Assembly: GCA_949281375.1 (NCBI GenBank)
Contig: CASDLT010000028.1
Location: forward strand, 1 to 64,000
Source: an uncultured Nitrosomonas sp.
Lineage (GTDB): Bacteria; Pseudomonadota; Gammaproteobacteria; Burkholderiales; Nitrosomonadaceae
DNA: 64,000 bases
Direction: 5' to 3'
Under the pieces are notes generated by a model that was not told the DNA's origin, ran no database searches, and was given only the letters and a program-made list of their open reading frames with translations. Of the stretch, positions 1-64,000 are shown in pieces (the stretch's first letter is position 1; each line of letters opens with the position of its first letter). A program made the position numbers and the translations under genes.

Positions 1-31
1 GCGATGTCCTAGGCCTCTAGACGATGGGGAC
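1..31 (-). tRNA. tRNA-Glu, 5' part only (cut by window edge)
   Basis: Read on the minus strand the first 31 bases begin GTCCCCATCGTCTAGAGGCC, the characteristic 5' acceptor stem and D-arm of bacterial tRNA-Glu. The anticodon and 3' half lie outside the window. It is 33 bp downstream of tRNA-Ala and on the same strand as gltX, so the cognate synthetase and its tRNA may be co-transcribed. The identity rests on 5' similarity only, because the anticodon is not visible. Confidence 0.8.
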
Positions 32-64
32 AAAATTGATTTATAGCAACCTACCAGAATTAAC

Positions 65-140
<76 letters not shown>

Positions 141-193
141 TGATCAAAGGAACAGCGATTATACTGAGGCCCAGTTTCATTGTAAAGAAAAGA

Positions 194-1585
194 TCAGTTT
201 GGGAATTCAGCGATACGGGCTTTAACGCGATTGAGCGTTTCTTCCCGGCCTAACAATTCAAGCACAGCATCAATCGATGGGGTGTGTATTTCCCCCGTAA
301 CCATTACTCGAAGCGGCATGGCAATCTTGGGTAGTTTGACATCCTGATTTTTGGCAGCGGTCTTTATTTCATGATGAATGGACTCACGGGCCCATTCAAT
401 ATGATGAAATTTTTCAATCAGATCGGATAATAAGGTTTTTGTTTCGTCATTGAAGAATTGGGTTTTTAAATCATCAGTCGGTTCGAGTGGACGATAAAAA
501 TAAATTGAAGCGTCTGCCAGTTCCTCTATGGTATTTACCCGTTCTTTTAATAAACCGACAACCCGTGATAAATCGGGGCCATTCGTAATAGAGCAATTAT
601 CCCTATCCAGGAAAGGTTTGGTTAATTCCGCCAGATGCTGATCATTGGTTTTTTTAAGATATTGCTGATTCAGCCAATGTAATTTTTCGGGGTTGAATTT
701 GGCCGGAGAACGACTGATAGCGGATAAATCAAACCATTCGATCAGTTCTTCACGGCTGAAGATTTCTTCATCGCCATGCGACCATCCTAATCGCGCCAAA
801 TAATTGAGCAAGGCATCGGGTAAATAGCCATCTTCCTGATATTGCATAACAGAAACAGCACCATGGCGTTTCGATAAGCGCTCGCCATTGGCACCCAGTA
901 TCATTGGTACGTGGGCATATTCGGGCAATGACGCATCGAGGGTTTTGAGAATATTGATCTGCCGCGGCGTGTTATTGACATGGTCATCGCCGCGAATCAC
1001 ATGACTGATATTCATGTCGAGATCATCGATGACAACGCTGAAGTTATAGGTTGGAATGCCATCGCTGCGTATCATGACCAGATCATCGAGTTCATGATTG
1101 GCGACGGTGATTCGACCTTTTATATGATCGTTGAACGTCACATGGCCTTCCAGAGGATTTTTAAAGCGAATCACAGGCTTGACGCCAGCAGGCGGAGTCT
1201 GCTTGGAATCACGCCAGCGCCCATCATAGCGGGGTTTTAGTCCCGCAGCGAGCTGCCGTTCACGCATGTCGTCCAGTTCTTCCTTGCTGGCGTAGCAGTA
1301 ATAAGCTTGATTATCCCGCAGTAATTGTTCAGCAACCTCATGATAGCGTTGCAACCGCTGCATTTGATAAAAAGGCCCTTCATCATAATCGATATTGAGC
1401 CATGCCATACCATCCAGAATCGCTTGTGTGGATTGCTGGGTTGAGCGTTCTTGATCGGTATCTTCAATCCGTAAAATAAACTTACCGCCGTGGCGGCGGG
1501 CGTATGCCCAAGAAAAAAGCGCCGTGCGTGCGCCGCCGATATGGAGATATCCGGTAGGGCTGGGAGCAAATCGTGTACGTACCAT
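194..1585 (-). CDS. gltX: Glutamyl-tRNA synthetase
   Basis: Cytoplasmic class I aminoacyl-tRNA synthetase that attaches glutamate to tRNA-Glu. The 463-residue length is normal for bacterial GluRS. The N-terminus MVRTRFAPSPTGYLHIGGAR contains the HIGH-type motif (HIGG, residues 15-18). The KMSKS-type loop appears as LSKRHG near residue 236. The C-terminal third is the helical anticodon-binding domain. The ATG at 1585 is supported because the conserved MVRTRFAPSP start follows directly. The gene reads toward tRNA-Ala and tRNA-Glu, which lie just downstream on the same strand. Glutamate charging also feeds heme synthesis; hemL is encoded at 31.3 kb. Confidence 0.97.
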   Translation of the reverse strand: MVRTRFAPSPTGYLHIGGARTALFSWAYARRHGGKFILRIEDTDQERSTQQSTQAILDGMAWLNIDYDEGPFYQMQRLQRYHEVAEQLLRDNQAYYCYASKEELDDMRERQLAAGLKPRYDGRWRDSKQTPPAGVKPVIRFKNPLEGHVTFNDHIKGRITVANHELDDLVMIRSDGIPTYNFSVVIDDLDMNISHVIRGDDHVNNTPRQINILKTLDASLPEYAHVPMILGANGERLSKRHGAVSVMQYQEDGYLPDALLNYLARLGWSHGDEEIFSREELIEWFDLSAISRSPAKFNPEKLHWLNQQYLKKTNDQHLAELTKPFLDRDNCSITNGPDLSRVVGLLKERVNTIEELADASIYFYRPLEPTDDLKTQFFNDETKTLLSDLIEKFHHIEWARESIHHEIKTAAKNQDVKLPKIAMPLRVMVTGEIHTPSIDAVLELLGREETLNRVKARIAEFPN

Positions 1586-1761
1586 GTTGTTTGAATTATT
1601 AAAAATATTGAATTTACGCCATATTTCGAATGGCAGAGGTGATGCCGTTACGCTTGAGCCGTGCTAAAACTAGTTGCTGGAAGTAGAATATTTGGATGAG
1701 ATTATAATAGGATTCCTCATCTGATTGATTTTTTATGTGCATCCTTACTGCGTTTAAGTAA

Positions 1762-3357
1762 ATGACTGAGCTCCTCCATGATTTGATTTTTAATTCCGCA
1801 CAGCACACACCCCAGGCTGAAGCCTTGCTTTATCAAGATCAATCGATGAATTATGAAGCTTTGGCTGGCGAAGTCGAGGCAAAAGCAAATGGTTTGCGAA
1901 ATCTAGGTGTAAAACGGGGAGAGCGGGTGGCGGTTTATCTTGAGAAGCGATTCGAGACAGTCATTGCCATGTTCGCAACCTCCGCCGCAGGGGGAGTATT
2001 TGTGCCGGTTAATCCCGTATTGAAACCGGAACAGGTCGCTCATATCATTCGTGACTGTGCCGCGAGTGTATTGATCACATCTTTTTCCCGGCTCAAAACA
2101 TTACGGTCGGAATTGTCGGCTTGCGCGGATCTGCGCGTGATTATAGGACTCGATGCCGACGGGGAATGGGGCGCTTGGCATGACTGCCCCGTTCTTCCGT
2201 GGGAGGCGCTGACAGCGTCATGCAGGTCTGCTTCGCCACTGATAGATAACGATATGGCGGTGATCATCTATACTTCCGGCAGCACCGGCAAGCCGAAAGG
2301 TGTAGTGCTTTCGCATCGGAATGTAGTTGCTGGCGCAAAATGCGTGAGCCATTATTTGATGAATCGTAGCGACGACCGGATCCTGACGGTTCTGCCATTG
2401 AGTTTCGACTACGGATTAAATCAACTGACGAGTGTTTTCCATGCCGGGGCAGTCAATATACTGATGAATTATCTGTTGCCGCGCGACATCATCCATGCGG
2501 TTCAACATTATCGAGTAACCGGGCTTGCCGCCGTACCGCCATTGTGGATTCAACTTGCTGACCTGAATTGGAATGGCGTGGCGCCTTTGCGCTATATCAC
2601 GAATTCGGGCGGTGCCATGCCGCGCAAAACGCTGGATCAATTACGCACAGCGTTACCCGGTACGCAAATTTTCTTGATGTATGGTTTCACGGAAGCATTC
2701 CGTTCAACCTATTTGCCGCCTCAGGAATTAGACCGGAGACCGGATTCCATCGGTAAAGCGGTGCCCAATGCTGAAATATTCGTGCTGCGTGAAGACGGAT
2801 CGCATTGCCTGCCCGGAGAGCCAGGAGAATTGGTGCATCGCGGCGCTTTCGTCGCGATGGGTTATTGGAATGATGCAGAGAAAACCGCGCAGTGTTTCAG
2901 ACCCGTTAAATCACATCCAGAAGGCATATCCATTGCCGAGATGGCAGCCTGGTCGGGCGATACCGTGCGGATGGATGAAGAGGGATTTTTATATTTCATC
3001 GAGCGCCGAGATGAAATGATCAAAACGTCCGGGTATCGTGTCAGTCCGACCGAAATAGAAGAAGTGCTGTATGCCATGAGCGGCATTACGGAAGCTGTGG
3101 TGCTGGGAGTTTCGCATCCCGTATTGGGACAAGCCATTATTGCTGTCGTGTGCTGCGTCGAGCAGGCGATGTTAACTGCTGACGACTTGTTGCTGCATTG
3201 CAAGCGGCATTTACCTGCTTTCATGCTTCCTCACCATATCGACATACGCAAAGGCAATTTGCCACGGAATCCCAACGGTAAAATTGACCGCACATTGCTT
3301 TTTCAACAAAGACAGCATTTTTTTAGGGATAACCAAAGTGGATCGCACCCTGCCTGA
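1762..3357 (+). CDS. Acyl-CoA ligase (AMP-forming), exosortase A system-associated
   Basis: ANL-superfamily adenylating enzyme of 531 residues. The AMP-binding signature YTSGSTGKPKG is near residues 170-180, YGFTEA-type A5 and GDTVRMDEEG-type A7 motifs follow, and the C-terminal catalytic lysine lies in PRNPNGKIDR (about residues 500-510). Resemblance is to the ligase family found with exosortase A (TIGR03098-type), whose members accompany PEP-CTERM export and exopolysaccharide loci. The substrate is unknown; the family is thought to activate an acyl or amino acid group for a carrier protein. It overlaps the next gene by 20 bp, so the two are translationally coupled. A generic fatty-acid or amino-acid ligase role cannot be excluded, but the neighbour makes the exosortase link strong. 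Confidence 0.88.
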   Translation: MTELLHDLIFNSAQHTPQAEALLYQDQSMNYEALAGEVEAKANGLRNLGVKRGERVAVYLEKRFETVIAMFATSAAGGVFVPVNPVLKPEQVAHIIRDCAASVLITSFSRLKTLRSELSACADLRVIIGLDADGEWGAWHDCPVLPWEALTASCRSASPLIDNDMAVIIYTSGSTGKPKGVVLSHRNVVAGAKCVSHYLMNRSDDRILTVLPLSFDYGLNQLTSVFHAGAVNILMNYLLPRDIIHAVQHYRVTGLAAVPPLWIQLADLNWNGVAPLRYITNSGGAMPRKTLDQLRTALPGTQIFLMYGFTEAFRSTYLPPQELDRRPDSIGKAVPNAEIFVLREDGSHCLPGEPGELVHRGAFVAMGYWNDAEKTAQCFRPVKSHPEGISIAEMAAWSGDTVRMDEEGFLYFIERRDEMIKTSGYRVSPTEIEEVLYAMSGITEAVVLGVSHPVLGQAIIAVVCCVEQAMLTADDLLLHCKRHLPAFMLPHHIDIRKGNLPRNPNGKIDRTLLFQQRQHFFRDNQSGSHPA

Positions 3358-4573
3358 ACACGCACCGCTAACCCAATTTCCGATTCAGGACGATTGTCTG
3401 GTAATCGGCGAGATTCCGTTGACAAGGCTGGTTCAACGCGTGGGAGGAACACCTTTCTATGCCTATGGTCGACAGCAGATCACCGAGCGTGTGGTTTTAT
3501 TGCGCCGATCATTGCCTGCCGGGGTTTTGCTGCACTATGCGATGAAAGCCAATCCGATGCCGGCGGTGGTTCAACATCTGGCGGGGCTGGTGGATGGCAT
3601 TGATGTGGCATCCATTGGGGAAATGAAAATTGCGTTGGATACGCCTATTTCTCCAGGGTCAGTCAGTTTTGCCGGACCCGGAAAAAAGGAACACGAACTG
3701 CGCTGTGCCATTGCTGCCGGTGTGCTGTTGAATGTCGAATCCCCGCGAGAGATGAGATTGATTGCCAAGCTGGGAGAATCACTGGGTATTCGTCCTCAGG
3801 TGGCGATTCGCATCAACCCGGATTTCGAGCTTAAATCGTCGGGTATGAAAATGGGGGGTGGACCGAAACCGTTTGGTGTCGATGCCGAGTCTCTGCCTGA
3901 TTTGTTAAAAGAAGTCGGTCGCTTAGACTTGGAGTTGATTGGCTTTCATATTTTTAGTGGATCGCAGAATTTGAATGTTTCGGCACTACAGGAGGCTCAT
4001 GAAAAAACAGTGCAATTGGCGATCCGATTGGCAGCTTATGCGTCTTCAGCCATCAAGTTGATCAATATCGGAGGAGGGTTCGGTATTCCTTATTTTCCTG
4101 GTGAGCGCCCTCTCAATTTGCCTGCGATTGGAGAACACCTGGAGCATTTATCCATTCTTCTGAAGCAGCACTTACCCACTGCTCGAATAGCTCTGGAACT
4201 TGGAAGATATATCGTCGGTGAAGCAGGAATTTATGTATGCCGGATTTTGGAACGTAAATTATCCAGAGGGCAAATATTTTTGATCACGGATGGCGGTCTG
4301 CATCATCATTTAGCAGCTTCAGGTAATTTTGGCCAGGTTATTCGAAAAAATTATCCTGTCATCATCGGCAACAAAGTTCGCGGCGATACCAGAGAAGTGG
4401 TTTCGGTTGTCGGCCCGTTGTGCACCCCGCTGGATGTATTGGCGGATCAATTGCCGATAGCAAAAGCTGGAGAAGGAGATTTGGTTGTTGTGTTGCAATC
4501 CGGCGCCTATGGTTTTACAGCGAGTCCGCAATCATTTCTTAATCATCCTTTACCTATTGAAGTGTTGGTATAA
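3338..4573 (+). CDS. Pyridoxal-dependent decarboxylase, exosortase A system-associated
   Basis: Fold-type III (alanine racemase/LysA-like) PLP decarboxylase. The PLP lysine is K70 in HYAMKAN, and a glycine-rich phosphate-binding segment reads GGGFGIPYF. It resembles diaminopimelate and ornithine decarboxylases, and in particular the exosortase A-associated group (TIGR03099-type). The reading frame is open from 3284, but I chose GTG at 3338 because AGGGA (3325-3329) sits 8 bases ahead and homologues begin near there; this gives 411 residues. It overlaps the ligase by 20 bp. With that ligase it probably makes and loads a small amine or amino-acid-derived group. The substrate is not determinable from sequence. 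Confidence 0.88.
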   Translation: MDRTLPEHAPLTQFPIQDDCLVIGEIPLTRLVQRVGGTPFYAYGRQQITERVVLLRRSLPAGVLLHYAMKANPMPAVVQHLAGLVDGIDVASIGEMKIALDTPISPGSVSFAGPGKKEHELRCAIAAGVLLNVESPREMRLIAKLGESLGIRPQVAIRINPDFELKSSGMKMGGGPKPFGVDAESLPDLLKEVGRLDLELIGFHIFSGSQNLNVSALQEAHEKTVQLAIRLAAYASSAIKLINIGGGFGIPYFPGERPLNLPAIGEHLEHLSILLKQHLPTARIALELGRYIVGEAGIYVCRILERKLSRGQIFLITDGGLHHHLAASGNFGQVIRKNYPVIIGNKVRGDTREVVSVVGPLCTPLDVLADQLPIAKAGEGDLVVVLQSGAYGFTASPQSFLNHPLPIEVLV

Positions 4574-5075
4574 GATTAATACTACAAATCTCCGGGAGTA
4601 AACGGCGTATAAGATATTGAGCAATTGGCTTTTTCAAGCTTGTTTGTTGCGTATAATGTACAAATTGGTATCTTTGTTGTGATTAATTGAGGAAATGATC
4701 AGGATCAGTTGAATATTAATGTTAAATATACTTAAATAAGCAAAACGCATTTTACGAAATAATAAGGAGTAGCCCGATCACTATGTAAAACATGGAAGTT
4801 AGTACACATTGATAGTGAACAGAAATAGAGCCATATAAACGTCAAATCGGAATTTAGTTTAGGTGAACGATCAATCCTGCAATTTATCATCACGTAGTTT
4901 GAAATCAAAATCATGAAATAGAGCTGCTGTTCTCCTCTATTTTATAAATGACATAAAGAAAACCAGGTTTATATTTATAGATGTAAATTGACTATTCGGC
5001 AGCTTCTGAATCAGAAATGAGTGTGCATAATGTCAGGGTATAAGTATTGCCAGGAAAATTTAACTAGGTGATTCT
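4574..5075 (+). other. Intergenic region, 502 bp, AT-rich
   Basis: No convincing gene. A 60-codon frame on the minus strand (4732-4914) has no ribosome-binding site and a low-complexity translation. A TATAAT hexamer occurs at 4652-4657 without a good -35 partner. A -24/-12-like element is listed separately at the 3' end. The region probably holds the promoter of the acyltransferase gene. Confidence 0.6.
5036..5050 (+). promoter_or_regulatory. Possible sigma-54 (-24/-12) promoter
   Basis: GGGTATAAGTATTGC places GG (5037-5038) exactly 10 bases before GC (5049-5050), the spacing of sigma-54 promoters, and the -12 half is TTGC as in the consensus. The -24 half matches only GG of TGGCAC. The site is 26 bp before the ATG of the acyltransferase. 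PEP-CTERM systems are known to be associated with PrsK/PrsR-type sigma-54 regulation, which is why it is noted. It is weak as a sequence match. Confidence 0.25.
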
Positions 5076-5867
5076 ATGAATGATTTGTACAATAGCTTTC
5101 AGAGATTTTTTGAAATCGTAATGGCTGATACGGCAGAATTACTCGATAAAGTGTATAAAATCCGTTATCAGGTATTATGTGTTGAAAAGCGTTTACCGGG
5201 ATTCGATGCCGATCAATGCCCCGGCATGCTCGAAAAAGACAGTTATGATCATCATTCCTCTCATGTACTGGTGAAATACCGTCCAACGGGTGATTATATT
5301 GGCACTGTTCGTATCATTCTAGCCGACTCCTCCCAACCAGATAAATTATTTCCCATCGAGTTGTACGGTCAGTCAGATCCTGAACTTTGTGATATTAAAA
5401 CCCTGCCACGCATTCAAACTGCCGAGATTTCCCGTGCAGTGGTTATAGGTCAATTTGATCGGCGTCGCGGTGAAGACCGGCGCAAAGGCGAACGTCGCAA
5501 AGCACTTTCGAATTCTAACACCAATAAAATCGTGTCCCATGAGAGACGAGGCACGGATCGTCGATCTGCGCTCAATATTGCATTGGTGCTCATGGCAGGC
5601 GTAGTTCGCATGTCAAAACAGTACGGGATCCGGAACTGGCTTTCCATTATGGATCCTGCATTAAATCGATTACTCAGTTACGATGGATTGGAATTCGATC
5701 CTATCGGCCCCCCCGTCAATTACCATGGTATGCGCCGTCCTTATTTTGTTAAGGTCGAAGAAGTATTGACTCGAATGTATACCAAACATCATGATGCATG
5801 GGAAGTCGTGACAGACTGCGGTAAGTACGATCTTCTTCTTTCTTCCGATGAAAAGGTACTGAATTAG
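5076..5867 (+). CDS. PEP-CTERM/exosortase system-associated acyltransferase (GNAT-like)
   Basis: 263-residue cytoplasmic protein resembling autoinducer-synthase/GNAT-type N-acyltransferases of the exosortase-associated group (TIGR03694-type). The N-terminal stretch DKVYKIRYQVLCVEKRLP and later AEISRAVVIG match the family pattern. A striking Arg/Lys-rich insertion lies at about residues 128-166, with repeated RRGEDRRKGERR-like units, and probably forms a surface loop or nucleic-acid or membrane contact. AGGTG (5066-5070) lies 5 bases before the ATG. It is the third exosortase-linked gene in a row, but a 500-bp gap separates it from the ligase/decarboxylase pair, so it may be regulated on its own. 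The acyl donor and acceptor are unknown. Confidence 0.85.
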   Translation: MNDLYNSFQRFFEIVMADTAELLDKVYKIRYQVLCVEKRLPGFDADQCPGMLEKDSYDHHSSHVLVKYRPTGDYIGTVRIILADSSQPDKLFPIELYGQSDPELCDIKTLPRIQTAEISRAVVIGQFDRRRGEDRRKGERRKALSNSNTNKIVSHERRGTDRRSALNIALVLMAGVVRMSKQYGIRNWLSIMDPALNRLLSYDGLEFDPIGPPVNYHGMRRPYFVKVEEVLTRMYTKHHDAWEVVTDCGKYDLLLSSDEKVLN

Positions 5868-5894
5868 GAAATTTTCTTTAATGGATTCCGATTC

Positions 5895-6356
5895 TTGATA
5901 CCAACATTCTTGAGTTACTTTTCATTCTCGATAAGAGCATTTATTTGCTGTTTATTGCTACTTTCTGCTTTTGTCGCATCTGAAGTGTGGGCAAACGAGC
6001 ATTTTGAGATTGTGATTTACCCTGGCGTCGGTGAGAAGGAAATTTCTCACAATTCGCTACGCTCCATCTTCAGTATGCGGCAAAAAACTTGGCCGGATGG
6101 CACCAAGATCAGGGTTTTTGTTTTACCGGATGATGATCAGTTGCATGAAATCGTTTCTAAAGAAAAATTAAATGTTTTTCCTTATCAGTTAAGGTCTATG
6201 TGGGATAGGTTGGTATTTTCGGGTACGGGCCAGGCCCCCATCAAAGTAAATTCAGTCGAAGAGATGCTGACAAAAGTAGCAAGCACACCGGGCGCAATAG
6301 GTTATTTATGGAGAGCAAAAATTGATGACACAGTTACCGTGCTCCAGATTAAGTAG
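5895..6356 (+). CDS. Small periplasmic phosphate-binding-like (PBP) protein
   Basis: About 153 residues. An N-terminal hydrophobic signal (FICCLLLLSAFVAS) with probable cleavage near VWA/NE precedes a compact domain with EISHNSLRSIFSMRQKTWPDG and GAIGYLWRAK, the pattern of PstS-like substrate-binding domains, here only about half the size of a full PstS. The start is uncertain: TTG at 5895 is used because no in-frame ATG exists near the signal peptide; AGGAA at 5866-5870 is too distant to fix it. The 3' end overlaps the porin gene. The arrangement small PBP-porin-GGDEF protein suggests it is the periplasmic sensory partner of the cyclic-di-GMP protein two genes downstream, not a transport component, as no ABC permease is nearby. 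Confidence 0.7.
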   Translation: MIPTFLSYFSFSIRAFICCLLLLSAFVASEVWANEHFEIVIYPGVGEKEISHNSLRSIFSMRQKTWPDGTKIRVFVLPDDDQLHEIVSKEKLNVFPYQLRSMWDRLVFSGTGQAPIKVNSVEEMLTKVASTPGAIGYLWRAKIDDTVTVLQIK

Positions 6357-7767
6357 CTATCGTATGGCTACAACATCTTGCCCGTGGGGTAAGATGTTGG
6401 TATTCGTATTGCTGTCGGGGGAATTAACCGCTCAGGCTCAAATTATTGATCCATCCTTAAAAAGCATTGAACCATCGCAACGGGCCGTAGTATTGCTGCC
6501 GGCAGGGGAATTACCAGCGCAAGCATTGGAATCAAATGCGGCTACTGCCACGCAGAAGCCCAATCTCTTCAACAGGACCACCAATTGGCTGCGTAGCAGA
6601 AATTTGCCCGGGGATTTACAGATTCATGGTTTTGCAAGTCAAGGGTATATTACAACCTCGGATAACGATGTATTCGGCAATAGTAATAATGGCGGCAGTT
6701 TCGGTTTGACCGAAGCGGGGTTGAATGTTTCTGTTCGGCCTTTGCCAAAATTGCAGTTATCTGCACAGGTATTATCACGACGGGCTGGTAAGGGAAATGA
6801 CGGTATGCCTCGTCTGGATTATGCTATTCTGGATTATCAATTGTATTCCCATGAAGCAAATCAATATGGCATTCGCATCGGTAGATTGAAGAATCCTTTT
6901 GGGTTTTATAATGAAACCCGGGATGTGGCTCATACCCGCCCCAGTATTTTATTGCCACAATCCATTTATTTCGATCGCACCCGTAATTTGGGGCTATCGG
7001 GAGATTCCATACAATTATATGGAGAAACCGCAATCGGCAGCATTGGAACCTTTTCGACACAGCTCGGTGTTTTTTGGCCAATTGTGAATGATAAAGACAC
7101 AGAAGTTTCATTAATCGCTTCACGTTTTTCACCTCAACCTTTGGGTGGGTTAAATAGAGATGCTTCCTTTATTGGTCGCGGAATTTTTGAAACCAATGAT
7201 AAGAGATTGCGTCTGGGGATCAGTGGAATATGGTTGAATACCAGCTATGATCCTCATGGCATTACGGATCCAGTTCGCTCGGGCTCGCTGCAATTTACCC
7301 CCATTTATTTTTCTGCTCAATATAATGCTGAAAAATGGAGTATCACTTCTGAATATGCCATTCGTCACTTCAAATATGATAGTACGTTTAGCTCCAATAT
7401 GTTGATTAACGGCAAGGATTTTTTTGGTGAGAGTTATTATGTTCAGGGTGAATATCGTTTTACGCCGAAATGGGAAGGATTTATTCGCTATGATGCGCTT
7501 TATACTGATCGATCGGATCGAAATGGAAAAGAATTTCAAGAAGAATTGCTGACCAAATATAACCTTCCGATTGCTGCACACAGTCGTTTTGCTAAGGATA
7601 TTACGGTAGGTTTACGCTGGAACGTCACACCGGAGTTTATGCTGCGCGCTGAATATCATCGCGTGAATGGAACGGGATGGCTATCGAGGCTGGATAATCC
7701 ATCAACTGAAGGACCCATGAGTCAGCACTGGGATTTGTATGCGATTCAGGCCTCATACCGATTCTGA
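6325..7767 (+). CDS. Outer-membrane beta-barrel porin
   Basis: About 480 residues with a signal peptide (MLVFVLLSGELTAQAQ), alternating amphipathic strands throughout and a terminal aromatic residue (ASYRF) typical of BamA-recognised outer-membrane barrels. The start is ambiguous. ATG 6325 has GGAG at 6310-6313, 11 bases away, and overlaps the previous gene by 32 bp. ATG 6364 gives a more standard short signal peptide but has no clear ribosome-binding site. The substrate is unknown; the neighbouring PBP-like protein hints at an anion or phosphate link. The next gene begins 12 bp after the stop, so one operon is likely. Confidence 0.78.
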   Translation: MTQLPCSRLSSYRMATTSCPWGKMLVFVLLSGELTAQAQIIDPSLKSIEPSQRAVVLLPAGELPAQALESNAATATQKPNLFNRTTNWLRSRNLPGDLQIHGFASQGYITTSDNDVFGNSNNGGSFGLTEAGLNVSVRPLPKLQLSAQVLSRRAGKGNDGMPRLDYAILDYQLYSHEANQYGIRIGRLKNPFGFYNETRDVAHTRPSILLPQSIYFDRTRNLGLSGDSIQLYGETAIGSIGTFSTQLGVFWPIVNDKDTEVSLIASRFSPQPLGGLNRDASFIGRGIFETNDKRLRLGISGIWLNTSYDPHGITDPVRSGSLQFTPIYFSAQYNAEKWSITSEYAIRHFKYDSTFSSNMLINGKDFFGESYYVQGEYRFTPKWEGFIRYDALYTDRSDRNGKEFQEELLTKYNLPIAAHSRFAKDITVGLRWNVTPEFMLRAEYHRVNGTGWLSRLDNPSTEGPMSQHWDLYAIQASYRF

Positions 7768-7779
7768 TCGGAATCTTAC

Positions 7780-10701
7780 ATGGATAAAAGTTCAGAATAT
7801 CAATTAGAAAAAATTCCGATAACCCCGTTTCTCAAGAAGCGGTTTCGAAGTTTACGCTGGAAAATCTCCCTCAGCAGCAGCCTGCTGTTGCTTGTCTTGA
7901 TGGTTATGTTCTGTTTTATCAGTTACTTAAGTTTAATGGCGAATTTTGATAGCCAACGGGATACCGATTACCGGCGCTATTCAAGAGAAATTGATAATTT
8001 AATCAACAACACATCGCAAAATTTGTATCAACTCGCGGAGATCATTCCATTTCTAGATGGCATGAAAAAGGCGCTCCAGGTCAATGATGGAGAAAGCATT
8101 GGTAAAGCGTTTGATCAGCACTGGGCGTTGCTGCAATTGCACAATGGCATCGAATTTATCTATTTTTATAATCAATCGAATATATTGAATGCTAGCTGGG
8201 ACAATCTGGGTTCGACGTTTGACGAACAGAATCTGTTGCTTGACTGGGTCAGTCAGGTTAATCGATCTGAACGGCCCATAAATCCGTTATTGTGCAGAGA
8301 CAGTTGTTTGCAGCTTATCGTGGCTCCGCTTTTGGTGGAAGGCCGCAAAGTCGGAGCAGTCGTGCTGGGAATTTCGCTTGCGGACGTATTACTGGCGTTT
8401 AAGCGAATATTTGGAGCCGACATTGGCTTGCTCGTCAATAAAAAAACCAACATGACGCAACTCGAGGACGCCGATATCTCACCATGGGAAGTGCAAATCT
8501 CTGCCTTGACGACCCGGGAAAAGAATTTTGCGCTGCTGAACAGCGTATCTCAGTTTTATCCGGATCTGGATGCATTGAATGAGGGCATTCAATTTTTCTG
8601 GAATCATCATTATCAACAAATCAAGCTGTTGCCTTTGAATTCCGTCGAACCCGATAATGCGCATTTGGTCGTCATTACCGATGTAACAACGGCTGTGAGG
8701 AATATTCATGACTCGATATGGAAGATCGCGCTGATAGGCTTATTTGGATTGATCATTTCCGAAGTGTTGCTGCTTCTGATCTTTACGAGTCTATTATCGC
8801 GCTTGCGCAATGTTTCGATTGCCTTGCCGCTGCTGGCTAACGGTCAATTCGAAAATTTCCGCTTGTCGCTGGCTTCACCAGGCCGAGCACACAGATATAG
8901 CGACGAGATCGATACGCTCGCTGAAGCAGCGGTGGCGCTATCGCTGCAATTGGAAAAACTGGAACTCAAAGTATCGACCCGAACCAAAATGTTGATCGAA
9001 CAACGGGACGAATTGAGCCGCGAAAGAGATTTCGTCAAAAATTTGTTAGATACCGCTCAGGCGATCGTATTGACACAAAATCATGAAGGAAAAATCATTT
9101 CAGTGAATGCCTATGGGGAGATGTTGACACGGTATTCCGAGAAGGATCTGCGAGGTAAATACTTTTTGAGCATTCTCATCCCGGAATATGATTCCGAGGA
9201 TTCCAAAGAGCGCTTCAAGGAAATCCACACCGGTCATAAAATGCAATTACGCCATGAGGCGATTACCCACTGCAAAGATGGATCGATACGTCATGTTGCG
9301 TGGCTGCACTCGCACTTGACCTGGAATTCCGAAGAAGACCCATCCATATTGTCCGTTGGGTTGGATGTTACTGAATATAAACGAGTCGAAGGCCATCTGG
9401 CGTGGCTGGCGGATCATGATCCATTAACCAACATGTTCAACCGGCGCCGTTTCAGTGAGGAACTCGAGCAAGTGCTCAGCCGGGCAGAGCGCTACCGGCA
9501 TCCAGGCGCGCTGTTGTTCTTCGATTTGGATCGGTTCAAGTACATCAATGATACCAGTGGGCATCAAGCAGGCGATGCATTGCTTAAAATTGTCGCGACG
9601 ATGCTGGACGAAACCATACGCGCCGATGATATTACCGGTCGTCTTGGTGGCGATGAGTTTGCGATTATTTTGCCGGAAATCAATGCCGATGGTGCCATTG
9701 AAGTGGCCAAAAAGGTTTTGAATCAATTGGATCAGGCCGCGCATCTCACCATCAATAATCGTACGCATAAGATTTCTGCCAGTATCGGCATCGCTTTATT
9801 TCCCGAGCATGGTTCTAATATTCAGGATTTGCTGGCCGCGGCTGATCTTGCCATGTATCAAGCCAAAGCCATAGGACGCAATACCTGGTATTTATTTTCC
9901 GATAATGATCGGAATCGCGAACGTATCCATACTCTGGTGTATTGGAAAGAGAAGATTGAATATGCGCATCTGCATGATAATTTCATGCTTTACCTCCAGC
10001 CCATTATGAACGTGAAAACTAAGGAAATCACGCATTATGAGGTATTGCTTCGCATGAAGGATACGGATGGATCGATACGCTCACCCGCTGATTTCATTCT
10101 GGCTGCTGAACATACGGGCTTGATTCATGCCATTGATCATATGGTGTTGCGAAAATCGATCGCACATGCTGCCAAAATCTTTATGAGTGGCAATCAGGTC
10201 AGTTTTTCAATCAATCTATCCGCACATGCGTTCAATGATCCGCAATTACTCCCCATTCTCAAGGAACAGTTGATGATGCATCAGATTGATCCGGAAAATC
10301 TGATGTTTGAAATCACCGAAACGGCTGCATTGGAAGATTTGCCAGGGGCACGATCATTAATGAAGGAAATCAAGGAATTGGGGTGCGGGTTTGTGCTGGA
10401 CGATTTTGGTGTGGGCTTCTCATCCTTTTATTACCTGAGAGAGCTGCCAGTGGATGTGGTTAAAATTGATGGCTCATTCATACGTACTCTGTCGGCGGGC
10501 AGTGACGATGTGATCCTGGTCAATGCACTATGCAGCGTGGCGCGGGGATTTGGGAAGAAAATCACTGCAGAGTTCGTTGAAAGCGCGGAAATATTGTCGT
10601 TGATCGAAAAAATGGATATCGATTATGCTCAAGGATATTACATTGGCAAGCCCGGGCCCATCAGCGGATTTATGCTGGAATCTGAGAAAACTGGAGAATG
10701 A
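7780..10701 (+). CDS. Membrane-bound GGDEF/EAL protein with extracytoplasmic sensor and PAS domain
   Basis: 973 residues. Order: transmembrane helix at about 29-53, a periplasmic CACHE-like sensor to about 310, a second helix at about 313-340, a HAMP-like linker, a PAS domain at about 420-540, GGDEF and EAL. The GGDEF active site is intact (residues 623-627 GGDEF) and the inhibitory RxxD site is present five residues upstream (R614-D617). In the EAL domain the signature reads EVL (E754), the DDFG motif is intact (D874-G877) and the C-terminal QGYYIGKP is present, so it may be bifunctional for c-di-GMP synthesis and breakdown. It follows the PBP-like and porin genes closely, suggesting periplasmic ligand input. 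Its stop codon abuts the stop of the convergent permease gene with no intervening base. Confidence 0.93.
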   Translation: MDKSSEYQLEKIPITPFLKKRFRSLRWKISLSSSLLLLVLMVMFCFISYLSLMANFDSQRDTDYRRYSREIDNLINNTSQNLYQLAEIIPFLDGMKKALQVNDGESIGKAFDQHWALLQLHNGIEFIYFYNQSNILNASWDNLGSTFDEQNLLLDWVSQVNRSERPINPLLCRDSCLQLIVAPLLVEGRKVGAVVLGISLADVLLAFKRIFGADIGLLVNKKTNMTQLEDADISPWEVQISALTTREKNFALLNSVSQFYPDLDALNEGIQFFWNHHYQQIKLLPLNSVEPDNAHLVVITDVTTAVRNIHDSIWKIALIGLFGLIISEVLLLLIFTSLLSRLRNVSIALPLLANGQFENFRLSLASPGRAHRYSDEIDTLAEAAVALSLQLEKLELKVSTRTKMLIEQRDELSRERDFVKNLLDTAQAIVLTQNHEGKIISVNAYGEMLTRYSEKDLRGKYFLSILIPEYDSEDSKERFKEIHTGHKMQLRHEAITHCKDGSIRHVAWLHSHLTWNSEEDPSILSVGLDVTEYKRVEGHLAWLADHDPLTNMFNRRRFSEELEQVLSRAERYRHPGALLFFDLDRFKYINDTSGHQAGDALLKIVATMLDETIRADDITGRLGGDEFAIILPEINADGAIEVAKKVLNQLDQAAHLTINNRTHKISASIGIALFPEHGSNIQDLLAAADLAMYQAKAIGRNTWYLFSDNDRNRERIHTLVYWKEKIEYAHLHDNFMLYLQPIMNVKTKEITHYEVLLRMKDTDGSIRSPADFILAAEHTGLIHAIDHMVLRKSIAHAAKIFMSGNQVSFSINLSAHAFNDPQLLPILKEQLMMHQIDPENLMFEITETAALEDLPGARSLMKEIKELGCGFVLDDFGVGFSSFYYLRELPVDVVKIDGSFIRTLSAGSDDVILVNALCSVARGFGKKITAEFVESAEILSLIEKMDIDYAQGYYIGKPGPISGFMLESEKTGE

Positions 10702-11901
10702 TTATTCCGTTCGCAATGCATCCACCGGATTTAGCTGTGCGGCCCGCATTGCAGGAATGACGCCGGCAGCAAGTCCAATCAGCATAGACAGACACAGCGC
10801 TCCGATCACATAGTCCCACGGAACATTGACAGGTAATCCGGCAATCAGCAGTTTCAACAATCCTGCTAAGCCGGAACCTGCAGTCAGACCAACCAGCCCG
10901 CCAGCAGTGGACAACACGGTCGATTCTACTAAAAAAAGGGCACGTATCCGCGCTCGCGTGGCGCCTAAAGCAGTCAGCAGACCGATTTCTGATACGCGTT
11001 CCGAAACGGCGATATGCATCAACGTGACCATGCCGACTGCACCAACCAGCAATGAAATACCCCCCAATGCTGCGACAGCGAATTTCAATACATTCAAAAC
11101 GGTGGATAACGTGCTGAGCATTTGTTTTTGAGGTTTCATGGAAAAATCTTCGCGACCGTGCCGAGCAACTAAAATGCGTTGAAGATCATCAACGACCAGA
11201 TCAACCGGTGCATCCGGAAAATAAGATACTTGAATTTCCATTACGCCTTGCCGGTTAAAAACTTCCAGAGCACGCGTTGTCGGCATGAATACCGTATCAT
11301 CCAGATCAAAGCCGAGCACCTGACCTTTTGAAGCCATGACACCGATGACCCGGAAACGCGATCCGCCTACTTGCAGCAGTGCACCCAGCGGATTTGCGTC
11401 GCCAAACAATTCTGTACGTACTTTCGAGCCCAGCACGACATAAGCGCGGGGACTACGCGGATCATCATGCGGAAGGAATTGACCAATCGCGACTTGCATG
11501 TTGAACGTGCGAGAAAAATCCGCTCCCTGCCCATAGGCTGTTACCCGCCTGCTACGTCCGTTCGCGCGGATTTCTGCATTCCCTACGACAGAGGCATTGG
11601 TATATTGCGCATAACGGCTTTGCTTGAGCGCCATCGCATCCTCAATAGTCAGTAATCTCGCACTGCCTATAGCACCCAGGGAGCCGCCATGGGTATTGAT
11701 TTTTCCCGGGGAGATAGTAATGATGTTCGTGCCAAATTGTGTGAATTCGGCCAGTACAAAACGTTGCACTCCATCGCCGATGGCGGTTAGCAGAATGACT
11801 GCAGCAATACCAACCGCGATGGCCGTAATCGACAACATCGTGCGAAGCCGATGCGCCATCAAGGATCGAAATGCGAATTGCAGGGTGTCAGCCAGATTCA
11901 T
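10702..11901 (-). CDS. ABC transporter permease, MacB-type (second copy)
   Basis: 399-residue inner-membrane protein of the MacB/FtsX family. It has an N-terminal transmembrane helix (MLSITAIAVGIAAVILLTAI), a large MacB periplasmic core domain, and three C-terminal helices with the typical ERVSEIGLLTALGATRARI segment. The reading frame extends upstream to 12114, but ATG 11901 is chosen because it overlaps the stop of the preceding permease gene as ATGA and because the extension lacks family similarity. It is the last gene of a four-gene unit (fusion protein, ATPase, permease, permease). With the paralogous permease it probably forms a heterodimer. The substrate is unknown; such systems export peptides, antibiotics or lipoprotein-like cargo. 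Confidence 0.9.
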   Translation of the reverse strand: MNLADTLQFAFRSLMAHRLRTMLSITAIAVGIAAVILLTAIGDGVQRFVLAEFTQFGTNIITISPGKINTHGGSLGAIGSARLLTIEDAMALKQSRYAQYTNASVVGNAEIRANGRSRRVTAYGQGADFSRTFNMQVAIGQFLPHDDPRSPRAYVVLGSKVRTELFGDANPLGALLQVGGSRFRVIGVMASKGQVLGFDLDDTVFMPTTRALEVFNRQGVMEIQVSYFPDAPVDLVVDDLQRILVARHGREDFSMKPQKQMLSTLSTVLNVLKFAVAALGGISLLVGAVGMVTLMHIAVSERVSEIGLLTALGATRARIRALFLVESTVLSTAGGLVGLTAGSGLAGLLKLLIAGLPVNVPWDYVIGALCLSMLIGLAAGVIPAMRAAQLNPVDALRTE

Positions 11902-13100
11902 TTTTTGCTCAATGCTTGCACGGCATCCAGCCGCGCTGCCTTGGACGCCGGAAAAAGACTTGCCAGAATGCCGGTGATCAGCGCTACTCCAATGCCTGCA
12001 AATGAAGCCCAAACTGGAGCCCAGGCTGGTAGTTGCGGATAAGCCAAACGCAATAGCAAACTGCCGAATTCTCCCAATAAAAATCCCAGCAAGGCGCCAA
12101 TAAGCGACAACCATAACGCTTCGGCAAAGAATAGTCTGCGAATATCCATGGAGGTGGCGCCAATGGCTTTGAGCAGACCGATTTCAGCAGTGCGTTGAGT
12201 GACTGCGACCAGCATCACATTCATGACCAGAATACCCGCGACAATCAAGCTGATTGCAGCAATGCCGGTAACCGCCAAAGTCAGTGCGTGAAGGATGCGG
12301 TCAAATGTCGAAAGCACGGCATCCTGCGTGATTACGGTGGTATCGTTTTCTCCTTCATGACTTTGCCGCAGGGTTTCAAGGATCGCCTGCTTGGCAGATT
12401 CGATGTCACTATGATGATTGGCTTCGACCAGAATGCGGAACAGTGAGGTGGTATTGAACATCGTCTGAGCATAATCGATAGGAATGATGACGATCTCGTC
12501 AGTATTGAAGCCCATCGATTCTCCTTGCGCTGCAAGCACTCCCGACACCAAAAAACGGTTGCCGCTCAATCGAACGCGTTGACCGATTGCGAGGCTGTGC
12601 GGAAAAAATTCACGAGCAATTTTGGCACCCAGCACAATATGTGCAGCCCGTTCTGTGCCATGCGTCAGAAAGCTGCCTTGCGCCAACTTCATATGACGGA
12701 TCGGAATCAGATTGGCTGTGCCCCCTAAAACAGTCACTTCGCGCAAACGGTTAGCGGCCGATAATTCGGCAGCCCCAACATTCAATGGTGCATAGCGCCG
12801 GACTTGTGGCAACCGCCCGATGAGCTGAGCATCCTTTAGGGTCAGATCGCGTGGTGTTTGCCCCAATACCGCTCCCAGAAAAGATCCCGAAGTTTCAGCT
12901 CGACCGGGTAAAACGACAAGCAGATTGGTGCCTATCGAGGAAAATTGATTGATTACGTAATTTCTGGCGCCATTACCCAATGCCGTTAGCATAATGACCG
13001 CCGCCACACCGAGCGCTATCGCCAGAATGATCAGCAGCGAGCGCATGCGATAACTGATGACTGTCTTGAGTGATGTCTGCAACGTGTCAGAGAATGTCAT
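11898..13100 (-). CDS. ABC transporter permease, MacB-type (first copy)
   Basis: 400-residue paralogue of the next gene in the operon, with the same architecture: an N-terminal helix near MRSLLIILAIALGVAAVIML, a periplasmic MacB-PCD region, and three C-terminal helices with QRTAEIGLLKAIGATSMDI. Its first codons overlap the ATPase gene by 14 bp and its stop overlaps the next start by 4 bp, which indicates strict co-translation. Unlike classical MacB, the ATPase is a separate polypeptide. Two non-identical permeases imply a heteromeric transporter. Confidence 0.92.
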   Translation of the reverse strand: MTFSDTLQTSLKTVISYRMRSLLIILAIALGVAAVIMLTALGNGARNYVINQFSSIGTNLLVVLPGRAETSGSFLGAVLGQTPRDLTLKDAQLIGRLPQVRRYAPLNVGAAELSAANRLREVTVLGGTANLIPIRHMKLAQGSFLTHGTERAAHIVLGAKIAREFFPHSLAIGQRVRLSGNRFLVSGVLAAQGESMGFNTDEIVIIPIDYAQTMFNTTSLFRILVEANHHSDIESAKQAILETLRQSHEGENDTTVITQDAVLSTFDRILHALTLAVTGIAAISLIVAGILVMNVMLVAVTQRTAEIGLLKAIGATSMDIRRLFFAEALWLSLIGALLGFLLGEFGSLLLRLAYPQLPAWAPVWASFAGIGVALITGILASLFPASKAARLDAVQALSKK

Positions 13101-13770
13101 TGCGGTGATCCGTTAGAATCTTGCCATCGCGCATGCCTATTTGGCGATGCGCCCGGGCCCCCAATTCGCGATCATGGGTGACTACGATAAGCGTTGTGCC
13201 GCTGTGATGCAAATTTTCCAGCAGGACCATCACTTCAGTCCCAATTTTATGATCCAGATTTCCTGTTGGTTCATCAGCAAGAATGACGCTGGGCTGCATG
13301 ATCGTAGCTCGTGCGATTGCCACGCGCTGGCGTTGTCCTCCGGAAAGCTCAGCCGGACGGTGATGAGCGCGCGACAATAATTCGAATGCCTGTAGTGCCT
13401 GGGTGACGCGGATCTGCCGCTGCTCAGCGGGGATACCGCTCAGTATCAGCGGCAATTCGATATTTTCCGCAGCGGTCAGGCGGGGGATCAAATGAAATGT
13501 TTGAAACACAAAACCGATCTTTTCTCTGCGGATCTGTGCCTGCTCGATTTCAGTCCAATCAGTAATCAGCCGGTTGTCAAGCTCATAGGTGCCGCTATCG
13601 GGCTTGTCGAGCAGACCGATGATGTTGAGCAATGTCGATTTTCCAGAACCGGATGGCCCCATGATGGATACATATTCACCGGATTCGATGCGCAGATCGA
13701 TATTGTTGAGCGCATAGACCGCTTGATCACCCATATGAAATGTACGAGTTATCGATGTCAGGCGGATCAT
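13087..13770 (-). CDS. ABC transporter ATP-binding protein (MacB/LolD type)
   Basis: 227-residue ATPase. Walker A is GPSGSGKS, the Q-loop is in [13 protein letters not shown], the signature motif reads [14 protein letters not shown], Walker B is [12 protein letters not shown], and the switch histidine is in VVTHD. I use ATG 13770 ([11 protein letters not shown]); TTG at 13776 would add two residues. It starts 2 bp after the stop of the fusion-protein gene. It energises the two downstream MacB-type permeases from the cytoplasmic face. Confidence 0.94.
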
Positions 13771-13772
13771 GA

Positions 13773-14924
13773 TCAATCCAGTTTGGGTTGCACGATCGTG
13801 CCTGGTTTAAGCGTATCCTGATCAAATGAAATCATTACCTTGTCGCCCTCTTTCAAGCCCGAGCGGATTTCTGTAAAACTCCAGTTGCTTAGACCGGTTT
13901 CTATGGATTGTTCGAACAAGCGATGATCGCTATTGATCACCCACACCTTGTTGTTTTGTCGTACCGCTTGCGTGGGAATGCGCAAAACATTCTCCTTTCG
14001 TTCAAGAATCACTTCGACATCAGCGCTGTAACCAACCAGCAAAGCATCGGTGGGAATGGTCAAGAAATCCACCTCGATATCGACGGTGCGCGCCTGTTTT
14101 TCAATTTCTGTGACATAAGGAGCAATACGGCGAATTTTTCCGGAAAAAATCCTGTTAGGCATGGCATCCAGGGTGATTCGCGCATTTTGACCGGCATTGA
14201 TTTTTGGCGCATCAACTTCATCCATCGGTGCGGTAACGTAAAGACAGGTATCGTCGATCAAATCAATGGTTGGTGGTGTCGGAATGCCTGGCGGGGAAGG
14301 AGTGGTGAATTCCCCCAGTTCGCCGCTGATGTGAGCCACTACACCTGAGAATGGCGCGATGATGATGGTTCGATCAAGACCTGCCTGCGCAACGTGAATT
14401 TGCGCTTCGGCCCGCTGGATGTCGGCGATAGCCGCGTCGCAACTGGCATGGCGCGAACGTGCATTGGCGTTGACATCATCTGCGCGCTGCGAACTGACAA
14501 AACCCTGTTCGACCAATTGCTGCGTGCGCAATGCTTCACGCCGCGCATTTTCTGCCAGGATACAGGTTTCCCGGCGACGCTCCTGCGACGTTATTAACTG
14601 ACGTTGCGCCAGTTCACGTTGGGCTTTCAAATCTTCGTTCCAGAGTTCCAGCAGGATTTGGCCTTTCTGTACGCGTTCGCCTTCCTTGATCCAGATTTTG
14701 GCGATTTGTCCGCCTGAAGCAGGCGTCAGATTGGAGCGCTGACACGATTTGACTGTGCCAGCGCGGGTGTTTACAACCGTAGCTTCGACATTGCCGGTTT
14801 CAATCGTAGCTACATCAACTGAAGGCGGTTGTGGGCGGGTGTAATACCAGATGATCAAGGCAATGAAGCTGATCAAAAGGCTCATAACGATCCATCGCAG
14901 CGATTTTTTGTTTGGAATCATCAT
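13773..14924 (-). CDS. Periplasmic adaptor (membrane fusion) protein, MacA/HlyD family
   Basis: 383 residues. One N-terminal helix (IVMSLLISFIALIIWYY) anchors it in the inner membrane. A split lipoyl-like domain (GGQIAKIWIKEGERVQKGQ, completed by IIAPFSGVVAHIS) surrounds a long alpha-helical hairpin at about residues 100-180, followed by beta-barrel and membrane-proximal domains. It heads the operon and would link the ABC permeases to an outer-membrane channel, which is not encoded here. Two start ATGs occur in tandem (14924 and 14921), neither with a clear Shine-Dalgarno sequence. Confidence 0.9.
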   Translation of the reverse strand: MMIPNKKSLRWIVMSLLISFIALIIWYYTRPQPPSVDVATIETGNVEATVVNTRAGTVKSCQRSNLTPASGGQIAKIWIKEGERVQKGQILLELWNEDLKAQRELAQRQLITSQERRRETCILAENARREALRTQQLVEQGFVSSQRADDVNANARSRHASCDAAIADIQRAEAQIHVAQAGLDRTIIIAPFSGVVAHISGELGEFTTPSPPGIPTPPTIDLIDDTCLYVTAPMDEVDAPKINAGQNARITLDAMPNRIFSGKIRRIAPYVTEIEKQARTVDIEVDFLTIPTDALLVGYSADVEVILERKENVLRIPTQAVRQNNKVWVINSDHRLFEQSIETGLSNWSFTEIRSGLKEGDKVMISFDQDTLKPGTIVQPKLD

Positions 14925-15055
14925 TCGAAAATTGACGCAGAGGTGTGGTGACGTGGCATTGTGTTGTATTTCACAGTAAATATGCGTATTTTACACGTTC
15001 ATTCAAACTTTAATGGCCTTGCTGACCCTCACGATCACTTTGATGAGATACCCGT

Positions 15056-16690
15056 ATGACGACACTTTGGCGCGATAAATATCTGTTATCTGATACCGAT
15101 CAACCTACGATGATGGAAGATTTTCGTCCGGCTGAAACCGATTATGCAGCACTTGATCTTAAAACATTCGAGGCGATAGAGACTGAAGCACTATTTCATG
15201 CCATTGATTTCTCGACTACGGAAATTGGACGTTTGAGCGTGTATCGATCGTTGGCGCGTCCTGAATGGGATGCGGAACGATTGCAGCAGAAACAGCATGC
15301 ATTACGTGAGATTGAATCTAGTCCACAGCTCCGTGAAGCGCTTATCGCCTATGTTAAGCAAATCGCGTCAGGAGAAAAATCACTAAAATATTTGCTGTAT
15401 GGAGAATTCACTGGCGGGCTGGCAACGGATGAACCCAGCAGCCGCACCGATAAGCTGGAATTTGGCGGGTATGGCTATCGCCAGTTTCAGGATGGCACCC
15501 AATTCGCCGTCGATTTGATTGAAAATGCCGGTCGCTTGCCTCAACCACAATCAGAATATCTCCGAAGTTTACTGGATGCCATCCGGGAATTTGGTCAATC
15601 GCGCATCTATGACCTCATGAAGGGACCCGTGTATTCGTCGGGTGGTAAATTCAAAACCCAGCAGGAAAAACCGCGACGGCATCTATATTCGCGTTTTCAT
15701 CCATCGCTGTTTAAGATCATGCCCACGCTGATATTTTTCGCGGCCGGTTATGGAATGCTGTTTTTCTTTGAAAATTTCATGCCGCAATTCAATGCCTCCT
15801 ACATCGGTTATGGCATCCTGGCGCTGACTGTGCCGGTATTTCCAATAATATTGCTGGCGATGGGTGTATCAGACCGTGATTCCATCATTTATCCATTGCG
15901 AAAGCAGTTCAGGGAAAGTCCTGAATTGGCAAAAGCCATGGAAGCGCTGGGACTGATCGATGAATTGTTGTCTTTTCATCACTATGGAGAATCGATACCC
16001 GGCGATAAAACATTGCCGGAGATTCTTGATGACAAGCAACATCGGCTGGTCATCCAACATGCAAAAAATCCTTTGTTGATCAAATATATTCCAGATTATG
16101 TGCCAAATGACATCGAACTTGATCAAACTGGGCGGGTATTGATCATTACCGGACCGAACAGCGGTGGTAAAACGGCTTATTGCAAAACTATCGTGCAAAT
16201 CCAATTGCTGGGGCAAATCGGCTGTTATATTCCTGCCAAACGTGGATTATTGACGCCGGCTGAACATATTTATTATCAAGTACCCGATCCGGGACAACTA
16301 AGCGCAGCGATGGGCCGTTTCGGTCACGAACTCCAGCGTACGCGCGAAATATTCTTTAATGCGACGCCCCGCAGTTTGGTGGTGCTGGACGAATTGTCCG
16401 AAGGCACGACGTTTGAAGAAAAAATGACCATTTCGGAATACATCCTCAAAGGATTTCATAAATTGGGTGCAAGCACCTTGCTTGTCACTCACAACCACGA
16501 ATTGTGTGATCGGTTGCAAAGCGATGGCATCGGTCGTTACTTGCAAGTCGAATTTCTGCCCGATGGGCCTTCGCATCGTCTGATCGCCGGCATCTCCACC
16601 GTGAGCCATGCCGACCGCGTTGCCAGCGCGATTGGGTTTAGTCAGAAAGATGTGGAAGCACATTTGGAAAAGCAAGGCGAATTATCGTGA
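15056..16690 (+). CDS. Membrane-associated MutS-like ATPase (MutS domain V)
   Basis: 544 residues. The C-terminal 200 residues form the MutS ABC-type ATPase: Walker A GPNSGGKT (residues 366-373), Walker B VVLDELSEGTTFEEK and an H-loop LLVTHNHEL. The N-terminal part lacks a mismatch-recognition domain. Two hydrophobic segments (around LIFFAAGYGMLFFF and GILALTVPVFPIILLAMGV, near residues 223-278) suggest membrane anchoring, unusual for MutS relatives. There is no Smr nuclease domain, so it is not MutS2. Such proteins are annotated as MutS-related with no known function. The start has only a weak GAGAT-like ribosome-binding site. It is divergent from the MacA-type operon. Confidence 0.85.
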   Translation: MTTLWRDKYLLSDTDQPTMMEDFRPAETDYAALDLKTFEAIETEALFHAIDFSTTEIGRLSVYRSLARPEWDAERLQQKQHALREIESSPQLREALIAYVKQIASGEKSLKYLLYGEFTGGLATDEPSSRTDKLEFGGYGYRQFQDGTQFAVDLIENAGRLPQPQSEYLRSLLDAIREFGQSRIYDLMKGPVYSSGGKFKTQQEKPRRHLYSRFHPSLFKIMPTLIFFAAGYGMLFFFENFMPQFNASYIGYGILALTVPVFPIILLAMGVSDRDSIIYPLRKQFRESPELAKAMEALGLIDELLSFHHYGESIPGDKTLPEILDDKQHRLVIQHAKNPLLIKYIPDYVPNDIELDQTGRVLIITGPNSGGKTAYCKTIVQIQLLGQIGCYIPAKRGLLTPAEHIYYQVPDPGQLSAAMGRFGHELQRTREIFFNATPRSLVVLDELSEGTTFEEKMTISEYILKGFHKLGASTLLVTHNHELCDRLQSDGIGRYLQVEFLPDGPSHRLIAGISTVSHADRVASAIGFSQKDVEAHLEKQGELS

Positions 16691-17440
16691 AATATGAAGA
16701 CAGCCGTATGATGGCGTCAGGAAAAAGCATGGCGGTATTATCGATGTTGAAGAATTCAAGAACAGACTACAGGCAAAAAGGCTATCGTTATTGCTGTTGG
16801 ATGGCGTCGTTACTCATTAGCAATGATTTTCTCCAAGAATGTCGACAGCGGATGATCAAAGAAATCAGAATCCGGGTCGAAACACGATGACTTGAACGTT
16901 TTTAAGTATTAGTCTTGCCGCAAGATTGCCTATCAAACTATCGGGTTATTATCCTGCTAAAAATGACTTGATCGACTAATACCCCCCGCATTGACTTCAT
17001 CAGGTGCCAACGGAGCAAGAGGTCATCCTTCCGTACACTCTCCACACCATCCATGCATTAGTGAAGATCCATAGTAAGCAGTGGTGCTGTATTGCGTCAT
17101 CTTTTTTGTTATTCAAAACATGATGTGCATGTAAAAAAAGAATAAATTCAACTCCATCGCGCCATCAGATACGGATCACGTAAATTGTTAATACTCAAAT
17201 TGAAAAAATTTGAATGTATTTTTTGTGACATTAAATTAATCTTGAGTAAAAAAGTAGGATATTTTGTTGGAATTAATTTTAGTTTGTGCTAGACTTTAAA
17301 ACAGGTCAGGAAATAATATATATTTCATGACCTTAAGTGCAAAATGGTTAATGATTTCATCATGTATGGTCGGTGATTTCATTGGTAAATTGCAATGTTA
17401 TATTTCATAAATGCTTAATATGAGAATAGGAGAAATTGAT
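16691..17440 (+). other. Intergenic region, 750 bp, possible gene remnant
   Basis: No supported full gene. A GTG-initiated frame of 67 codons starts at 16687, overlapping the preceding stop. A second, shifted frame in the same stretch encodes GIIDVEEFKNRLQAKRL then LSLLLLDGVV before a stop near 16820, which looks like a decaying coding fragment. A short perfect hairpin TCTTGC-C-GCAAGA lies at 16913-16925 without a T-run. The 3' half (17090-17420) is strongly AT-rich and probably contains the promoter for the small ORF and lipoprotein that follow. Confidence 0.45.
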
Positions 17441-17575
17441 ATGAATGTAATTGTGAGGTTTTTATCGCTTGATATGCGAGCGGGACTAAGAGACAAGGCG
17501 AATTTGATAGGATTGAATTCTCCCATCTATACGAAAGCTTTCCCGACCTATACTGAACGCATCTTGGAGGAATAA
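17441..17575 (+). CDS. Possible 44-residue protein upstream of the lipoprotein
   Basis: An uninterrupted frame from ATG 17441 to TAA 17573-17575 encodes 44 residues beginning MNVIVRFLSLDMRAGLRDKA. AGGAGA (17428-17433) sits 7 bases ahead, a good ribosome-binding site. The stop is 3 bases before the ATG of the lipoprotein gene, whose own GGAGG lies within the last codons, so the two would be translationally coupled. There is no signal peptide or recognised domain. It could be a leader peptide; homologues are needed to prove it is real. Confidence 0.45.
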   Translation: MNVIVRFLSLDMRAGLRDKANLIGLNSPIYTKAFPTYTERILEE

Positions 17576-17578
17576 AAA

Positions 17579-18046
17579 ATGAATACATTTATTTATGACT
17601 GGAGAGTACCTATCAATCAAGTACTCAAACTATCTTCCTTGCTATTGACACTTACTGTGTTAACAGCTTGCGCACAAATGAGTTCAACTGTGGCTAAACC
17701 CACTGGAATCTCAAGTGACAACCATGACGCTCTAGTTAAATATTACGAAGGCGTTGCCAAAGATGCAAAATTAAGACTGCAAGCGAATAAAAAAGTACTT
17801 GAGGAGTATGAAGCACGTCCTTATTACTTTGGCAGGCAAGGTTTGGATGCTAAGTCGCATGCTTTAGCAAATGTTCGAGCATATGAGAAAACGATTCAGG
17901 AAAGCTTGGCATTTGCTGATCTCCATAGAAAAATTGCGATGGAGCAAAAACGTAATCTAGCAAATAAACTAGGTTCCACCCAAGATCGTGACTTTACATC
18001 AAAGATCACAGAATACTCAGAGTATTCTGTTAATAAAGGTCTCTGA
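17579..18046 (+). CDS. Putative lipoprotein of unknown function
   Basis: 155 residues. A hydrophobic segment LLLTLTVLTAC ends in a lipobox (LTAC), predicting signal-peptidase II processing and lipid attachment at the cysteine near residue 31. The mature part is helical and charged (KLRLQANKKVLEEYEARP, HRKIAMEQKRNLANK), suggesting a coiled coil or helical bundle in the periplasm. GGAGG (17566-17570) is 8 bases before the ATG. The end of the gene carries a perfect 10-bp palindrome with a 1-base centre (18009-18029), and a terminator-like hairpin follows. No family recognised. Confidence 0.75.
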   Translation: MNTFIYDWRVPINQVLKLSSLLLTLTVLTACAQMSSTVAKPTGISSDNHDALVKYYEGVAKDAKLRLQANKKVLEEYEARPYYFGRQGLDAKSHALANVRAYEKTIQESLAFADLHRKIAMEQKRNLANKLGSTQDRDFTSKITEYSEYSVNKGL

Positions 18047-18058
18047 TAAAGTGACGAA

Positions 18059-18090
18059 CAACCACCGATAAATTTCGGTGGTTGGTCTTT
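18059..18090 (+). terminator. Hairpin after the lipoprotein gene
   Basis: CAACCACCGA (18059-18068) pairs perfectly with TCGGTGGTTG (18075-18084) around a 6-base loop. It is followed by GTCTTT, a poor U-tract. It lies 13 bp past the stop and probably ends that transcript. Confidence 0.6.
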
Positions 18091-18382
18091 AAACCCACCA
18101 TCAACCTGTTCCAACGCTGCTCAATTAATTAAATTTTCATTGCTGATTCCACATGCTCGACGTAAAATCCGCCACAGAAATTCCTCTCTCAGCCTCCTTC
18201 ATTTAATCCATAAACTGGCAGTCCGTAAACCGATAATTCTGCGTCAGCAAAGCTCTCATCGTTTGGATTGGAAAATTTTACTGTTTTGCTTTTAATTATT
18301 GCGATGGATTAGCGAGTGAAGCGATGAACGCGCTCATTCTCTTTCTGAGTATCAATCACAGAATACTAATGGTTTTCGACGG
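18091..18382 (+). other. Gene-free stretch between convergent genes
   Basis: About 290 bp with no coding signal and no strong secondary structure. The 13-mer ATCACAGAATACT at 18355-18367 also occurs at 18005-18017 near the lipoprotein 3' end. No terminator for the Gly-rich gene (which ends at 18383 reading leftward) was recognised. Confidence 0.4.
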
Positions 18383-19636
18383 CTATGGAATACGGGGAAG
18401 TACTTTTATCCATTCGCCTGAGCATTGTTTAACCTGAGGATAGTAGCCTTCAGGATTGCGACAGTAATACCAATAGGTATTTCTTTGCACCGGGGCTGGG
18501 CGTGGCGCTGCATTTTGTTGAATGTACGTCGGAGTCACAGGCGCCAGCAGCGTGGGTGAAGACACTATTGGAGCACTGACAACGCCAACAGGGTATCCGC
18601 CGCCGTAAACATAATTGACTCCAAAACGACGATAAGGACCAAAGGTGTAATTATTATAGAAGCCGACGCCACCCCAACCCGGACCCCAACTCCATCCGGT
18701 ATTCCAACCCCAGCCGGTGCTAAAGCCCCAACCTGGGCCCCAACCCCAGCCCCAACTTGGACCGAAACCCCAGCCTAATCCCAATCCGACACCCAGTCCC
18801 AAACCAAATCCATCCAGATGGTGATGATGGCCATGATGATGGTGTCCGTCATGAATGAAATTGCCAGTGTGTGGATTCGTTTGCACATTGTTTTCAATAT
18901 TCACATTCTGGTTCGATGCGCCATCTTGAACCGCACCCTCGGATTGGGTAGCGGGTTCTGTTCCAACTTTTGCGTCATTTGCAGTGGTAGATTGATCGGT
19001 AGCGCCAGTACTTTCCTTCGTAAATTCGCCGTGTTGATCCGCAGCATTATCTGGAGTGGCTGGATTAATATCAGCCGATGTTTCATTGGTGGCCGCATCA
19101 CCTGTTTGATGTGCTTCTGAGTTTATTTCCTTGTGTTGTGCAGACTCAGATCCAGGATCAAACGCTTGGCCGGTCTGTACATCGCTGGGTTGATTGGCAT
19201 CACTGGATAAATTGGCATCATCCGAAAAATCAACCGGTTCCGATTGGTCAGCGATGCCGCCATCAATGGCGTCAGTTTGATTGAAATTACCTTGATGAAG
19301 ATCTCCTTGATCGAAACCTCCGCCGATATCATTGTTTGATTCTAATTGATCAGGTGCGTCATAGCTGCCATCAAAACCACTGCCTTCATAGCCATCGAAG
19401 TTCCCGCTATCGAAATTTCCACCGTCGTAGCTACCTCCATCAAATCCACCATCATAACCTCCGCCGTCAAAACCCCCACCGTCGAAGCCGCCACCATCGA
19501 AACTCCCACCATCGAAGCCGCCACCATCAAAACCCCCGCCGTCTCCTCCGCCATCGCCCCCCTCAGCGCTGATTGGATTGGTTGCAAATAGTCCACACAT
19601 TGCTATCGCCATGTATGTTAACTGAAATTTGTTCAT
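18383..19636 (-). CDS. Secreted FDGGG-repeat, His-rich and Gly/Trp-rich protein
   Basis: 417 residues with a signal peptide (AMCGLFATNPISA). Four zones follow. Residues 25-95 are imperfect FDGGG/FDGGS/YDGG pentapeptide repeats, very acidic and glycine-rich. Residues 95-265 are a low-complexity D/Q/N/T-rich linker. A HDGHHHHGHHHH cluster comes next and could bind metal. Then a GLGLGVGLGLGWGFG and WGWGPGWG segment leads to a C-terminal module with YWYYCRNPEGYYPQVKQC, a short cysteine-pair motif I recall from other proteobacterial secreted proteins. It is probably a surface, matrix or envelope-associated protein. An inverted repeat lies about 85 bp upstream of the start. It is transcribed away from sucC. 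The function is unknown. Confidence 0.8.
   Translation of the reverse strand: MNKFQLTYMAIAMCGLFATNPISAEGGDGGGDGGGFDGGGFDGGSFDGGGFDGGGFDGGGYDGGFDGGSYDGGNFDSGNFDGYEGSGFDGSYDAPDQLESNNDIGGGFDQGDLHQGNFNQTDAIDGGIADQSEPVDFSDDANLSSDANQPSDVQTGQAFDPGSESAQHKEINSEAHQTGDAATNETSADINPATPDNAADQHGEFTKESTGATDQSTTANDAKVGTEPATQSEGAVQDGASNQNVNIENNVQTNPHTGNFIHDGHHHHGHHHHLDGFGLGLGVGLGLGWGFGPSWGWGWGPGWGFSTGWGWNTGWSWGPGWGGVGFYNNYTFGPYRRFGVNYVYGGGYPVGVVSAPIVSSPTLLAPVTPTYIQQNAAPRPAPVQRNTYWYYCRNPEGYYPQVKQCSGEWIKVLPRIP
19357..19564 (-). repeat. Degenerate 15-bp tandem repeats encoding FDGGG
   Basis: The coding sequence for residues about 25-93 of the Gly-rich protein is made of imperfect 15-bp units (plus-strand form like AAACCCCCACCGTCG). 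Unit-to-unit variation is mostly at third codon positions and in F/Y/S/N swaps. This suggests old slippage-driven expansion followed by selection on the protein. Confidence 0.7.
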
Positions 19637-19718
19637 CGTATCTCCGGCTCAATCTATGTCACAGTATGGCTTATGATATCGGCAAAATTCTGAACGAATA
19701 CTGAATAAAGCAAATGGA

Positions 19719-19751
19719 TATGGGTCATAAAATTTCCTTATATGACCCATA
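19719..19751. promoter_or_regulatory. 11-bp inverted repeat between the Gly-rich gene and sucC
   Basis: TATGGGTCATA (19719-19729) and TATGACCCATA (19741-19751) are perfect inverted copies with an 11-base spacer. The element lies 83 bp upstream of the Gly-rich gene start and about 250 bp upstream of sucC. It may be an operator or an mRNA leader hairpin. No terminator role is expected between divergent genes. The rest of the 363-bp intergenic region (19637-19999) shows no gene. Confidence 0.5.
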
Positions 19752-19928
19752 ATAACGACAGTAAGTGCATTATGATTTGAGGAATTTTGCTGATACGTTC
19801 ATGCTCAAGAAAAAGTGAGGACGGGTTGGATGAAAATGAGCACAATATCATAGAGTGACGCATCAAATGAACCGAACAAAAGGTCAGGTCAGTGAAGTTT
19901 GCTATATTGTGAAATGAAAAGGACCGGA

Positions 19929-19959
19929 TTGAATTTGAAGTAATTGATTACGTTATACT
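19929..19959 (+). promoter_or_regulatory. Candidate sigma-70 promoter of sucCD
   Basis: TTGAAT (19929-19934) and TATACT (19954-19959) resemble -35 and -10 boxes, but the 19-base spacer is longer than optimal. The -10 match is 5 of 6. It would give a leader of about 35 nt before the sucC ATG. Confidence 0.35.
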
Positions 19960-19999
19960 GCTGCACTGAACGTCGACATATTTATCGGGAGATTTGCAG

Positions 20000-21184
20000 A
20001 TGAAAATTCACGAGTATCAAGCAAAGGAAATTTTGCAGAAATATGGTGTACCAACCCCCCAAGGGATTGCTTGCTTTACTGTGGACGATGCAGTCAACGC
20101 AGCAAAACAATTAGGTGGAAGGATTTGGGTAGTCAAAGCGCAGATATACGCAGGCGGGCGTGGGAAGGGCGGTGGTGTGAAAATAGCCCGGTCGCTGGAT
20201 GAGGTACGGCAGCGCGCGAATGAAATCTTGAACATGCGCTTGATTACGCATCAAACCAATCCTGAAGGTCAAATCGTCCATCGATTGTTCATTGAGCAAG
20301 GTGTGCAGATCGTGAAAGAATACTATGTCGGTTTGGTCGTGGATCGAAGTCGCCAGCGTGTCTGTTTGATGGCAAGTTCGGCGGGCGGCATGGACATAGA
20401 AAAAGTCGCTGCTGAAACACCGCAAAAGATACATAAGATTTTCATCGATCCAATTGCAGGTCTGAATCATCAGCAAGCAGAAGACCTGGTGCAAAAAATT
20501 GACATTCCGGAGCAGACCTGGCCGCAGGCGATTGTTCTGTTGCAAGATCTGTATCGTGCTTTTGAGGATACCGATGCGTCGTTATTGGAAATTAATCCTT
20601 TGACCTTGACGACGGATCATCGTGTGATAGCACTCGATGCCAAAATGAATTTTGATGACAATGCATTATTTCGCCATCCCGATATTGTTGCGTTGCGTGA
20701 TCTCGACGAAGAAGATCCGGTAGAGGTTGAGGCTTCGAAACATGAACTTTCATATATTCCACTGGATGGCAACATTGGGTGTTTGGTGAATGGCGCGGGA
20801 TTGGCTATGGCAACAATGGATATCATCAAACTCTATGGCGGTAATCCCGCTAATTTCCTTGATGTGGGCGGTGGCGCCACGACGGAAAAAGTGACCGAAG
20901 CATTTAAATTGATGCTTTGCAATCCTAAATTGCAAGCGATTCTGGTCAATATTTTCGGAGGCATCATGAAATGTGATGTCATCGCGCAAGGAGTCGTTGC
21001 AGCGGCGCGAGATGTGCAGTTGACAGTGCCGCTAGTTGTGCGACTTGAAGGCACAAACGTGGATCTAGGGAAAAAAATTCTTGCAGATTCTGGATTGCCG
21101 ATCATTTCGGCGGACAACATGGCCGATGCGGCTGAAAAAGCTGTTAATGCTGTAAAAACTAAATCAAATTCATTGAAGGAGTAA
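20000..21184 (+). CDS. sucC: Succinyl-CoA synthetase (ADP-forming), beta subunit
   Basis: 394-residue subunit carrying the ATP-grasp domain. With SucD it interconverts succinyl-CoA and succinate with ATP formation in the TCA cycle. It has the N-terminal [12 protein letters not shown] signature, ATP-grasp segments [18 protein letters not shown] and LLEINPL, and the C-terminal [11 protein letters not shown] and [10 protein letters not shown] blocks. ATG 20000 is chosen over TTG 19994 because GGGAGA (19987-19992) is 7 bases ahead and MKIHEYQAK is the universal family start. sucD begins 6 bp after the stop. Confidence 0.97.
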
Positions 21185-21190
21185 TCATCG

Positions 21191-22066
21191 ATGTCGATTT
21201 TGATCAATCGGAACAGTCGAGTCATGACGCAGGGTATTACCGGTAAGACCGGTCAATTTCACACGCGCATGTGTCGCGATTATGCCAACGGTAAGGAGTG
21301 CTTCGTAGCGGGCGTAAATCCTCGCAAACCCGGGGAGGATTTTGAAGGGATTCCAGTATTTGCAACGGTTGAAGAAGCAAGGCAACAGACAGGAGCCAAC
21401 GTATCTGTGATTTATGTGCCGCCGCCATTTGCAGCCGCCGCCATTGATGAGGCTGTAGAAGCGGAGCTGGATTTGGTTATTTGCATCACAGAGGGGATTC
21501 CGGTGCGGGATATGATCCGCACACGGTACAAGATGCAGGGGAAGAAGACGCGCCTGATCGGGCCTAATTGCCCGGGCATCATTACGCCGGACGAAATCAA
21601 GATCGGCATCATGCCCGGTTATATTCACAAAAAAGGCCGGATAGGGGTGGTTTCGCGTTCCGGTACGTTAACCTACGAAGCGGTAGCTCAATTGATGGCT
21701 CTGGGGTTGGGACAATCGACCTGTATCGGAATTGGCGGTGATCCCGTGAATGGATTGAAGCACCTGGACGTCATGCAGCTGTTCAATGATGACGATGAAA
21801 CGGATGCTGTATTGATGGTGGGAGAAATAGGAGGCACCGACGAAGAAGAATGTGCACGATGGATCAAGGATCACATGCGAAAACCTGTAGTTGGATTCAT
21901 TGCCGGTGTGACTGCTCCGCCCGGCAAGCGCATGGGGCATGCCGGAGCCATTATTTCCGGAGGTAAGGGTACGGCGCAGGAAAAGCTTGAAGTAATGGAA
22001 TCCTGCGGCATCAAAGTGACCCGGAATCCTGCTGACATGGGGAAACTATTGAAATCTGCGCTGTAA
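21191..22066 (+). CDS. sucD: Succinyl-CoA synthetase (ADP-forming), alpha subunit
   Basis: 291 residues, the usual length. It has the N-terminal CoA-binding Rossmann domain ([15 protein letters not shown]) and the phosphohistidine loop [14 protein letters not shown], with the catalytic histidine at residue 250. It forms the alpha-beta unit with SucC, encoded just upstream with a 6-bp gap; AAGGAG at the sucC 3' end serves as its ribosome-binding site. The 2-oxoglutarate dehydrogenase genes are not adjacent. Confidence 0.97.
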
Positions 22067-22217
22067 TCTGAATCCTGTAAAAATTCTGAAAAGTTGCAAA
22101 GGATGTCAATCACGTGAAGTGAAAAAGCGTCGTTGGATTTGATCTTAATGCGACTACTTGGACGTCAGTTTAATAGTTTATATATTCTTGCGAATCAGTC
22201 TAATTCGAGGTGTATCA

Positions 22218-22526
22218 ATGAGTTACCGTCTTTCTCTTATGATGGTCATGATCATTCTGTGGATATCTGCTTGTAGTAGTGTACCCAGCAAACAGCAAAC
22301 TCCTTCCAGAAAGCCTGAACGTTCCTCTGGTGCATTGCCGGAAAGCGCCAAGCCAAAATATAATCTGACGGGTTATCCGTTGAATACCCAGCAAGGTTAT
22401 ATCGATGGGTGCGAGACCGCTAAAAGATCTAGTTGGGCGTTCAAAGACATCAATCGCTATGAAAAGGATGGTCAGTACCGGATGGGATGGGACGATGGAT
22501 TCGCACTTTGCAAAATGAAAAAATAA
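22218..22526 (+). CDS. Small lipoprotein of unknown function
   Basis: 102 residues from ATG 22218, preceded by GAGGTG (22206-22211). The frame is open from 22158, but the lipoprotein signal MMVMIILWISACSS, with lipobox ISAC, sets this start. The C-terminal half contains QQGYIDGCETAKRSS and YRMGWDDGFALCK, a two-cysteine pattern (GC and GxxxC) that suggests a disulfide. Probably outer-membrane or periplasmic. It sits between sucD and dacB, 33 bp ahead of the latter. No named family recognised. Confidence 0.75.
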   Translation: MSYRLSLMMVMIILWISACSSVPSKQQTPSRKPERSSGALPESAKPKYNLTGYPLNTQQGYIDGCETAKRSSWAFKDINRYEKDGQYRMGWDDGFALCKMKK

Positions 22527-22558
22527 TCTCCATTTCTAATTTCTAGAATATTTCATCA

Positions 22559-24001
22559 ATGCTCAGGTGCTATCTGGCTATTTATTCAGTCATTCAATTC
22601 TTGACATTGAATGCTCCACTTTATGCACATGATCTGCCGGAAACGGTGAAGCGACAAATTCAGCGTCTGGCCATGCCTGACTCTGCGCTGGGCATATATG
22701 TTCATGAAATTGGCGCCCATCGGCCGCTGATCGAATTCAACGCCGATGCCGCCATGAATCCTGCGTCGGTGATGAAGTTGTTGACGACTTATGCCGGTCT
22801 GGAGATATTGGGACCTGCTTTCACGTGGCCGACTGAACTTTATGTAAACGGCAAGCTGAATGATGGAATTCTTGAAGGCGATCTGATCATCAAAGGCTAC
22901 GGCGATCCCAAGCTTGATTTGGAAAATTTCTGGCTGTTATTGCGCCGTCTGCGGCAGACCGGATTGCGCGAAATCAAAGGTAATTTAATGTTGGACCATC
23001 TCCACTACAACCTTGCGCGAGGCGATCCAGGTGAATTCGATGGCCAATCCTATCGAACCTATAACACCCTTCCGGAAGCGGTGTTGGTCAACTACCGGAC
23101 TTCAACTCTACAGTTGATTCCGCAGCCGGAAAAAAACACAGTTGATATCGTTATCGATCCATTGCCAAACTCCCTAAATATCCAAAATAATTTAAGGCTT
23201 ACTCAAACTGCCTGTGGAGACTGGCAAAATCTTCTATCGGTAGAAGTGGTTGCAGAAAATGTTCAGGCCAAGCCATTGACTGTGGTTTTAAATGGCAGTT
23301 TTTCTGCACTTTGCGGCGCTCAATATCATATGCTGAGTCTGCACGATAGTTCAGTTTATACCCGCGATTTGTTCAAGCACTTATGGTTGCAACTGGGTGG
23401 CTCGTTTCATGGCGATGTGATCGAAGCCTCTGTGCCACCGGGTTTGACGACCTTGAACGTTTATCAATCACCGCCACTTTCTGATGTCATTCGCGGCATC
23501 AATAAGTTCAGCAATAATATTGCTGCGCGCCAGCTATATCTTACGCTGGGTACGAGAGGAAATGTTACTGGCAATACTCCAGCCACACTCGAAAAATCGG
23601 AATCAGTCGTGCGGCGCTGGCTCGTTTCCAAGCGGCTGAATTTTCCCGAGCTGGTCATTGAAAATGGCTCCGGTTTATCCCGCAAGGAACAAATGAGTGC
23701 ACGCCATATGGGACAATTACTACTGGCGGCATTCAGTAGCGCGGTGATGCCTGAATTTTTATCGTCTCTGCCCATTGCTGCCGTTGATGGCACACTGAAA
23801 AATCGCTTTACTGATGTTGCAACAAAAGGGCAAGCGCATTTGAAAACTGGCGCGTTGAACGATGTGCGTGCTTTAGCAGGCTATGTACTTGATAGGAAAG
23901 GGCGACGTGTTGTTATTATTTTCTTCGTTAACCATGTCAAGGCCGGCCAAATGCGTCCTGCAATGGATGCACTGGTGAATTGGGTTTATGAACGGTCTTA
24001 A
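22559..24001 (+). CDS. dacB: D-alanyl-D-alanine carboxypeptidase/endopeptidase (PBP4)
   Basis: 480-residue periplasmic peptidoglycan hydrolase of the S13 family. It removes terminal D-Ala and cuts D-Ala-DAP cross-links. A signal sequence (AIYSVIQFLTLNAPLYA) precedes the penicillin-binding motifs: SVMK with nucleophile S70, SNN starting at S318, and KTG at residue 429. The large insertion between the first two motifs and the length match PBP4. ATG 22559 fits the signal peptide; no strong ribosome-binding site is seen. Confidence 0.94.
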   Translation: MLRCYLAIYSVIQFLTLNAPLYAHDLPETVKRQIQRLAMPDSALGIYVHEIGAHRPLIEFNADAAMNPASVMKLLTTYAGLEILGPAFTWPTELYVNGKLNDGILEGDLIIKGYGDPKLDLENFWLLLRRLRQTGLREIKGNLMLDHLHYNLARGDPGEFDGQSYRTYNTLPEAVLVNYRTSTLQLIPQPEKNTVDIVIDPLPNSLNIQNNLRLTQTACGDWQNLLSVEVVAENVQAKPLTVVLNGSFSALCGAQYHMLSLHDSSVYTRDLFKHLWLQLGGSFHGDVIEASVPPGLTTLNVYQSPPLSDVIRGINKFSNNIAARQLYLTLGTRGNVTGNTPATLEKSESVVRRWLVSKRLNFPELVIENGSGLSRKEQMSARHMGQLLLAAFSSAVMPEFLSSLPIAAVDGTLKNRFTDVATKGQAHLKTGALNDVRALAGYVLDRKGRRVVIIFFVNHVKAGQMRPAMDALVNWVYERS

Positions 24002-24121
24002 TTCCCCTGTCACTAATAGGACTATTGATTCAGAATTCTTTTCGGCGTAGAGTTTCCTCTCAAGATAGATTATCTATTTTGAAGTCAGTGGGTACTTATC
24101 AATCAAAAAGGAGTGCGCAAT

Positions 24122-24712
24122 ATGATGAACGAATATAAATCTCTTGCTGTGCAATATCTCGAAGGCACGATAAAAATTTCCCAACCTGCGCCACCTGGTC
24201 AAGTCGCTTTCGACTCTCCTGCATCAGAAGTCATGACCGATCTACGCAGAATCAGCGCGGCTGTGATTGCACCGGAAGTACCCATGGAAATCGCGAACAC
24301 TTATATGATGCAACGCGGCGTCAGAACGCTGCTGGTAATCAATGGTAATGAATCGCTAGCTGGTATTATCACGGCGACTGACATTCTAGGGGAAAAGCCG
24401 ATGCGCTTCATTCAAGAGAGAAGCGTTAAGCATAGCGAAATCCTAGTCATGGATGTGATGACCCCCCTTGAAAAACTAGAAGCCATATCACTCGATGAGG
24501 TAAGGCATGCAAGGGTGGGGAATATCGTTGCTAGTTTGCGCGATAGTGGTCGACTTCATGCGCTGGTTATCGATGACAACGTCATTGGCCCCCCCAGAAT
24601 CTGTGGCATTTTTTCCTGGACACAAATCGAGAAACAATTGAACAAGATAATCATACCCAACAATGTAGCCAAAAGCTTTGCCGAAATTGAGTCGACTTTG
24701 ATTGCACATTAA
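24122..24712 (+). CDS. CBS-domain pair protein
   Basis: 196 residues from ATG 24122; AAGGAG (24108-24113) lies 8 bases ahead, so the longer frame from 24113 is rejected. Two CBS motifs are visible: MQRGVRTLLVINGNESLAGI with TATDILGE, and a second, more divergent unit in VASLRDSGRLHALVIDDN. CBS pairs bind adenosine nucleotides and act as energy or ligand sensors. There is no fused effector domain, so the partner is unknown. A strong hairpin separates it from the convergent trpE. Confidence 0.82.
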   Translation: MMNEYKSLAVQYLEGTIKISQPAPPGQVAFDSPASEVMTDLRRISAAVIAPEVPMEIANTYMMQRGVRTLLVINGNESLAGIITATDILGEKPMRFIQERSVKHSEILVMDVMTPLEKLEAISLDEVRHARVGNIVASLRDSGRLHALVIDDNVIGPPRICGIFSWTQIEKQLNKIIIPNNVAKSFAEIESTLIAH

Positions 24713-24742
24713 CTAAAAAATATTTACACCATAAAGTGATTC

Positions 24743-24780
24743 ACAAGCCAGCTTTTCTTCATCAGGTTTTGCTGGCTTGT
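24743..24780. terminator. Hairpin between the CBS gene and trpE (convergent)
   Basis: ACAAGCCAGC (24743-24752) pairs perfectly with GCTGGCTTGT (24771-24780) across an 18-base loop containing TTTTC and GGTTTT. It lies between two converging genes, so it may work in both directions. Flanking T-runs are short. Confidence 0.6.
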
Positions 24781-24822
24781 TGAGTTTCTGGCGGACAGAA
24801 ACGTGAGGAAGTTGATTTTGAT

Positions 24823-26295
24823 TTAAAACTTGCTATCGAGGCCCTGCTCGGCAATTTCTGCTGCCCGTAACAATGCTTTGGCTTTATTCTGCGTTTCGAT
24901 CCATTCATTTTGTGCAATCGAATCGGCTACAATACCTGCGCCTGCCTGAACATGTAATTGACCGTTTTTGATGACTCCGGTACGGATGGCGATTGCCAGA
25001 TCCATATCGCCATTGAATCCTAAATACCCGACCGCGCCGGCATAAATGCCGCGCTTGGAAATTTCCAGTTCGTCAATGATTTCCATCGCCCGAACCTTGG
25101 GGGCACCGCTGACGGTACCGGCCGGGAAAGTGGCTCTCAACACATCGATTGCCGTAAGCTCCGGCTTTAAAACCCCTTCGACATTCGACACGATATGCAT
25201 GACGTGTGAATAATGTTCGATCTGCATATTTTCTGTCACCTTGACTGTGCTGGTTTTCGCCACCCGACCAATATCATTGCGTCCTAAATCCATTAACATG
25301 ACGTGTTCCGCCCGTTCTTTGGGATCAGCCAGCAGATCCGTTGCCAATGCGGTATCTTCCTGAGGGTTTTTCCCGCGCGGTCGAGTACCTGCGATTGGGC
25401 GCACGGTGACGGTGAGATCTTCAAGCCTAACCAGAATCTCCGGAGAGGCACCGACGACGTAGAAATCATTAAAGTGATAAAAGAACATGTAGGGCGACGG
25501 ATTGAGGCTGCGCAATGCACGATAGAGCGCCAGTGGTGACGCACTAAAGGGCTTGCTAGTCCGTTGCGATAGTACGACTTGCATGATATCGCCATCGTAG
25601 ATATAGCGTTTAGCGCGTTCGACGGCCGCCTTGAAGTTTGCTTCTGGAAATTCGGAAACTGCAACACCGGATGTAACTGCATGCTCAGTGGGAATGGGAA
25701 CTGGCTGACGAAGCTTGGCTAACAATGTTCGTATGCGATCACAGCCGGTTTGGTAAGCCTGATCATTTTCCGGATTGACATATACGATCAAATACAATTT
25801 GCCCGACAGATTGTCGACAACCGCCAGTTCTTCTGATAATAACAACACGATATCAGGTGTATCGAGTGTATCCATTGGAGCATGGCCATTTAACTTGCGT
25901 TCAATCAACCGAACCGTATCGTAGCCAAAATAACCGACGAGTCCGCCACAAAATCGTGACATCCCAAAAGGACAGGGTGCTGCCTTGAATTGACGTTGAT
26001 AGGATTCAATGAATGCCAGCGGATCTTCTGCTTGAATGATCTCGCTCTGGTTTCCAGTTATGATCTTGATGCTATTGTCGCGAACTTCGAGGCGGTTTGC
26101 CGCGGGCAGCCCGATGAATGAATAACGACCGAAACGTTCTCCACCCTGAACTGATTCCAATAGATAGGAATAGGGTTGATTTGCCAGCTTCAAATAGATC
26201 GACAAGGGCGTATCGAGATCCGCATACGTGTCCAGAATGATGGGAATACGATTATAACCTTGCCGCGCAAGTTCGTTGAATTCCGTTTCGGTCAT
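24823..26295 (-). CDS. trpE: Anthranilate synthase component I
   Basis: 490-residue chorismate-utilising enzyme; it makes anthranilate from chorismate with ammonia supplied by TrpG, the first step of tryptophan synthesis. Visible signatures include [15 protein letters not shown]-like [20 protein letters not shown] near the N-terminus (feedback-site region), [38 protein letters not shown] and a C-terminal [10 protein letters not shown]. It is the third gene of a rpe-gph-trpE unit and starts 7 bp after gph. The trpGDC genes that often follow in betaproteobacteria are absent here. Confidence 0.96.
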
Positions 26296-26302
26296 AGTGA
26301 TT

Positions 26303-27031
26303 CTAGGGCAGTTTTTTGATCAATCGAGAGGCATCCAATACTGAGTCTACAATCGCATCGCAATCAAGCTCATAGACATTGCGGCCTTCGTTATAGCCAT
26401 AGGGAACACAAAATACATGGCAACCAGCAGCCCTTGCGGCGATCGCATCGTTCAGCGAGTCGCCAATCAGCAATGCCTCATGGGGGGCCGCGCCGAAATG
26501 TTTGCAAATATGCAGTAATGGCATGGGATCTGGCTTTTTCTTGGGCAAGCTGTCTCCGGACAATATGATCTCAAACTGATCATACAGCCCTGTTGAACGC
26601 AGCAATGGTAAGGTAAACGCTTCAGCTTTATTAGTTATGCAAGCTAGGCTAAAGCCCGCTTGCTGCATGATTTCGATACCTTCTACCACGCCAGGGAAAG
26701 GACGCGTATTGATGCTTAAATTAGCAGCGTAATGTTTTTCATAGATCGGCAATGCTTTTTTGAATAGAGCAGGATCAGGTTCGCCATCGAGCTGACCAGT
26801 TAATGTTCGCTTGACCAGTTTCTGGATGCCTTTGCCTATGTAGGAACAGATCGTGGCTGTCGACTGCTCTGGCATTCCTAAGTCCTTCAACATCAGGTTC
26901 GCGGCTAATGCGAGATCATCGGCGGTGTTGAGCAATGTTCCATCCAGATCGATCATGATCACCTTGACCGCCAAAGGAAGCTCAATTTTTTTTACCGTGT
27001 TCTCGGTCATACGAGTAAGACTATGGTTCAT
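26303..27031 (-). CDS. gph: Phosphoglycolate phosphatase
   Basis: HAD-superfamily hydrolase that dephosphorylates 2-phosphoglycolate arising from DNA repair or RuBisCO oxygenation. Motif I is [11 protein letters not shown], motif II is in CITNKAEAF, the motif III lysine is in LPKKKPDP, and motif IV is [10 protein letters not shown]. About 242 residues from ATG 27031; ATG 27010 is an alternative (235 residues) and neither has a clear ribosome-binding site. The frame open to 27193 runs into rpe and is not used. The rpe-gph-trpE order is a conserved betaproteobacterial arrangement. Confidence 0.93.
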
Positions 27032-27059
27032 GAGAATATAAAAAGAGCTGAAATGTAGA

Positions 27060-27737
27060 TTAAACCGTGGCCAGTTCAGCGCGGAATGCCGCCAGAATTG
27101 TGTCATAGCGATGTGGATCGGTATCTTTGCCGGCTTGATAAATCGCCGATCCTGCCACAAAGGTATCCGCACCAGCACGAGCAATTTCAGCAATGTTATC
27201 GACTTTTACACCACCGTCAATTTCGAGCATAATATCTTTACCGCTGGCATCGATGCGTTTTCTGACAGCGCGCAATTTATTGAGCGCTTCGGGAATGAAT
27301 TTTTGACCCCCGAAACCGGGATTGACCGACATGATCAGAATCAAATCGAGCTTATCAAGAACATGATCCAGATAGGACAGTGGCGTTGCGGGATTGAACA
27401 CCAACCCGGCTTTGCAACCCTGCTCCTTGATAAGTCCAATGGTGCGGTCAATATGCTTGGAGGCTTCGGGATGGAAAGAAATGATATTAGCCCCTGCTTT
27501 TGCAAAATCTGGAATAATACGATCTACCGGTTCGACCATCAAATGGACGTCGATAATCGCGTCGGTTACTGGACGGATAGCTTCGCAAACCAATGGTCCA
27601 ATGGTAAGGTTAGGCACATAATGGTTATCCATTACATCAAAATGAACAATATCAGCGCCTGAATCGATAACAGCAGTTATTTCCTCGCCGAGCTTGGCGA
27701 AGTTGGCGGAAAGAATGCTGGGTGCAATGCGATACAT
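27060..27737 (-). CDS. rpe: Ribulose-phosphate 3-epimerase
   Basis: 225-residue TIM-barrel metalloenzyme that interconverts ribulose-5-phosphate and xylulose-5-phosphate in the pentose phosphate and Calvin cycles. Signatures: [16 protein letters not shown] at the N-terminus, [18 protein letters not shown] with metal ligands, [14 protein letters not shown], and [17 protein letters not shown] lies just upstream of ATG 27737. It is divergent from apaG across 154 bp. It heads the gph-trpE unit. Confidence 0.97.
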
Positions 27738-27891
27738 GAAAACCTCTCAATAAATAATAACAAAGATCAGTTATTTTAACCGCAAATACCCGATTGCGCG
27801 TAATCCGATAGCGATTTATAAATAAATTATTTGAATGGATGGATTTTTTCATTGTCTTGATGCAGTATTTAGAAAATGATGTGAAATTAAA

Positions 27892-28275
27892 ATGTCTGAA
27901 CATAAAAAATACGAGATCAATGTCAGTATCCGAACAGCGTATCTACCCGATCAATCGGATGAGGATGGCGAACGCCATGTGTTTGCTTACACCATTACCA
28001 TCGCCAATACCGGAACGGTAGCGTCTCAGTTGATCAGCCGGCACTGGGTTATCGACAATGGTGATGGCACAGTTCAAGAGGTGCGTGGTTTGGGCGTTGT
28101 CGGGGAGCAACCGTTGCTGAGGCCAGGAGATAGTTTCGAATATACCAGCGGCACGGTGATTTCAACTCCGGTGGGATCAATGAAGGGGAGCTATCAGATG
28201 GCAGCAGAGGATGGCGTTCATTTTGATGTGCCGATTCCTGAATTTATTCTGAGCGCGCCGCGGACATTACACTGA
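27892..28275 (+). CDS. apaG: ApaG protein (DUF525 family)
   Basis: 127 residues, a beta-sandwich (fibronectin III-like) protein that is widespread in proteobacteria and implicated in Co2+ resistance and Mg2+ efflux phenotypes; its biochemical role is not settled. The family signature is clear: YTITIANTGTVASQLISRHW, IDNGDGTVQEVRGLGVVGEQP, and a GSYQM block near the C-terminus. ATG 27892 overlaps no other gene. It is divergent from rpe, an arrangement common in related bacteria. Confidence 0.96.
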   Translation: MSEHKKYEINVSIRTAYLPDQSDEDGERHVFAYTITIANTGTVASQLISRHWVIDNGDGTVQEVRGLGVVGEQPLLRPGDSFEYTSGTVISTPVGSMKGSYQMAAEDGVHFDVPIPEFILSAPRTLH

Positions 28276-28309
28276 AAATCATGACGACGTATTCAACAGC
28301 GGTATTTAA

Positions 28310-29041
28310 GTGACAGGAACGTTATATTTAATTCCTGCGCCAATCAGCGAAGAACAAATAGCTTCCGTGCTTCCCAGCGCAGTTCAGCAGAAAATCGCTG
28401 AAATCTCTTGCTTTATTGTTGAACGTCCCAAAACTGCGCGGCAATTTTTGAGGCACATCGAGACTCATCATTCCTTGCAGGAATTGCAGCTGAGGACGCT
28501 GGATGAGCATACACCGAGCAACCATTTTCAGGAATTGTTAAAGCCATTGATGAATGGTTTTGATGTTGGGTTGCTGTCTGAGGCTGGTTGCCCCGCCGTT
28601 GCTGATCCTGGCGCTGATTTGATCAGACTGGCGCATCAAAAAAATATCCCCGTTGTGCCGCTGGTTGGACCATCGTCCATTTTGCTGGCGTTGATGGCTT
28701 CGGGCCTCAATGGGCAGTGTTTTGCTTTCCATGGTTATCTGCCGATCGAAAGTTCACTTCGGGCAAAAAAAATATGCGAGTTGGAGAAACTGTCCAATGA
28801 GCTGAAACAAACACAAATTTTTATCGAAGCGCCGTACCGTAACCAAAAACTGTTCGACGATCTGGTCAAGGTGTGCAGTGATACAACAGATTTGTGTATC
28901 GCCAGTCATTTAACGGCCGCAACCGAAATGATCGCCACCAAATCAATCAGGGAATGGCGGGGTAATTTGCCCAACATCAACAAGATACCAACAATTTTTC
29001 TGCTGCTGGCTCATTCGCACTCAATCAGGAAATACTCTTGA
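28310..29041 (+). CDS. RsmI-like SAM-dependent methyltransferase
   Basis: 243-residue member of the tetrapyrrole/RsmI (16S rRNA 2'-O-ribose) methyltransferase family. Signatures: TLYLIPAPIS at the N-terminus, GLLSEAGCPAVADPGADLIR, and VVPLVGPSSILLALMASG with the SAM-binding loops. It starts at GTG 28310 without a strong Shine-Dalgarno sequence. It is shorter than, and diverged from, classical RsmI (about 280 residues), so it is probably the RsmI paralogue found beside other housekeeping genes in betaproteobacteria; the target nucleotide is unproven. It converges on gloA with a 13-bp gap. Confidence 0.83.
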   Translation: MTGTLYLIPAPISEEQIASVLPSAVQQKIAEISCFIVERPKTARQFLRHIETHHSLQELQLRTLDEHTPSNHFQELLKPLMNGFDVGLLSEAGCPAVADPGADLIRLAHQKNIPVVPLVGPSSILLALMASGLNGQCFAFHGYLPIESSLRAKKICELEKLSNELKQTQIFIEAPYRNQKLFDDLVKVCSDTTDLCIASHLTAATEMIATKSIREWRGNLPNINKIPTIFLLLAHSHSIRKYS

Positions 29042-29054
29042 GCTATTGCAGGTT

Positions 29055-29450
29055 TTAAGATTCAGGGGATTTTTTTTGAATAAACTCAATTTTATACCCA
29101 TCAGGGTCTTCGATAAATGCGATGACAGTATTGCCATGTTTCATGGGGCCAGCTTCTCGAATAACTTTGCCGCCCAATTTCTTGGTGTTTTCGCAGGCAC
29201 GATAAGCATCATCGACTTCGATAGCGATATGGCCGAATCCATCACCCAAATGGTAGGAAGGTGTCTCCCAGTTATGCGTCAGTTCAAGAACCGTACCATG
29301 CGCTTCATCTTGATAGCCCACAAAAGCGAGGGTAAATTTACCTTCCGGATAATCTTTACGGCGAAGCAATTTCATTCCAAGTACCTGGGTATAAAATGCC
29401 AAGGATTTTTCGAGGTTACCTACTCGAAGCATGGTATGCAAAAGACGCAT
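29055..29450 (-). CDS. gloA: Lactoylglutathione lyase (glyoxalase I)
   Basis: 131-residue metalloenzyme that converts the hemithioacetal of methylglyoxal and glutathione to S-lactoylglutathione. The four metal ligands are visible: H5 in LLHTMLRV, E in VLELTHNW, H in [10 protein letters not shown] and E in GYKIEFIQ. The start codon overlaps the stop of the rubredoxin gene by one base (TAATG), so the two are coupled. Confidence 0.95.
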
Positions 29451-29638
29451 TATATTTTCACCATCTCGAAATCTTCTTTACGCGCGCCACATTCTGGGCA
29501 TGTCCAATTGATTGGAACGTCTTCCCAGCGGGTGCCAGGAGCAATGCCTTCGTCTGGAGATCCTGCGGCTTCATCATAGATATAGCCGCAAATTAAACAC
29601 ATATAGCGATTGTATTCCCGATTCTCTTCGTTAGGCAT
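29450..29638 (-). CDS. Rubredoxin
   Basis: 62 residues from ATG 29638. Two CxxCG knuckles ([11 protein letters not shown] and [12 protein letters not shown]) bind a single iron as an electron-transfer centre. The frame is open four codons further to TTG 29650, but the methionine at 29638 is the better start. It is divergent from thiD across about 50 bp; this rubredoxin/thiDE/hemL order is common in betaproteobacteria. The redox partner is not evident. Confidence 0.94.
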
Positions 29639-29690
29639 GATAGATAGCAAATTCCTTTTAGGTTAAAATGCTATTTTACGGTATTAATGC

Positions 29691-30548
29691 ATGTTACAGC
29701 CACCCCCAATCGTACTTTCTTTCGCAGCAAATGACCCCAGCGGTGGAGCAGGTCTGCAGGCTGATATGCTCACTATCGCCAGCATGGGATGCCATCCGTT
29801 ATCCATTGTTACGGCAATCACTGTTCAGGATACTGTTGGTGTCAACGATATTTTACCGCTGGATCCGGAATGGATCACTGATCAAGCACGAACAGTTTTG
29901 GAAGATATGCCCGTGCAGGTCTTCAAGATTGGATTATTAGGAAGTATTGAAATCATTGCCGCGATTGCGGAAGTGGTATCTGATTATCCTCATATTCCTC
30001 TCGTGATGGATCCGGTATTGATATCAGGGCGTGGCGACGAATTGGCGAACGAAGACATGATCGACGCCATGCGCGAGCTGTTATTGCCTCAAGTTACATT
30101 ATTGACACCCAATAGCCTGGAAGCGCGGCATCTTGCTCAACGGGACAGCGATCACGCTGACTCCAAATTGGATTTGAATCTCTGTGCAAAACGCTTATTG
30201 AAAATGGGGTGCGAATATGTACTGATAACCGGCACCCACGAGAACACCGCGCAAGTCACTAACACATTATATGGAACGCAAGGTGTCGTGCGCGCCGACG
30301 AATGGGAAAGACTTGAACATACCTATCATGGATCGGGTTGTACTTTGGCTTCTGCAGTTGCTGCTTCATTGGCTCATGGATCATCGATGAGCGATAGCGT
30401 CTCGGAAGCGCAAGATTTCACATGGCAGGCATTGCGGGCTGGTTTTCGGCCGGGTATGGGGCAGCACCTTCCTGATCGGTTTTTCTGGGTCAAAAGTGTC
30501 GATGCTGAGGATGCTGAGAGTGAAGGAATAGTCATTGAAAATTCCTGA
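29691..30548 (+). CDS. thiD: Hydroxymethylpyrimidine/phosphomethylpyrimidine kinase
   Basis: 285-residue ribokinase-family enzyme that phosphorylates HMP and HMP-P for thiamine synthesis. Signatures: SFAANDPSGGAGLQADMLTI at the N-terminus, VMDPVLISGRG, TPNSLEARHL and the anion hole/catalytic HGSGCTLASAVAA. ATG 29691 has no obvious ribosome-binding site. thiE follows and may overlap its 3' end. No TPP riboswitch was recognised upstream. Confidence 0.95.
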   Translation: MLQPPPIVLSFAANDPSGGAGLQADMLTIASMGCHPLSIVTAITVQDTVGVNDILPLDPEWITDQARTVLEDMPVQVFKIGLLGSIEIIAAIAEVVSDYPHIPLVMDPVLISGRGDELANEDMIDAMRELLLPQVTLLTPNSLEARHLAQRDSDHADSKLDLNLCAKRLLKMGCEYVLITGTHENTAQVTNTLYGTQGVVRADEWERLEHTYHGSGCTLASAVAASLAHGSSMSDSVSEAQDFTWQALRAGFRPGMGQHLPDRFFWVKSVDAEDAESEGIVIENS

Positions 30549-30567
30549 GGAAGTCTTGCAAAAAGTG

Positions 30568-31332
30568 ATGAGCAGCGATCAGACAACACGAGATCTGGCT
30601 AAGAAAGGCGATTTAGAAAAAATAAAAGAGCATTCTGAGCATGAATTCAACGTCGCATGCGTGAACACCCCGAGTTTTCAGAATTCACATAAAATTGAGG
30701 GATTGTATGCCATTACGCCGGATCTCGTGGATACGGGTGATTTGCTGAATAGAACCCAACAGGCGATTATCGGTGGCGCCAAAGTCATTCAATACCGTAA
30801 TAAGCGGGCGCAACAATCATTACTAATTGAGCAAGCCCAGTTATTGCAGCAATTGTGTAAAGATTATGAAATCCCCTTAATTATCAACGACAACATCGAC
30901 TTGGCCGTGGATATTGATGCGGATGGAGTTCATCTGGGCCAACACGATGCAAAAATCCTCGATGCCAAAGAACGACTTGATCACACCAAGATAATAGGCA
31001 TTTCATGCTATAACAGATTGGATTTAGCCATCCGGGCTGAGCAAGAAGGTGCGAGTTATGTGGCTTTTGGCGCGTTTTTTCCCTCGGTAACAAAACCTGA
31101 TGCCATACCTGTCGCGATGAGTTTAATGGATCAGGCTCACAAATCAATATCAATTCCGGTGATTGCGATTGGCGGTATTCGACTGAATAATGCTAAATCG
31201 GTGATTGAAAAAGGATGCGCAGCAATTGCAGTTTGCAATGAGCTATTTTCTGCGGACGAGATCGTTACAACCGCGGCTCAATTCACGCAATTATTTGAAA
31301 CGAGCTTTTCCAAACGTATCAATACCTTTTAA
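30568..31332 (+). CDS. thiE: Thiamine phosphate synthase with N-terminal extension
   Basis: TIM-barrel enzyme that joins HMP-PP and thiazole phosphate. Core signatures: GLYAITPD, GAKVIQYRNK, LIINDNIDLAVDIDADGVHLGQ, GVHLGQHDA, VAFGAFFPSVTKP and PVIAIGGI. The core begins only at about residue 44 from ATG 30568, leaving an unusual charged N-terminal extension (TTRDLAKKGDLEKIKEHSEH). The start is uncertain: the frame is open from TTG 30535 (overlapping thiD), GAGGAA lies at 30547-30552, and GTG 30661 would give a nearly standard length. hemL starts 17 bp after the stop. Confidence 0.92.
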   Translation: MSSDQTTRDLAKKGDLEKIKEHSEHEFNVACVNTPSFQNSHKIEGLYAITPDLVDTGDLLNRTQQAIIGGAKVIQYRNKRAQQSLLIEQAQLLQQLCKDYEIPLIINDNIDLAVDIDADGVHLGQHDAKILDAKERLDHTKIIGISCYNRLDLAIRAEQEGASYVAFGAFFPSVTKPDAIPVAMSLMDQAHKSISIPVIAIGGIRLNNAKSVIEKGCAAIAVCNELFSADEIVTTAAQFTQLFETSFSKRINTF

Positions 31333-31349
31333 TTTTTTAGAGTAACCAC

Positions 31350-32633
31350 ATGACTTCACGCAATCATCAATTATTTGAACAATCTCAGCAATACATTCCA
31401 GGAGGGGTCAATTCGCCTGTGCGCGCCTTTAGATCGGTGGGTGGCGAGCCTGTTTTTTTTCAGCGGGGCGAAGGCGCATATTTTTGGGATGCCGATGGCA
31501 AATCGTATATCGATTATGTCGGTTCCTGGGGGCCGCTGATTTTGGGACATGCGCATCCCGACGTGGTAAAAGCAGTCCAACTGGCGGCACAAAATGGGTT
31601 GACGTTTGGCGCACCGACCGAAGCCGAGTTGAATATTGCGCAGCTTATTTGCCAATTACTGCCATCAATAGAGCAGGTTAGGCTGGTCAGTTCTGGCACT
31701 GAAGCAGGCATGAGTGCGATTCGTCTGGCGAGAGGATTTACCGGCAGAAGCAAGATCATCAAATTCGAGGGTTGCTATCATGGGCACGATGATTCGTTGC
31801 TGGTTAAAGCGGGATCTGGTGCATTAACGTTCGGAAATCCGAGTTCGGCGGGAGTTCCCGCAGAGACAGCCGGGCATACGATTGTGCTTGATTTTAACGA
31901 TGTGCCTGGGATTGAAAAGGCATTTGATCAATGGAGTAAAGATATTGCTGCAGTAATAGTCGAGCCCGTTGCAGGTAACATGAATCTTGTTGCACCGCAT
32001 GCCGAATTGCTGAAACGACTGCGCACATTGTGTACGCAGGCAGGTAGTGTTTTGATATTTGACGAGGTGATGACGGGATTCCGCGTTGGTTTAACCTGTG
32101 CACAAGGGCTTTATCAGATTAAACCTGATTTGACTATATTGGGTAAAGTAATCGGAGGAGGTATGCCTATGGCGGCATTCGGAGGACGTCGAGACATCAT
32201 GCAATGTTTGGCTCCTTTGGGCCCAGTATATCAGGCTGGAACGCTATCGGGCAATCCGGTCGCGGTTGCTGCTGGTCTTGCTACATTGAAACTCGTGCAG
32301 GCACCTGATTTTTATGAACATCTAGCCAACAGAACACAGCAATTAGTCGATGGTCTTGTAGCCGCAGCAAAAAAACATGATATTGATTTTTCTGCACAAT
32401 CGATAGGTGGAATGTTTGGCATATATTTCAGAAAAAATATACCGAGCAGCTTCGCAGAAGTCATGCAATGTGACAAAGACGCTTTCAACCGTTTCTTTCA
32501 TGCGATGCTAGAAGAAGGTGTTTATTTTGCGCCATCAGCATTTGAAGCTGGTTTTGTATCCTCACGTCATGGTGATGAGGAATTAAATAAAACCTTTGCA
32601 GCGGCAGAAAAAATATTCAAGAACTGGCGCTGA
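31350..32633 (+). CDS. hemL: Glutamate-1-semialdehyde 2,1-aminomutase
   Basis: 427-residue PLP enzyme that makes 5-aminolevulinate from glutamate-1-semialdehyde in the C5 heme pathway. Signatures: [11 protein letters not shown] near the N-terminus, [38 protein letters not shown], and the PLP lysine in [10 protein letters not shown]. The pathway uses glutamyl-tRNA, the product of GltX encoded at the window start. It is the last gene of thiD-thiE-hemL; a strong terminator follows 50 bp downstream. Confidence 0.97.
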
Positions 32634-32683
32634 TATGCTTCGGCCATTCGAAGCCATCCGGAATTACATTCCTCAGAGGTAAT

Positions 32684-32709
32684 AAAAAAGGCGGTTTCCC
32701 GCCTTTTTT
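32684..32709. terminator. Strong bidirectional intrinsic terminator
   Basis: AAAAAAGGCGG (32684-32694), loop TTTC, CCGCCTTTTTT (32699-32709): a perfect stem flanked by A-run and T-run, working in both directions. It lies between hemL and the convergent cytochrome gene. Confidence 0.93.
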
Positions 32710-32729
32710 GAATCAAACTAACTGATCGA

Positions 32730-33404
32730 TCAGCGCATGGTAGCAATATAAGCTGAGACAGCTTTTTTTTCCTGTCCGCTCATGCGTGTCAGAACTTTCT
32801 GCATGACGGTGTTGTCATTGCTGCGATCGCCCATGTTGAATAAATTGAGCTGGGTCATGGTGTATTCAGTATGCTGGCCTGCAAGTGCGGGATAATGAGG
32901 CGGAATGCCTGAACCATTGGGACCATGGCAGCTTGCGCATGCAGGAACGCCATGCTCGATATTACCGCCGTGATAAAGTATTTTGCCCATTTCCAGCAAT
33001 TTTTCATCGGCGGGAACTTGGCTCGGCGTTGTTTTTTGTTTAGCGTAATACTCGCCTAATTTTTTCATGTCATCCGGTGTAAGTGCAGCGACCATCGATG
33101 ACATAACTGCGCTGTTACGTTTTGGCGTTTCATTATCGGTTGCTTTAAAATCCATTAACTGCTTGGTGATATACTCTGCATGTTGTCCCGCCAGGATTGG
33201 ATTCATCGGGATGACGCTGTTACCATCAGCATTGTGGCAGCCGGCACACACGCCCGAGGCGATTTCTTCGACGGTTGCGGGAGCAGGAGCGGGTGTTGGC
33301 GCTGAAGCAGGTGTATCCGACGCGGTATCGTCATCTGTTTCAGCTAGAATCGGAGCTGATAATGACAATGCGATGAGTACAATCGTGGTCTTAATCATTT
33401 TCAT
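32730..33404 (-). CDS. Diheme cytochrome c4-type protein
   Basis: 224 residues from ATG 33404, which starts the signal peptide MKMIKTTIVLIALSLSAPIL; the longer frame to 33503 is not used, and GGAAT lies upstream. An Ala/Pro-rich linker (PASAPTPAPAPAT) precedes two c-type heme domains with CxxCH at residues 53-57 (CAGCH) and 156-160 (CASCH). Axial methionines are likely in the IPMNPILAGQH- and YPALAGQH-following segments. It is a periplasmic electron carrier to terminal oxidases. In ammonia oxidisers similar proteins carry electrons from quinol, but that link is inference. Confidence 0.93.
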   Translation of the reverse strand: MKMIKTTIVLIALSLSAPILAETDDDTASDTPASAPTPAPAPATVEEIASGVCAGCHNADGNSVIPMNPILAGQHAEYITKQLMDFKATDNETPKRNSAVMSSMVAALTPDDMKKLGEYYAKQKTTPSQVPADEKLLEMGKILYHGGNIEHGVPACASCHGPNGSGIPPHYPALAGQHTEYTMTQLNLFNMGDRSNDNTVMQKVLTRMSGQEKKAVSAYIATMR

Positions 33405-33540
33405 ATTTCGTATTCCATATATTTGTAAAGACAAATTGATCAGTGTGTAGTTGTTGACATTCAAACAAGGCATTTTAGCAAGGCATACGAACGTTAACAA
33501 CAAAATTAAATGAATATCAAAATTAGAATCTTATTTTTCG

Positions 33541-34143
33541 ATGAGAATAATTTTTGTCGTGCTGTTGATTGTTAATGCTATCTATGCAATGAGTTGGAGT
33601 TTCTATTCCGGAAAAGAAAATCCATCTACCTCTTCGCTGTCTCAGATCAACTCACAAAAGATTGTATTAATACCTTCTGAAGAAAATTGTTTGGCATGGG
33701 GAAATTTTGATGAAGAGCAGCTACATGAGGCAGAAATCTCAATCTCAGAAATTGTGCCTGATCAATCCTATAATTTGGAAGAAGCCGGACACATGCTCAA
33801 GTATTGGCTTTATATACCTGCATTTCGAAATAAGGACATGGCGAACCGGATGATCAATAAATTACGCAATCTCGGCATTGTCAGTTTCCGTATCAAAGAT
33901 GAGAATAGTCCCCGAAAGAATGCGGTTTCCTTGGGAATGTTTGCTGACAAGGCTGACGCCGAGACGCATTTGAATGATATCGAGAAAAAAGGTATTCCAA
34001 ACGGCACGATTGAAGAACGTACTGTAGCGGTTCAAAAGATCGTCATACATGGTGCAACTGAAGAAATCAAACAGCAATTGCAGGAGGTGATGGCGCAATT
34101 TGAAGGTACGCGCCTCGTTCAAATCAAGTGTGAGCGTTTATAA
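33541..34143 (+). CDS. SPOR-domain membrane protein
   Basis: 200 residues. One N-terminal transmembrane or signal helix (IIFVVLLIVNAIYAMSWSFY) is followed by a periplasmic part. Residues about 75-140 (YWLYIPAFRNKDMANRMINKLRNLG, then AVSLGMFADKADAETHL) form a SPOR domain, a fold that binds denuded peptidoglycan at division sites. The context, divergent from the cytochrome and upstream of map, gives no direct partner. ATG 33541 is 37 bp from the cytochrome frame and has no clear Shine-Dalgarno sequence. Confidence 0.82.
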   Translation: MRIIFVVLLIVNAIYAMSWSFYSGKENPSTSSLSQINSQKIVLIPSEENCLAWGNFDEEQLHEAEISISEIVPDQSYNLEEAGHMLKYWLYIPAFRNKDMANRMINKLRNLGIVSFRIKDENSPRKNAVSLGMFADKADAETHLNDIEKKGIPNGTIEERTVAVQKIVIHGATEEIKQQLQEVMAQFEGTRLVQIKCERL

Positions 34144-34201
34144 TATAGCTTTGTGCAAAGCAAGGTTGAATTCAACCTGCTGATATTAAAATAAGGAAAT
34201 G

Positions 34202-35008
34202 ATGACGGTAACGATAAAAACACCGCAAGAAATTGAAACGATGCGTATTGCGGGGCGCTTGGCTTCAGAAGTATTGGATTTCATAACTCCTCACGTAGTG
34301 GCGGGAATTACGACCGAAGAATTGGATACGCTTTGCCACAACTATATGGTTGATGTGCAGCATACCATTCCGGCGCCGTTGAATTATGCGCCATCAGGCC
34401 ATACTCCGTACCCCAAATCGATATGCACGTCCATCAATAATCAAATCTGTCACGGCGTACCGGGAAATAAGAAATTAAAGAATGGCGATATTATCAACAT
34501 CGATGTCACCGTAATTTATGAAGGGTATCATGGCGACACTAGTCGGATGTTCTATGTCGGGGAGCCTTCCATTCAAGCCAAACGCCTATGCGAAGTGACC
34601 TATGAAGCCATGTGGCGCGGCATCGATGAAGTCAAACCGGGCAAACATCTGGGTGATATTGGATTTGCGATTCAGAAGCTTGCTGAAGGTGTGGGGTATA
34701 GTGTCGTGCGGGAATTTTGCGGTCATGGTATAGGCGCCAAGTTTCATGAAAGTCCTCAGGTATTGCATTATGGCCGGCGCGGAACGGGGATGGAACTCAA
34801 ACCGGGCATGATCTTTACGATCGAACCCATGATCAATGCCGGAAAGGCAGCGATTCGTCATTTGCCTGATGGCTGGACCATTACCACCAAAGATGGCAGC
34901 CTTTCAGCACAATGGGAGCACACCATTCTGGTTACCGAAACGGGCCATGAAGTTATGACAATCTCGTCCGGATCTCCTGCGAAACCCGTTTACCGGTTCA
35001 TAAATTAA
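34202..35008 (+). CDS. map: Methionine aminopeptidase, type I
   Basis: 268 residues. It removes the initiator methionine cotranslationally. Signatures: the N-terminal KTPQEIETMRIAGRLASEVL, INIDVTVIYEGYHGDTSRMF (metal ligands), EFCGHGIGAKFHE with the catalytic histidine, FTIEPMIN, and QWEHTILVTETG. Two ATGs occur at 34199 and 34202; AAGGA at 34193-34197 fits the second better. It stands alone here, without the glnD or rpsB neighbours seen in some relatives. Confidence 0.97.
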   Translation: MTVTIKTPQEIETMRIAGRLASEVLDFITPHVVAGITTEELDTLCHNYMVDVQHTIPAPLNYAPSGHTPYPKSICTSINNQICHGVPGNKKLKNGDIINIDVTVIYEGYHGDTSRMFYVGEPSIQAKRLCEVTYEAMWRGIDEVKPGKHLGDIGFAIQKLAEGVGYSVVREFCGHGIGAKFHESPQVLHYGRRGTGMELKPGMIFTIEPMINAGKAAIRHLPDGWTITTKDGSLSAQWEHTILVTETGHEVMTISSGSPAKPVYRFIN

Positions 35009-35187
35009 GTCATCAAGAAAGTTAACATAGTAGCGAAACGCGTTGGCGCAATGTCAGGTCAGTAAAAAATGCAATTGACTTCAACTCCATGAATAATTAA
35101 GTTTGCTTTCAATTCAATCCGACTGAGTGCGGTAATTTCCGACGTTTCCTCTCCTAAAATTTATATTGGAATCAATAGTTACCCATC

Positions 35188-35922
35188 ATGACAAGAAGCT
35201 ACCATCGCACACCCACGCAAATTCGCCCGGTAAAAATCATTCGCCATTTCACCAAACATGCCGATGGATCGGTGTTGATCGAATGTGGTGATACCAAGGT
35301 TATTTGCACCGCCAGCATCAGCGAACAAGTTCCCCCGTTTTTGAGAGGACAGGGCCAAGGATGGCTGACTGCCGAATACGGCATGCTGCCAGGATCGACG
35401 CATTCGCGCATGCAGCGCGAGGCCGTCAAGGGAAAGCAAACCGGTCGAACCATGGAAATTCAACGCCTGATTGGCAGAGCATTGCGTGCGGTAGTCAACT
35501 TGAAACAACTCGGAGAACGCACGATACAAATCGACTGTGATGTGATCCAGGCCGACGGTGGCACGCGAACTGCTAGCATTACCGGCGCATTTGTCGCGTT
35601 GCATGATGCCATCGATAAATTGATTTATCAGCAGCTCATCGAAACTTCTCCAATTATCGATCATGTAGCTGCTGTTTCCGTGGGAATGCATCAGGGGGCG
35701 CCATTATTGGATTTGGATTACGTCGAGGATTCTTCCTGCGATACCGACATGAACGTAGTGATGACCGGAAATTCGGGTATCGTCGAAGTCCAGGGCACCG
35801 CTGAAGGAACCCCGTTCGACCGAAAGTCACTGGAAAACATGCTGGATATGGCGCAGCACGGCATTCGAGAACTGATTCTGATCCAGAAAAGCGCCTTATC
35901 GCAAGGATCACATCATGGATAA
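35188..35922 (+). CDS. rph: Ribonuclease PH
   Basis: 244-residue phosphorolytic 3'-5' exoribonuclease that trims tRNA 3' ends. Signatures: [35 protein letters not shown], the phosphate-binding [20 protein letters not shown], and [19 protein letters not shown]. The ATG at 35188 follows a 179-bp intergenic region. It overlaps rdgB by 8 bp, a conserved pair. Confidence 0.97.
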
Positions 35923-36517
35923 ACCACGCAAGCTGGTGATTGCGAGCAATAATGAAGGAAAGCTGCGCGAAATTAACGCTCTGTTGGCATCGTTGTCGAT
36001 TGAGGTCATGCCACAAGGAGCTCTTAATGTGAGCGAAGTTGATGAGCCGTATGGTACCTTTATCGAAAATGCCCTGGCGAAAGCGCGACATGCCAGCCGT
36101 TGTACGGGATTGCCAGCACTCGCAGATGATTCCGGCATTTGCGTCCATGCCTTGAATGGTGCTCCAGGTGTCAATTCTGCGCGGTATGCCGGAGAACCCA
36201 GGTCAGACCAGCGCAACAATCAGAAATTGATCGACGCGTTGAACAATCAAACCGATCGACGCGCCTATTATTATTGCGTCATCGTTCTGCTGCGCCATGC
36301 CGACGATCCGCAGCCGATCATCGTTGATGGTTCATGGGATGGGAGCATTATCGATCACCCAAGAGGTGAGGGCGGCTTCGGCTATGATCCTCACTTCTTT
36401 TTACCGGAATTTGATAAGACGTCGGCCGAATTGACTGCAGAACAAAAAAACCGCATCAGTCACCGTGGTCAGGCGCTGTTGAAACTGGTGCAAATTTTGC
36501 GAACGGAAAAGTTCTGA
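35915..36517 (+). CDS. rdgB: dITP/XTP pyrophosphatase (HAM1/RdgB family)
   Basis: 200-residue nucleotide-pool sanitiser that hydrolyses dITP and XTP to monophosphates, preventing incorporation of deaminated purines. Signatures: [17 protein letters not shown], the [12 protein letters not shown] helix, [38 protein letters not shown], and ISHRGQAL. Its ATG lies inside the end of rph, so it is translationally coupled. The hemW gene that follows in many relatives is absent. Confidence 0.97.
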
Positions 36518-36779
36518 GCACTGATATCAGTAGCCAATATTTTCGTGAAAGTTCTTTAGTTCAGAGTCTGATTTCGTGGTTGCGCATCATAACGATCAAT
36601 CGGTATTCAGTCAGAACAATCCAGCTCTCATCCGTAGAGATTTAATGTATTGTAAATATTATTCCAATATCTCAATTGGTTGTTGATAACTGCTTCACCT
36701 GAGAATTCCTTGAGATTCAAAATGATTTCAGAGAAATTCACATTTTTTATTGTTTTTTGACATTTTCGAGGGAACCTAC

Positions 36780-37235
36780 ATGAAACAGTTATTTTTACTA
36801 GCGGCGCTATCATTGTCTGCTGTGACTGCTCAAGCGGATACGTTTGATCCGACCACCAACACGTTGACCATGGATTCAGTGATCGTCGGAGATCAAAAAT
36901 ATTTCAATGTGGTAGTGCGTATCGATCAGTTCACGGTGTTAGGTGTGGGTAGTTCGGTGCCCATTGGTGGCGTCAATGAAATCTGTGGAACGGAAAATTT
37001 TACGATTGATAAATTCAATGCAATTCAATCAGGCATGTCTATCGATCAAATAAATCAGACCATTGGCTGTAAATTTGACCCTGGCAGCGCAGTCAGAACA
37101 GGCGGTTTGGTTAATTATCATTGGATGAATGCAACTGGTGGTAACGTCCAATTCATTTCTGTATTTTTCGATGAATCGAGCTTAAAGGTTACCGCCGCGA
37201 TGGGTAATCAATTCAAGAGTAGTGCAGGTTTCTGA
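36780..37235 (+). CDS. Secreted two-part protein: beta domain plus BamE/BLIP-like domain
   Basis: 151 residues from ATG 36780 with GAGGGA (36768-36773) six bases ahead. The signal peptide is MKQLFLLAALSLSAVTAQA. Residues 20-60 contain DPTTNTLTMDSVIVGDQKYF, matching a short repeat-like module I recall from other betaproteobacterial secreted proteins (values, then VTVGNxxYxNVV). Residues 77-150 (FNAIQSGMSIDQINQTIGC, YHWMNATGGNVQFISVFFD) resemble the SmpA/BamE/BLIP-like fold, in which GMS begins a helix. Function unknown. It is flanked by rdgB and the convergent formaldehyde genes. Confidence 0.72.
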   Translation: MKQLFLLAALSLSAVTAQADTFDPTTNTLTMDSVIVGDQKYFNVVVRIDQFTVLGVGSSVPIGGVNEICGTENFTIDKFNAIQSGMSIDQINQTIGCKFDPGSAVRTGGLVNYHWMNATGGNVQFISVFFDESSLKVTAAMGNQFKSSAGF

Positions 37236-37482
37236 TCGTGTCGGTGCCTCGATGTCAATATAATCAAATTTGTAAGATGAAAGCTGCATGCGCAGATGCT
37301 GCTCAAACCTTGCTGACGCAAAATTGCGAGAATGGATTTTGATCAAATCCAACGATCACAGTTTTGCAATGATGAATGGTTTTCTGGAATTTTCTTATTT
37401 CACTCAGCGATTTGTTTGGATTCAACACCCATTTAATAAAGCGCAGGTCAAAGATAGCGAAAAACCATGAATCTGTGATTGT

Positions 37483-38328
37483 TCATGCTGACATCAGCAC
37501 ATCGCGGTGGTATTTGATATGCTCACCGATAAATGTGCTGATGAAATAATAGCTGTGATCGTAATGCTGATGGTAACGCAACGTCAGAGTTTGGTCATGG
37601 ATAGCGCAGGCATTTTCTAATAGGTGAGGGTGTAATTGTTCCGCTAGGAATTGGTCGCTCAACCCTTGGTCGATGAGCATATCCGGCACACGTCGACCAT
37701 CTTCGATCAACGCAGTGGCATCGTACGAACGCCAGTCCTGCCGATTCTCACCGAGATAATTACGGAATGCTTTTTCTCCCCAGGGACATTGCGTGGGCGC
37801 ACAGATCGGCGAGAATGCGGAGACTGAACGAAATAGTTCAGGATGCCGCAGCGCCAGCGTCAAAGCGCCATGTCCGCCCATCGAATGACCGAAAATACCG
37901 ATGCGATTCTTGTCCACTGGAAACTGTTCGATGATGATCCGATACAATTCCTGCGTGATGTAGCTTTCCATACGGTAATGCTGTGACCACGGTGCTTGTG
38001 CTGCATCCAGATAAAATCCCGCACCGACGCCAAAATCCCAAGCATCAGTCTCTCCGGCGATACCGGTTTCTCGCGGACTGGTATCCATCGATACCAGCAT
38101 CAGCCCATGTTCAGCGGCGTAGCGTTGCGCACCGGCCTTGATCATGAAGGTTTCTTCGGTACAGGTTAGTCCGGGGAGAAAAAACAGCACAGGTACGCGC
38201 TGTTGATGGGCATGTGGCGGTTGGTAAACGGAAAACCGCATCGGCAGTCCGATGATGTGAGATTGATGTTGATAATAACCCTGAAGGCCCTCGAAACAAT
38301 GATGCTGGCTGCGCGTCTCCATAGTCAT
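37483..38328 (-). CDS. fghA: S-formylglutathione hydrolase
   Basis: 281-residue alpha/beta-hydrolase that splits S-formylglutathione to formate and glutathione. The nucleophile elbow is GHSMGGHGAL; PVLFFLPGLTCTEETF near the N-terminus and HYDHSYYFISTF with the catalytic histidine complete the triad. It follows adhC with a 5-bp gap and finishes the glutathione-dependent formaldehyde pathway. Formaldehyde may come from methanol or methylamine co-oxidation; that is inference. Confidence 0.96.
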   Translation of the reverse strand: MTMETRSQHHCFEGLQGYYQHQSHIIGLPMRFSVYQPPHAHQQRVPVLFFLPGLTCTEETFMIKAGAQRYAAEHGLMLVSMDTSPRETGIAGETDAWDFGVGAGFYLDAAQAPWSQHYRMESYITQELYRIIIEQFPVDKNRIGIFGHSMGGHGALTLALRHPELFRSVSAFSPICAPTQCPWGEKAFRNYLGENRQDWRSYDATALIEDGRRVPDMLIDQGLSDQFLAEQLHPHLLENACAIHDQTLTLRYHQHYDHSYYFISTFIGEHIKYHRDVLMSA

Positions 38329-38333
38329 CGTGA

Positions 38334-39440
38334 TCAGTAAACCACCACGGAGCGGATCGATTCGCCGGTTTTCATCAAATGAAAACCTTCATTGATGTTG
38401 TCGAGCGTTAGTGTGTGCGTGATCAATGAGTCGATATCGATTTTTCCTTCCATGTACCAATCGACGATTCTGGGAACATCCGTGCGGCCGCGGGCGCCGC
38501 CAAATGCCGAGCCTTCCCATTTGCGGCCAGTGACCAACTGAAAGGGGCGTGTGCTGATTTCTGCGCCAGCCTTGGCCACACCGATGATGATGCTGCGCCC
38601 CCAGCCTTTGTGCGTGCATTCCAGCGCTTGTCGCATGACTGTGGTATTGCCAATGCATTCAAAACTATAGTCTGCTCCACCATCAGTCAGTTGCACCACG
38701 GCATCGACGATATTCGGAACATCATTCGGATTGATGAAATGCGTCATACCAAACTTGCGCGCCATTGCTTCACGTTCGGGATTGATGTCGATGCCGATGA
38801 TCTTATCGGCGCCCACCATGCGGGCACCTTGTATTACGTTCAAACCGATACCGCCGAGGCCGAATACTGCTACATTCGCGCCGGCCTCGACCTTGGCGGT
38901 GTAAATCACCGCGCCGAGGCCGGTGGTGACACCACAACCGATGTAACATACCTTGTCGAATGGCGCATCTTCGCGGATTTTTGCAAGTGCGATTTCGGGC
39001 ACGACGGTGAAATTGGAAAAGGTCGAAGTTCCCATGTAATGAAACAGCGGCTTGCCAGCGATCGAGAATCGTGACGTGCTATCGGGCATGAGTCCTTTGC
39101 CTTGCGTGGAACGGATGGCTTGGCATAAATTGGTTTTCTTTGACAGACAGAATTTGCATTCACGGCACTCTGGCGTATACAGCGGAATGACGTGGTCCCC
39201 TTTGCGCAAGGATTTGACATCGGGACCGACATCGACTACCACGCCTGCACCTTCATGTCCCAGAATGGCTGGGAACAGGCCTTCTGGATCAGCACCAGAC
39301 AGCGTGTAATAATCCGTGTGGCAAATACCGGTGGCTTTGATTTCGACCAGTACTTCACCGGATCTCGGTCCTTCCAGATCAACTTGTTCAATGGTGAGTG
39401 GTTCACCTGCTTTCCATGCGACCGCAGCGTTGGTTTTCAT
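38334..39440 (-). CDS. adhC: S-(hydroxymethyl)glutathione dehydrogenase / class III alcohol dehydrogenase
   Basis: 368-residue zinc medium-chain dehydrogenase that oxidises S-hydroxymethylglutathione to S-formylglutathione with NAD, and can reduce S-nitrosoglutathione. Catalytic zinc region [17 protein letters not shown] and GHEGAGVV; structural zinc cysteines in [18 protein letters not shown] fold [15 protein letters not shown]. The start overlaps the stop of the phosphatase gene by ATGA. GSNO reductase activity would be useful in a nitrifier exposed to NO (inference). Confidence 0.96.
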
Positions 39441-39949
39441 TGTTTTCCTTGTTGAGAATCAAGAGCACATAAATGGGCGAGCAGGCCTCGGCTCGCGTCT
39501 TCGACCATATCCAGCACCAGTTCGAACCCTTGCGCACCACCGAAATAAGGATCAGGCACTTCTTTGGTCGAATGGGCAGTCTGGCTGTATAGCATGAATA
39601 ATTGTATTTTGCTGAGGTATTGCTGAGGACTGCGTTGATGCAACAACGAAAGATTTTCCTTATCCATGGCGAGAATATAATCGAATTCCTCGAAATCGCT
39701 TGTCTGTACGGCGCGAGCGCGTAATTCATGCATTGCGTAACCTCGTTTCGATGCAGTCTGCTGAGTGCGATGATCGGGAGGATTGCCGATATGGTAAGCA
39801 TGCGTTCCAGCGGAATCCACTTCGATCATGTGATCAACACCGGCTTCCTTGACGAAATGCCTGAATACGGCATCTGCGGTGGGAGAGCGGCAGATATTGC
39901 CCATGCAGACGAATAGAACTTTAATTTTTTTGGATTTGCTCATAGTCAT
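39437..39949 (-). CDS. Low-molecular-weight protein tyrosine phosphatase
   Basis: About 170 residues. The P-loop is [10 protein letters not shown] (C15 to R21 counted from ATG 39949), and the general acid is in VPDPYFGG. Such enzymes act on tyrosine kinases of exopolysaccharide export or on arginine phosphates. The frame is open to 40009; MTMSKSKK at 39949 or MSKSKK at 39943 are the likely starts. It overlaps adhC by 4 bp, which is an unusual operon partner. Substrate not known. Confidence 0.9.
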
Positions 39950-40296
39950 GTTATCAAGTGATATGCAGAGAATCAGGTCGTTGTATTTTACGCCGGATGC
40001 TTTGTTCACGGTTTATTACAGTAGTTAATCGTTCGGAAAAATTATTTTGGAATTACTGAATTTTATAATACTGAAACCGTAATTCAATCATTAAAGTCTG
40101 TAATAGCCAAGTATTCCAGAGCTTTAACGAAATTTGAAGAAGGCGAGGGTGACAATCATCTGATGCTAAAGCATTGTTAGCGAGACGAATGAGCCATTTA
40201 AATTCGATGTCAGTGCTAACTGATCGGGCATCATCGTTTTCCCAGAATTCCTTAATGGATTGATAGCCCAATTGTATTCGTAAAGGACTCATACAT

Positions 40297-40614
40297 ATGT
40301 CTCTCAAAAACTCAATCAAAGAATTTAATGCCTATTTAGGAAACAAAGACTCGGTGCTTGATACGCAGTATCAACGGATCGCACAAAGCATCCAACTGCA
40401 ATGGGGATATCCGGAGATTTATTCTTATCTGAGTAAATTGTTAGTAGTGGAAAAGGATAGAAACCGAAGCGGCTTTCCATTGGAAGTGTTACAAGAGATT
40501 CATGTACTACAACAGATTCATGAAAAAATATTCCCTGGAATCAAGGGATCATCACTCAGCAATTCGAGTGACTCCGCATTAACAAGTAAGAAAAAAGGTA
40601 CTAATTGGATTTAA
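40297..40614 (+). CDS. Hypothetical protein, 105 residues
   Basis: Starts MSLKNSIKEFNAYLGNKDSV; AAAGGA (40282-40287) is 9 bases ahead. The translation is helical and charged with a serine/lysine tail (SSLSNSSDSALTSKKKG). There is no signal peptide, membrane segment or recognised domain. An opposing frame starts 4 bp away on the minus strand (40292 leftward to 40053) and is less likely. It lies between the phosphatase and a non-coding stretch before purB. Expression and function unknown. Confidence 0.6.
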   Translation: MSLKNSIKEFNAYLGNKDSVLDTQYQRIAQSIQLQWGYPEIYSYLSKLLVVEKDRNRSGFPLEVLQEIHVLQQIHEKIFPGIKGSSLSNSSDSALTSKKKGTNWI

Positions 40615-42356
<1,742 letters not shown>

Positions 42357-42437
42357 TGCGTGTTGTTTCTGTGATAGCTCTATATATAACTGATCTAATT
42401 AATAAAAAACATTTGTGTCTTTAATTGATGTTTAACG

Positions 42438-42465
42438 CTTGAAATTTGAAATAGCGGCACCATTT
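42438..42465 (+). promoter_or_regulatory. Sigma-32 (heat-shock) promoter of grpE-dnaK-dnaJ
   Basis: CTTGAAA (42438-42444) matches the -35 consensus exactly. CACCATTT (42458-42465) matches CCCCATNT except at its second base. The spacer is 13 bases, inside the usual range. It lies 30 bp before the grpE ATG, whose ribosome-binding site is AGGAGG. Confidence 0.82.
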
Positions 42466-42494
42466 TAACTTGCACAAGTTTATCAGGAGGAATA

Positions 42495-43088
42495 ATGCAG
42501 AGCTCAGAAAATCCCAATCATTCAGAATTGAATCCGGTAGAGACTTCGATTGCTTCAGGTGACGAAAATGTGCCTGGCATCAGCAATGATGCAATCATAC
42601 AAACCGGAATGAAAAATGATCCCTCACCCAATCTTGAGCATTTGTTGAAAGAAGCCGAAATAAAAGCGGCTGAGCATCACGATGCCTGGATGCGTGCTAA
42701 AGCAGAAACTGAGAATATTAGAAAACGCGCTCAAGCCGATGTTGCCAATGCTCATAAATTTGCCATTGAAAATTTTTCCACAACGCTACTTGCTGTGATG
42801 GATAGCCTGGATGCAGCGCTAGGGGTTGAGAATGCGAATCTGGAAAATTATAAAAGTGGCATGGAACTCACCCAGAAACAATTGATAAGTGCCTTTGAAA
42901 AATTTGGAATTACTGCGATTGATCCCAGGGGGGAAAAATTTGATCCACACCAGCATCAAGCGATGTGTACAGTCGATTCCGACCTTACTCCCAACACCGT
43001 GATTCAGGTGATGCAGAAAGGATATAAGCTGCATGATCGCATCATTCGCCCGGCACTCGTCTCGGTTTCAAAAACAGCGGGCACTTGA
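42495..43088 (+). CDS. grpE: Nucleotide exchange factor GrpE
   Basis: 197-residue cochaperone that releases ADP from DnaK. The N-terminal third is disordered and acidic, residues about 50-100 form the long dimeric coiled coil (AEIKAAEHHDAWMRAKAETENIRKRA), and the C-terminal beta domain contains EKFDPHQHQAM and VIQVMQKGYKLHDRIIRPALV. A strong AGGAGG ribosome-binding site (42486-42491) and a sigma-32 promoter precede it. It is the first gene of the heat-shock operon. Confidence 0.97.
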   Translation: MQSSENPNHSELNPVETSIASGDENVPGISNDAIIQTGMKNDPSPNLEHLLKEAEIKAAEHHDAWMRAKAETENIRKRAQADVANAHKFAIENFSTTLLAVMDSLDAALGVENANLENYKSGMELTQKQLISAFEKFGITAIDPRGEKFDPHQHQAMCTVDSDLTPNTVIQVMQKGYKLHDRIIRPALVSVSKTAGT

Positions 43089-43146
43089 ATTTCTTCTCTC
43101 TATCACTACTTTCAAACCAGTCAATTATCTTTAAAAGGATCTAAAC

Positions 43147-45093
43147 ATGGCAAAAATTATTGGTATCGACTTGGGTACCACAAATTCCTGCGTAGCAGTG
43201 ATGGAAGGCGGAACTCCCAAGGTTATCGAAAACTCAGAAGGCGCACGCACGACCCCTTCGATTGTTGCGTACACGGAAGAAAATGAAATTTTAGTTGGAG
43301 CTTCAGCCAAGCGTCAGGCTATCACCAATCCTAAAAATACTCTATTTGCAGTGAAACGCTTGATCGGTCGCCGCTTTGACGAAGATATGGTTCAACGGGA
43401 TATCAAAATGGTGCCTTACAGCATCGTCAAAGCAGACAATAATGATGCTTGGGTGGAAGTGCGCGGCAAGAAAATTGCGCCACCGGAGGTTTCGGCACAA
43501 GTACTGATGAAAATGAAAAAAACCGCCGAGGATTATTTGGGCGAATCCGTCACTGAAGCCGTCATCACAGTGCCAGCCTATTTTAATGATTCGCAGCGTC
43601 AAGCGACCAAAGATGCTGGGCGTATTGCCGGTCTGGAAGTCAAGCGCATCATCAATGAACCCACAGCTGCCGCTTTGGCTTTTGGTCTGGATAAGAAAGA
43701 AGGTGACCGGAAAATTGCCGTTTATGACTTGGGTGGTGGCACGTTTGACATTTCGATCATTGAGATCGCCGAGATTGAAGGTGAGCATCAATTCGAAGTA
43801 TTGGCGACGAATGGTGATACATTCCTTGGTGGCGAGGATTTTGATTCCCGCGTCATCGAATATCTAGTTGATGAATTCAAGAAAGAAAGCGGCATCGATT
43901 TGAAAAAAGACATGTTGGCTCTGCAACGTTTGAAAGATGCTGCGGAAAAAACCAAAATCGAATTGTCTTCCAGCCAGCAGACCGAGGTGAATTTGCCTTA
44001 TATCACAGCCGATGCTTCAGGTCCGAAACATTTGGCGGTCAAGATAACGCGCGCCAAATTGGAGAGCCTGGTCGAGGAACTTATCGAACGCACTGCCGGC
44101 CCTTGCCGCACAGCGATCAAAGATGCGGGTCTGACCGCCTCCGATATCGATGATGTGATTCTGGTTGGTGGACAATCCCGCATGCCCAAAGTGCAAGAAA
44201 AAGTGAAGGAAATTTTTGGTAAGGAGCCACGCAAGGATGTGAATCCCGATGAGGCCGTTGCTGTGGGTGCAGCAATTCAGGGTGGCGTATTGCAAGGTGA
44301 TGTCAAGGATGTGCTGTTGCTGGACGTAACTCCCTTGTCTCTTGGAATCGAAACACTGGGCGGCGTAATGACCAAGTTGATCCAGAAAAATACGACCATT
44401 CCGACCAAAGCTCAGCAGGTATTTTCAACTGCAGAGGACAGTCAGACAGCTGTAACTATTCACGTGCTGCAAGGCGAGCGCGAGATGGCATCTGGAAACA
44501 AGAGCCTGGGTCAGTTCAATCTGAGCGACATTCCACCGGCGCCACGTGGAATGCCACAAATCGAGGTGGCTTTCGATATTGACGCGAATGGCATTCTGCA
44601 TGTGTCGGCAAAAGATAAGGCAACCGGCAAGGAAAACAAAATCAAAATCCAGGCCAGCTCGGGATTATCGGATGATGAAATCGAGCGCATGGTCAAAGAT
44701 GCGGAAGCGCATGCCGAAGAGGATCATAAAATCTTGGAGCTCGTCTCCAGCCGCAATCAATGCGACGCAATGATTCATTCCGTGAAGAAATCCTTGAAAG
44801 AGCAGGGCGATCAGCTTGATAGCGAAGATAAGGAAAAAATTGAAGCTGCTCTGAAAGAAGCTGAGGATGTGCTCAAAACCGATAAAAAAGACGAGATCGA
44901 TGCTAAGACGCAGGCCTTGACAGAAGCTGCGCACAAGCTGGCTGAAAAAATGTATCAGCAAAATGACCAGCAGGGCCAGCAGGGACAGACCGGAGCTGGT
45001 GCTGGAGCCGGATCTTCATCGAATCAAACAGAAAAACCGGTTGAAGGTGAAGTTGTTGATGCTGAGTTCGAGGAAGTGAAAAACAAGAAATAA
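43147..45093 (+). CDS. dnaK: Molecular chaperone DnaK (Hsp70)
   Basis: 648 residues, full length. The nucleotide-binding domain begins [20 protein letters not shown], with [35 protein letters not shown] and [13 protein letters not shown]. The linker [19 protein letters not shown] leads to the substrate-binding beta domain and a helical lid; the tail ends in the [12 protein letters not shown] pattern typical of Gram-negative DnaK after a Gln/Gly-rich linker. It lies 58 bp after grpE with AAAGGAT before the ATG. Confidence 0.98.
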
Positions 45094-45121
45094 TTTTGTT
45101 GAAGCAGAAAAAATGCCGAAG

Positions 45122-45172
45122 CGCAGAGGCGGTGAAAAGGGATGGCAATCCTTTCCCCGGGCTCTGCGTTTT
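45122..45172 (+). terminator. Hairpin between dnaK and dnaJ
   Basis: CGCAGAG (45122-45128) pairs with CTCTGCG (45162-45168). The interior GAAAAGGGA/TCCTTTCC segment also pairs, so a long imperfect stem forms, ending in TTTTAG. It may be a partial terminator or a stability element that lowers dnaJ relative to dnaK. Confidence 0.55.
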
Positions 45173-45240
45173 AGTGTTGATGGAACTGGATATTCATACT
45201 ATGACGAACCTTAAATTTATTTTTGCAGCAGGAATTGAAT

Positions 45241-46353
45241 ATGAGTAAGCGCGATTACTATGACATTCTCGGCGTGAGCCGGGATGCCGATGAGGATACT
45301 ATCAAAAAATCCTATCGCAAACTGGCGATGAAATATCACCCCGATCGGAATGCCGGCGATACCAAATCGGAAGAGATGTTCAAGGAAGCGAAAGAAGCGT
45401 ATGAAATTCTGACGGATGCAAATAAGCGTGCTGCGTATGATCAATTCGGCCACGCCGGTGTGAATAGCGGTGCGGCAGGTGGCGCAGGCGCTCAGGGATT
45501 CAGCGATGCATTCAGCGATATTTTTGGCGATATTTTCGGGGGAGGCAGAGGCGGGCGTTCAAATATGCATAGGGGCGCCGATTTGCGCTATAACCTCGAA
45601 ATTCCCCTGGAGCATGCAGCACACGGGACTGAGACAAAAATTCGCATTCCGACGATGGTTAAATGCGACCCTTGCAACGGTAGCGGTGCGAAACCCGGCA
45701 CTTCACCGAAAACCTGCCCAACATGTAATGGTCATGGGCAAGTAAGAATGCAGCAGGGTTTTTTCTCGATTCAGCAAACCTGTCCTAAATGCCAAGGCAG
45801 TGGCAAGATTGTCGCTCAACCCTGCAACTCATGTCACGGCGTGGGATTGGTCAAGCAGCATAAAACGTTGAACGTGAAAATTCCTGCGGGTGTGGATGAC
45901 GGTGATCGCATCCGTATTTCTGGAGAAGGAGAGGCAGGGATCAATGGCGGGCCTCCAGGCGATCTGTATGTGGTGGTTCATTTATCTGCACATTCCGTTT
46001 TCCGCCGTGAAGGCGATCATTTGCATTGTGAAATACCGATTAGTTTTACCGTAGCTGCACTAGGCGGAGAAATTGAAGTGCCTACGCTGGAAGGACATGC
46101 CAAAATTAAAGTTCCTGCTGAAACACAAACGGGCAAGATTTTCCGTTTGCGGAGCAAGGGAATCAAAGGCGTGCGCAGCCATGAAAAAGGGGATTTACTG
46201 TGTCATGTCGTAGTAGAAACCCCGGTTAAATTAACGGCGCGTCAAAAAGAATTACTCGAAGAACTCGAGGCGATCAGTCTGAAGGATGGTTCGCGCCATA
46301 GTCCACGGGCCAAGTCGTGGATGGATAAAGCCCGGGAATTCTTTTCGGAGTAA
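45241..46353 (+). CDS. dnaJ: Molecular chaperone DnaJ (Hsp40)
   Basis: 370 residues. The J-domain has the HPD motif in YHPDRNAGD, followed by a Gly/Phe-rich linker ([12 protein letters not shown]). Four CxxCxGxG zinc-finger repeats ([32 protein letters not shown]) and the C-terminal substrate-binding domains complete a type I DnaJ. The frame opens at 45223, but ATG 45241 ([20 protein letters not shown]) with AGGAA upstream is the family start. Confidence 0.98.
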
Positions 46354-46405
46354 AGATTTCAACCTGTCGGCTAATTTCTGAGATTCGATTCATCTATTGA
46401 TGGAA

Positions 46406-48589
46406 TTAAAATTCAACAGGATCAACATCTAGCGTCCAGCGAATTTTGTGGACGGACAAACGATTGATTTCGGTATACCATCTGGCCAGGAATTTCTGTA
46501 ACTGGTTTCTCGAATTGGATTGCACCAATACCTGCGCGCGCTCCATACCTTTCAAGCGGGCTATCTGGGCTGGAACGGGATCGAACATTTCGATTGTGTT
46601 CGTGTGAGCAACCAGGCGCGATGCCTGTTGCAGAAAGTCCATCACATCGTGCATGGCATGCGATTCAGCGCGTAACAATGCTTGGTGAACGAAGGGAGGA
46701 AATCTAGCGGCCTTTCTCTCTGCCAGCAAGGCATGTGCCAACGAATCATAGTCCTGGCGTTGCAAGGCACGATATAGCTGATGTTCAGGAAATTCCGTCT
46801 GTATCATGACATGGCCTGGAATTTCAGCGCGCCCAGCACGTCCCGCCACTTGCATCAGTTGCGCAAATAATCGCTCACTGGCACGGTAATCGGTACTGAA
46901 TAACGAAGTATCTGCATTCAATATGCCGACTAATGAAAGATTTGTGAAATCATGTCCTTTTGAAAGAATCTGAGTGCCGACGAGAATATCGACTTGATGC
47001 GTATGAATTGCTTGCAGGATGTCTTTCCAGGCATGCTTGCGACGAGTCGAGTCTCGATCAACGCGCGCGATTCGAGCGGAAGGAAAATGCGCTGCAAGGG
47101 TTTCTTCTACACGTTGCGTACCCAGTCCAAACGGAGCTAGGTCCTGGTTGCCGCAATCGGGACAGGCACGCGGAAAATGTTCATCATGGCCACAATGATG
47201 GCAGCATAATTTTTTATCCCGTAAATGAACAACCAACCGGCTGGAACATCGATGACAAGCTGCTGACCAGCCGCAAGAGCGGCATAATAATACCGGCGCG
47301 TAACCACGGCGATTGATAAAGATAAGGCTTTGGTGCTTTTCAGCCAAACATTGGCTAATCGCGTCAATCAGAGCGCTGGACAATCCTTCTCGTCGTTTAT
47401 CGGTACGGGTATCGATGTATTCAATTGTTGGCAAGCGGGCATTTTCAATGGCGCGCGATGTTAAACGAATGCTGTGATATCGATGCGTGAGAGCGTTATG
47501 GTAGCTTTCCAGCGAGGGCGTTGCCGAACCCAAGATAATGGGTATATTGATTTGTTTGGCGCGGAATATGGCTAGATCACGCGCAGAGTAACGCAATCCT
47601 TCATGTTGCTTGAATGAAGTATCATGCTCTTCATCGACAATGATCAATCCAAGATTCGGTAGCGGCGTGAAAACGGCAAGGCGTGTTCCCAAGATGATTT
47701 TGGCTTCGCCACTCTGCGCTTGCAGCCAATTCATCAACCGTTCGGTATCGTTAAGTCCGCTGTGCAGACTCACCAGAGGGATAGCTGAAAATCTTTCACG
47801 GAATACTGCTTCCAATTGCGGCGTCAAGTTGATTTCAGGTATGAGAACGAGAGATTGCTTATTTTTTGCTAACACCGAGGCGATGATCCGCAAATAAACT
47901 TCAGTTTTTCCGCTTCCGGTTATTCCGTGCAATAACCAGGTTTTGAAATGGCCATCATCGTTGGTTATCTCGACAACTGCATGTGCTTGCTCCGTTGTGA
48001 GCGGTGGCCCCAGATTGGGCGCGATCGACGTGCTGATCTTCGGAATCGCCGCTACCCATTCCCATGTGAGCCAATCCTTGAGCAACGGAATGGCGCGAGG
48101 TGAAATCTGTTGGATTTGGCGATGGCTTATCACGGTCGAGCAATGGAATTCAACCAACAAGCGCCGAGCTATTCGCTGCCGCGCTGGAATATCTTTTACG
48201 GTTATCTGCTTACCTGCTGAGGTTAGGCTATATTGGTTGTCGGTCTGATTATCCTTGAGCTGTAGAGACTGGTTGTTTCGTAATTTGAGAGGCAGGCCAT
48301 TCATGATCACTTTCCCAAGCGGATAATGATAATAGTGACTGCAGAAATTGAACAACAGCAGCAATTCTTGCGATAACGGCTTGATTTCTCTGAAAATGGA
48401 TTTGACTGCTCGAAGCTTGGCCGGAGGTACTTCGGATTCGGCAACGACGGCGATAATAATACCGGTGAGATGTTTTTTACCGAATGGCACGCAAGCGCGC
48501 AGGCCAATATCATCTGTACTGGCATCTTCCGCGTAATAATCAAATAAGGTGTCGACCGGAACGTTCAGTGCGATCCGAATGATCGGCAT
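46406..48589 (-). CDS. priA: Primosomal protein N' (replication restart helicase)
   Basis: 727-residue superfamily 2 helicase that reloads the replisome at stalled forks. The N-terminal 3'-binding domain begins MPIIRIALNVPVDTLFDYY. Walker A is in LLHGITGSGKTEVYLR and Walker B in IIVDEEHDTSFKQ. The zinc-binding cysteines lie in CRSCGWSAACHRCSSRL and CCHHCGHDEHFPRACPDCG. The helicase C-terminal motifs include ILVGTQILSKGHDF and QVAGRAGRAEIPG. It converges on dnaJ with a 52-bp gap. Confidence 0.97.
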   Translation of the reverse strand: MPIIRIALNVPVDTLFDYYAEDASTDDIGLRACVPFGKKHLTGIIIAVVAESEVPPAKLRAVKSIFREIKPLSQELLLLFNFCSHYYHYPLGKVIMNGLPLKLRNNQSLQLKDNQTDNQYSLTSAGKQITVKDIPARQRIARRLLVEFHCSTVISHRQIQQISPRAIPLLKDWLTWEWVAAIPKISTSIAPNLGPPLTTEQAHAVVEITNDDGHFKTWLLHGITGSGKTEVYLRIIASVLAKNKQSLVLIPEINLTPQLEAVFRERFSAIPLVSLHSGLNDTERLMNWLQAQSGEAKIILGTRLAVFTPLPNLGLIIVDEEHDTSFKQHEGLRYSARDLAIFRAKQINIPIILGSATPSLESYHNALTHRYHSIRLTSRAIENARLPTIEYIDTRTDKRREGLSSALIDAISQCLAEKHQSLIFINRRGYAPVLLCRSCGWSAACHRCSSRLVVHLRDKKLCCHHCGHDEHFPRACPDCGNQDLAPFGLGTQRVEETLAAHFPSARIARVDRDSTRRKHAWKDILQAIHTHQVDILVGTQILSKGHDFTNLSLVGILNADTSLFSTDYRASERLFAQLMQVAGRAGRAEIPGHVMIQTEFPEHQLYRALQRQDYDSLAHALLAERKAARFPPFVHQALLRAESHAMHDVMDFLQQASRLVAHTNTIEMFDPVPAQIARLKGMERAQVLVQSNSRNQLQKFLARWYTEINRLSVHKIRWTLDVDPVEF

Positions 48590-48648
48590 ATGATCAGACC
48601 GAAGATAAAGCGAAATTGGCGATTACGGTTGAGAGAGTTCCAAATAAT

Positions 48649-48681
48649 CCACTCATCGACATCATTGCTGACGATGAGTGG
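48649..48681 (-). terminator. Hairpin downstream of the large lipoprotein gene
   Basis: CCACTCATCG (48649-48658) pairs with CGATGAGTGG (48672-48681) across a 13-base loop. On the minus strand it is followed by ATTATTTGG, a short U-rich stretch. It lies 24 bp beyond the lipoprotein stop. Confidence 0.6.
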
Positions 48682-48704
48682 TTCGATGCAGCATGAACGT
48701 GGAC

Positions 48705-50126
48705 TTATTTTGAAACCCGATACAGAGTGACGGATTCTTCGCCTGGCTTGTTGAGCTTGGCCGAGTTTCCATCGGCATTGATCGAGAAGTCAATGGATGT
48801 ATTATTGTCCAAATCGGAAAAACCGGCACAACCATTGGTGTTGTATGTAAAGCTCGAGAAGTTGAGCTTGCTGTTATTTTTGTTGTAACTGTAAGAGGAA
48901 AATTCAACGCCAGGTTTTGCACATTTTGATTGCTCCGGCCGTTGTGTGGTGCCTGTTGGGTCGATCATAAAGAATTTTCCATTAGGAAAGAAAACCAGCG
49001 TTGGCGTTTGAATAGCGGTGCTATCGTAAGCCCAGGCGCCGACAATGCCATTGGCATCATTATCGATTTTTGCGTAGCGGGTTTCTTTGACTTCCTTTTC
49101 GGCGACTTCGTTTTCGTCGCTCAACTGGATTGGCTTGGCGATATGGAAAAGCTCACCAAAAACACTGGTTTCGGCGCGTGCTCGTTGAACAGTAACGATA
49201 TCGGAGTTGATTAATTCGAATCCATCGGTGCGCACTCGACGCGTTGGGTTGGGATTGGATAGGCCGGCCTTGATATTGGTATCGATGCTCGGTGTTCCAA
49301 TTAACTTGAAGCCACGGTTATCAAATTCTTCCGCTTTAGCAATTCCATATTCCACTCCGGACTGGAATACCGTCTTTCCGCCGCAGACTCGGTTTTCATC
49401 ACAGGAATCATCAGGACGAGCATCACCCTGCAAATATTCACCGCTGATGTCGGAAGCCACGCGTAAGACGCTGGCGGTTTTATCCGTATAGCTCACCCAT
49501 ATTTGAGCGCTGAGCAGTGCGACGCCTTGTGACATAAAATGACTGCGTGCTTCTTCAGGAGTTCTGACCTCTCCCTGGATGCCGCTGGTTTCCATGATGC
49601 TTTTCAGTCCCGCAGTTTCAGCAAATTCTGCTGGTTCGCTGTCGAGATTGATGGAGTTTTTGACCGCTGCGGCTGTTTCACTGGAAATCGATATGCCATT
49701 GGACAGGTTGGCATCGGAATCCAATGATTGCAGCAAAACCAGTAAATTCTGAAGTTTGTTATTGTTATCGCCCGCCAATTCAATAGGGGTAACAATCTGT
49801 GAACCCTCAATGTTGCCGAGTGTCAAATTCCCCAATTTGAATTCAATTTTGTCACCGTGGTTGAAGTTGAATTTACCCTCTTCGTCCGTGGTGCCCGATT
49901 TGCCTGAGGTCGCTGCATAAGATATGCCAGAGACGGGTGAATCGACTAAAATACCCAGTGCAGGACCCGTTTGCGTAGCCCGTTTGGCGGTATTGACTGA
50001 TGATGAGGCGGATGACGTCGCTTGTGTTTTTTCGTCGCCACTGTCACAGGCGGTCAGTCCAGCAATCATCAGACTGGATAATAGACATACCCATGAATTT
50101 TTTCTTAAATGATGTATCTCTTTCAT
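48705..50126 (-). CDS. Large putative lipoprotein, unknown function
   Basis: 473 residues. The signal peptide VCLLSSLMIAGLTAC ends in a lipobox (LTAC). A Ser/Thr/Ala linker follows, then a domain with GILVDSPVSGISYAATSGKS and GTTDEEGKFNFNHGDKIEFKLGNLTLG, the pattern of carboxypeptidase-regulatory-like or bacterial Ig-like surface modules. The C-terminal half has NGIVGAWAYDSTAIQTPTLVFFPNG, resembling a lipocalin-like or C-terminal adhesin beta domain. No enzyme motif was seen. The transcript is probably monocistronic; a terminator-like hairpin follows. Confidence 0.75.
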   Translation of the reverse strand: MKEIHHLRKNSWVCLLSSLMIAGLTACDSGDEKTQATSSASSSVNTAKRATQTGPALGILVDSPVSGISYAATSGKSGTTDEEGKFNFNHGDKIEFKLGNLTLGNIEGSQIVTPIELAGDNNNKLQNLLVLLQSLDSDANLSNGISISSETAAAVKNSINLDSEPAEFAETAGLKSIMETSGIQGEVRTPEEARSHFMSQGVALLSAQIWVSYTDKTASVLRVASDISGEYLQGDARPDDSCDENRVCGGKTVFQSGVEYGIAKAEEFDNRGFKLIGTPSIDTNIKAGLSNPNPTRRVRTDGFELINSDIVTVQRARAETSVFGELFHIAKPIQLSDENEVAEKEVKETRYAKIDNDANGIVGAWAYDSTAIQTPTLVFFPNGKFFMIDPTGTTQRPEQSKCAKPGVEFSSYSYNKNNSKLNFSSFTYNTNGCAGFSDLDNNTSIDFSINADGNSAKLNKPGEESVTLYRVSK

Positions 50127-50230
50127 TAAGATGCTCTCTTTTGATTAATATTTATTAAATTACTCGGTAAATGGCTACCGTATTGTACTATCAACATTGC
50201 TATTATAACCAAGCATAAAAGTTTTCTTTT

Positions 50231-50267
50231 CTTCCTTGATAAAGGAAGTTTTATTTTTTTATTTTTT
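50231..50267 (+). terminator. Intrinsic terminator in front of the Rieske gene
   Basis: CTTCCTT (50231-50237), four-base loop, AAGGAAG (50242-50248), then TTTTATTTTTTTATTTTTT (50249-50267): a stem and U-tract in the plus direction. It lies 46 bp upstream of the Rieske ATG, and the nearest upstream plus-strand gene is priA-side sequence on the opposite strand. So either a short RNA begins near 50190-50215 or this attenuates a longer leader. A TATAAC at 50204-50209 with TTGTAC at 50183-50188 is a poor promoter pair. Confidence 0.7.
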
Positions 50268-50313
50268 CGTGTATTTTCGCCGCTAATTTTTTGGGAGAGT
50301 GTAAGGTATCAAT

Positions 50314-51420
50314 ATGTCTAACTTGGCTGAAATCTCACAACTGACGGGGATGTCGGTGCAACTTCCGGTTGATTGGTACTTGGATCCCAAGATCCTGGAA
50401 ATTGAAAAACGAATTTTATTCGAGAAGGGCCCAGGATATATCGGACATAAGATGATGGTGCCTAATATTGGTGATTATTATGTGCCCGAGGGCTTGAATA
50501 ATGCCAAAGTACTTGTGCACCATGAACAGGGCATTGAATTGCTGTCCAACGTTTGCCGCCATCGGCAGGCGCTGTTGCTGAAGGGGCGCGATAACATCAA
50601 GAACATCGTCTGTCCTATTCATCGTTGGACTTATTCGCTGGAAGGAAAATTACTGGGTGCTCCACATTTTGAACATAACCCTTGTCTCAATTTGAATAAG
50701 ACCCCATTGCAGAACTGGAATGGCTTACTATTTAATGGAGCGCGGAATGTGTCGCAGGATATGGCCAAATTCAGCATGTTGAAAGACTTTGATTTTTCCG
50801 GCCATATACTGGATCGGATTCAAATAGATCACTATGACTGTAATTGGAAAACCTTCATCGAAGTTTATCTGGAAGATTACCATGTCGATTCTTTTCATCC
50901 GGGGCTTGGACATTTTGTCAATACCAAGAAGCTCGATTGGGAATTTGATGATTGGTACAGCGTGCAGACGGTTGCCATTGATAATGCCCGCCTGCAACGA
51001 CCCGGCAGCCCTGTCTATGCAAAATGGCATGAGCAGGTATTACAACAAACTGAAGGGGAAATGCCGGCTTATGGAGCCATATGGCTGTTGTACTATCCCA
51101 ATATCATGGTGGAATGGTATCCCCACACATTAGTTATTAGCACCTTGATTCCAACAGGTGTCGAAAGTTGTATCAATGTGGTTGAATTTTATTATCCCGA
51201 AGAAATTGCCCTGTTTGAACGCGATTTCGTTGAAGCAGAGCAGGCAGCATACAAAGAAACTGCGTTAGAGGATGATGAAATCTGCAGATTGATGACCGAA
51301 GGTCGCCGAGCATTATATGAACAAGGGTTGAATGAAGTAGGACCATATCAAATACCTATGGAAGCCGGAATGAAACATTTCCATCACTTTCTACGCCGTG
51401 AAATCGAACCACACCTTTGA
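50314..51420 (+). CDS. Rieske [2Fe-2S] aromatic ring-hydroxylating oxygenase, alpha subunit-like
   Basis: 368 residues. The Rieske cluster ligands are C81-X-H83 and C100-X2-H103. The mononuclear iron histidines are in YLEDYHVDSFHPGLGHF and the preceding NCNWKTFIEVYLED pattern is the family's NWK block. No beta subunit, ferredoxin or reductase is encoded nearby, so it is an orphan oxygenase; the class includes single-component monooxygenases and demethylases of carnitine, choline or aromatic substrates. ATG 50314 is preceded by GGGAGAGTGTAAGG. The substrate is unknown. Confidence 0.88.
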   Translation: MSNLAEISQLTGMSVQLPVDWYLDPKILEIEKRILFEKGPGYIGHKMMVPNIGDYYVPEGLNNAKVLVHHEQGIELLSNVCRHRQALLLKGRDNIKNIVCPIHRWTYSLEGKLLGAPHFEHNPCLNLNKTPLQNWNGLLFNGARNVSQDMAKFSMLKDFDFSGHILDRIQIDHYDCNWKTFIEVYLEDYHVDSFHPGLGHFVNTKKLDWEFDDWYSVQTVAIDNARLQRPGSPVYAKWHEQVLQQTEGEMPAYGAIWLLYYPNIMVEWYPHTLVISTLIPTGVESCINVVEFYYPEEIALFERDFVEAEQAAYKETALEDDEICRLMTEGRRALYEQGLNEVGPYQIPMEAGMKHFHHFLRREIEPHL

Positions 51421-51584
51421 AGAGGCATTGAAAAGTCGACACGCGCTGGGCAGGTGAGTTGAAAAGAGTTTGAACAATGGAGCACGGCAACATGTTGAAC
51501 CAGATTTCACCACAACTTGACCTAGCGCATGAATTTTTGGTGCTTTCTTGACTGCTAAATCTTAAATATTTGTTGGAACCCCGA

Positions 51585-52445
51585 ATGCGATCATTGTGGA
51601 TGGTGCTCGCTGCATTTTTATTTGCATGCATGGGCGTACTGGTTAAATTGAGTGCTCCGTATTTTTCGAGTACTGAACTGGTGTTTTATCGTTCTTTATT
51701 TGGCGTATGGATGACTTACATGATTATTCGTCATCACCGGCTCCCGCTTCGTACTGCACATTGGAAAATTCATGTCTGGCGGGGATTAACCGGTCTTGTC
51801 AGTCTTTTGCTCTTTTTTTACTGTCTGACTCACATGCCATTAGCGGCGGCGATTTCTCTCAATTATACCTGGCCGTTATTTGTCGCTTTATTGACCATCC
51901 TGTTTTTGAAAGAGCAAAGCCATTGGTTGATGATTGGCGCCATTCTCATGGGTTTCGTCGGTGTTCTTCTGTTATTGCGTCCGGCTCTACCGGATGAAAA
52001 CTGGGATGCCAACATACTTGGCATCGCTTCGGGTTTCTTTGCTGCCATTGCTTACATGAATGTCAAGCAATTGGGTAACTTGGGAGAAACTGAATGGCAT
52101 GTGGTGTTTTATTTTACGTTGATCAGTACCTTGATTACGGGCGTGTGGCTGGCTTTTACATCCTTTCATCCCATTACCGCATATGGCTTGCTGCTGCTGG
52201 TAAGTATCGGCATGACGGCTACTCTCGCTCAGCTGGCAATGACTCGGGCCTATCATCGGGGCGCAACGCTCGTAGTCACTTCACTGGGTTACAGTACAGT
52301 TTTATTTGCTTGTGTGTGGGGAATGCTGTTATGGGATGAAGTACTACCTCCCATCGCATGGCTGGGCATGGGTCTAATCATCTTGGGCGGTTCACTGAGC
52401 GGCGTTCTCGGTCTGAAATTCTTGGCTTCGGCCCCGCCAAAATGA
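51585..52445 (+). CDS. EamA/DMT-family transporter
   Basis: About 286 residues from ATG 51585; frame open from TTG 51570. Ten predicted transmembrane helices form two EamA repeats, starting MRSLWMVLAAFLFACMGVLVKL and ending GMGLIILGGSLSGVLGLKFL. The family exports or imports amino acids, metabolites or nucleosides; substrate unknown. It follows the Rieske gene by 164 bp on the same strand. Confidence 0.9.
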   Translation: MRSLWMVLAAFLFACMGVLVKLSAPYFSSTELVFYRSLFGVWMTYMIIRHHRLPLRTAHWKIHVWRGLTGLVSLLLFFYCLTHMPLAAAISLNYTWPLFVALLTILFLKEQSHWLMIGAILMGFVGVLLLLRPALPDENWDANILGIASGFFAAIAYMNVKQLGNLGETEWHVVFYFTLISTLITGVWLAFTSFHPITAYGLLLLVSIGMTATLAQLAMTRAYHRGATLVVTSLGYSTVLFACVWGMLLWDEVLPPIAWLGMGLIILGGSLSGVLGLKFLASAPPK

Positions 52446-52533
52446 TATGTCGGGCATCATCATTTTGATTGTACAATTTGCACCCTGCAGCTTATTTACC
52501 TATGATGTGCCTGTTATCACATGAGGTCGAGTC

Positions 52534-52890
52534 ATGATTACAATTCAGAAAAAAAATAATCTCATCATCGTTGCAGTCATTGGTGAGTTCACATTAGTGG
52601 ACTATAAAGAGTTTGAACAGCAAGTACTCTACCAATCCCATTTTGATGGAAAAGCGAACCTGTTGTTTGATTGGCGGGATATGCTTGATTACACCGTCGA
52701 TGTCGCATGGGAAGAAATAAAGTTCATGCGCGAACATGGCAGTGATTTTAATCGTGTTGCAGTCGTCACCGATGACGAATGGCAAGCCTGGGGTGCCTGG
52801 GTGTTCAATCTGTTTATTGATGCAAACGTAACCGTGTTCCATGATTACGACGAAGCCGAACAATGGGCTTTGGGTAATATATCCGATTGA
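52534..52890 (+). CDS. SpoIIAA-like (STAS-fold) protein
   Basis: 118 residues. The pattern VAVIGEFTLVDYKEFEQQV, LLFDWRDMLDYTVDVAWEEI, VAVVTDDEWQAWGAWVFNLF and VFHDYDEAEQWA matches the SpoIIAA-like family (STAS-related fold). The family is often near membrane transporters or respiration genes, without known role; a lipid or small-ligand binding function has been suggested. A typical start at ATG 52534 preceded by GAGGTCGAGTC. No fused domain. Confidence 0.85.
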   Translation: MITIQKKNNLIIVAVIGEFTLVDYKEFEQQVLYQSHFDGKANLLFDWRDMLDYTVDVAWEEIKFMREHGSDFNRVAVVTDDEWQAWGAWVFNLFIDANVTVFHDYDEAEQWALGNISD

Positions 52891-52961
52891 TGCCCTGAAG
52901 GCATTGAATGCACTGTCTTGTATTTGTTCAGATTCATAATCACTGTAGAGATTGATGTACC

Positions 52962-53444
52962 ATGGATGAATTAGTGTTTGCACGCTTGTTGCATGTGCTG
53001 GGCGTGGTGTTGTGGATTGGTGGTGTCGCGATGGTGACATCAGTTCTGTTGCCTACGTTGATGCGAATGTCATCGATGTCCGAAGCAATGACCGTGTTTC
53101 AGCAGTTCAGGCGTCGATTTGCGGCTCAGGCGCGAATTTCGACCTTGATTGTGGGTATTTCGGGGTTTTATATGGTGTATGAGTTGAACGCATGGCATCG
53201 GTTCTTGCAATGGCAGTATTGGTGGATGCATTCGATGGTGGCGATCTGGTTATTGTTCAGCGTGATGTTGTTCATACAGGAACCCCGCGGTCGACGGCAA
53301 CAGCTTCCGCAATCTGCGGATGTACAAGTTACACCTGAGACGTTCGCTCGAATTCAGCGCAAGCATATCTTTTTGCTGATTCTAAGTTTGATGACCATTG
53401 CTGGTGCTGTGGCCGGCAGTCACGGCTGGCTCCTGGGAGTGTGA
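52962..53444 (+). CDS. CopD-like/SirB-linked membrane protein, four helices
   Basis: 160 residues. It begins MDELVFARLLHVLGVVLWIGG, with a histidine in the first helix and further helices around ISTLIVGISGFYMVYEL, SMVAIWLLFSVMLFIQE and HIFLLILSLMTIAGAVAG. The LHxLGVVxWIGG pattern is typical of CopD-like or DUF2269-type heme/copper-linked membrane proteins. The stop is 3 bp before the SirB gene, and the two together form a heme- or redox-type membrane module. Function not established. Confidence 0.75.
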   Translation: MDELVFARLLHVLGVVLWIGGVAMVTSVLLPTLMRMSSMSEAMTVFQQFRRRFAAQARISTLIVGISGFYMVYELNAWHRFLQWQYWWMHSMVAIWLLFSVMLFIQEPRGRRQQLPQSADVQVTPETFARIQRKHIFLLILSLMTIAGAVAGSHGWLLGV

Positions 53445-53447
53445 CCG

Positions 53448-53831
53448 ATGAGTTATGCCGTGTTAAAAATGATCCATGTCGGCAGTGTCATTGGCAGTTT
53501 TACGCTGTTCTTCATGCGTGGCGTGTGGCTAATGCAGAATTCCAAAAACCTGAGCCAGCGTTGGGTCAAAGTATTACCTCATATCGTCGATACGCTCCTG
53601 CTGGGCAGCGCGATCTTCTTGGCGATTGCCATCCAGCAAAATCCTCTGGAGCATGCTTGGCTGACGGCGAAAGTCATGGGACTACTTGTGTATATTGGGC
53701 TTGGTCTTGTCGCGATGCGATTTGGAAAAACTCGACAGATCAAGATTATTGCCTGGGGCGCAGCTGAGTGCGTATTTGCTTACATTGTCTTGGTTGCGTT
53801 AACCAAGCAGCCGCTGTTGGGACTGGGGTAA
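53448..53831 (+). CDS. SirB-family membrane protein
   Basis: 127 residues, four transmembrane helices. MSYAVLKMIHVGSVIGSFTLFFMRG and WLTAKVMGLLVYIGLGLVAMRFG match the SirB family, named from Salmonella invasion-gene regulation, though the molecular role is uncertain. GGGAG (53438-53442 region) precedes ATG 53448 and lies within the end of the preceding gene. Conserved histidines near the membrane surface could bind heme (inference). Confidence 0.85.
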   Translation: MSYAVLKMIHVGSVIGSFTLFFMRGVWLMQNSKNLSQRWVKVLPHIVDTLLLGSAIFLAIAIQQNPLEHAWLTAKVMGLLVYIGLGLVAMRFGKTRQIKIIAWGAAECVFAYIVLVALTKQPLLGLG

Positions 53832-53871
53832 CTTCGTCTGCGTCTTTTGAACTACATGCATCAATAAGCTG

Positions 53872-54396
53872 ATGAATTTCTCCGGAGTATGTGTCGACAG
53901 AGCAGATCCAACGCACGCTCAAGCGATATCCCGGCTCATCAACCTGACCTATCGCGGTAATTCTGGCTGGACACGGGAAACCAACATTATTCTTGGGGAT
54001 AGAACAAATCCACAGGAAATAGTCTCGGCATTGTCAAATCCGAATGGTTATTTTTTTGTGACCTATCTGAATAATGATCTGAAATCATGTATTTATGTGA
54101 CCCAAGAAAAGGATCATGCCTATATTGGTTTTTTTTCGGTACATCCCGATTTTCAAGCAAAGGGATTGGGCAAGCATATGCTGGAGTATGCAGAATCTTT
54201 CGCTCAGAACCAGTTAAACAGAGCAAAGTTTCGCATGTTTGTCGTGTCTCAACGGCCTGAACTGATCGCGTTTTACGAGCGCAGGGATTATCTTCGCACT
54301 AGTCGGATTGAGCCTTATCCTGTGCATCTGGGTATTGGCACTCCAAAAGTAGCCGAATTAACAATCGAATATTTGGAGAAAATTATTTCGTTGTAG
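53872..54396 (+). CDS. GNAT-family N-acetyltransferase
   Basis: 174 residues. The acetyl-CoA-binding motif A is in HPDFQAKGLGKHMLEYAESFA (Q-x-x-G-x-G/A type). The C-terminal EFYERRDYL-like segment AFYERRDYLRTSRIE forms motif B. The acceptor (protein, amine or antibiotic) cannot be told from sequence. The start ATG 53872 is 40 bp after the SirB stop. Confidence 0.88.
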   Translation: MNFSGVCVDRADPTHAQAISRLINLTYRGNSGWTRETNIILGDRTNPQEIVSALSNPNGYFFVTYLNNDLKSCIYVTQEKDHAYIGFFSVHPDFQAKGLGKHMLEYAESFAQNQLNRAKFRMFVVSQRPELIAFYERRDYLRTSRIEPYPVHLGIGTPKVAELTIEYLEKIISL

Positions 54397-54619
54397 GGCT
54401 TTATATCACCCAAAAGAGGGAATATTCTTATTTTCATTTTTTTTTGCGGATTTCATTGTTTCTTTTTCTTAATATAAATAATAAGATAGCGCGATCTTAT
54501 CTCAATAACATTACTTCCAACGATTGTTTGTATCAACATTTTCTTGACATTTCGTATGCTAGTTTGAAACACACATTGCTTGGCAATGTGATCAAGATAT
54601 TTCATAGACGAGGAAAATC

Positions 54620-54877
54620 ATGCTTAAAAAACTTTTTCTAATTATTCTATTAAGTTCGAGTGTTTCCTGTTTTGCTGAAACAGGAGAACGTAAATCAAAC
54701 GCACTGATCGATAGTAGTCAACAAAATCGGTCGTCCGCCGATGCCAAGCAAAAAAGCCAGTCATCTCAATCGACGCCATCTGGAAATCAAGGAGATTCGC
54801 AATCTTCGCAAGGTTCCGGTTCGGATTCCAATCCGAAACCTCCCATGATTGAATATTGTAAAAAACATACCTGTTAA
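54620..54877 (+). CDS. Small secreted Ser/Gln-rich protein
   Basis: 85 residues. Signal sequence LFLIILLSSSVSCFA (SVSC is a poor lipobox; cleavage after FA is more likely). The mature part is Ser/Gln/Lys-rich and disordered, ending MIEYCKKHTC with two cysteines. GAGGAAAATC precedes the ATG with the usual spacing. It is 29 bp upstream of the carbonic anhydrase gene and probably co-transcribed. Function unknown; a chaperone-like or envelope-attached linker protein is possible. Confidence 0.7.
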   Translation: MLKKLFLIILLSSSVSCFAETGERKSNALIDSSQQNRSSADAKQKSQSSQSTPSGNQGDSQSSQGSGSDSNPKPPMIEYCKKHTC

Positions 54878-54906
54878 CGACTATTTACTACATTCGGGGT
54901 TAATTT

Positions 54907-55698
54907 ATGAAAACTACGATAATAAGAAATCTGGCTTCTGTAATTTTTACTTGTTATGCAACGACGGTTATTTCAGCACCTCATTGGACGCATACTGAAC
55001 AATCAACGTGGTGGGCGGTGGAGGATACGGAGCAGGTCGTGCCGATGAAATATCCTTATGCGGAATGCGGTGTCGGGAAACATCAATCACCCGTCGATCT
55101 TGCAAACACGCCTATCATCGATACCAAGCCTTTGAGCCGCTTACAAGCCCTCTATGGTGTCGATACGCCGAGTTTTTTCAATACCGGTCATGCCGTGCAA
55201 GTCAATACATCGGAAAATTACGCTGGCGTGCTGAAAATTGGAGAGGAATCCTTTCCGCTGATCCAGTTTCATTTTCATGAACCGAGCGAACATGTCGTTG
55301 CAGGAAGAAATTTTCCTGCTGAATTGCATTACGTTCATGTCAACGAAGATGGAAGAATCATCGTGCTGGGTGTCGCCATAGATGTTGGAAACGAACATCC
55401 GGTTTTTCAAACGATTCTGGATAATATGCCAAATGAAGAAGGTCAGGAAAATGCTACCACCGGAATCCAGTTGAATCCCGCGCAATTATTGCCGGCGCTT
55501 GACCCTGCCAATCTCGAGTACTACACACTGGCTGGCTCGCTGACTACGCCACCGTGTAGCGAAGGTGTGCAATGGTATTTATTGCCCCAAACTATCACGA
55601 TTTCGGCAGCGCAGCTTGATCAATTGAAAACCTTCTATAATTCCAATGCGAGGGCTCCTCAGGAAGTGAATGGACGCAATTTGTTATCCACTAAGTAA
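54907..55698 (+). CDS. Alpha-type carbonic anhydrase, periplasmic
   Basis: 263 residues with a signal peptide (LASVIFTCYATTVISA). Zinc ligands are H122 and H124 in LIQFHFHEPSEH and H141 in AELHYVH. The Thr/Glu gate region reads LAGSLTTPPCSEGVQWYL, whose cysteine can pair with the one in YAECGVGKHQSP, the standard alpha-CA disulfide. It interconverts CO2 and bicarbonate in the periplasm, supporting CO2 supply for autotrophic growth in nitrifiers (inference). It follows the small secreted protein gene and ends before a strong inverted repeat. Confidence 0.95.
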   Translation: MKTTIIRNLASVIFTCYATTVISAPHWTHTEQSTWWAVEDTEQVVPMKYPYAECGVGKHQSPVDLANTPIIDTKPLSRLQALYGVDTPSFFNTGHAVQVNTSENYAGVLKIGEESFPLIQFHFHEPSEHVVAGRNFPAELHYVHVNEDGRIIVLGVAIDVGNEHPVFQTILDNMPNEEGQENATTGIQLNPAQLLPALDPANLEYYTLAGSLTTPPCSEGVQWYLLPQTITISAAQLDQLKTFYNSNARAPQEVNGRNLLSTK

Positions 55699-55721
55699 TG
55701 TGGATGTACGTTCACAAACAG

Positions 55722-55748
55722 GCTCCAATTGATCTGATCAATTGGAGC
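55722..55748. terminator. Perfect 13-bp inverted repeat after the carbonic anhydrase gene
   Basis: GCTCCAATTGATC (55722-55734), one base, GATCAATTGGAGC (55736-55748). The stem is long enough to form a cruciform or a strong RNA hairpin, but only AACGTG follows, so it is not a classic intrinsic terminator. It lies 24 bp after the stop and 51 bp before prmC. Confidence 0.55.
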
Positions 55749-55798
55749 AACGTGCTGTACCAGCGGGGGGAAGGCTTTAGCAGAGGATTGCCCCGCTG

Positions 55799-56650
55799 AT
55801 GGCGCTATACCCCAACACCATTGCTGAAGCACTGACAGCAGCAAGCATTGATAAAGTCGATGCGCAGTTATTGTTGCAGCATGTGCTCAATGTCGATCAC
55901 GCCTTCTTATTGACTCACCCCGAACAGGTATTAACTGAGCAGCAGCACGCTGATTTCCTGAATCTGACCCAACGTCGCAAGGAAGGCTTACCAGTGGCTT
56001 ATTTAACCGGGCAACGTACATTCTACGATTTGACGTTCGAAGTTTCCAATGCCGTCTTGATTCCGCGTCCGGAGACTGAATTATTGGTTGATCTGGCCTT
56101 GCAGCATATTCCTGCTGATAAACCGTCGAAAATCCTGGATCTGGGTACTGGAAGCGGGGTTCTTGCGATTACCATTGCCAAGCATCGACCTTACGCCCAG
56201 GTGACCGCTGTCGATGTCTCCAAAGATGCGATTGCAATTTGTCAACGTAACGCCCGCAATGTGCATGTTCAAAATATACGTTTCATCACTGCAAGCTGGT
56301 TCGATGAACTTTTGTCTGAAACTTTCGATCTGATAGTATCTAATCCGCCCTATGTTGCAGACGCCGATCCTCACTTGCAGCAAGGGGATTTGCGGTTTGA
56401 GCCTCGCTTGGCGTTAACCGCTGGTGTAAACGGATTGACGTGTATTCAGCATATTATCGACAAGGCTCCTCAGTATCTCATCCGCGAAGGGTGGCTGCTG
56501 TTCGAACATGGATATGACCAAGCCGCCGAATGCAGCCGATTGTTGCGCGATGCAGATTTTAGTAATATTTGTTCATATCCAGATTTGGCTGGCATAATGC
56601 GCGTCAGCGGCGGTCAGGCGATGGCTTTTCATTCGCGCAGTAACGGATAA
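55799..56650 (+). CDS. prmC: Release factor glutamine methyltransferase
   Basis: 283 residues. It methylates the GGQ glutamine of peptide chain release factors 1 and 2. The SAM motif I is ILDLGTGSGVLAI, and the catalytic NPPY is in IVSNPPYVADADPHL. The N-terminal helical domain contains VDAQLLLQHVLNVDHAFLLTHPEQ and the GLPVAYLTGQRTFYDLTFEV block. The prfA gene that often precedes it is not here; a strong inverted repeat is upstream. Confidence 0.95.
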   Translation: MALYPNTIAEALTAASIDKVDAQLLLQHVLNVDHAFLLTHPEQVLTEQQHADFLNLTQRRKEGLPVAYLTGQRTFYDLTFEVSNAVLIPRPETELLVDLALQHIPADKPSKILDLGTGSGVLAITIAKHRPYAQVTAVDVSKDAIAICQRNARNVHVQNIRFITASWFDELLSETFDLIVSNPPYVADADPHLQQGDLRFEPRLALTAGVNGLTCIQHIIDKAPQYLIREGWLLFEHGYDQAAECSRLLRDADFSNICSYPDLAGIMRVSGGQAMAFHSRSNG

Positions 56651-56712
56651 GGCACTTGACAACGTTTTAAGATATTAAATTTTTGGATAGATTTTTTGGA
56701 GAAATTAACACT

Positions 56713-57021
56713 ATGAATGTTGAAGATTTAATCGAGCAACAAATTAGCGCTCATCCGGTAGTTCTTTACATGAAAGGCTCATTAGATCAGCCGCAATGCG
56801 GTTTCTCTGCAAATGCGGTGAATATACTCAAGGCTTGTGGTGTCGATAATATTTATGCCGTTGATGTATTGGCAGATCCGGAAATCAGGCAAGGGATCAA
56901 GGATTATTCTAACTGGCCAACCATTCCCCAGTTGTATGTGAATGGAGAATTCATTGGCGGTTCGGATATTGTGACCGAAATGTATCAAAGCGGTGAACTA
57001 CAAAAATTATTCGAAAATTGA
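56713..57021 (+). CDS. grxD: Monothiol glutaredoxin (Grx4/GrxD type)
   Basis: 102 residues from ATG 56713, with TTGGAG upstream; the frame open from 56683 is not used. The active site is CGFS (in QPQCGFSANAVNIL), with the glutathione-binding KGSLD and WPTIPQLYVNGEFIGGSDIV blocks. Such proteins bind a [2Fe-2S] cluster with glutathione and traffic iron-sulfur clusters. It is 62 bp after prmC. Confidence 0.95.
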   Translation: MNVEDLIEQQISAHPVVLYMKGSLDQPQCGFSANAVNILKACGVDNIYAVDVLADPEIRQGIKDYSNWPTIPQLYVNGEFIGGSDIVTEMYQSGELQKLFEN

Positions 57022-57038
57022 ACTAGCCTTACATCAGC

Positions 57039-57092
57039 GCGATTCAGCTTGTTTTCACGACGTGTCAATGAACTGAATCGCTCGTAGTTTTT
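57039..57092. terminator. Convergent terminator between grxD and the YqaA gene
   Basis: GCGATTCAG (57039-57047) pairs with CTGAATCGC (57073-57081) across a 25-base loop. It is followed by TCGTAGTTTTTT in the grxD direction. It separates two converging genes. Confidence 0.6.
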
Positions 57093-57093
57093 T

Positions 57094-57513
57094 CTACAGG
57101 ATCGCCGCTGCAATTGCCCAATAGCGCGCGAACTTTCCCACAGCAATAAACAACAACGCCCATACCCAATTGGTGCGCAACCAGCCCGCTGCTACGCACA
57201 GCAGATCACCGATCAAAGGCGCCCAGGAGAGCAATAGAATTGGAGCACCGTGTCGGCTCACCCATTCCAGCCCTCGAGCATTCCCTCCTCCTTTCTTCAG
57301 TACGGCTTTTTCATCAGGCAGCAAACGTCCAATCAGATACGAACTCATGCCACCCAGCGTATTACCGATCGTCGCTAAAATGAGTGCTTGCCAGTGTAAA
57401 TCCGGATAAGCCATCAACACGCCTACAAGCACCGCTTCAGATCCGCCGGGAAGTAACGTCGCAGCTAAAAAACTGCTGGTGAATAACGCCAGCAGGCTTG
57501 ATTGTTCATCCAT
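57094..57513 (-). CDS. YqaA/DedA-like small membrane protein
   Basis: 139 residues, with four hydrophobic segments (SFLAATLLPGGSEAVLVGV, ALILATIGNTLGGMSSYLIG, GAPILLLSWAPLIGDLLCVAAG, ALLFIAVGKFARYWAIA). LPGGSEAVL and GNTLGGMSSY with RxG/D patterns match the YqaA family of SNARE-associated (DedA-related) membrane proteins. These are linked to membrane lipid or ion homeostasis. It is transcribed toward grxD. Confidence 0.85.
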   Translation of the reverse strand: MDEQSSLLALFTSSFLAATLLPGGSEAVLVGVLMAYPDLHWQALILATIGNTLGGMSSYLIGRLLPDEKAVLKKGGGNARGLEWVSRHGAPILLLSWAPLIGDLLCVAAGWLRTNWVWALLFIAVGKFARYWAIAAAIL

Positions 57514-57668
57514 GTGAATTGATTCAGTCTGAAAATGGAAAATTTAACTTTAACGGTATAGATGTTAAGAGTCGCCTGTCATTACGTCAGCAAACTACGC
57601 GATTGAGTGTCACTTTCACCAAATGCTTAATTTTATCTCAGCTTCTTGGTTAAAGGGTATTGCTTGCG

Positions 57669-57751
57669 TTCCGGTTTGCGGGTGGACAATCCGGTGTAAT
57701 CCGGTCTATATTCCGGCATTATGAAGACGGATAGTATTCAGATTACACCGG
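57669..57751. promoter_or_regulatory. Promoter/operator region of the Fic gene
   Basis: TGGACA (57683-57688) and TATATT (57707-57712) make a -35/-10 pair with an 18-base spacer; the expected transcription start is about 57719, 2 bases before the ATG at 57721, so the mRNA may be nearly leaderless. Inside the spacer lie two tandem 10-mers, AATCCGGTGT (57689-57698) and AATCCGGTCT (57699-57708). CCGGTGTAAT (57691-57700) has a perfect inverted copy ATTACACCGG (57742-57751) inside the coding sequence. The layout fits repression by a dimeric regulator, perhaps the winged-helix C-terminus of Fic itself. Confidence 0.6.
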
Positions 57752-58767
57752 AGCTGCTCGCGCTGGTTGCCGAAATCGATGAATTCAAAGGCGCCTGGCG
57801 CGCGCTTGGTTCTCTTGCGCCCGAGCGCCTGCGAGCACTGCGCCACATTGCCACTATCGAAAGTATCGGCTCTTCCACCCGTATCGAAGGCAGCAAACTG
57901 ACCGACCGCGAGGTGGGACGCCTGCTGGCCAACCTCGAAATCAAACGCTTCACCAGCCGCGATGAGCAGGAGGTTGCCGGTTATGCTGAGGTGATGGAAA
58001 CTGTTTTCCAATCTTGGGCCGACATTCCCCTCACGGAAAATCACATCAAGCAGCTCCATCGCGACCTGTTGAGATACAGCGACAAGGACGAACGGCACCG
58101 TGGCGGATACAAGACCCTGCGCAACGATGTGGGAGCCTTTGACGCAGATGGGAAGATGATCGGAATCGTATTCGAGACGGCTTCGCCGTTCGATACGCCA
58201 CACCGGATGCAGGAACTGGTGAGCTGGCTGAAGGATACCCGAGAGCTGGCGCACCTTCATCCGCTGCTGATAATCGCCGTCTTCATCGTCACCTTTCTGG
58301 AAATTCACCCTTTCCAGGACGGCAACGGCCGTCTGAGCCGAATTCTGACGACGTTGCTGCTGTTGCAAGAAGGCTATGCCTATGTGCCGTATTCGTCGCT
58401 GGAAAGCGTGATCGAGAACAGCAAAGAAGGTTACTATCTGGCCTTGCGGCAGACCCAAGGCACTATCCGCACCGAAGCGCCGGATTGGCAACCCTGGTTG
58501 CTGTTTTTCCTGCGTGCCTTACAGCAGCAAAAGCGCCGCTTGGCCGTGAAAGTGGAGCGCGAGAAGAACGCACTCGCCATTCTGCCGGAGCTGGCCGTCA
58601 AAATTTTGGACTATGTGCGCGACCACGGTCGCGTCACCACTCGCGAGATGGTGCGCGAAACCGGCGCAAGCCCGAACACACTCAAAGCAACTTTCACATC
58701 ATTGGTTGAAAAAGGCTTTCTAGTGCGGCACGGTGGCGGACGTTCAACCTGGTACAGCCTGCCTTAA
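57721..58767 (+). CDS. Fic-domain protein with C-terminal winged helix
   Basis: 348 residues. The Fic motif HPFQDGNGRLSR starts at H196, so the AMP-transferring active site is intact. An N-terminal inhibitory motif S52-T-R-I-E56-G57 ([S/T]xxxE[G/N]) is present, so it is a class II Fic with intramolecular inhibition. The C-terminal 60 residues contain RVTTREMVRETGASPNTLKAT, a winged helix-turn-helix. It would modify a cytoplasmic protein by adding AMP or a related nucleotide. It is GC-richer than its neighbours (36 of 60 bases in 58201-58260), suggesting recent acquisition. Target unknown. Confidence 0.9.
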   Translation: MKTDSIQITPELLALVAEIDEFKGAWRALGSLAPERLRALRHIATIESIGSSTRIEGSKLTDREVGRLLANLEIKRFTSRDEQEVAGYAEVMETVFQSWADIPLTENHIKQLHRDLLRYSDKDERHRGGYKTLRNDVGAFDADGKMIGIVFETASPFDTPHRMQELVSWLKDTRELAHLHPLLIIAVFIVTFLEIHPFQDGNGRLSRILTTLLLLQEGYAYVPYSSLESVIENSKEGYYLALRQTQGTIRTEAPDWQPWLLFFLRALQQQKRRLAVKVEREKNALAILPELAVKILDYVRDHGRVTTREMVRETGASPNTLKATFTSLVEKGFLVRHGGGRSTWYSLP

Positions 58768-59130
58768 GAAGAACCAATCTGTTAAAACAATTGCTTAAAA
58801 TCGCCGCGGATGGTAAGCGCGAGGCCGAGTGTATCTTGGAACCCCTGAAAGGCAACTATCACGTTGGATTGTAGATTCGCGTGCTAGTCATTCTGTTGGG
58901 GCTAGAAAACTGCTACTGAATAAAGCTAGCGGGCTTGATCGTTAATTCAAAATTTTCGCTCTAAAAAGAGAATTATTTAGTTGCTTATTACGGAGTGTGA
59001 TGGAAACCGATAGTTATAATTTAAATCCAGGCAATAGAATATACTTGTTGAGACTAATCAACAGAATCTGAAAAATGTTTTATCTATTTGTTTATCTCCC
59101 AATAGTAAGAAGATGTGGAAGTACAACGAT
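58768..59130 (+). other. Intergenic stretch between the Fic gene and the two-gene cassette
   Basis: 363 bp. Just after the Fic stop a frame encodes LLKIAADGKREAECILEPLKG before a stop near 58875, possibly a gene remnant. A 23-codon ORF at 59000-59071 (METDSYNLNPGNRIYLLRLI) has GGAG four bases ahead and could be a leader peptide. The 3' part is AT-rich and presumably contains the promoter of the cassette. Confidence 0.45.
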
Positions 59131-61092
59131 ATGAACAACAGCAGTATCCCAATTTTTGATTTGAAATTTGAAGATATTTCCGAAGAAATTTCCAGGCTTG
59201 CGTCTGAACTTCATCATCGACGCAATGATTGCTTAGTGATTGAAGTCGTGAATTCCGATTCCCTTTCAATGCAACTAATCGAAGAGCTTTATTACATTGA
59301 AGGCAGTGAATTAAAATTTTTCTCAATAGCGGCGAGAAACCACTGTACGGCAGTACATAGTTTCAGGAAATTTGAGGTGCTGAATGCTCAAAAGATTTTT
59401 GATGAAGCGCATCAATTAGAGATTGATGAAATTGGCCATATTGATTTTGCCAGTGGCCGATTCCTGGGGTTTATTTCTCAGAAAATTGATGTTTTAAAAA
59501 TTGGAGCTGAAGTTATAAATGTTTTAGAAGCTCATTATGTTTTCAGTGTATTGAGAAATATTGGCAATGCATTGCCGTTTCTCAGGGAAATTAAAATTCA
59601 GAGCCTAGTTGATTTGGCGAAAGCGCAGTATCCAAAAACCGCAAGAGATTTTGCTAGGGGCATGTTTTTCAGCCAACTGAATAATTATTTGTCGAACTAT
59701 CCTCTTCTAGCTAGAGAGCTATACACTTTTGTTCGAAATCAAATATCACCAGAGAATACCGGTTTGTATGGTACGGCTTTAATCGGTATGGCAAGAGCTG
59801 GTCATTTTTGTGATGCTACTGAGCTTGCCTTGGGTGATGCCGCATCTGAATGTGCTGATCTTTTGGCTGCTGCTTTGTGGGCGCTGGGCTGTTTGAAAGA
59901 TTATTGGGAAAAAGAATCGGAATTGAAAACTCGAGCGCAGCAAGTTTTAAAGGCAATGGGGCATCATTCAGATTTTAACGTGAGCTTCCAAGCCTGGCAG
60001 GCACTTGCAAACGCTGCTGTTTCACAGCCCGAATTAGTCACCGAGCTTTTGAAACATACGCAGCCAAACAACCAAAGTGCATTACTAGTACTTAGCGATT
60101 TTGCTTTTATGAATTTCAAAGTAGCCAAAGATCATTCAAGTTTTGCAGAAATTTTAGATGCTTTGACCAGCTTGGATGCGGATCGAGAAAATAATTTTGA
60201 TTATGTGCTGTCGCAATTAATCGAAATCAGTACTCACGATGAATTGGTATATGACAGTTTGACGACTTGGGTGATCAAACATTACGACAGCAGGGCTTCG
60301 GATGAAAAATTGGGTTCGTGTTTTGCTCAAAGCATGATGAAACTTGCCAGTAAGCCTTTATTGAATAAGTTGATTACGCGTTGGCTGGTTTCTGAGGAAC
60401 GGGTTCTGGGTAGGGCTTTTGCCGACCTTATTGGTTATTTATGGGTACATGAAGTCAGGCAGCCTGTTTTTGCGAAGGATATTCTCGATACTTTGAATGC
60501 TGATGATTTTAAATATCTTTTACGGCGCTTGTTGGGTTGGACATTTCATGAAGAGGCATTGCTTGCACTAACATTTTCATTGCTGAATACCCAAGATGCT
60601 CAGCAAAGAACCTTTGATCTTGTTTATACATTGTTGGTTGAAGAGGTAGGGAGAAATTATCCTCAATCCGCGTTGGAAGCTATTCAGGAAAGATTGAAGG
60701 ATGTTTCACCCGAGGAAAAACAATTATTAGAAAAGGTGCAAGCAGATTTGCTTACTTACACAGAGGCAATTAAGCAATTGCCTGTCCGACACGAATTTCG
60801 TCCACCAATTCCAACACGCATAAGACATGCTGTTGCATTGAAAAAATCTAGAGAGCACCGAGAGGCAAGAGATAAGGCAAATGAAGAATCAATATTGCGA
60901 CAACTCTGTACAACAGTTTCGTTAAAAGCTGGTACAGGTAGCTTCTCAATTTTCCAAGGAAAAATCAGTGATATCAACCGTCTTGGTTCGTTTTCTTGTT
61001 TTATCTCATTGCCAGCACAATACGTGGTTGACCCTCTCAATGATGAAATTAAAAATCTGGGCTTTAGATCTGCTAAACGAGGAGATCAATGA
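59131..61092 (+). CDS. Large helical-repeat-like protein of unknown function (cassette gene 1)
   Basis: 653 residues from ATG 59131, with GGAAG (59117-59121) 9 bases ahead; the upstream ATG 59113 has no such site. No known catalytic motif. An N-terminal alpha/beta region (residues 1-110) precedes a long, alpha-helical stretch with regular hydrophobic spacing (LLAAALWALGCLKDYWEKES, FQAWQALANAAVSQPELVTELL, LLVLSDFAFMNFKVAKD), resembling HEAT or TPR-like repeats. The C-terminus is basic (RIRHAVALKKSREHREARDKA) and could contact nucleic acid. Its stop overlaps the start of the next gene as ATGA. Lower GC than the Fic gene (24 of 60 bases in 60121-60180). No homologue family recognised. Confidence 0.85.
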   Translation: MNNSSIPIFDLKFEDISEEISRLASELHHRRNDCLVIEVVNSDSLSMQLIEELYYIEGSELKFFSIAARNHCTAVHSFRKFEVLNAQKIFDEAHQLEIDEIGHIDFASGRFLGFISQKIDVLKIGAEVINVLEAHYVFSVLRNIGNALPFLREIKIQSLVDLAKAQYPKTARDFARGMFFSQLNNYLSNYPLLARELYTFVRNQISPENTGLYGTALIGMARAGHFCDATELALGDAASECADLLAAALWALGCLKDYWEKESELKTRAQQVLKAMGHHSDFNVSFQAWQALANAAVSQPELVTELLKHTQPNNQSALLVLSDFAFMNFKVAKDHSSFAEILDALTSLDADRENNFDYVLSQLIEISTHDELVYDSLTTWVIKHYDSRASDEKLGSCFAQSMMKLASKPLLNKLITRWLVSEERVLGRAFADLIGYLWVHEVRQPVFAKDILDTLNADDFKYLLRRLLGWTFHEEALLALTFSLLNTQDAQQRTFDLVYTLLVEEVGRNYPQSALEAIQERLKDVSPEEKQLLEKVQADLLTYTEAIKQLPVRHEFRPPIPTRIRHAVALKKSREHREARDKANEESILRQLCTTVSLKAGTGSFSIFQGKISDINRLGSFSCFISLPAQYVVDPLNDEIKNLGFRSAKRGDQ

Positions 61093-62834
61093 AGCTGGTT
61101 ATTGCTGAGTATTTGCGCTCACTCAAAGAGCGAGATGAATTGGATCGCTTGTTGCCTGATTTGTTGGTGGAAATGAATTATGTTCCTGTGGCTCGCCCAC
61201 AAACAGGCAATACGCAATACGGAGTAGATATTGCAGCTAGAAGTAAGAATTCTGAAACAGAAATTGATGAGTTATTGCTTCTGGTTGTCAAGCAAGGAGA
61301 CATTGGGCGCACCGAATGGAACGGCAACAAAAATGCTGTTTATCAAAGCATCAATGATATTTTTCATGTTTATTTGAGATCCCATCTTGAACCGCAAGAC
61401 CAAGATCGCAGCATCCGCATCGTAGTTGCCACTAACGGAGAATTGAAACAAACCGTGCAAGCCAGCTGGAGTGGATTTGTCAATGACAATGAACCCAAAG
61501 CCAAAATTGAGTTTTGGGGAGCGGATTTTATCGCCACTCTGATCGAAAAACATCTATTAGATGAACATATCTTCCTCGACGACGATCGGCATGATTTGCG
61601 TCGCGCACTGGCGTTATCCGGCGATAGTGAGTATGACCGGAAAGATTTGCATCGCATGTTTATGCGTGTTTTAGACTTAAATGATAAAGGACAGTTGGCT
61701 GGCAAACCCAAGACTGGCAAAGCCCTATTGAAAGCGCTGAGAATTGTTAATCTGTCAGCACAAATGTTTGCTCATTGGACGCTGCGTGATGACGGTGATA
61801 CTCGCCAAGGCCTCTTTGCAGTCGAACGTGCTATGTTGTGGACTTGGCACCGTATTTGTCTCGCTGATGAAAAAGACAAACAAAGTGCAATAGCTGGCCC
61901 TCTTCGTCAAATATGGTGGATTTACTATCGTTTTACAGTTCAATATCATGCAAGAATTCAACCGTATTGTTTCGTAGAAAATAGCATAATCCGATATGCT
62001 TCGAATGGCTTGGAGTCGTCGTTAATTGCATTTGAGCAGATCGGTATTCTGGCAAGTATTGCGCTATTTCAGATATTTTCTGCAATCTCTGAAGGAAGCA
62101 AAAAAACAGATGAAAAAAATACTTTCTGGGAAGAAAATGCCAATATTGTGATACAAACTTTGGAGTCATGGCTACAAAATAACGGGGCTAGCAGTTCTCC
62201 ATGCCTCGATCGGCAAAGTCAAGACATTAATCTGGCATTGATAGCACTGCTTGGATTAAGTCGAACAGAAATAGCTAAGGAATGGTTGAAGAAGCTACTT
62301 CACAATGTAGATTACGCCTTGAAAGCAAAGAAATTTGTACCTATCGCTACAGATTCTTTGGATGATTTGGTGGAAGAGGGTGGTTGGCTTGGTGGACAAG
62401 CAACTGAGCGCATGACGGAAACATCCTGGATGTTGGCAACTTTTGCTGGCTGGAGTGTTATTTTGGGGATGGATGAGATGTATGAAGTGTTAGTCCAGAA
62501 TGTACGCGATCAGTATCCAGGAGTATGTATACAACTCTGGCACCCTGAGAAAGATTTATATCAACATCTTTACTTTCAGTCCGCACATTCTGAATCCGGT
62601 GTAGCCGAAGCGCCAATTCAATTGCCAGCAACTGCCGGTGAATATCGGCAACAAATGCAAATGATTTGTGAATCGGAGTTTGGAAAGGTACTTCTTGAGT
62701 CTCCAGCAGCGCAATCTGGTTTAGTGGCTCTTGATTTTATCGCGTACCGACATTTTTCAACTCCTGTGCCACCGGTGTTTTGGTATTCGCTGATTAATAA
62801 CACTGCTGGTGATAAACAAGTCGAGTTTTCTTGA
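61089..62834 (+). CDS. Putative Mrr-like nuclease fused to a large helical domain (cassette gene 2)
   Basis: 581 residues. GAGGAG (61079-61084) precedes ATG 61089, which overlaps the previous stop. Residues 15-160 look like a restriction-endonuclease (PD-(D/E)XK, Mrr-like) fold: LLPDLLVEMNYVPVARPQTG, then QYGVDIAARS with D47, and the strand LLLLVVKQGDIG with K68; the acidic/Gln residue normally two positions before the lysine is V66 here, so catalysis is not certain. SIRIVVATNGELKQTVQASW follows, and EFWGADFIATLIEKHLLDEH ends the module. The remaining 400 residues are helical, Trp-rich and unrecognised. It may be the effector of a two-protein system with the upstream gene. Confidence 0.82.
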   Translation: MKLVIAEYLRSLKERDELDRLLPDLLVEMNYVPVARPQTGNTQYGVDIAARSKNSETEIDELLLLVVKQGDIGRTEWNGNKNAVYQSINDIFHVYLRSHLEPQDQDRSIRIVVATNGELKQTVQASWSGFVNDNEPKAKIEFWGADFIATLIEKHLLDEHIFLDDDRHDLRRALALSGDSEYDRKDLHRMFMRVLDLNDKGQLAGKPKTGKALLKALRIVNLSAQMFAHWTLRDDGDTRQGLFAVERAMLWTWHRICLADEKDKQSAIAGPLRQIWWIYYRFTVQYHARIQPYCFVENSIIRYASNGLESSLIAFEQIGILASIALFQIFSAISEGSKKTDEKNTFWEENANIVIQTLESWLQNNGASSSPCLDRQSQDINLALIALLGLSRTEIAKEWLKKLLHNVDYALKAKKFVPIATDSLDDLVEEGGWLGGQATERMTETSWMLATFAGWSVILGMDEMYEVLVQNVRDQYPGVCIQLWHPEKDLYQHLYFQSAHSESGVAEAPIQLPATAGEYRQQMQMICESEFGKVLLESPAAQSGLVALDFIAYRHFSTPVPPVFWYSLINNTAGDKQVEFS

Positions 62835-62868
62835 AGAAATTTTCTCAACTGAAATTTGTTTTCAAAGT

Positions 62869-63768
62869 TTAAATGGATGAGCTTTTAGCTATTCGCTGAC
62901 CTACTGCAATAAATTCTCGAATATAAGAGACCGTCTTATCCGCCTCTCGCATCGCCAAATACAATTTCTGAAAAAGCCCTAGATCGCCGATTTGGATTTT
63001 TTTGAGATTCAAGTCTTTGTTCTTGATGTCGGCGAGCCATTCCGGCAGCACGCACACGCCGCGGTTGAGCGCTGTCATTTGCAGCATGATTTGCAGGGAT
63101 TCGATTTGTTTCAATTTTTCCGGTTCGAGGTGTACGGGTGTCAGGAAATGCGTCAAGATATCCAAGCGTTCCAGCGGAACCGGGAATGTTAGCAAGGTTT
63201 CCTTGCACAAAAGCTCCGACGTTATGAATGGGGTATCTGCCAGCGGGTGATCAGCGGATACCAGCAGTACCAGTTGATATTCCGCCAGAATTTCATAATC
63301 GATTTTTTCTTTTTTGACCCAATCAGGCGTGATCAGAACATCGATATGCTGGTTGAGCAAGCCTTCCAATCCCGAGAACTGAAATTTCTGCACGATGTCG
63401 ACGTCGATACCGGGCATTTTCCGCATGTACTGGCCGATCATGCCGGTGAGCCATTCGAAGCACGGATAGCATTCCACGCCGATGCGCAAAATGCCTTGCC
63501 GTCCTTCGCCGTACGCTACCAGCGTTTTCTCCGCCTGTGCCAGAACCGGCAGCACTTGCTGGGCGGTTTCCAATAGCAGCAGGCCCGCCTGCGTCAGGCG
63601 CAGGCTGCGGCCTTCGCGTTCCCATAGTGCCACGCCAAGCTTCTTTTCCAGATAACTGATCTGATGCGATAACGCGGGCTGGCTAAGGCAGAGTGCATTG
63701 GCGGCTTCGGTCAGCGTGCCGTTGGCGTGCAGCGCTTGAATGATTTTCAGGTGGCTGTGTTCGATCAT
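62869..63768 (-). CDS. metR: LysR-type regulator MetR
   Basis: 299 residues. An N-terminal winged helix (HLKIIQALHANGTLTEAANA, LSQPALSHQISYLEKKLG) and a C-terminal ligand-binding domain. In other bacteria MetR activates metE with homocysteine as effector. The divergent position next to metE (102-bp gap) supports the name, as does the MetR-like MIEHSHLKIIQALHANGTL start. It closes the accessory island on the right. Confidence 0.93.
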   Translation of the reverse strand: MIEHSHLKIIQALHANGTLTEAANALCLSQPALSHQISYLEKKLGVALWEREGRSLRLTQAGLLLLETAQQVLPVLAQAEKTLVAYGEGRQGILRIGVECYPCFEWLTGMIGQYMRKMPGIDVDIVQKFQFSGLEGLLNQHIDVLITPDWVKKEKIDYEILAEYQLVLLVSADHPLADTPFITSELLCKETLLTFPVPLERLDILTHFLTPVHLEPEKLKQIESLQIMLQMTALNRGVCVLPEWLADIKNKDLNLKKIQIGDLGLFQKLYLAMREADKTVSYIREFIAVGQRIAKSSSI

Positions 63769-63869
63769 TTATAAGGTAACCTAATTGGAATGTGAAAATT
63801 GATCATTATTATTCATTACTCAATCTTCATACAATAGCGCCACTTTGATTAATCTTGGAGTGGTGATTT
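63769..63869. promoter_or_regulatory. metR-metE divergent promoter region
   Basis: 101 bp between opposite start codons. TGAAAATTGATCA (63793-63805) resembles the MetR box TGAA-N5-TTCA with one mismatch. GGAG (63857-63860) is 9 bases before the metE ATG. This fits LysR-type binding between divergent genes. Confidence 0.5.
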
Positions 63870-64000
63870 ATGGTAACGACACACAATCTTGGATTTCCGC
63901 GCATCGGCAGAAACCGTGAGTTGAAATTTGCTTTGGAAAAATACTGGAAAGGCGATATTGCCGAACACGCCTTACTGGAAATCGCAATGCATCTTCAAAC
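63870..64000 (+). CDS. metE: Cobalamin-independent methionine synthase, N-terminal part
   Basis: 43 complete codons before the window ends. The translation starts [20 protein letters not shown], the conserved N-terminus of MetE, the zinc enzyme that methylates homocysteine using methyl-tetrahydropteroyl-triglutamate. The divergent metR upstream agrees. The gene is truncated only by the window edge. Confidence 0.95.

Follow-up and report, generated by a model that had tools for sequence, protein, structure and literature searches.

A histidine-rich, predicted secreted protein of Nitrosomonas, its two-gene cassette relatives and a promoter shared with metal-efflux genes

Introduction

What is the role of a predicted secreted protein that is built of short repeats, a run of histidines and a glycine-rich chain, and that matches no named family? 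The question is raised by one frame in a window of 64,000 nucleotides (the whole stretch of DNA analysed) from an uncultured Nitrosomonas sp. Copper and iron enzymes are essential to ammonia oxidisers, which are also exposed to metals. A sequence-only reading had described FDGGG repeats, a His cluster, a WGWGPGWG segment and a two-cysteine end, and all of these features are present in the frame at 18383-19636.

The gene and its conservation

The frame lies on the minus strand, a detail absent from the earlier reading, with an ATG at 19636 and a stop codon at 18383-18385; its features are collected in Table 1. The genome set comprised 61 genomes (the own genome and 60 relatives), 37 of the genus Nitrosomonas and 24 others of the order. 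The window protein had a match at E <= 0.001 in 42 of the 61, and long matches were found in 20 Nitrosomonas genomes besides the own. The copies in G021 and G027 are partial (contig end, masked bases), and in G026 a contig end leaves just the first 29 residues. Nineteen orthologs can be aligned over their full length; conserved across them are the signal segment (including an invariant A24), the Gly/aromatic region and the C-terminal module (19/19), but not the middle. Because full-length relatives occur in many Nitrosomonas genomes, 19 of them align over the whole length, and six ortholog pairs have whole-gene dN/dS values of 0.10-0.18, the frame is more than chance: judged by its sequence, it is a real, conserved gene. 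Signal peptide and frame, whose loss in relatives had been named as the sign of a spurious gene, are both retained in the orthologs.

Known families give little guidance. The window protein matched no Pfam family up to E 1 and its 19 orthologs none up to E 0.01; NCBIfam returned nothing above cut-off (best E 0.13), and Rfam had no match around the gene. A functional tie to the divergent sucC was considered and rejected, as the two genes adjoin in only 5 of 21 regions (own, G007, G023, G029 and G032); elsewhere the window-type gene lies near other genes or contig ends.

Table 1. Features of the window gene and its promoter (positions in the window)
Feature	Position	Strand	Basis
CDS, secreted protein, 417 aa	18383..19636	-	frame and orthologs
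Signal-peptide-like segment, residues 1-24	19565..19636	-	sequence; cleavage after PISA, by eye
FDGGG / [FY]DGG repeat region, residues 26-92	19361..19561	-	sequence, repeat search
Acidic Asn/Gln/Ser/Thr-rich linker, poorly conserved, residues 93-258	18863..19360	-	ortholog alignment
His cluster HDGHHHHGHHHH, residues 262-273	18818..18853	-	sequence; His content in 19 orthologs
Gly/aromatic (Trp, Phe, Tyr) region, residues 277-370	18527..18808	-	sequence, alignment
C-terminal two-Cys module core, residues 387-412	18401..18478	-	alignment, profile, structure model
Direct repeat ATTCAGTATTCGTTCAG, predicted response-regulator site	19690..19706	-	shared upstream element
-10-like TATCAT, 11 nt after second pentamer	19673..19678	-	shared spacing

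Repeats, histidines and the C-terminal end

The repeat region contains a tandem array at 19419-19543 (period 15, 6.1 copies, score 93). FDGGG occurs 4 times in the window protein and 0-8 times across the 19 orthologs, [FY]DGG 0-13 times across the same set, and some species have [FY]GGD as their unit. In the window gene the units use mixed codons that differ from unit to unit; recent slippage is therefore not evident in it. Of the earlier proposal that repeat number varies by slippage, the variation is seen, in a comparison between species rather than strains; the mechanism is unsupported.

The His cluster includes HHHHGHHHH (residues 265-273). In 18 of the 19 orthologs the richest 20-residue stretch holds 7-11 His, and in the remaining one (L009) only 3. 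WGWGPGWG sits inside the Gly/Trp/Tyr region.

Near its end the protein reads YWYYCRNPEGYYP...C, and the short two-cysteine end as a whole reads YWYYCRNPEGYYPQVKQCSGEWIKV. A structure model beginning at residue 328 (90 aa) has pLDDT < 50 over its first 39 residues and about 80-90 over its last 30, which form three short strands; this model, confident over those last 30 residues only, had no fold match in the PDB. Antibody chains appeared as PDB sequence matches of the module profile and were taken as chance.

A module protein and a glycine-zipper lipoprotein form a cassette

The C-terminal end follows the pattern W..C.....YYP....C...W. Three further genes of the own genome carry this module, and it is widespread in Nitrosomonas. 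The suggestion that it be sought in other secreted proteins proved well founded: it recurs there, without a family name in Pfam or NCBIfam, and no description of it was found in the literature searched.

Many module genes are followed directly by the gene of a glycine-zipper lipoprotein, which matches Pfam Gly-zipper_YMGG (30.9 bits) and Gly-zipper_OmpA (30.2 bits), both above cut-off. Profiles of the module (46 positions) and of the lipoprotein (179 positions) were run over the 61 genomes. All rows of the module search were counted, giving 97 modules; the 73 lipoprotein genes comprise all rows with E of 4.3e-37 or better and a single piece of a broken gene in G016. Two other pieces of that gene were dropped, as were rows with E of 1.9e-12 or higher. 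A lipoprotein gene is the next gene downstream on the same strand for 64 of the 97 modules, at a gap of 18-89 nt (median 25), and 64 of the 73 lipoprotein genes are placed behind a module.

The pairing extends well beyond the genus. In a class-wide sample of 276 genomes, the module was found in 14 and the lipoprotein in 13, all of them among those 14; outside the own genome, 12/12 lipoprotein genes of this sample lie 17-118 nt behind a module, as read from two tables. Loci of Desulfuromonadaceae and Geomonas have the same order. In records of Caballeronia grimmiae and Rahnella aceris, the deposited annotation places a glycine zipper family protein behind a hypothetical protein, and a Paraburkholderia dioscoreae record shows two successive hypothetical proteins in cassette order; the cassette gives such annotations a testable context. 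Of 72,556 plasmid records, 15 had a match to the lipoprotein and 18 to a module protein; in 50,697 phage records the lipoprotein had no match. Two single loci may be added. The module gene at L031:1501-1974, from another family of the order (G060), has an in-frame TAG in the matched stretch, and on the Rahnella aceris plasmid pRAHAQ01 (L291) the pair stands beside mntR and a metal ABC transporter, which may be chance.

By its sequence context, the module marks an undescribed two-gene cassette: a module protein, then a glycine-zipper lipoprotein. The window gene itself is an orphan, with no such lipoprotein downstream. Window-type genes are paired in 3 of 21 cases (G009, G011, G017) and unpaired in 18, whereas other module genes are paired in 61 of 76; at L065 (N. 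communis) the lipoprotein lies directly downstream of the ortholog of the window gene. The Caballeronia, Rahnella and Paraburkholderia pairs share the order of module protein and lipoprotein, but their module proteins, at about 100-115 codons, have no room for repeat and linker. By these comparisons the window-type gene is a derived cassette member, long and in most genomes without the partner gene beside it. In the simplest history, a cassette gene would have gained the repeat, linker and His insert, and would then have lost its partner and moved.

The promoter of the window gene

The 260 nt before each of 19 window-type genes have one element in common. Eighteen of these upstreams hold an exact TTCAG-N6-TTCAG, and the nineteenth (L042) deviates from it at one base. 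No gapped word of this kind is commoner in the set, and mononucleotide shuffles give TTCAG-N6-TTCAG at about 1e-4 per sequence. The distance from the second pentamer to TAnnnT is exactly 11 nt in 19/19. Related genomes are not independent, but descent alone is a weak explanation of the shared element, because the remaining upstream sequence and the neighbouring genes vary between lineages. No description of a TTCAG-N6-TTCAG promoter was found in the literature searched. A near-perfect palindrome at 19719-19751 (TATGGGTCATA...TATGACCCATA) was rejected as an operator, occurring at one place in 1 of 37 genomes and being absent from the ortholog upstreams.

An inferred regulon sharing the promoter

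In the own genome, ATTCAG-N6-TTCAG occurs at 11 places, against none in a backward control; several of these lie inside unrelated genes and were taken as chance. Across the genus this short word is less clean than the full promoter: its backward control is often nonzero, and other genomes of the order carry it as well. The full promoter, TTCAG-N6-TTCAG-N11-TAnnnT, occurs at four places in the own genome: before the window gene, before a module/lipoprotein cassette (C24), before a three-gene CzcCBA-type metal-efflux operon (C10), and before an operon of His-rich secreted, PepSY, PhoP-like and PhoQ-like proteins (C48). The permease of the efflux operon scores 1037.7 bits on TIGR00914 (CusA/CzcA heavy-metal RND; cut-off 701.45); a reading of its membrane segment gave no metal assignment. 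A looser pattern adds three own-genome sites (C32, C47, C53), with 2 in the control. In the genus the full promoter was found at 95 places in 36 of 37 genomes (summed over rows) against 1 in the backward control, and among the 24 genomes from elsewhere in the order at 1 against 0.

The cassette genes show the same element. Upstreams of 63 other module genes were compared (66 fetched, 3 unparsed; for 3 of the 63 only 2 nt were read). The exact TTCAG-N6-TTCAG precedes 20 of them, all among the 53 paired genes and none among the 10 orphans. Over the same genes, 59 anagram pentamers gave a mean of 0.07 and a maximum of 2, and other spacers gave 0-4. TAnnnT follows at 11 nt in 16 of the 20; the count at 10 nt is 4.

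Of the full-promoter sites, 74 distinct ones lay in fetched sequence and were open to checking, a sample biased to loci fetched for other reasons; a script named the target class of 61, and 8 of the other 13 were assigned by hand. Twenty sites were fetched because their targets were unknown. Seven of these stand before a CzcC-type gene, with or without one leader gene in between; 2 lie ahead of a His-rich secreted protein, 3 ahead of a small Tyr/Gly/His-rich lipoprotein and 2 ahead of a lipoprotein with a GCKTVP start; 5 are unclear, and the L271 site precedes the CzcC leader gene alone. By these target classes, efflux and His-rich envelope proteins recur behind the promoter, and we strongly infer that the window gene belongs to a regulon with both. 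The earlier suggestion of a secreted, possibly metal-related protein thereby gains independent, indirect support, from an unusually specific promoter common to a CusA/CzcA-family efflux operon and His-rich secreted proteins and from at least 7 His per 20 residues in 18 of 19 orthologs. Its further idea of iron or copper capture does not fare as well, since the findings indicate a regulon of stress and efflux rather than one of uptake.

The small Tyr/Gly/His-rich lipoproteins (GCVA..YYG start) stand behind the TTCAG repeat at L113:4314-4688, L239, L261, L284, L287 and L289; the family with the GCKTVP start is found repeatedly behind the full promoter (L228, L255, L280, L286).

The candidate regulator and described systems

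The C48 operon holds a PepSY protein, an OmpR-family regulator (L111:6019-6693) and a histidine kinase together. It opens with a very His-rich small secreted protein (L111:7145-7474), which may sense or buffer metal for the kinase. Against the NCBIfam PhoP equivalog the regulator scores 225.8 of 336 bits, and against the PhoQ equivalog the kinase scores 200.4 of 497; both fall below cut-off, and by these scores the two are only relatives of PhoP and PhoQ. A PhoP-like regulator at E <= 1e-60 is present in 36 of 37 genus genomes (as fragments in G003 and G013) and in 3 of 24 others. The genus operons were read from 30 loci (L118-L147) and from longer stretches for G009, G010, G011, G017 and G034, giving 33 in all. 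Each is preceded by the repeat at no fewer than 9 of 10 bases (33/33); the short loci showed it in 28 of 30, and for L146 (G017) and L147 (G011) it lies in L219 and L218. By a simple script, a His-rich first gene occurs in 26 of 30 regulator operons. In N. europaea a PepSY protein (Q82VY9) is reported as highly expressed in AOB proteomics (PMC5960693).

Three described systems offer parallels. DbfQRS of Vibrio cholerae responds to damage of the outer membrane and switches on its own promoter, and DbfRS controls biofilm (PMC12714742). As there, PepSY, response regulator and histidine kinase share one operon in Nitrosomonas, and the site before this operon suggests the autoregulation reported for dbfQRS (PMC12714742); the Nitrosomonas operon differs in opening with a His-rich secreted protein and in a predicted regulon with CzcCBA and module proteins. 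BqsR of Pseudomonas aeruginosa binds TTAAG-N6-TTAAG, with the downstream pentamer over the -35, and responds to Fe(II) (PMC4682146); BqsRS has PepSY neighbours, PA2658/PA2659 (PMC12714742). Both systems thus have two pentamers 6 bp apart near the promoter core and a PepSY association, but the pentamer is TTAAG there and TTCAG in Nitrosomonas, and the Fe(II) response is that of BqsRS (PMC4682146). As the layout of the repeat is that of BqsR with one base changed per pentamer, the C48 regulator is likely to bind the TTCAG repeat. In enterics, phoPQ and slyB are core PhoP targets (PMC2650801), and SlyB protects the outer membrane (PMC13067283). In Nitrosomonas, too, a PhoP-like regulator is predicted to activate both the operon that encodes it and the gene of a glycine-zipper lipoprotein; this lipoprotein has no significant sequence match to SlyB and comes with a secreted module protein.

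Proposed function and alternative explanations

Most likely, the window protein is an envelope protein of Nitrosomonas that is induced by a two-component system of the DbfQRS/BqsRS kind and that buffers metal cations or protects the outer membrane. Cation or outer-membrane stress would lead the PhoQ-like kinase to activate the PhoP-like regulator, which in turn would activate the window gene, its own operon, the CzcCBA-type efflux system and other His/Gly/Tyr-rich secreted proteins and lipoproteins. The window gene, which derives from the undescribed cassette of short module protein and downstream glycine-zipper lipoprotein, would encode a short folded two-Cys module carried on a long, probably disordered chain of Gly/Asp, His and Gly/aromatic stretches. 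Under metal or outer-membrane stress the protein would build up on the cell surface or within the periplasm. Its histidines and the Asp-rich repeats may bind cations there, and the Gly/aromatic region and two-Cys module may hold it to the envelope. Taken in full, as an exported, cassette-derived envelope protein that is activated by the PhoP-like regulator under such stress and binds cations, this explanation has a slightly better than even chance of being right. The ortholog with 3 His and the 18 of 21 window-type genes that have no adjoining lipoprotein count against it, as do the below-cut-off PhoP and PhoQ scores and the three extra sites of the looser pattern with 2 in its control. Its metal side is weakened by regulators of the DbfQRS type, for which the trigger can be membrane damage instead of a metal (PMC12714742).

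Protection of the outer membrane is the main rival, because SlyB is likewise PhoP-driven and carries a glycine zipper. Module protein and lipoprotein would then stabilise a damaged membrane as SlyB does, the histidines would be incidental, and the signal would be membrane damage. In favour of this, the partner is a glycine-zipper protein by two Pfam families (YMGG and OmpA-type) above cut-off, SlyB is the second weak PDB match of the lipoprotein profile (E 0.053), the likely regulator is a PhoP-like/PhoQ-like pair, slyB and phoPQ are themselves core PhoP targets (PMC2650801), SlyB guards the outer membrane (PMC13067283), and DbfQRS senses damage to it (PMC12714742). Yet the SlyB match is not significant; the lipoprotein model, of low confidence (mean pLDDT 60), has no significant fold match in the PDB and reaches SlyB in Foldseek only at E 2.9; most window-type genes have no adjoining lipoprotein; and CzcCBA in the regulon points to metals. 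On balance this reading is somewhat unlikely. A still broader proposal is an undescribed envelope system of beta- and gammaproteobacteria and of Desulfuromonas/Geobacter relatives, in which a secreted two-Cys-module protein and its own glycine-zipper lipoprotein act together as a counterpart of PhoP-controlled SlyB. In Nitrosomonas one copy would have become long, repeat-bearing, His-rich and polymer-like, buffering metal cations at the envelope under His-rich/PepSY/PhoP-like/PhoQ-like control. This proposal is offered tentatively, as a possibility well short of an even chance.

The remaining alternatives concern the regulator and the nature of the chain. The shared promoter word could belong to another regulator, the two-component operon being merely one more target; a second OmpR-type regulator could in principle recognise the same repeat. 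But the site-bearing operon itself encodes an OmpR-family regulator, the repeat precedes every one of the genus operons read, and BqsR, which is PepSY-associated (PMC12714742), binds the same layout (PMC4682146), so we judge this unlikely. The window protein might instead be an extracellular matrix or adhesive protein, its low-complexity repeats making it a self-assembling surface or biofilm component. The Gly/Asp/aromatic chain and its fast-changing repeats suit such a role, as does the control of biofilm by the related DbfRS (PMC12714742); against it, 20 regions inspected by eye in translation showed no recurring anchoring, secretion-system or polysaccharide neighbours, and the regulon consists of efflux and His-rich envelope proteins, and we hold a matrix role to be improbable. 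The earlier idea of a matrix protein relevant to aggregate growth is thus unsupported. For ammonia oxidisers, a small and sharply defined predicted regulon, with four full-promoter sites in the own genome, that ties a metal-efflux pump to secreted proteins offers a direct experimental handle on metal or membrane stress in the envelope.

Neighbouring genes in the window

On the plus strand, the frame at 15056-16690 is MutS-like: Pfam MutS domain V matched, and domain III appeared only below cut-off. At 17579-18046, also on the plus strand, the window gene is neighboured by a 155-aa lipoprotein-like gene without a Pfam match. By eye, the product of L074:3246-3671 in Nitrosospira sp. NpAV looks like this protein; a module gene is found there at a distance of about 2 kb.
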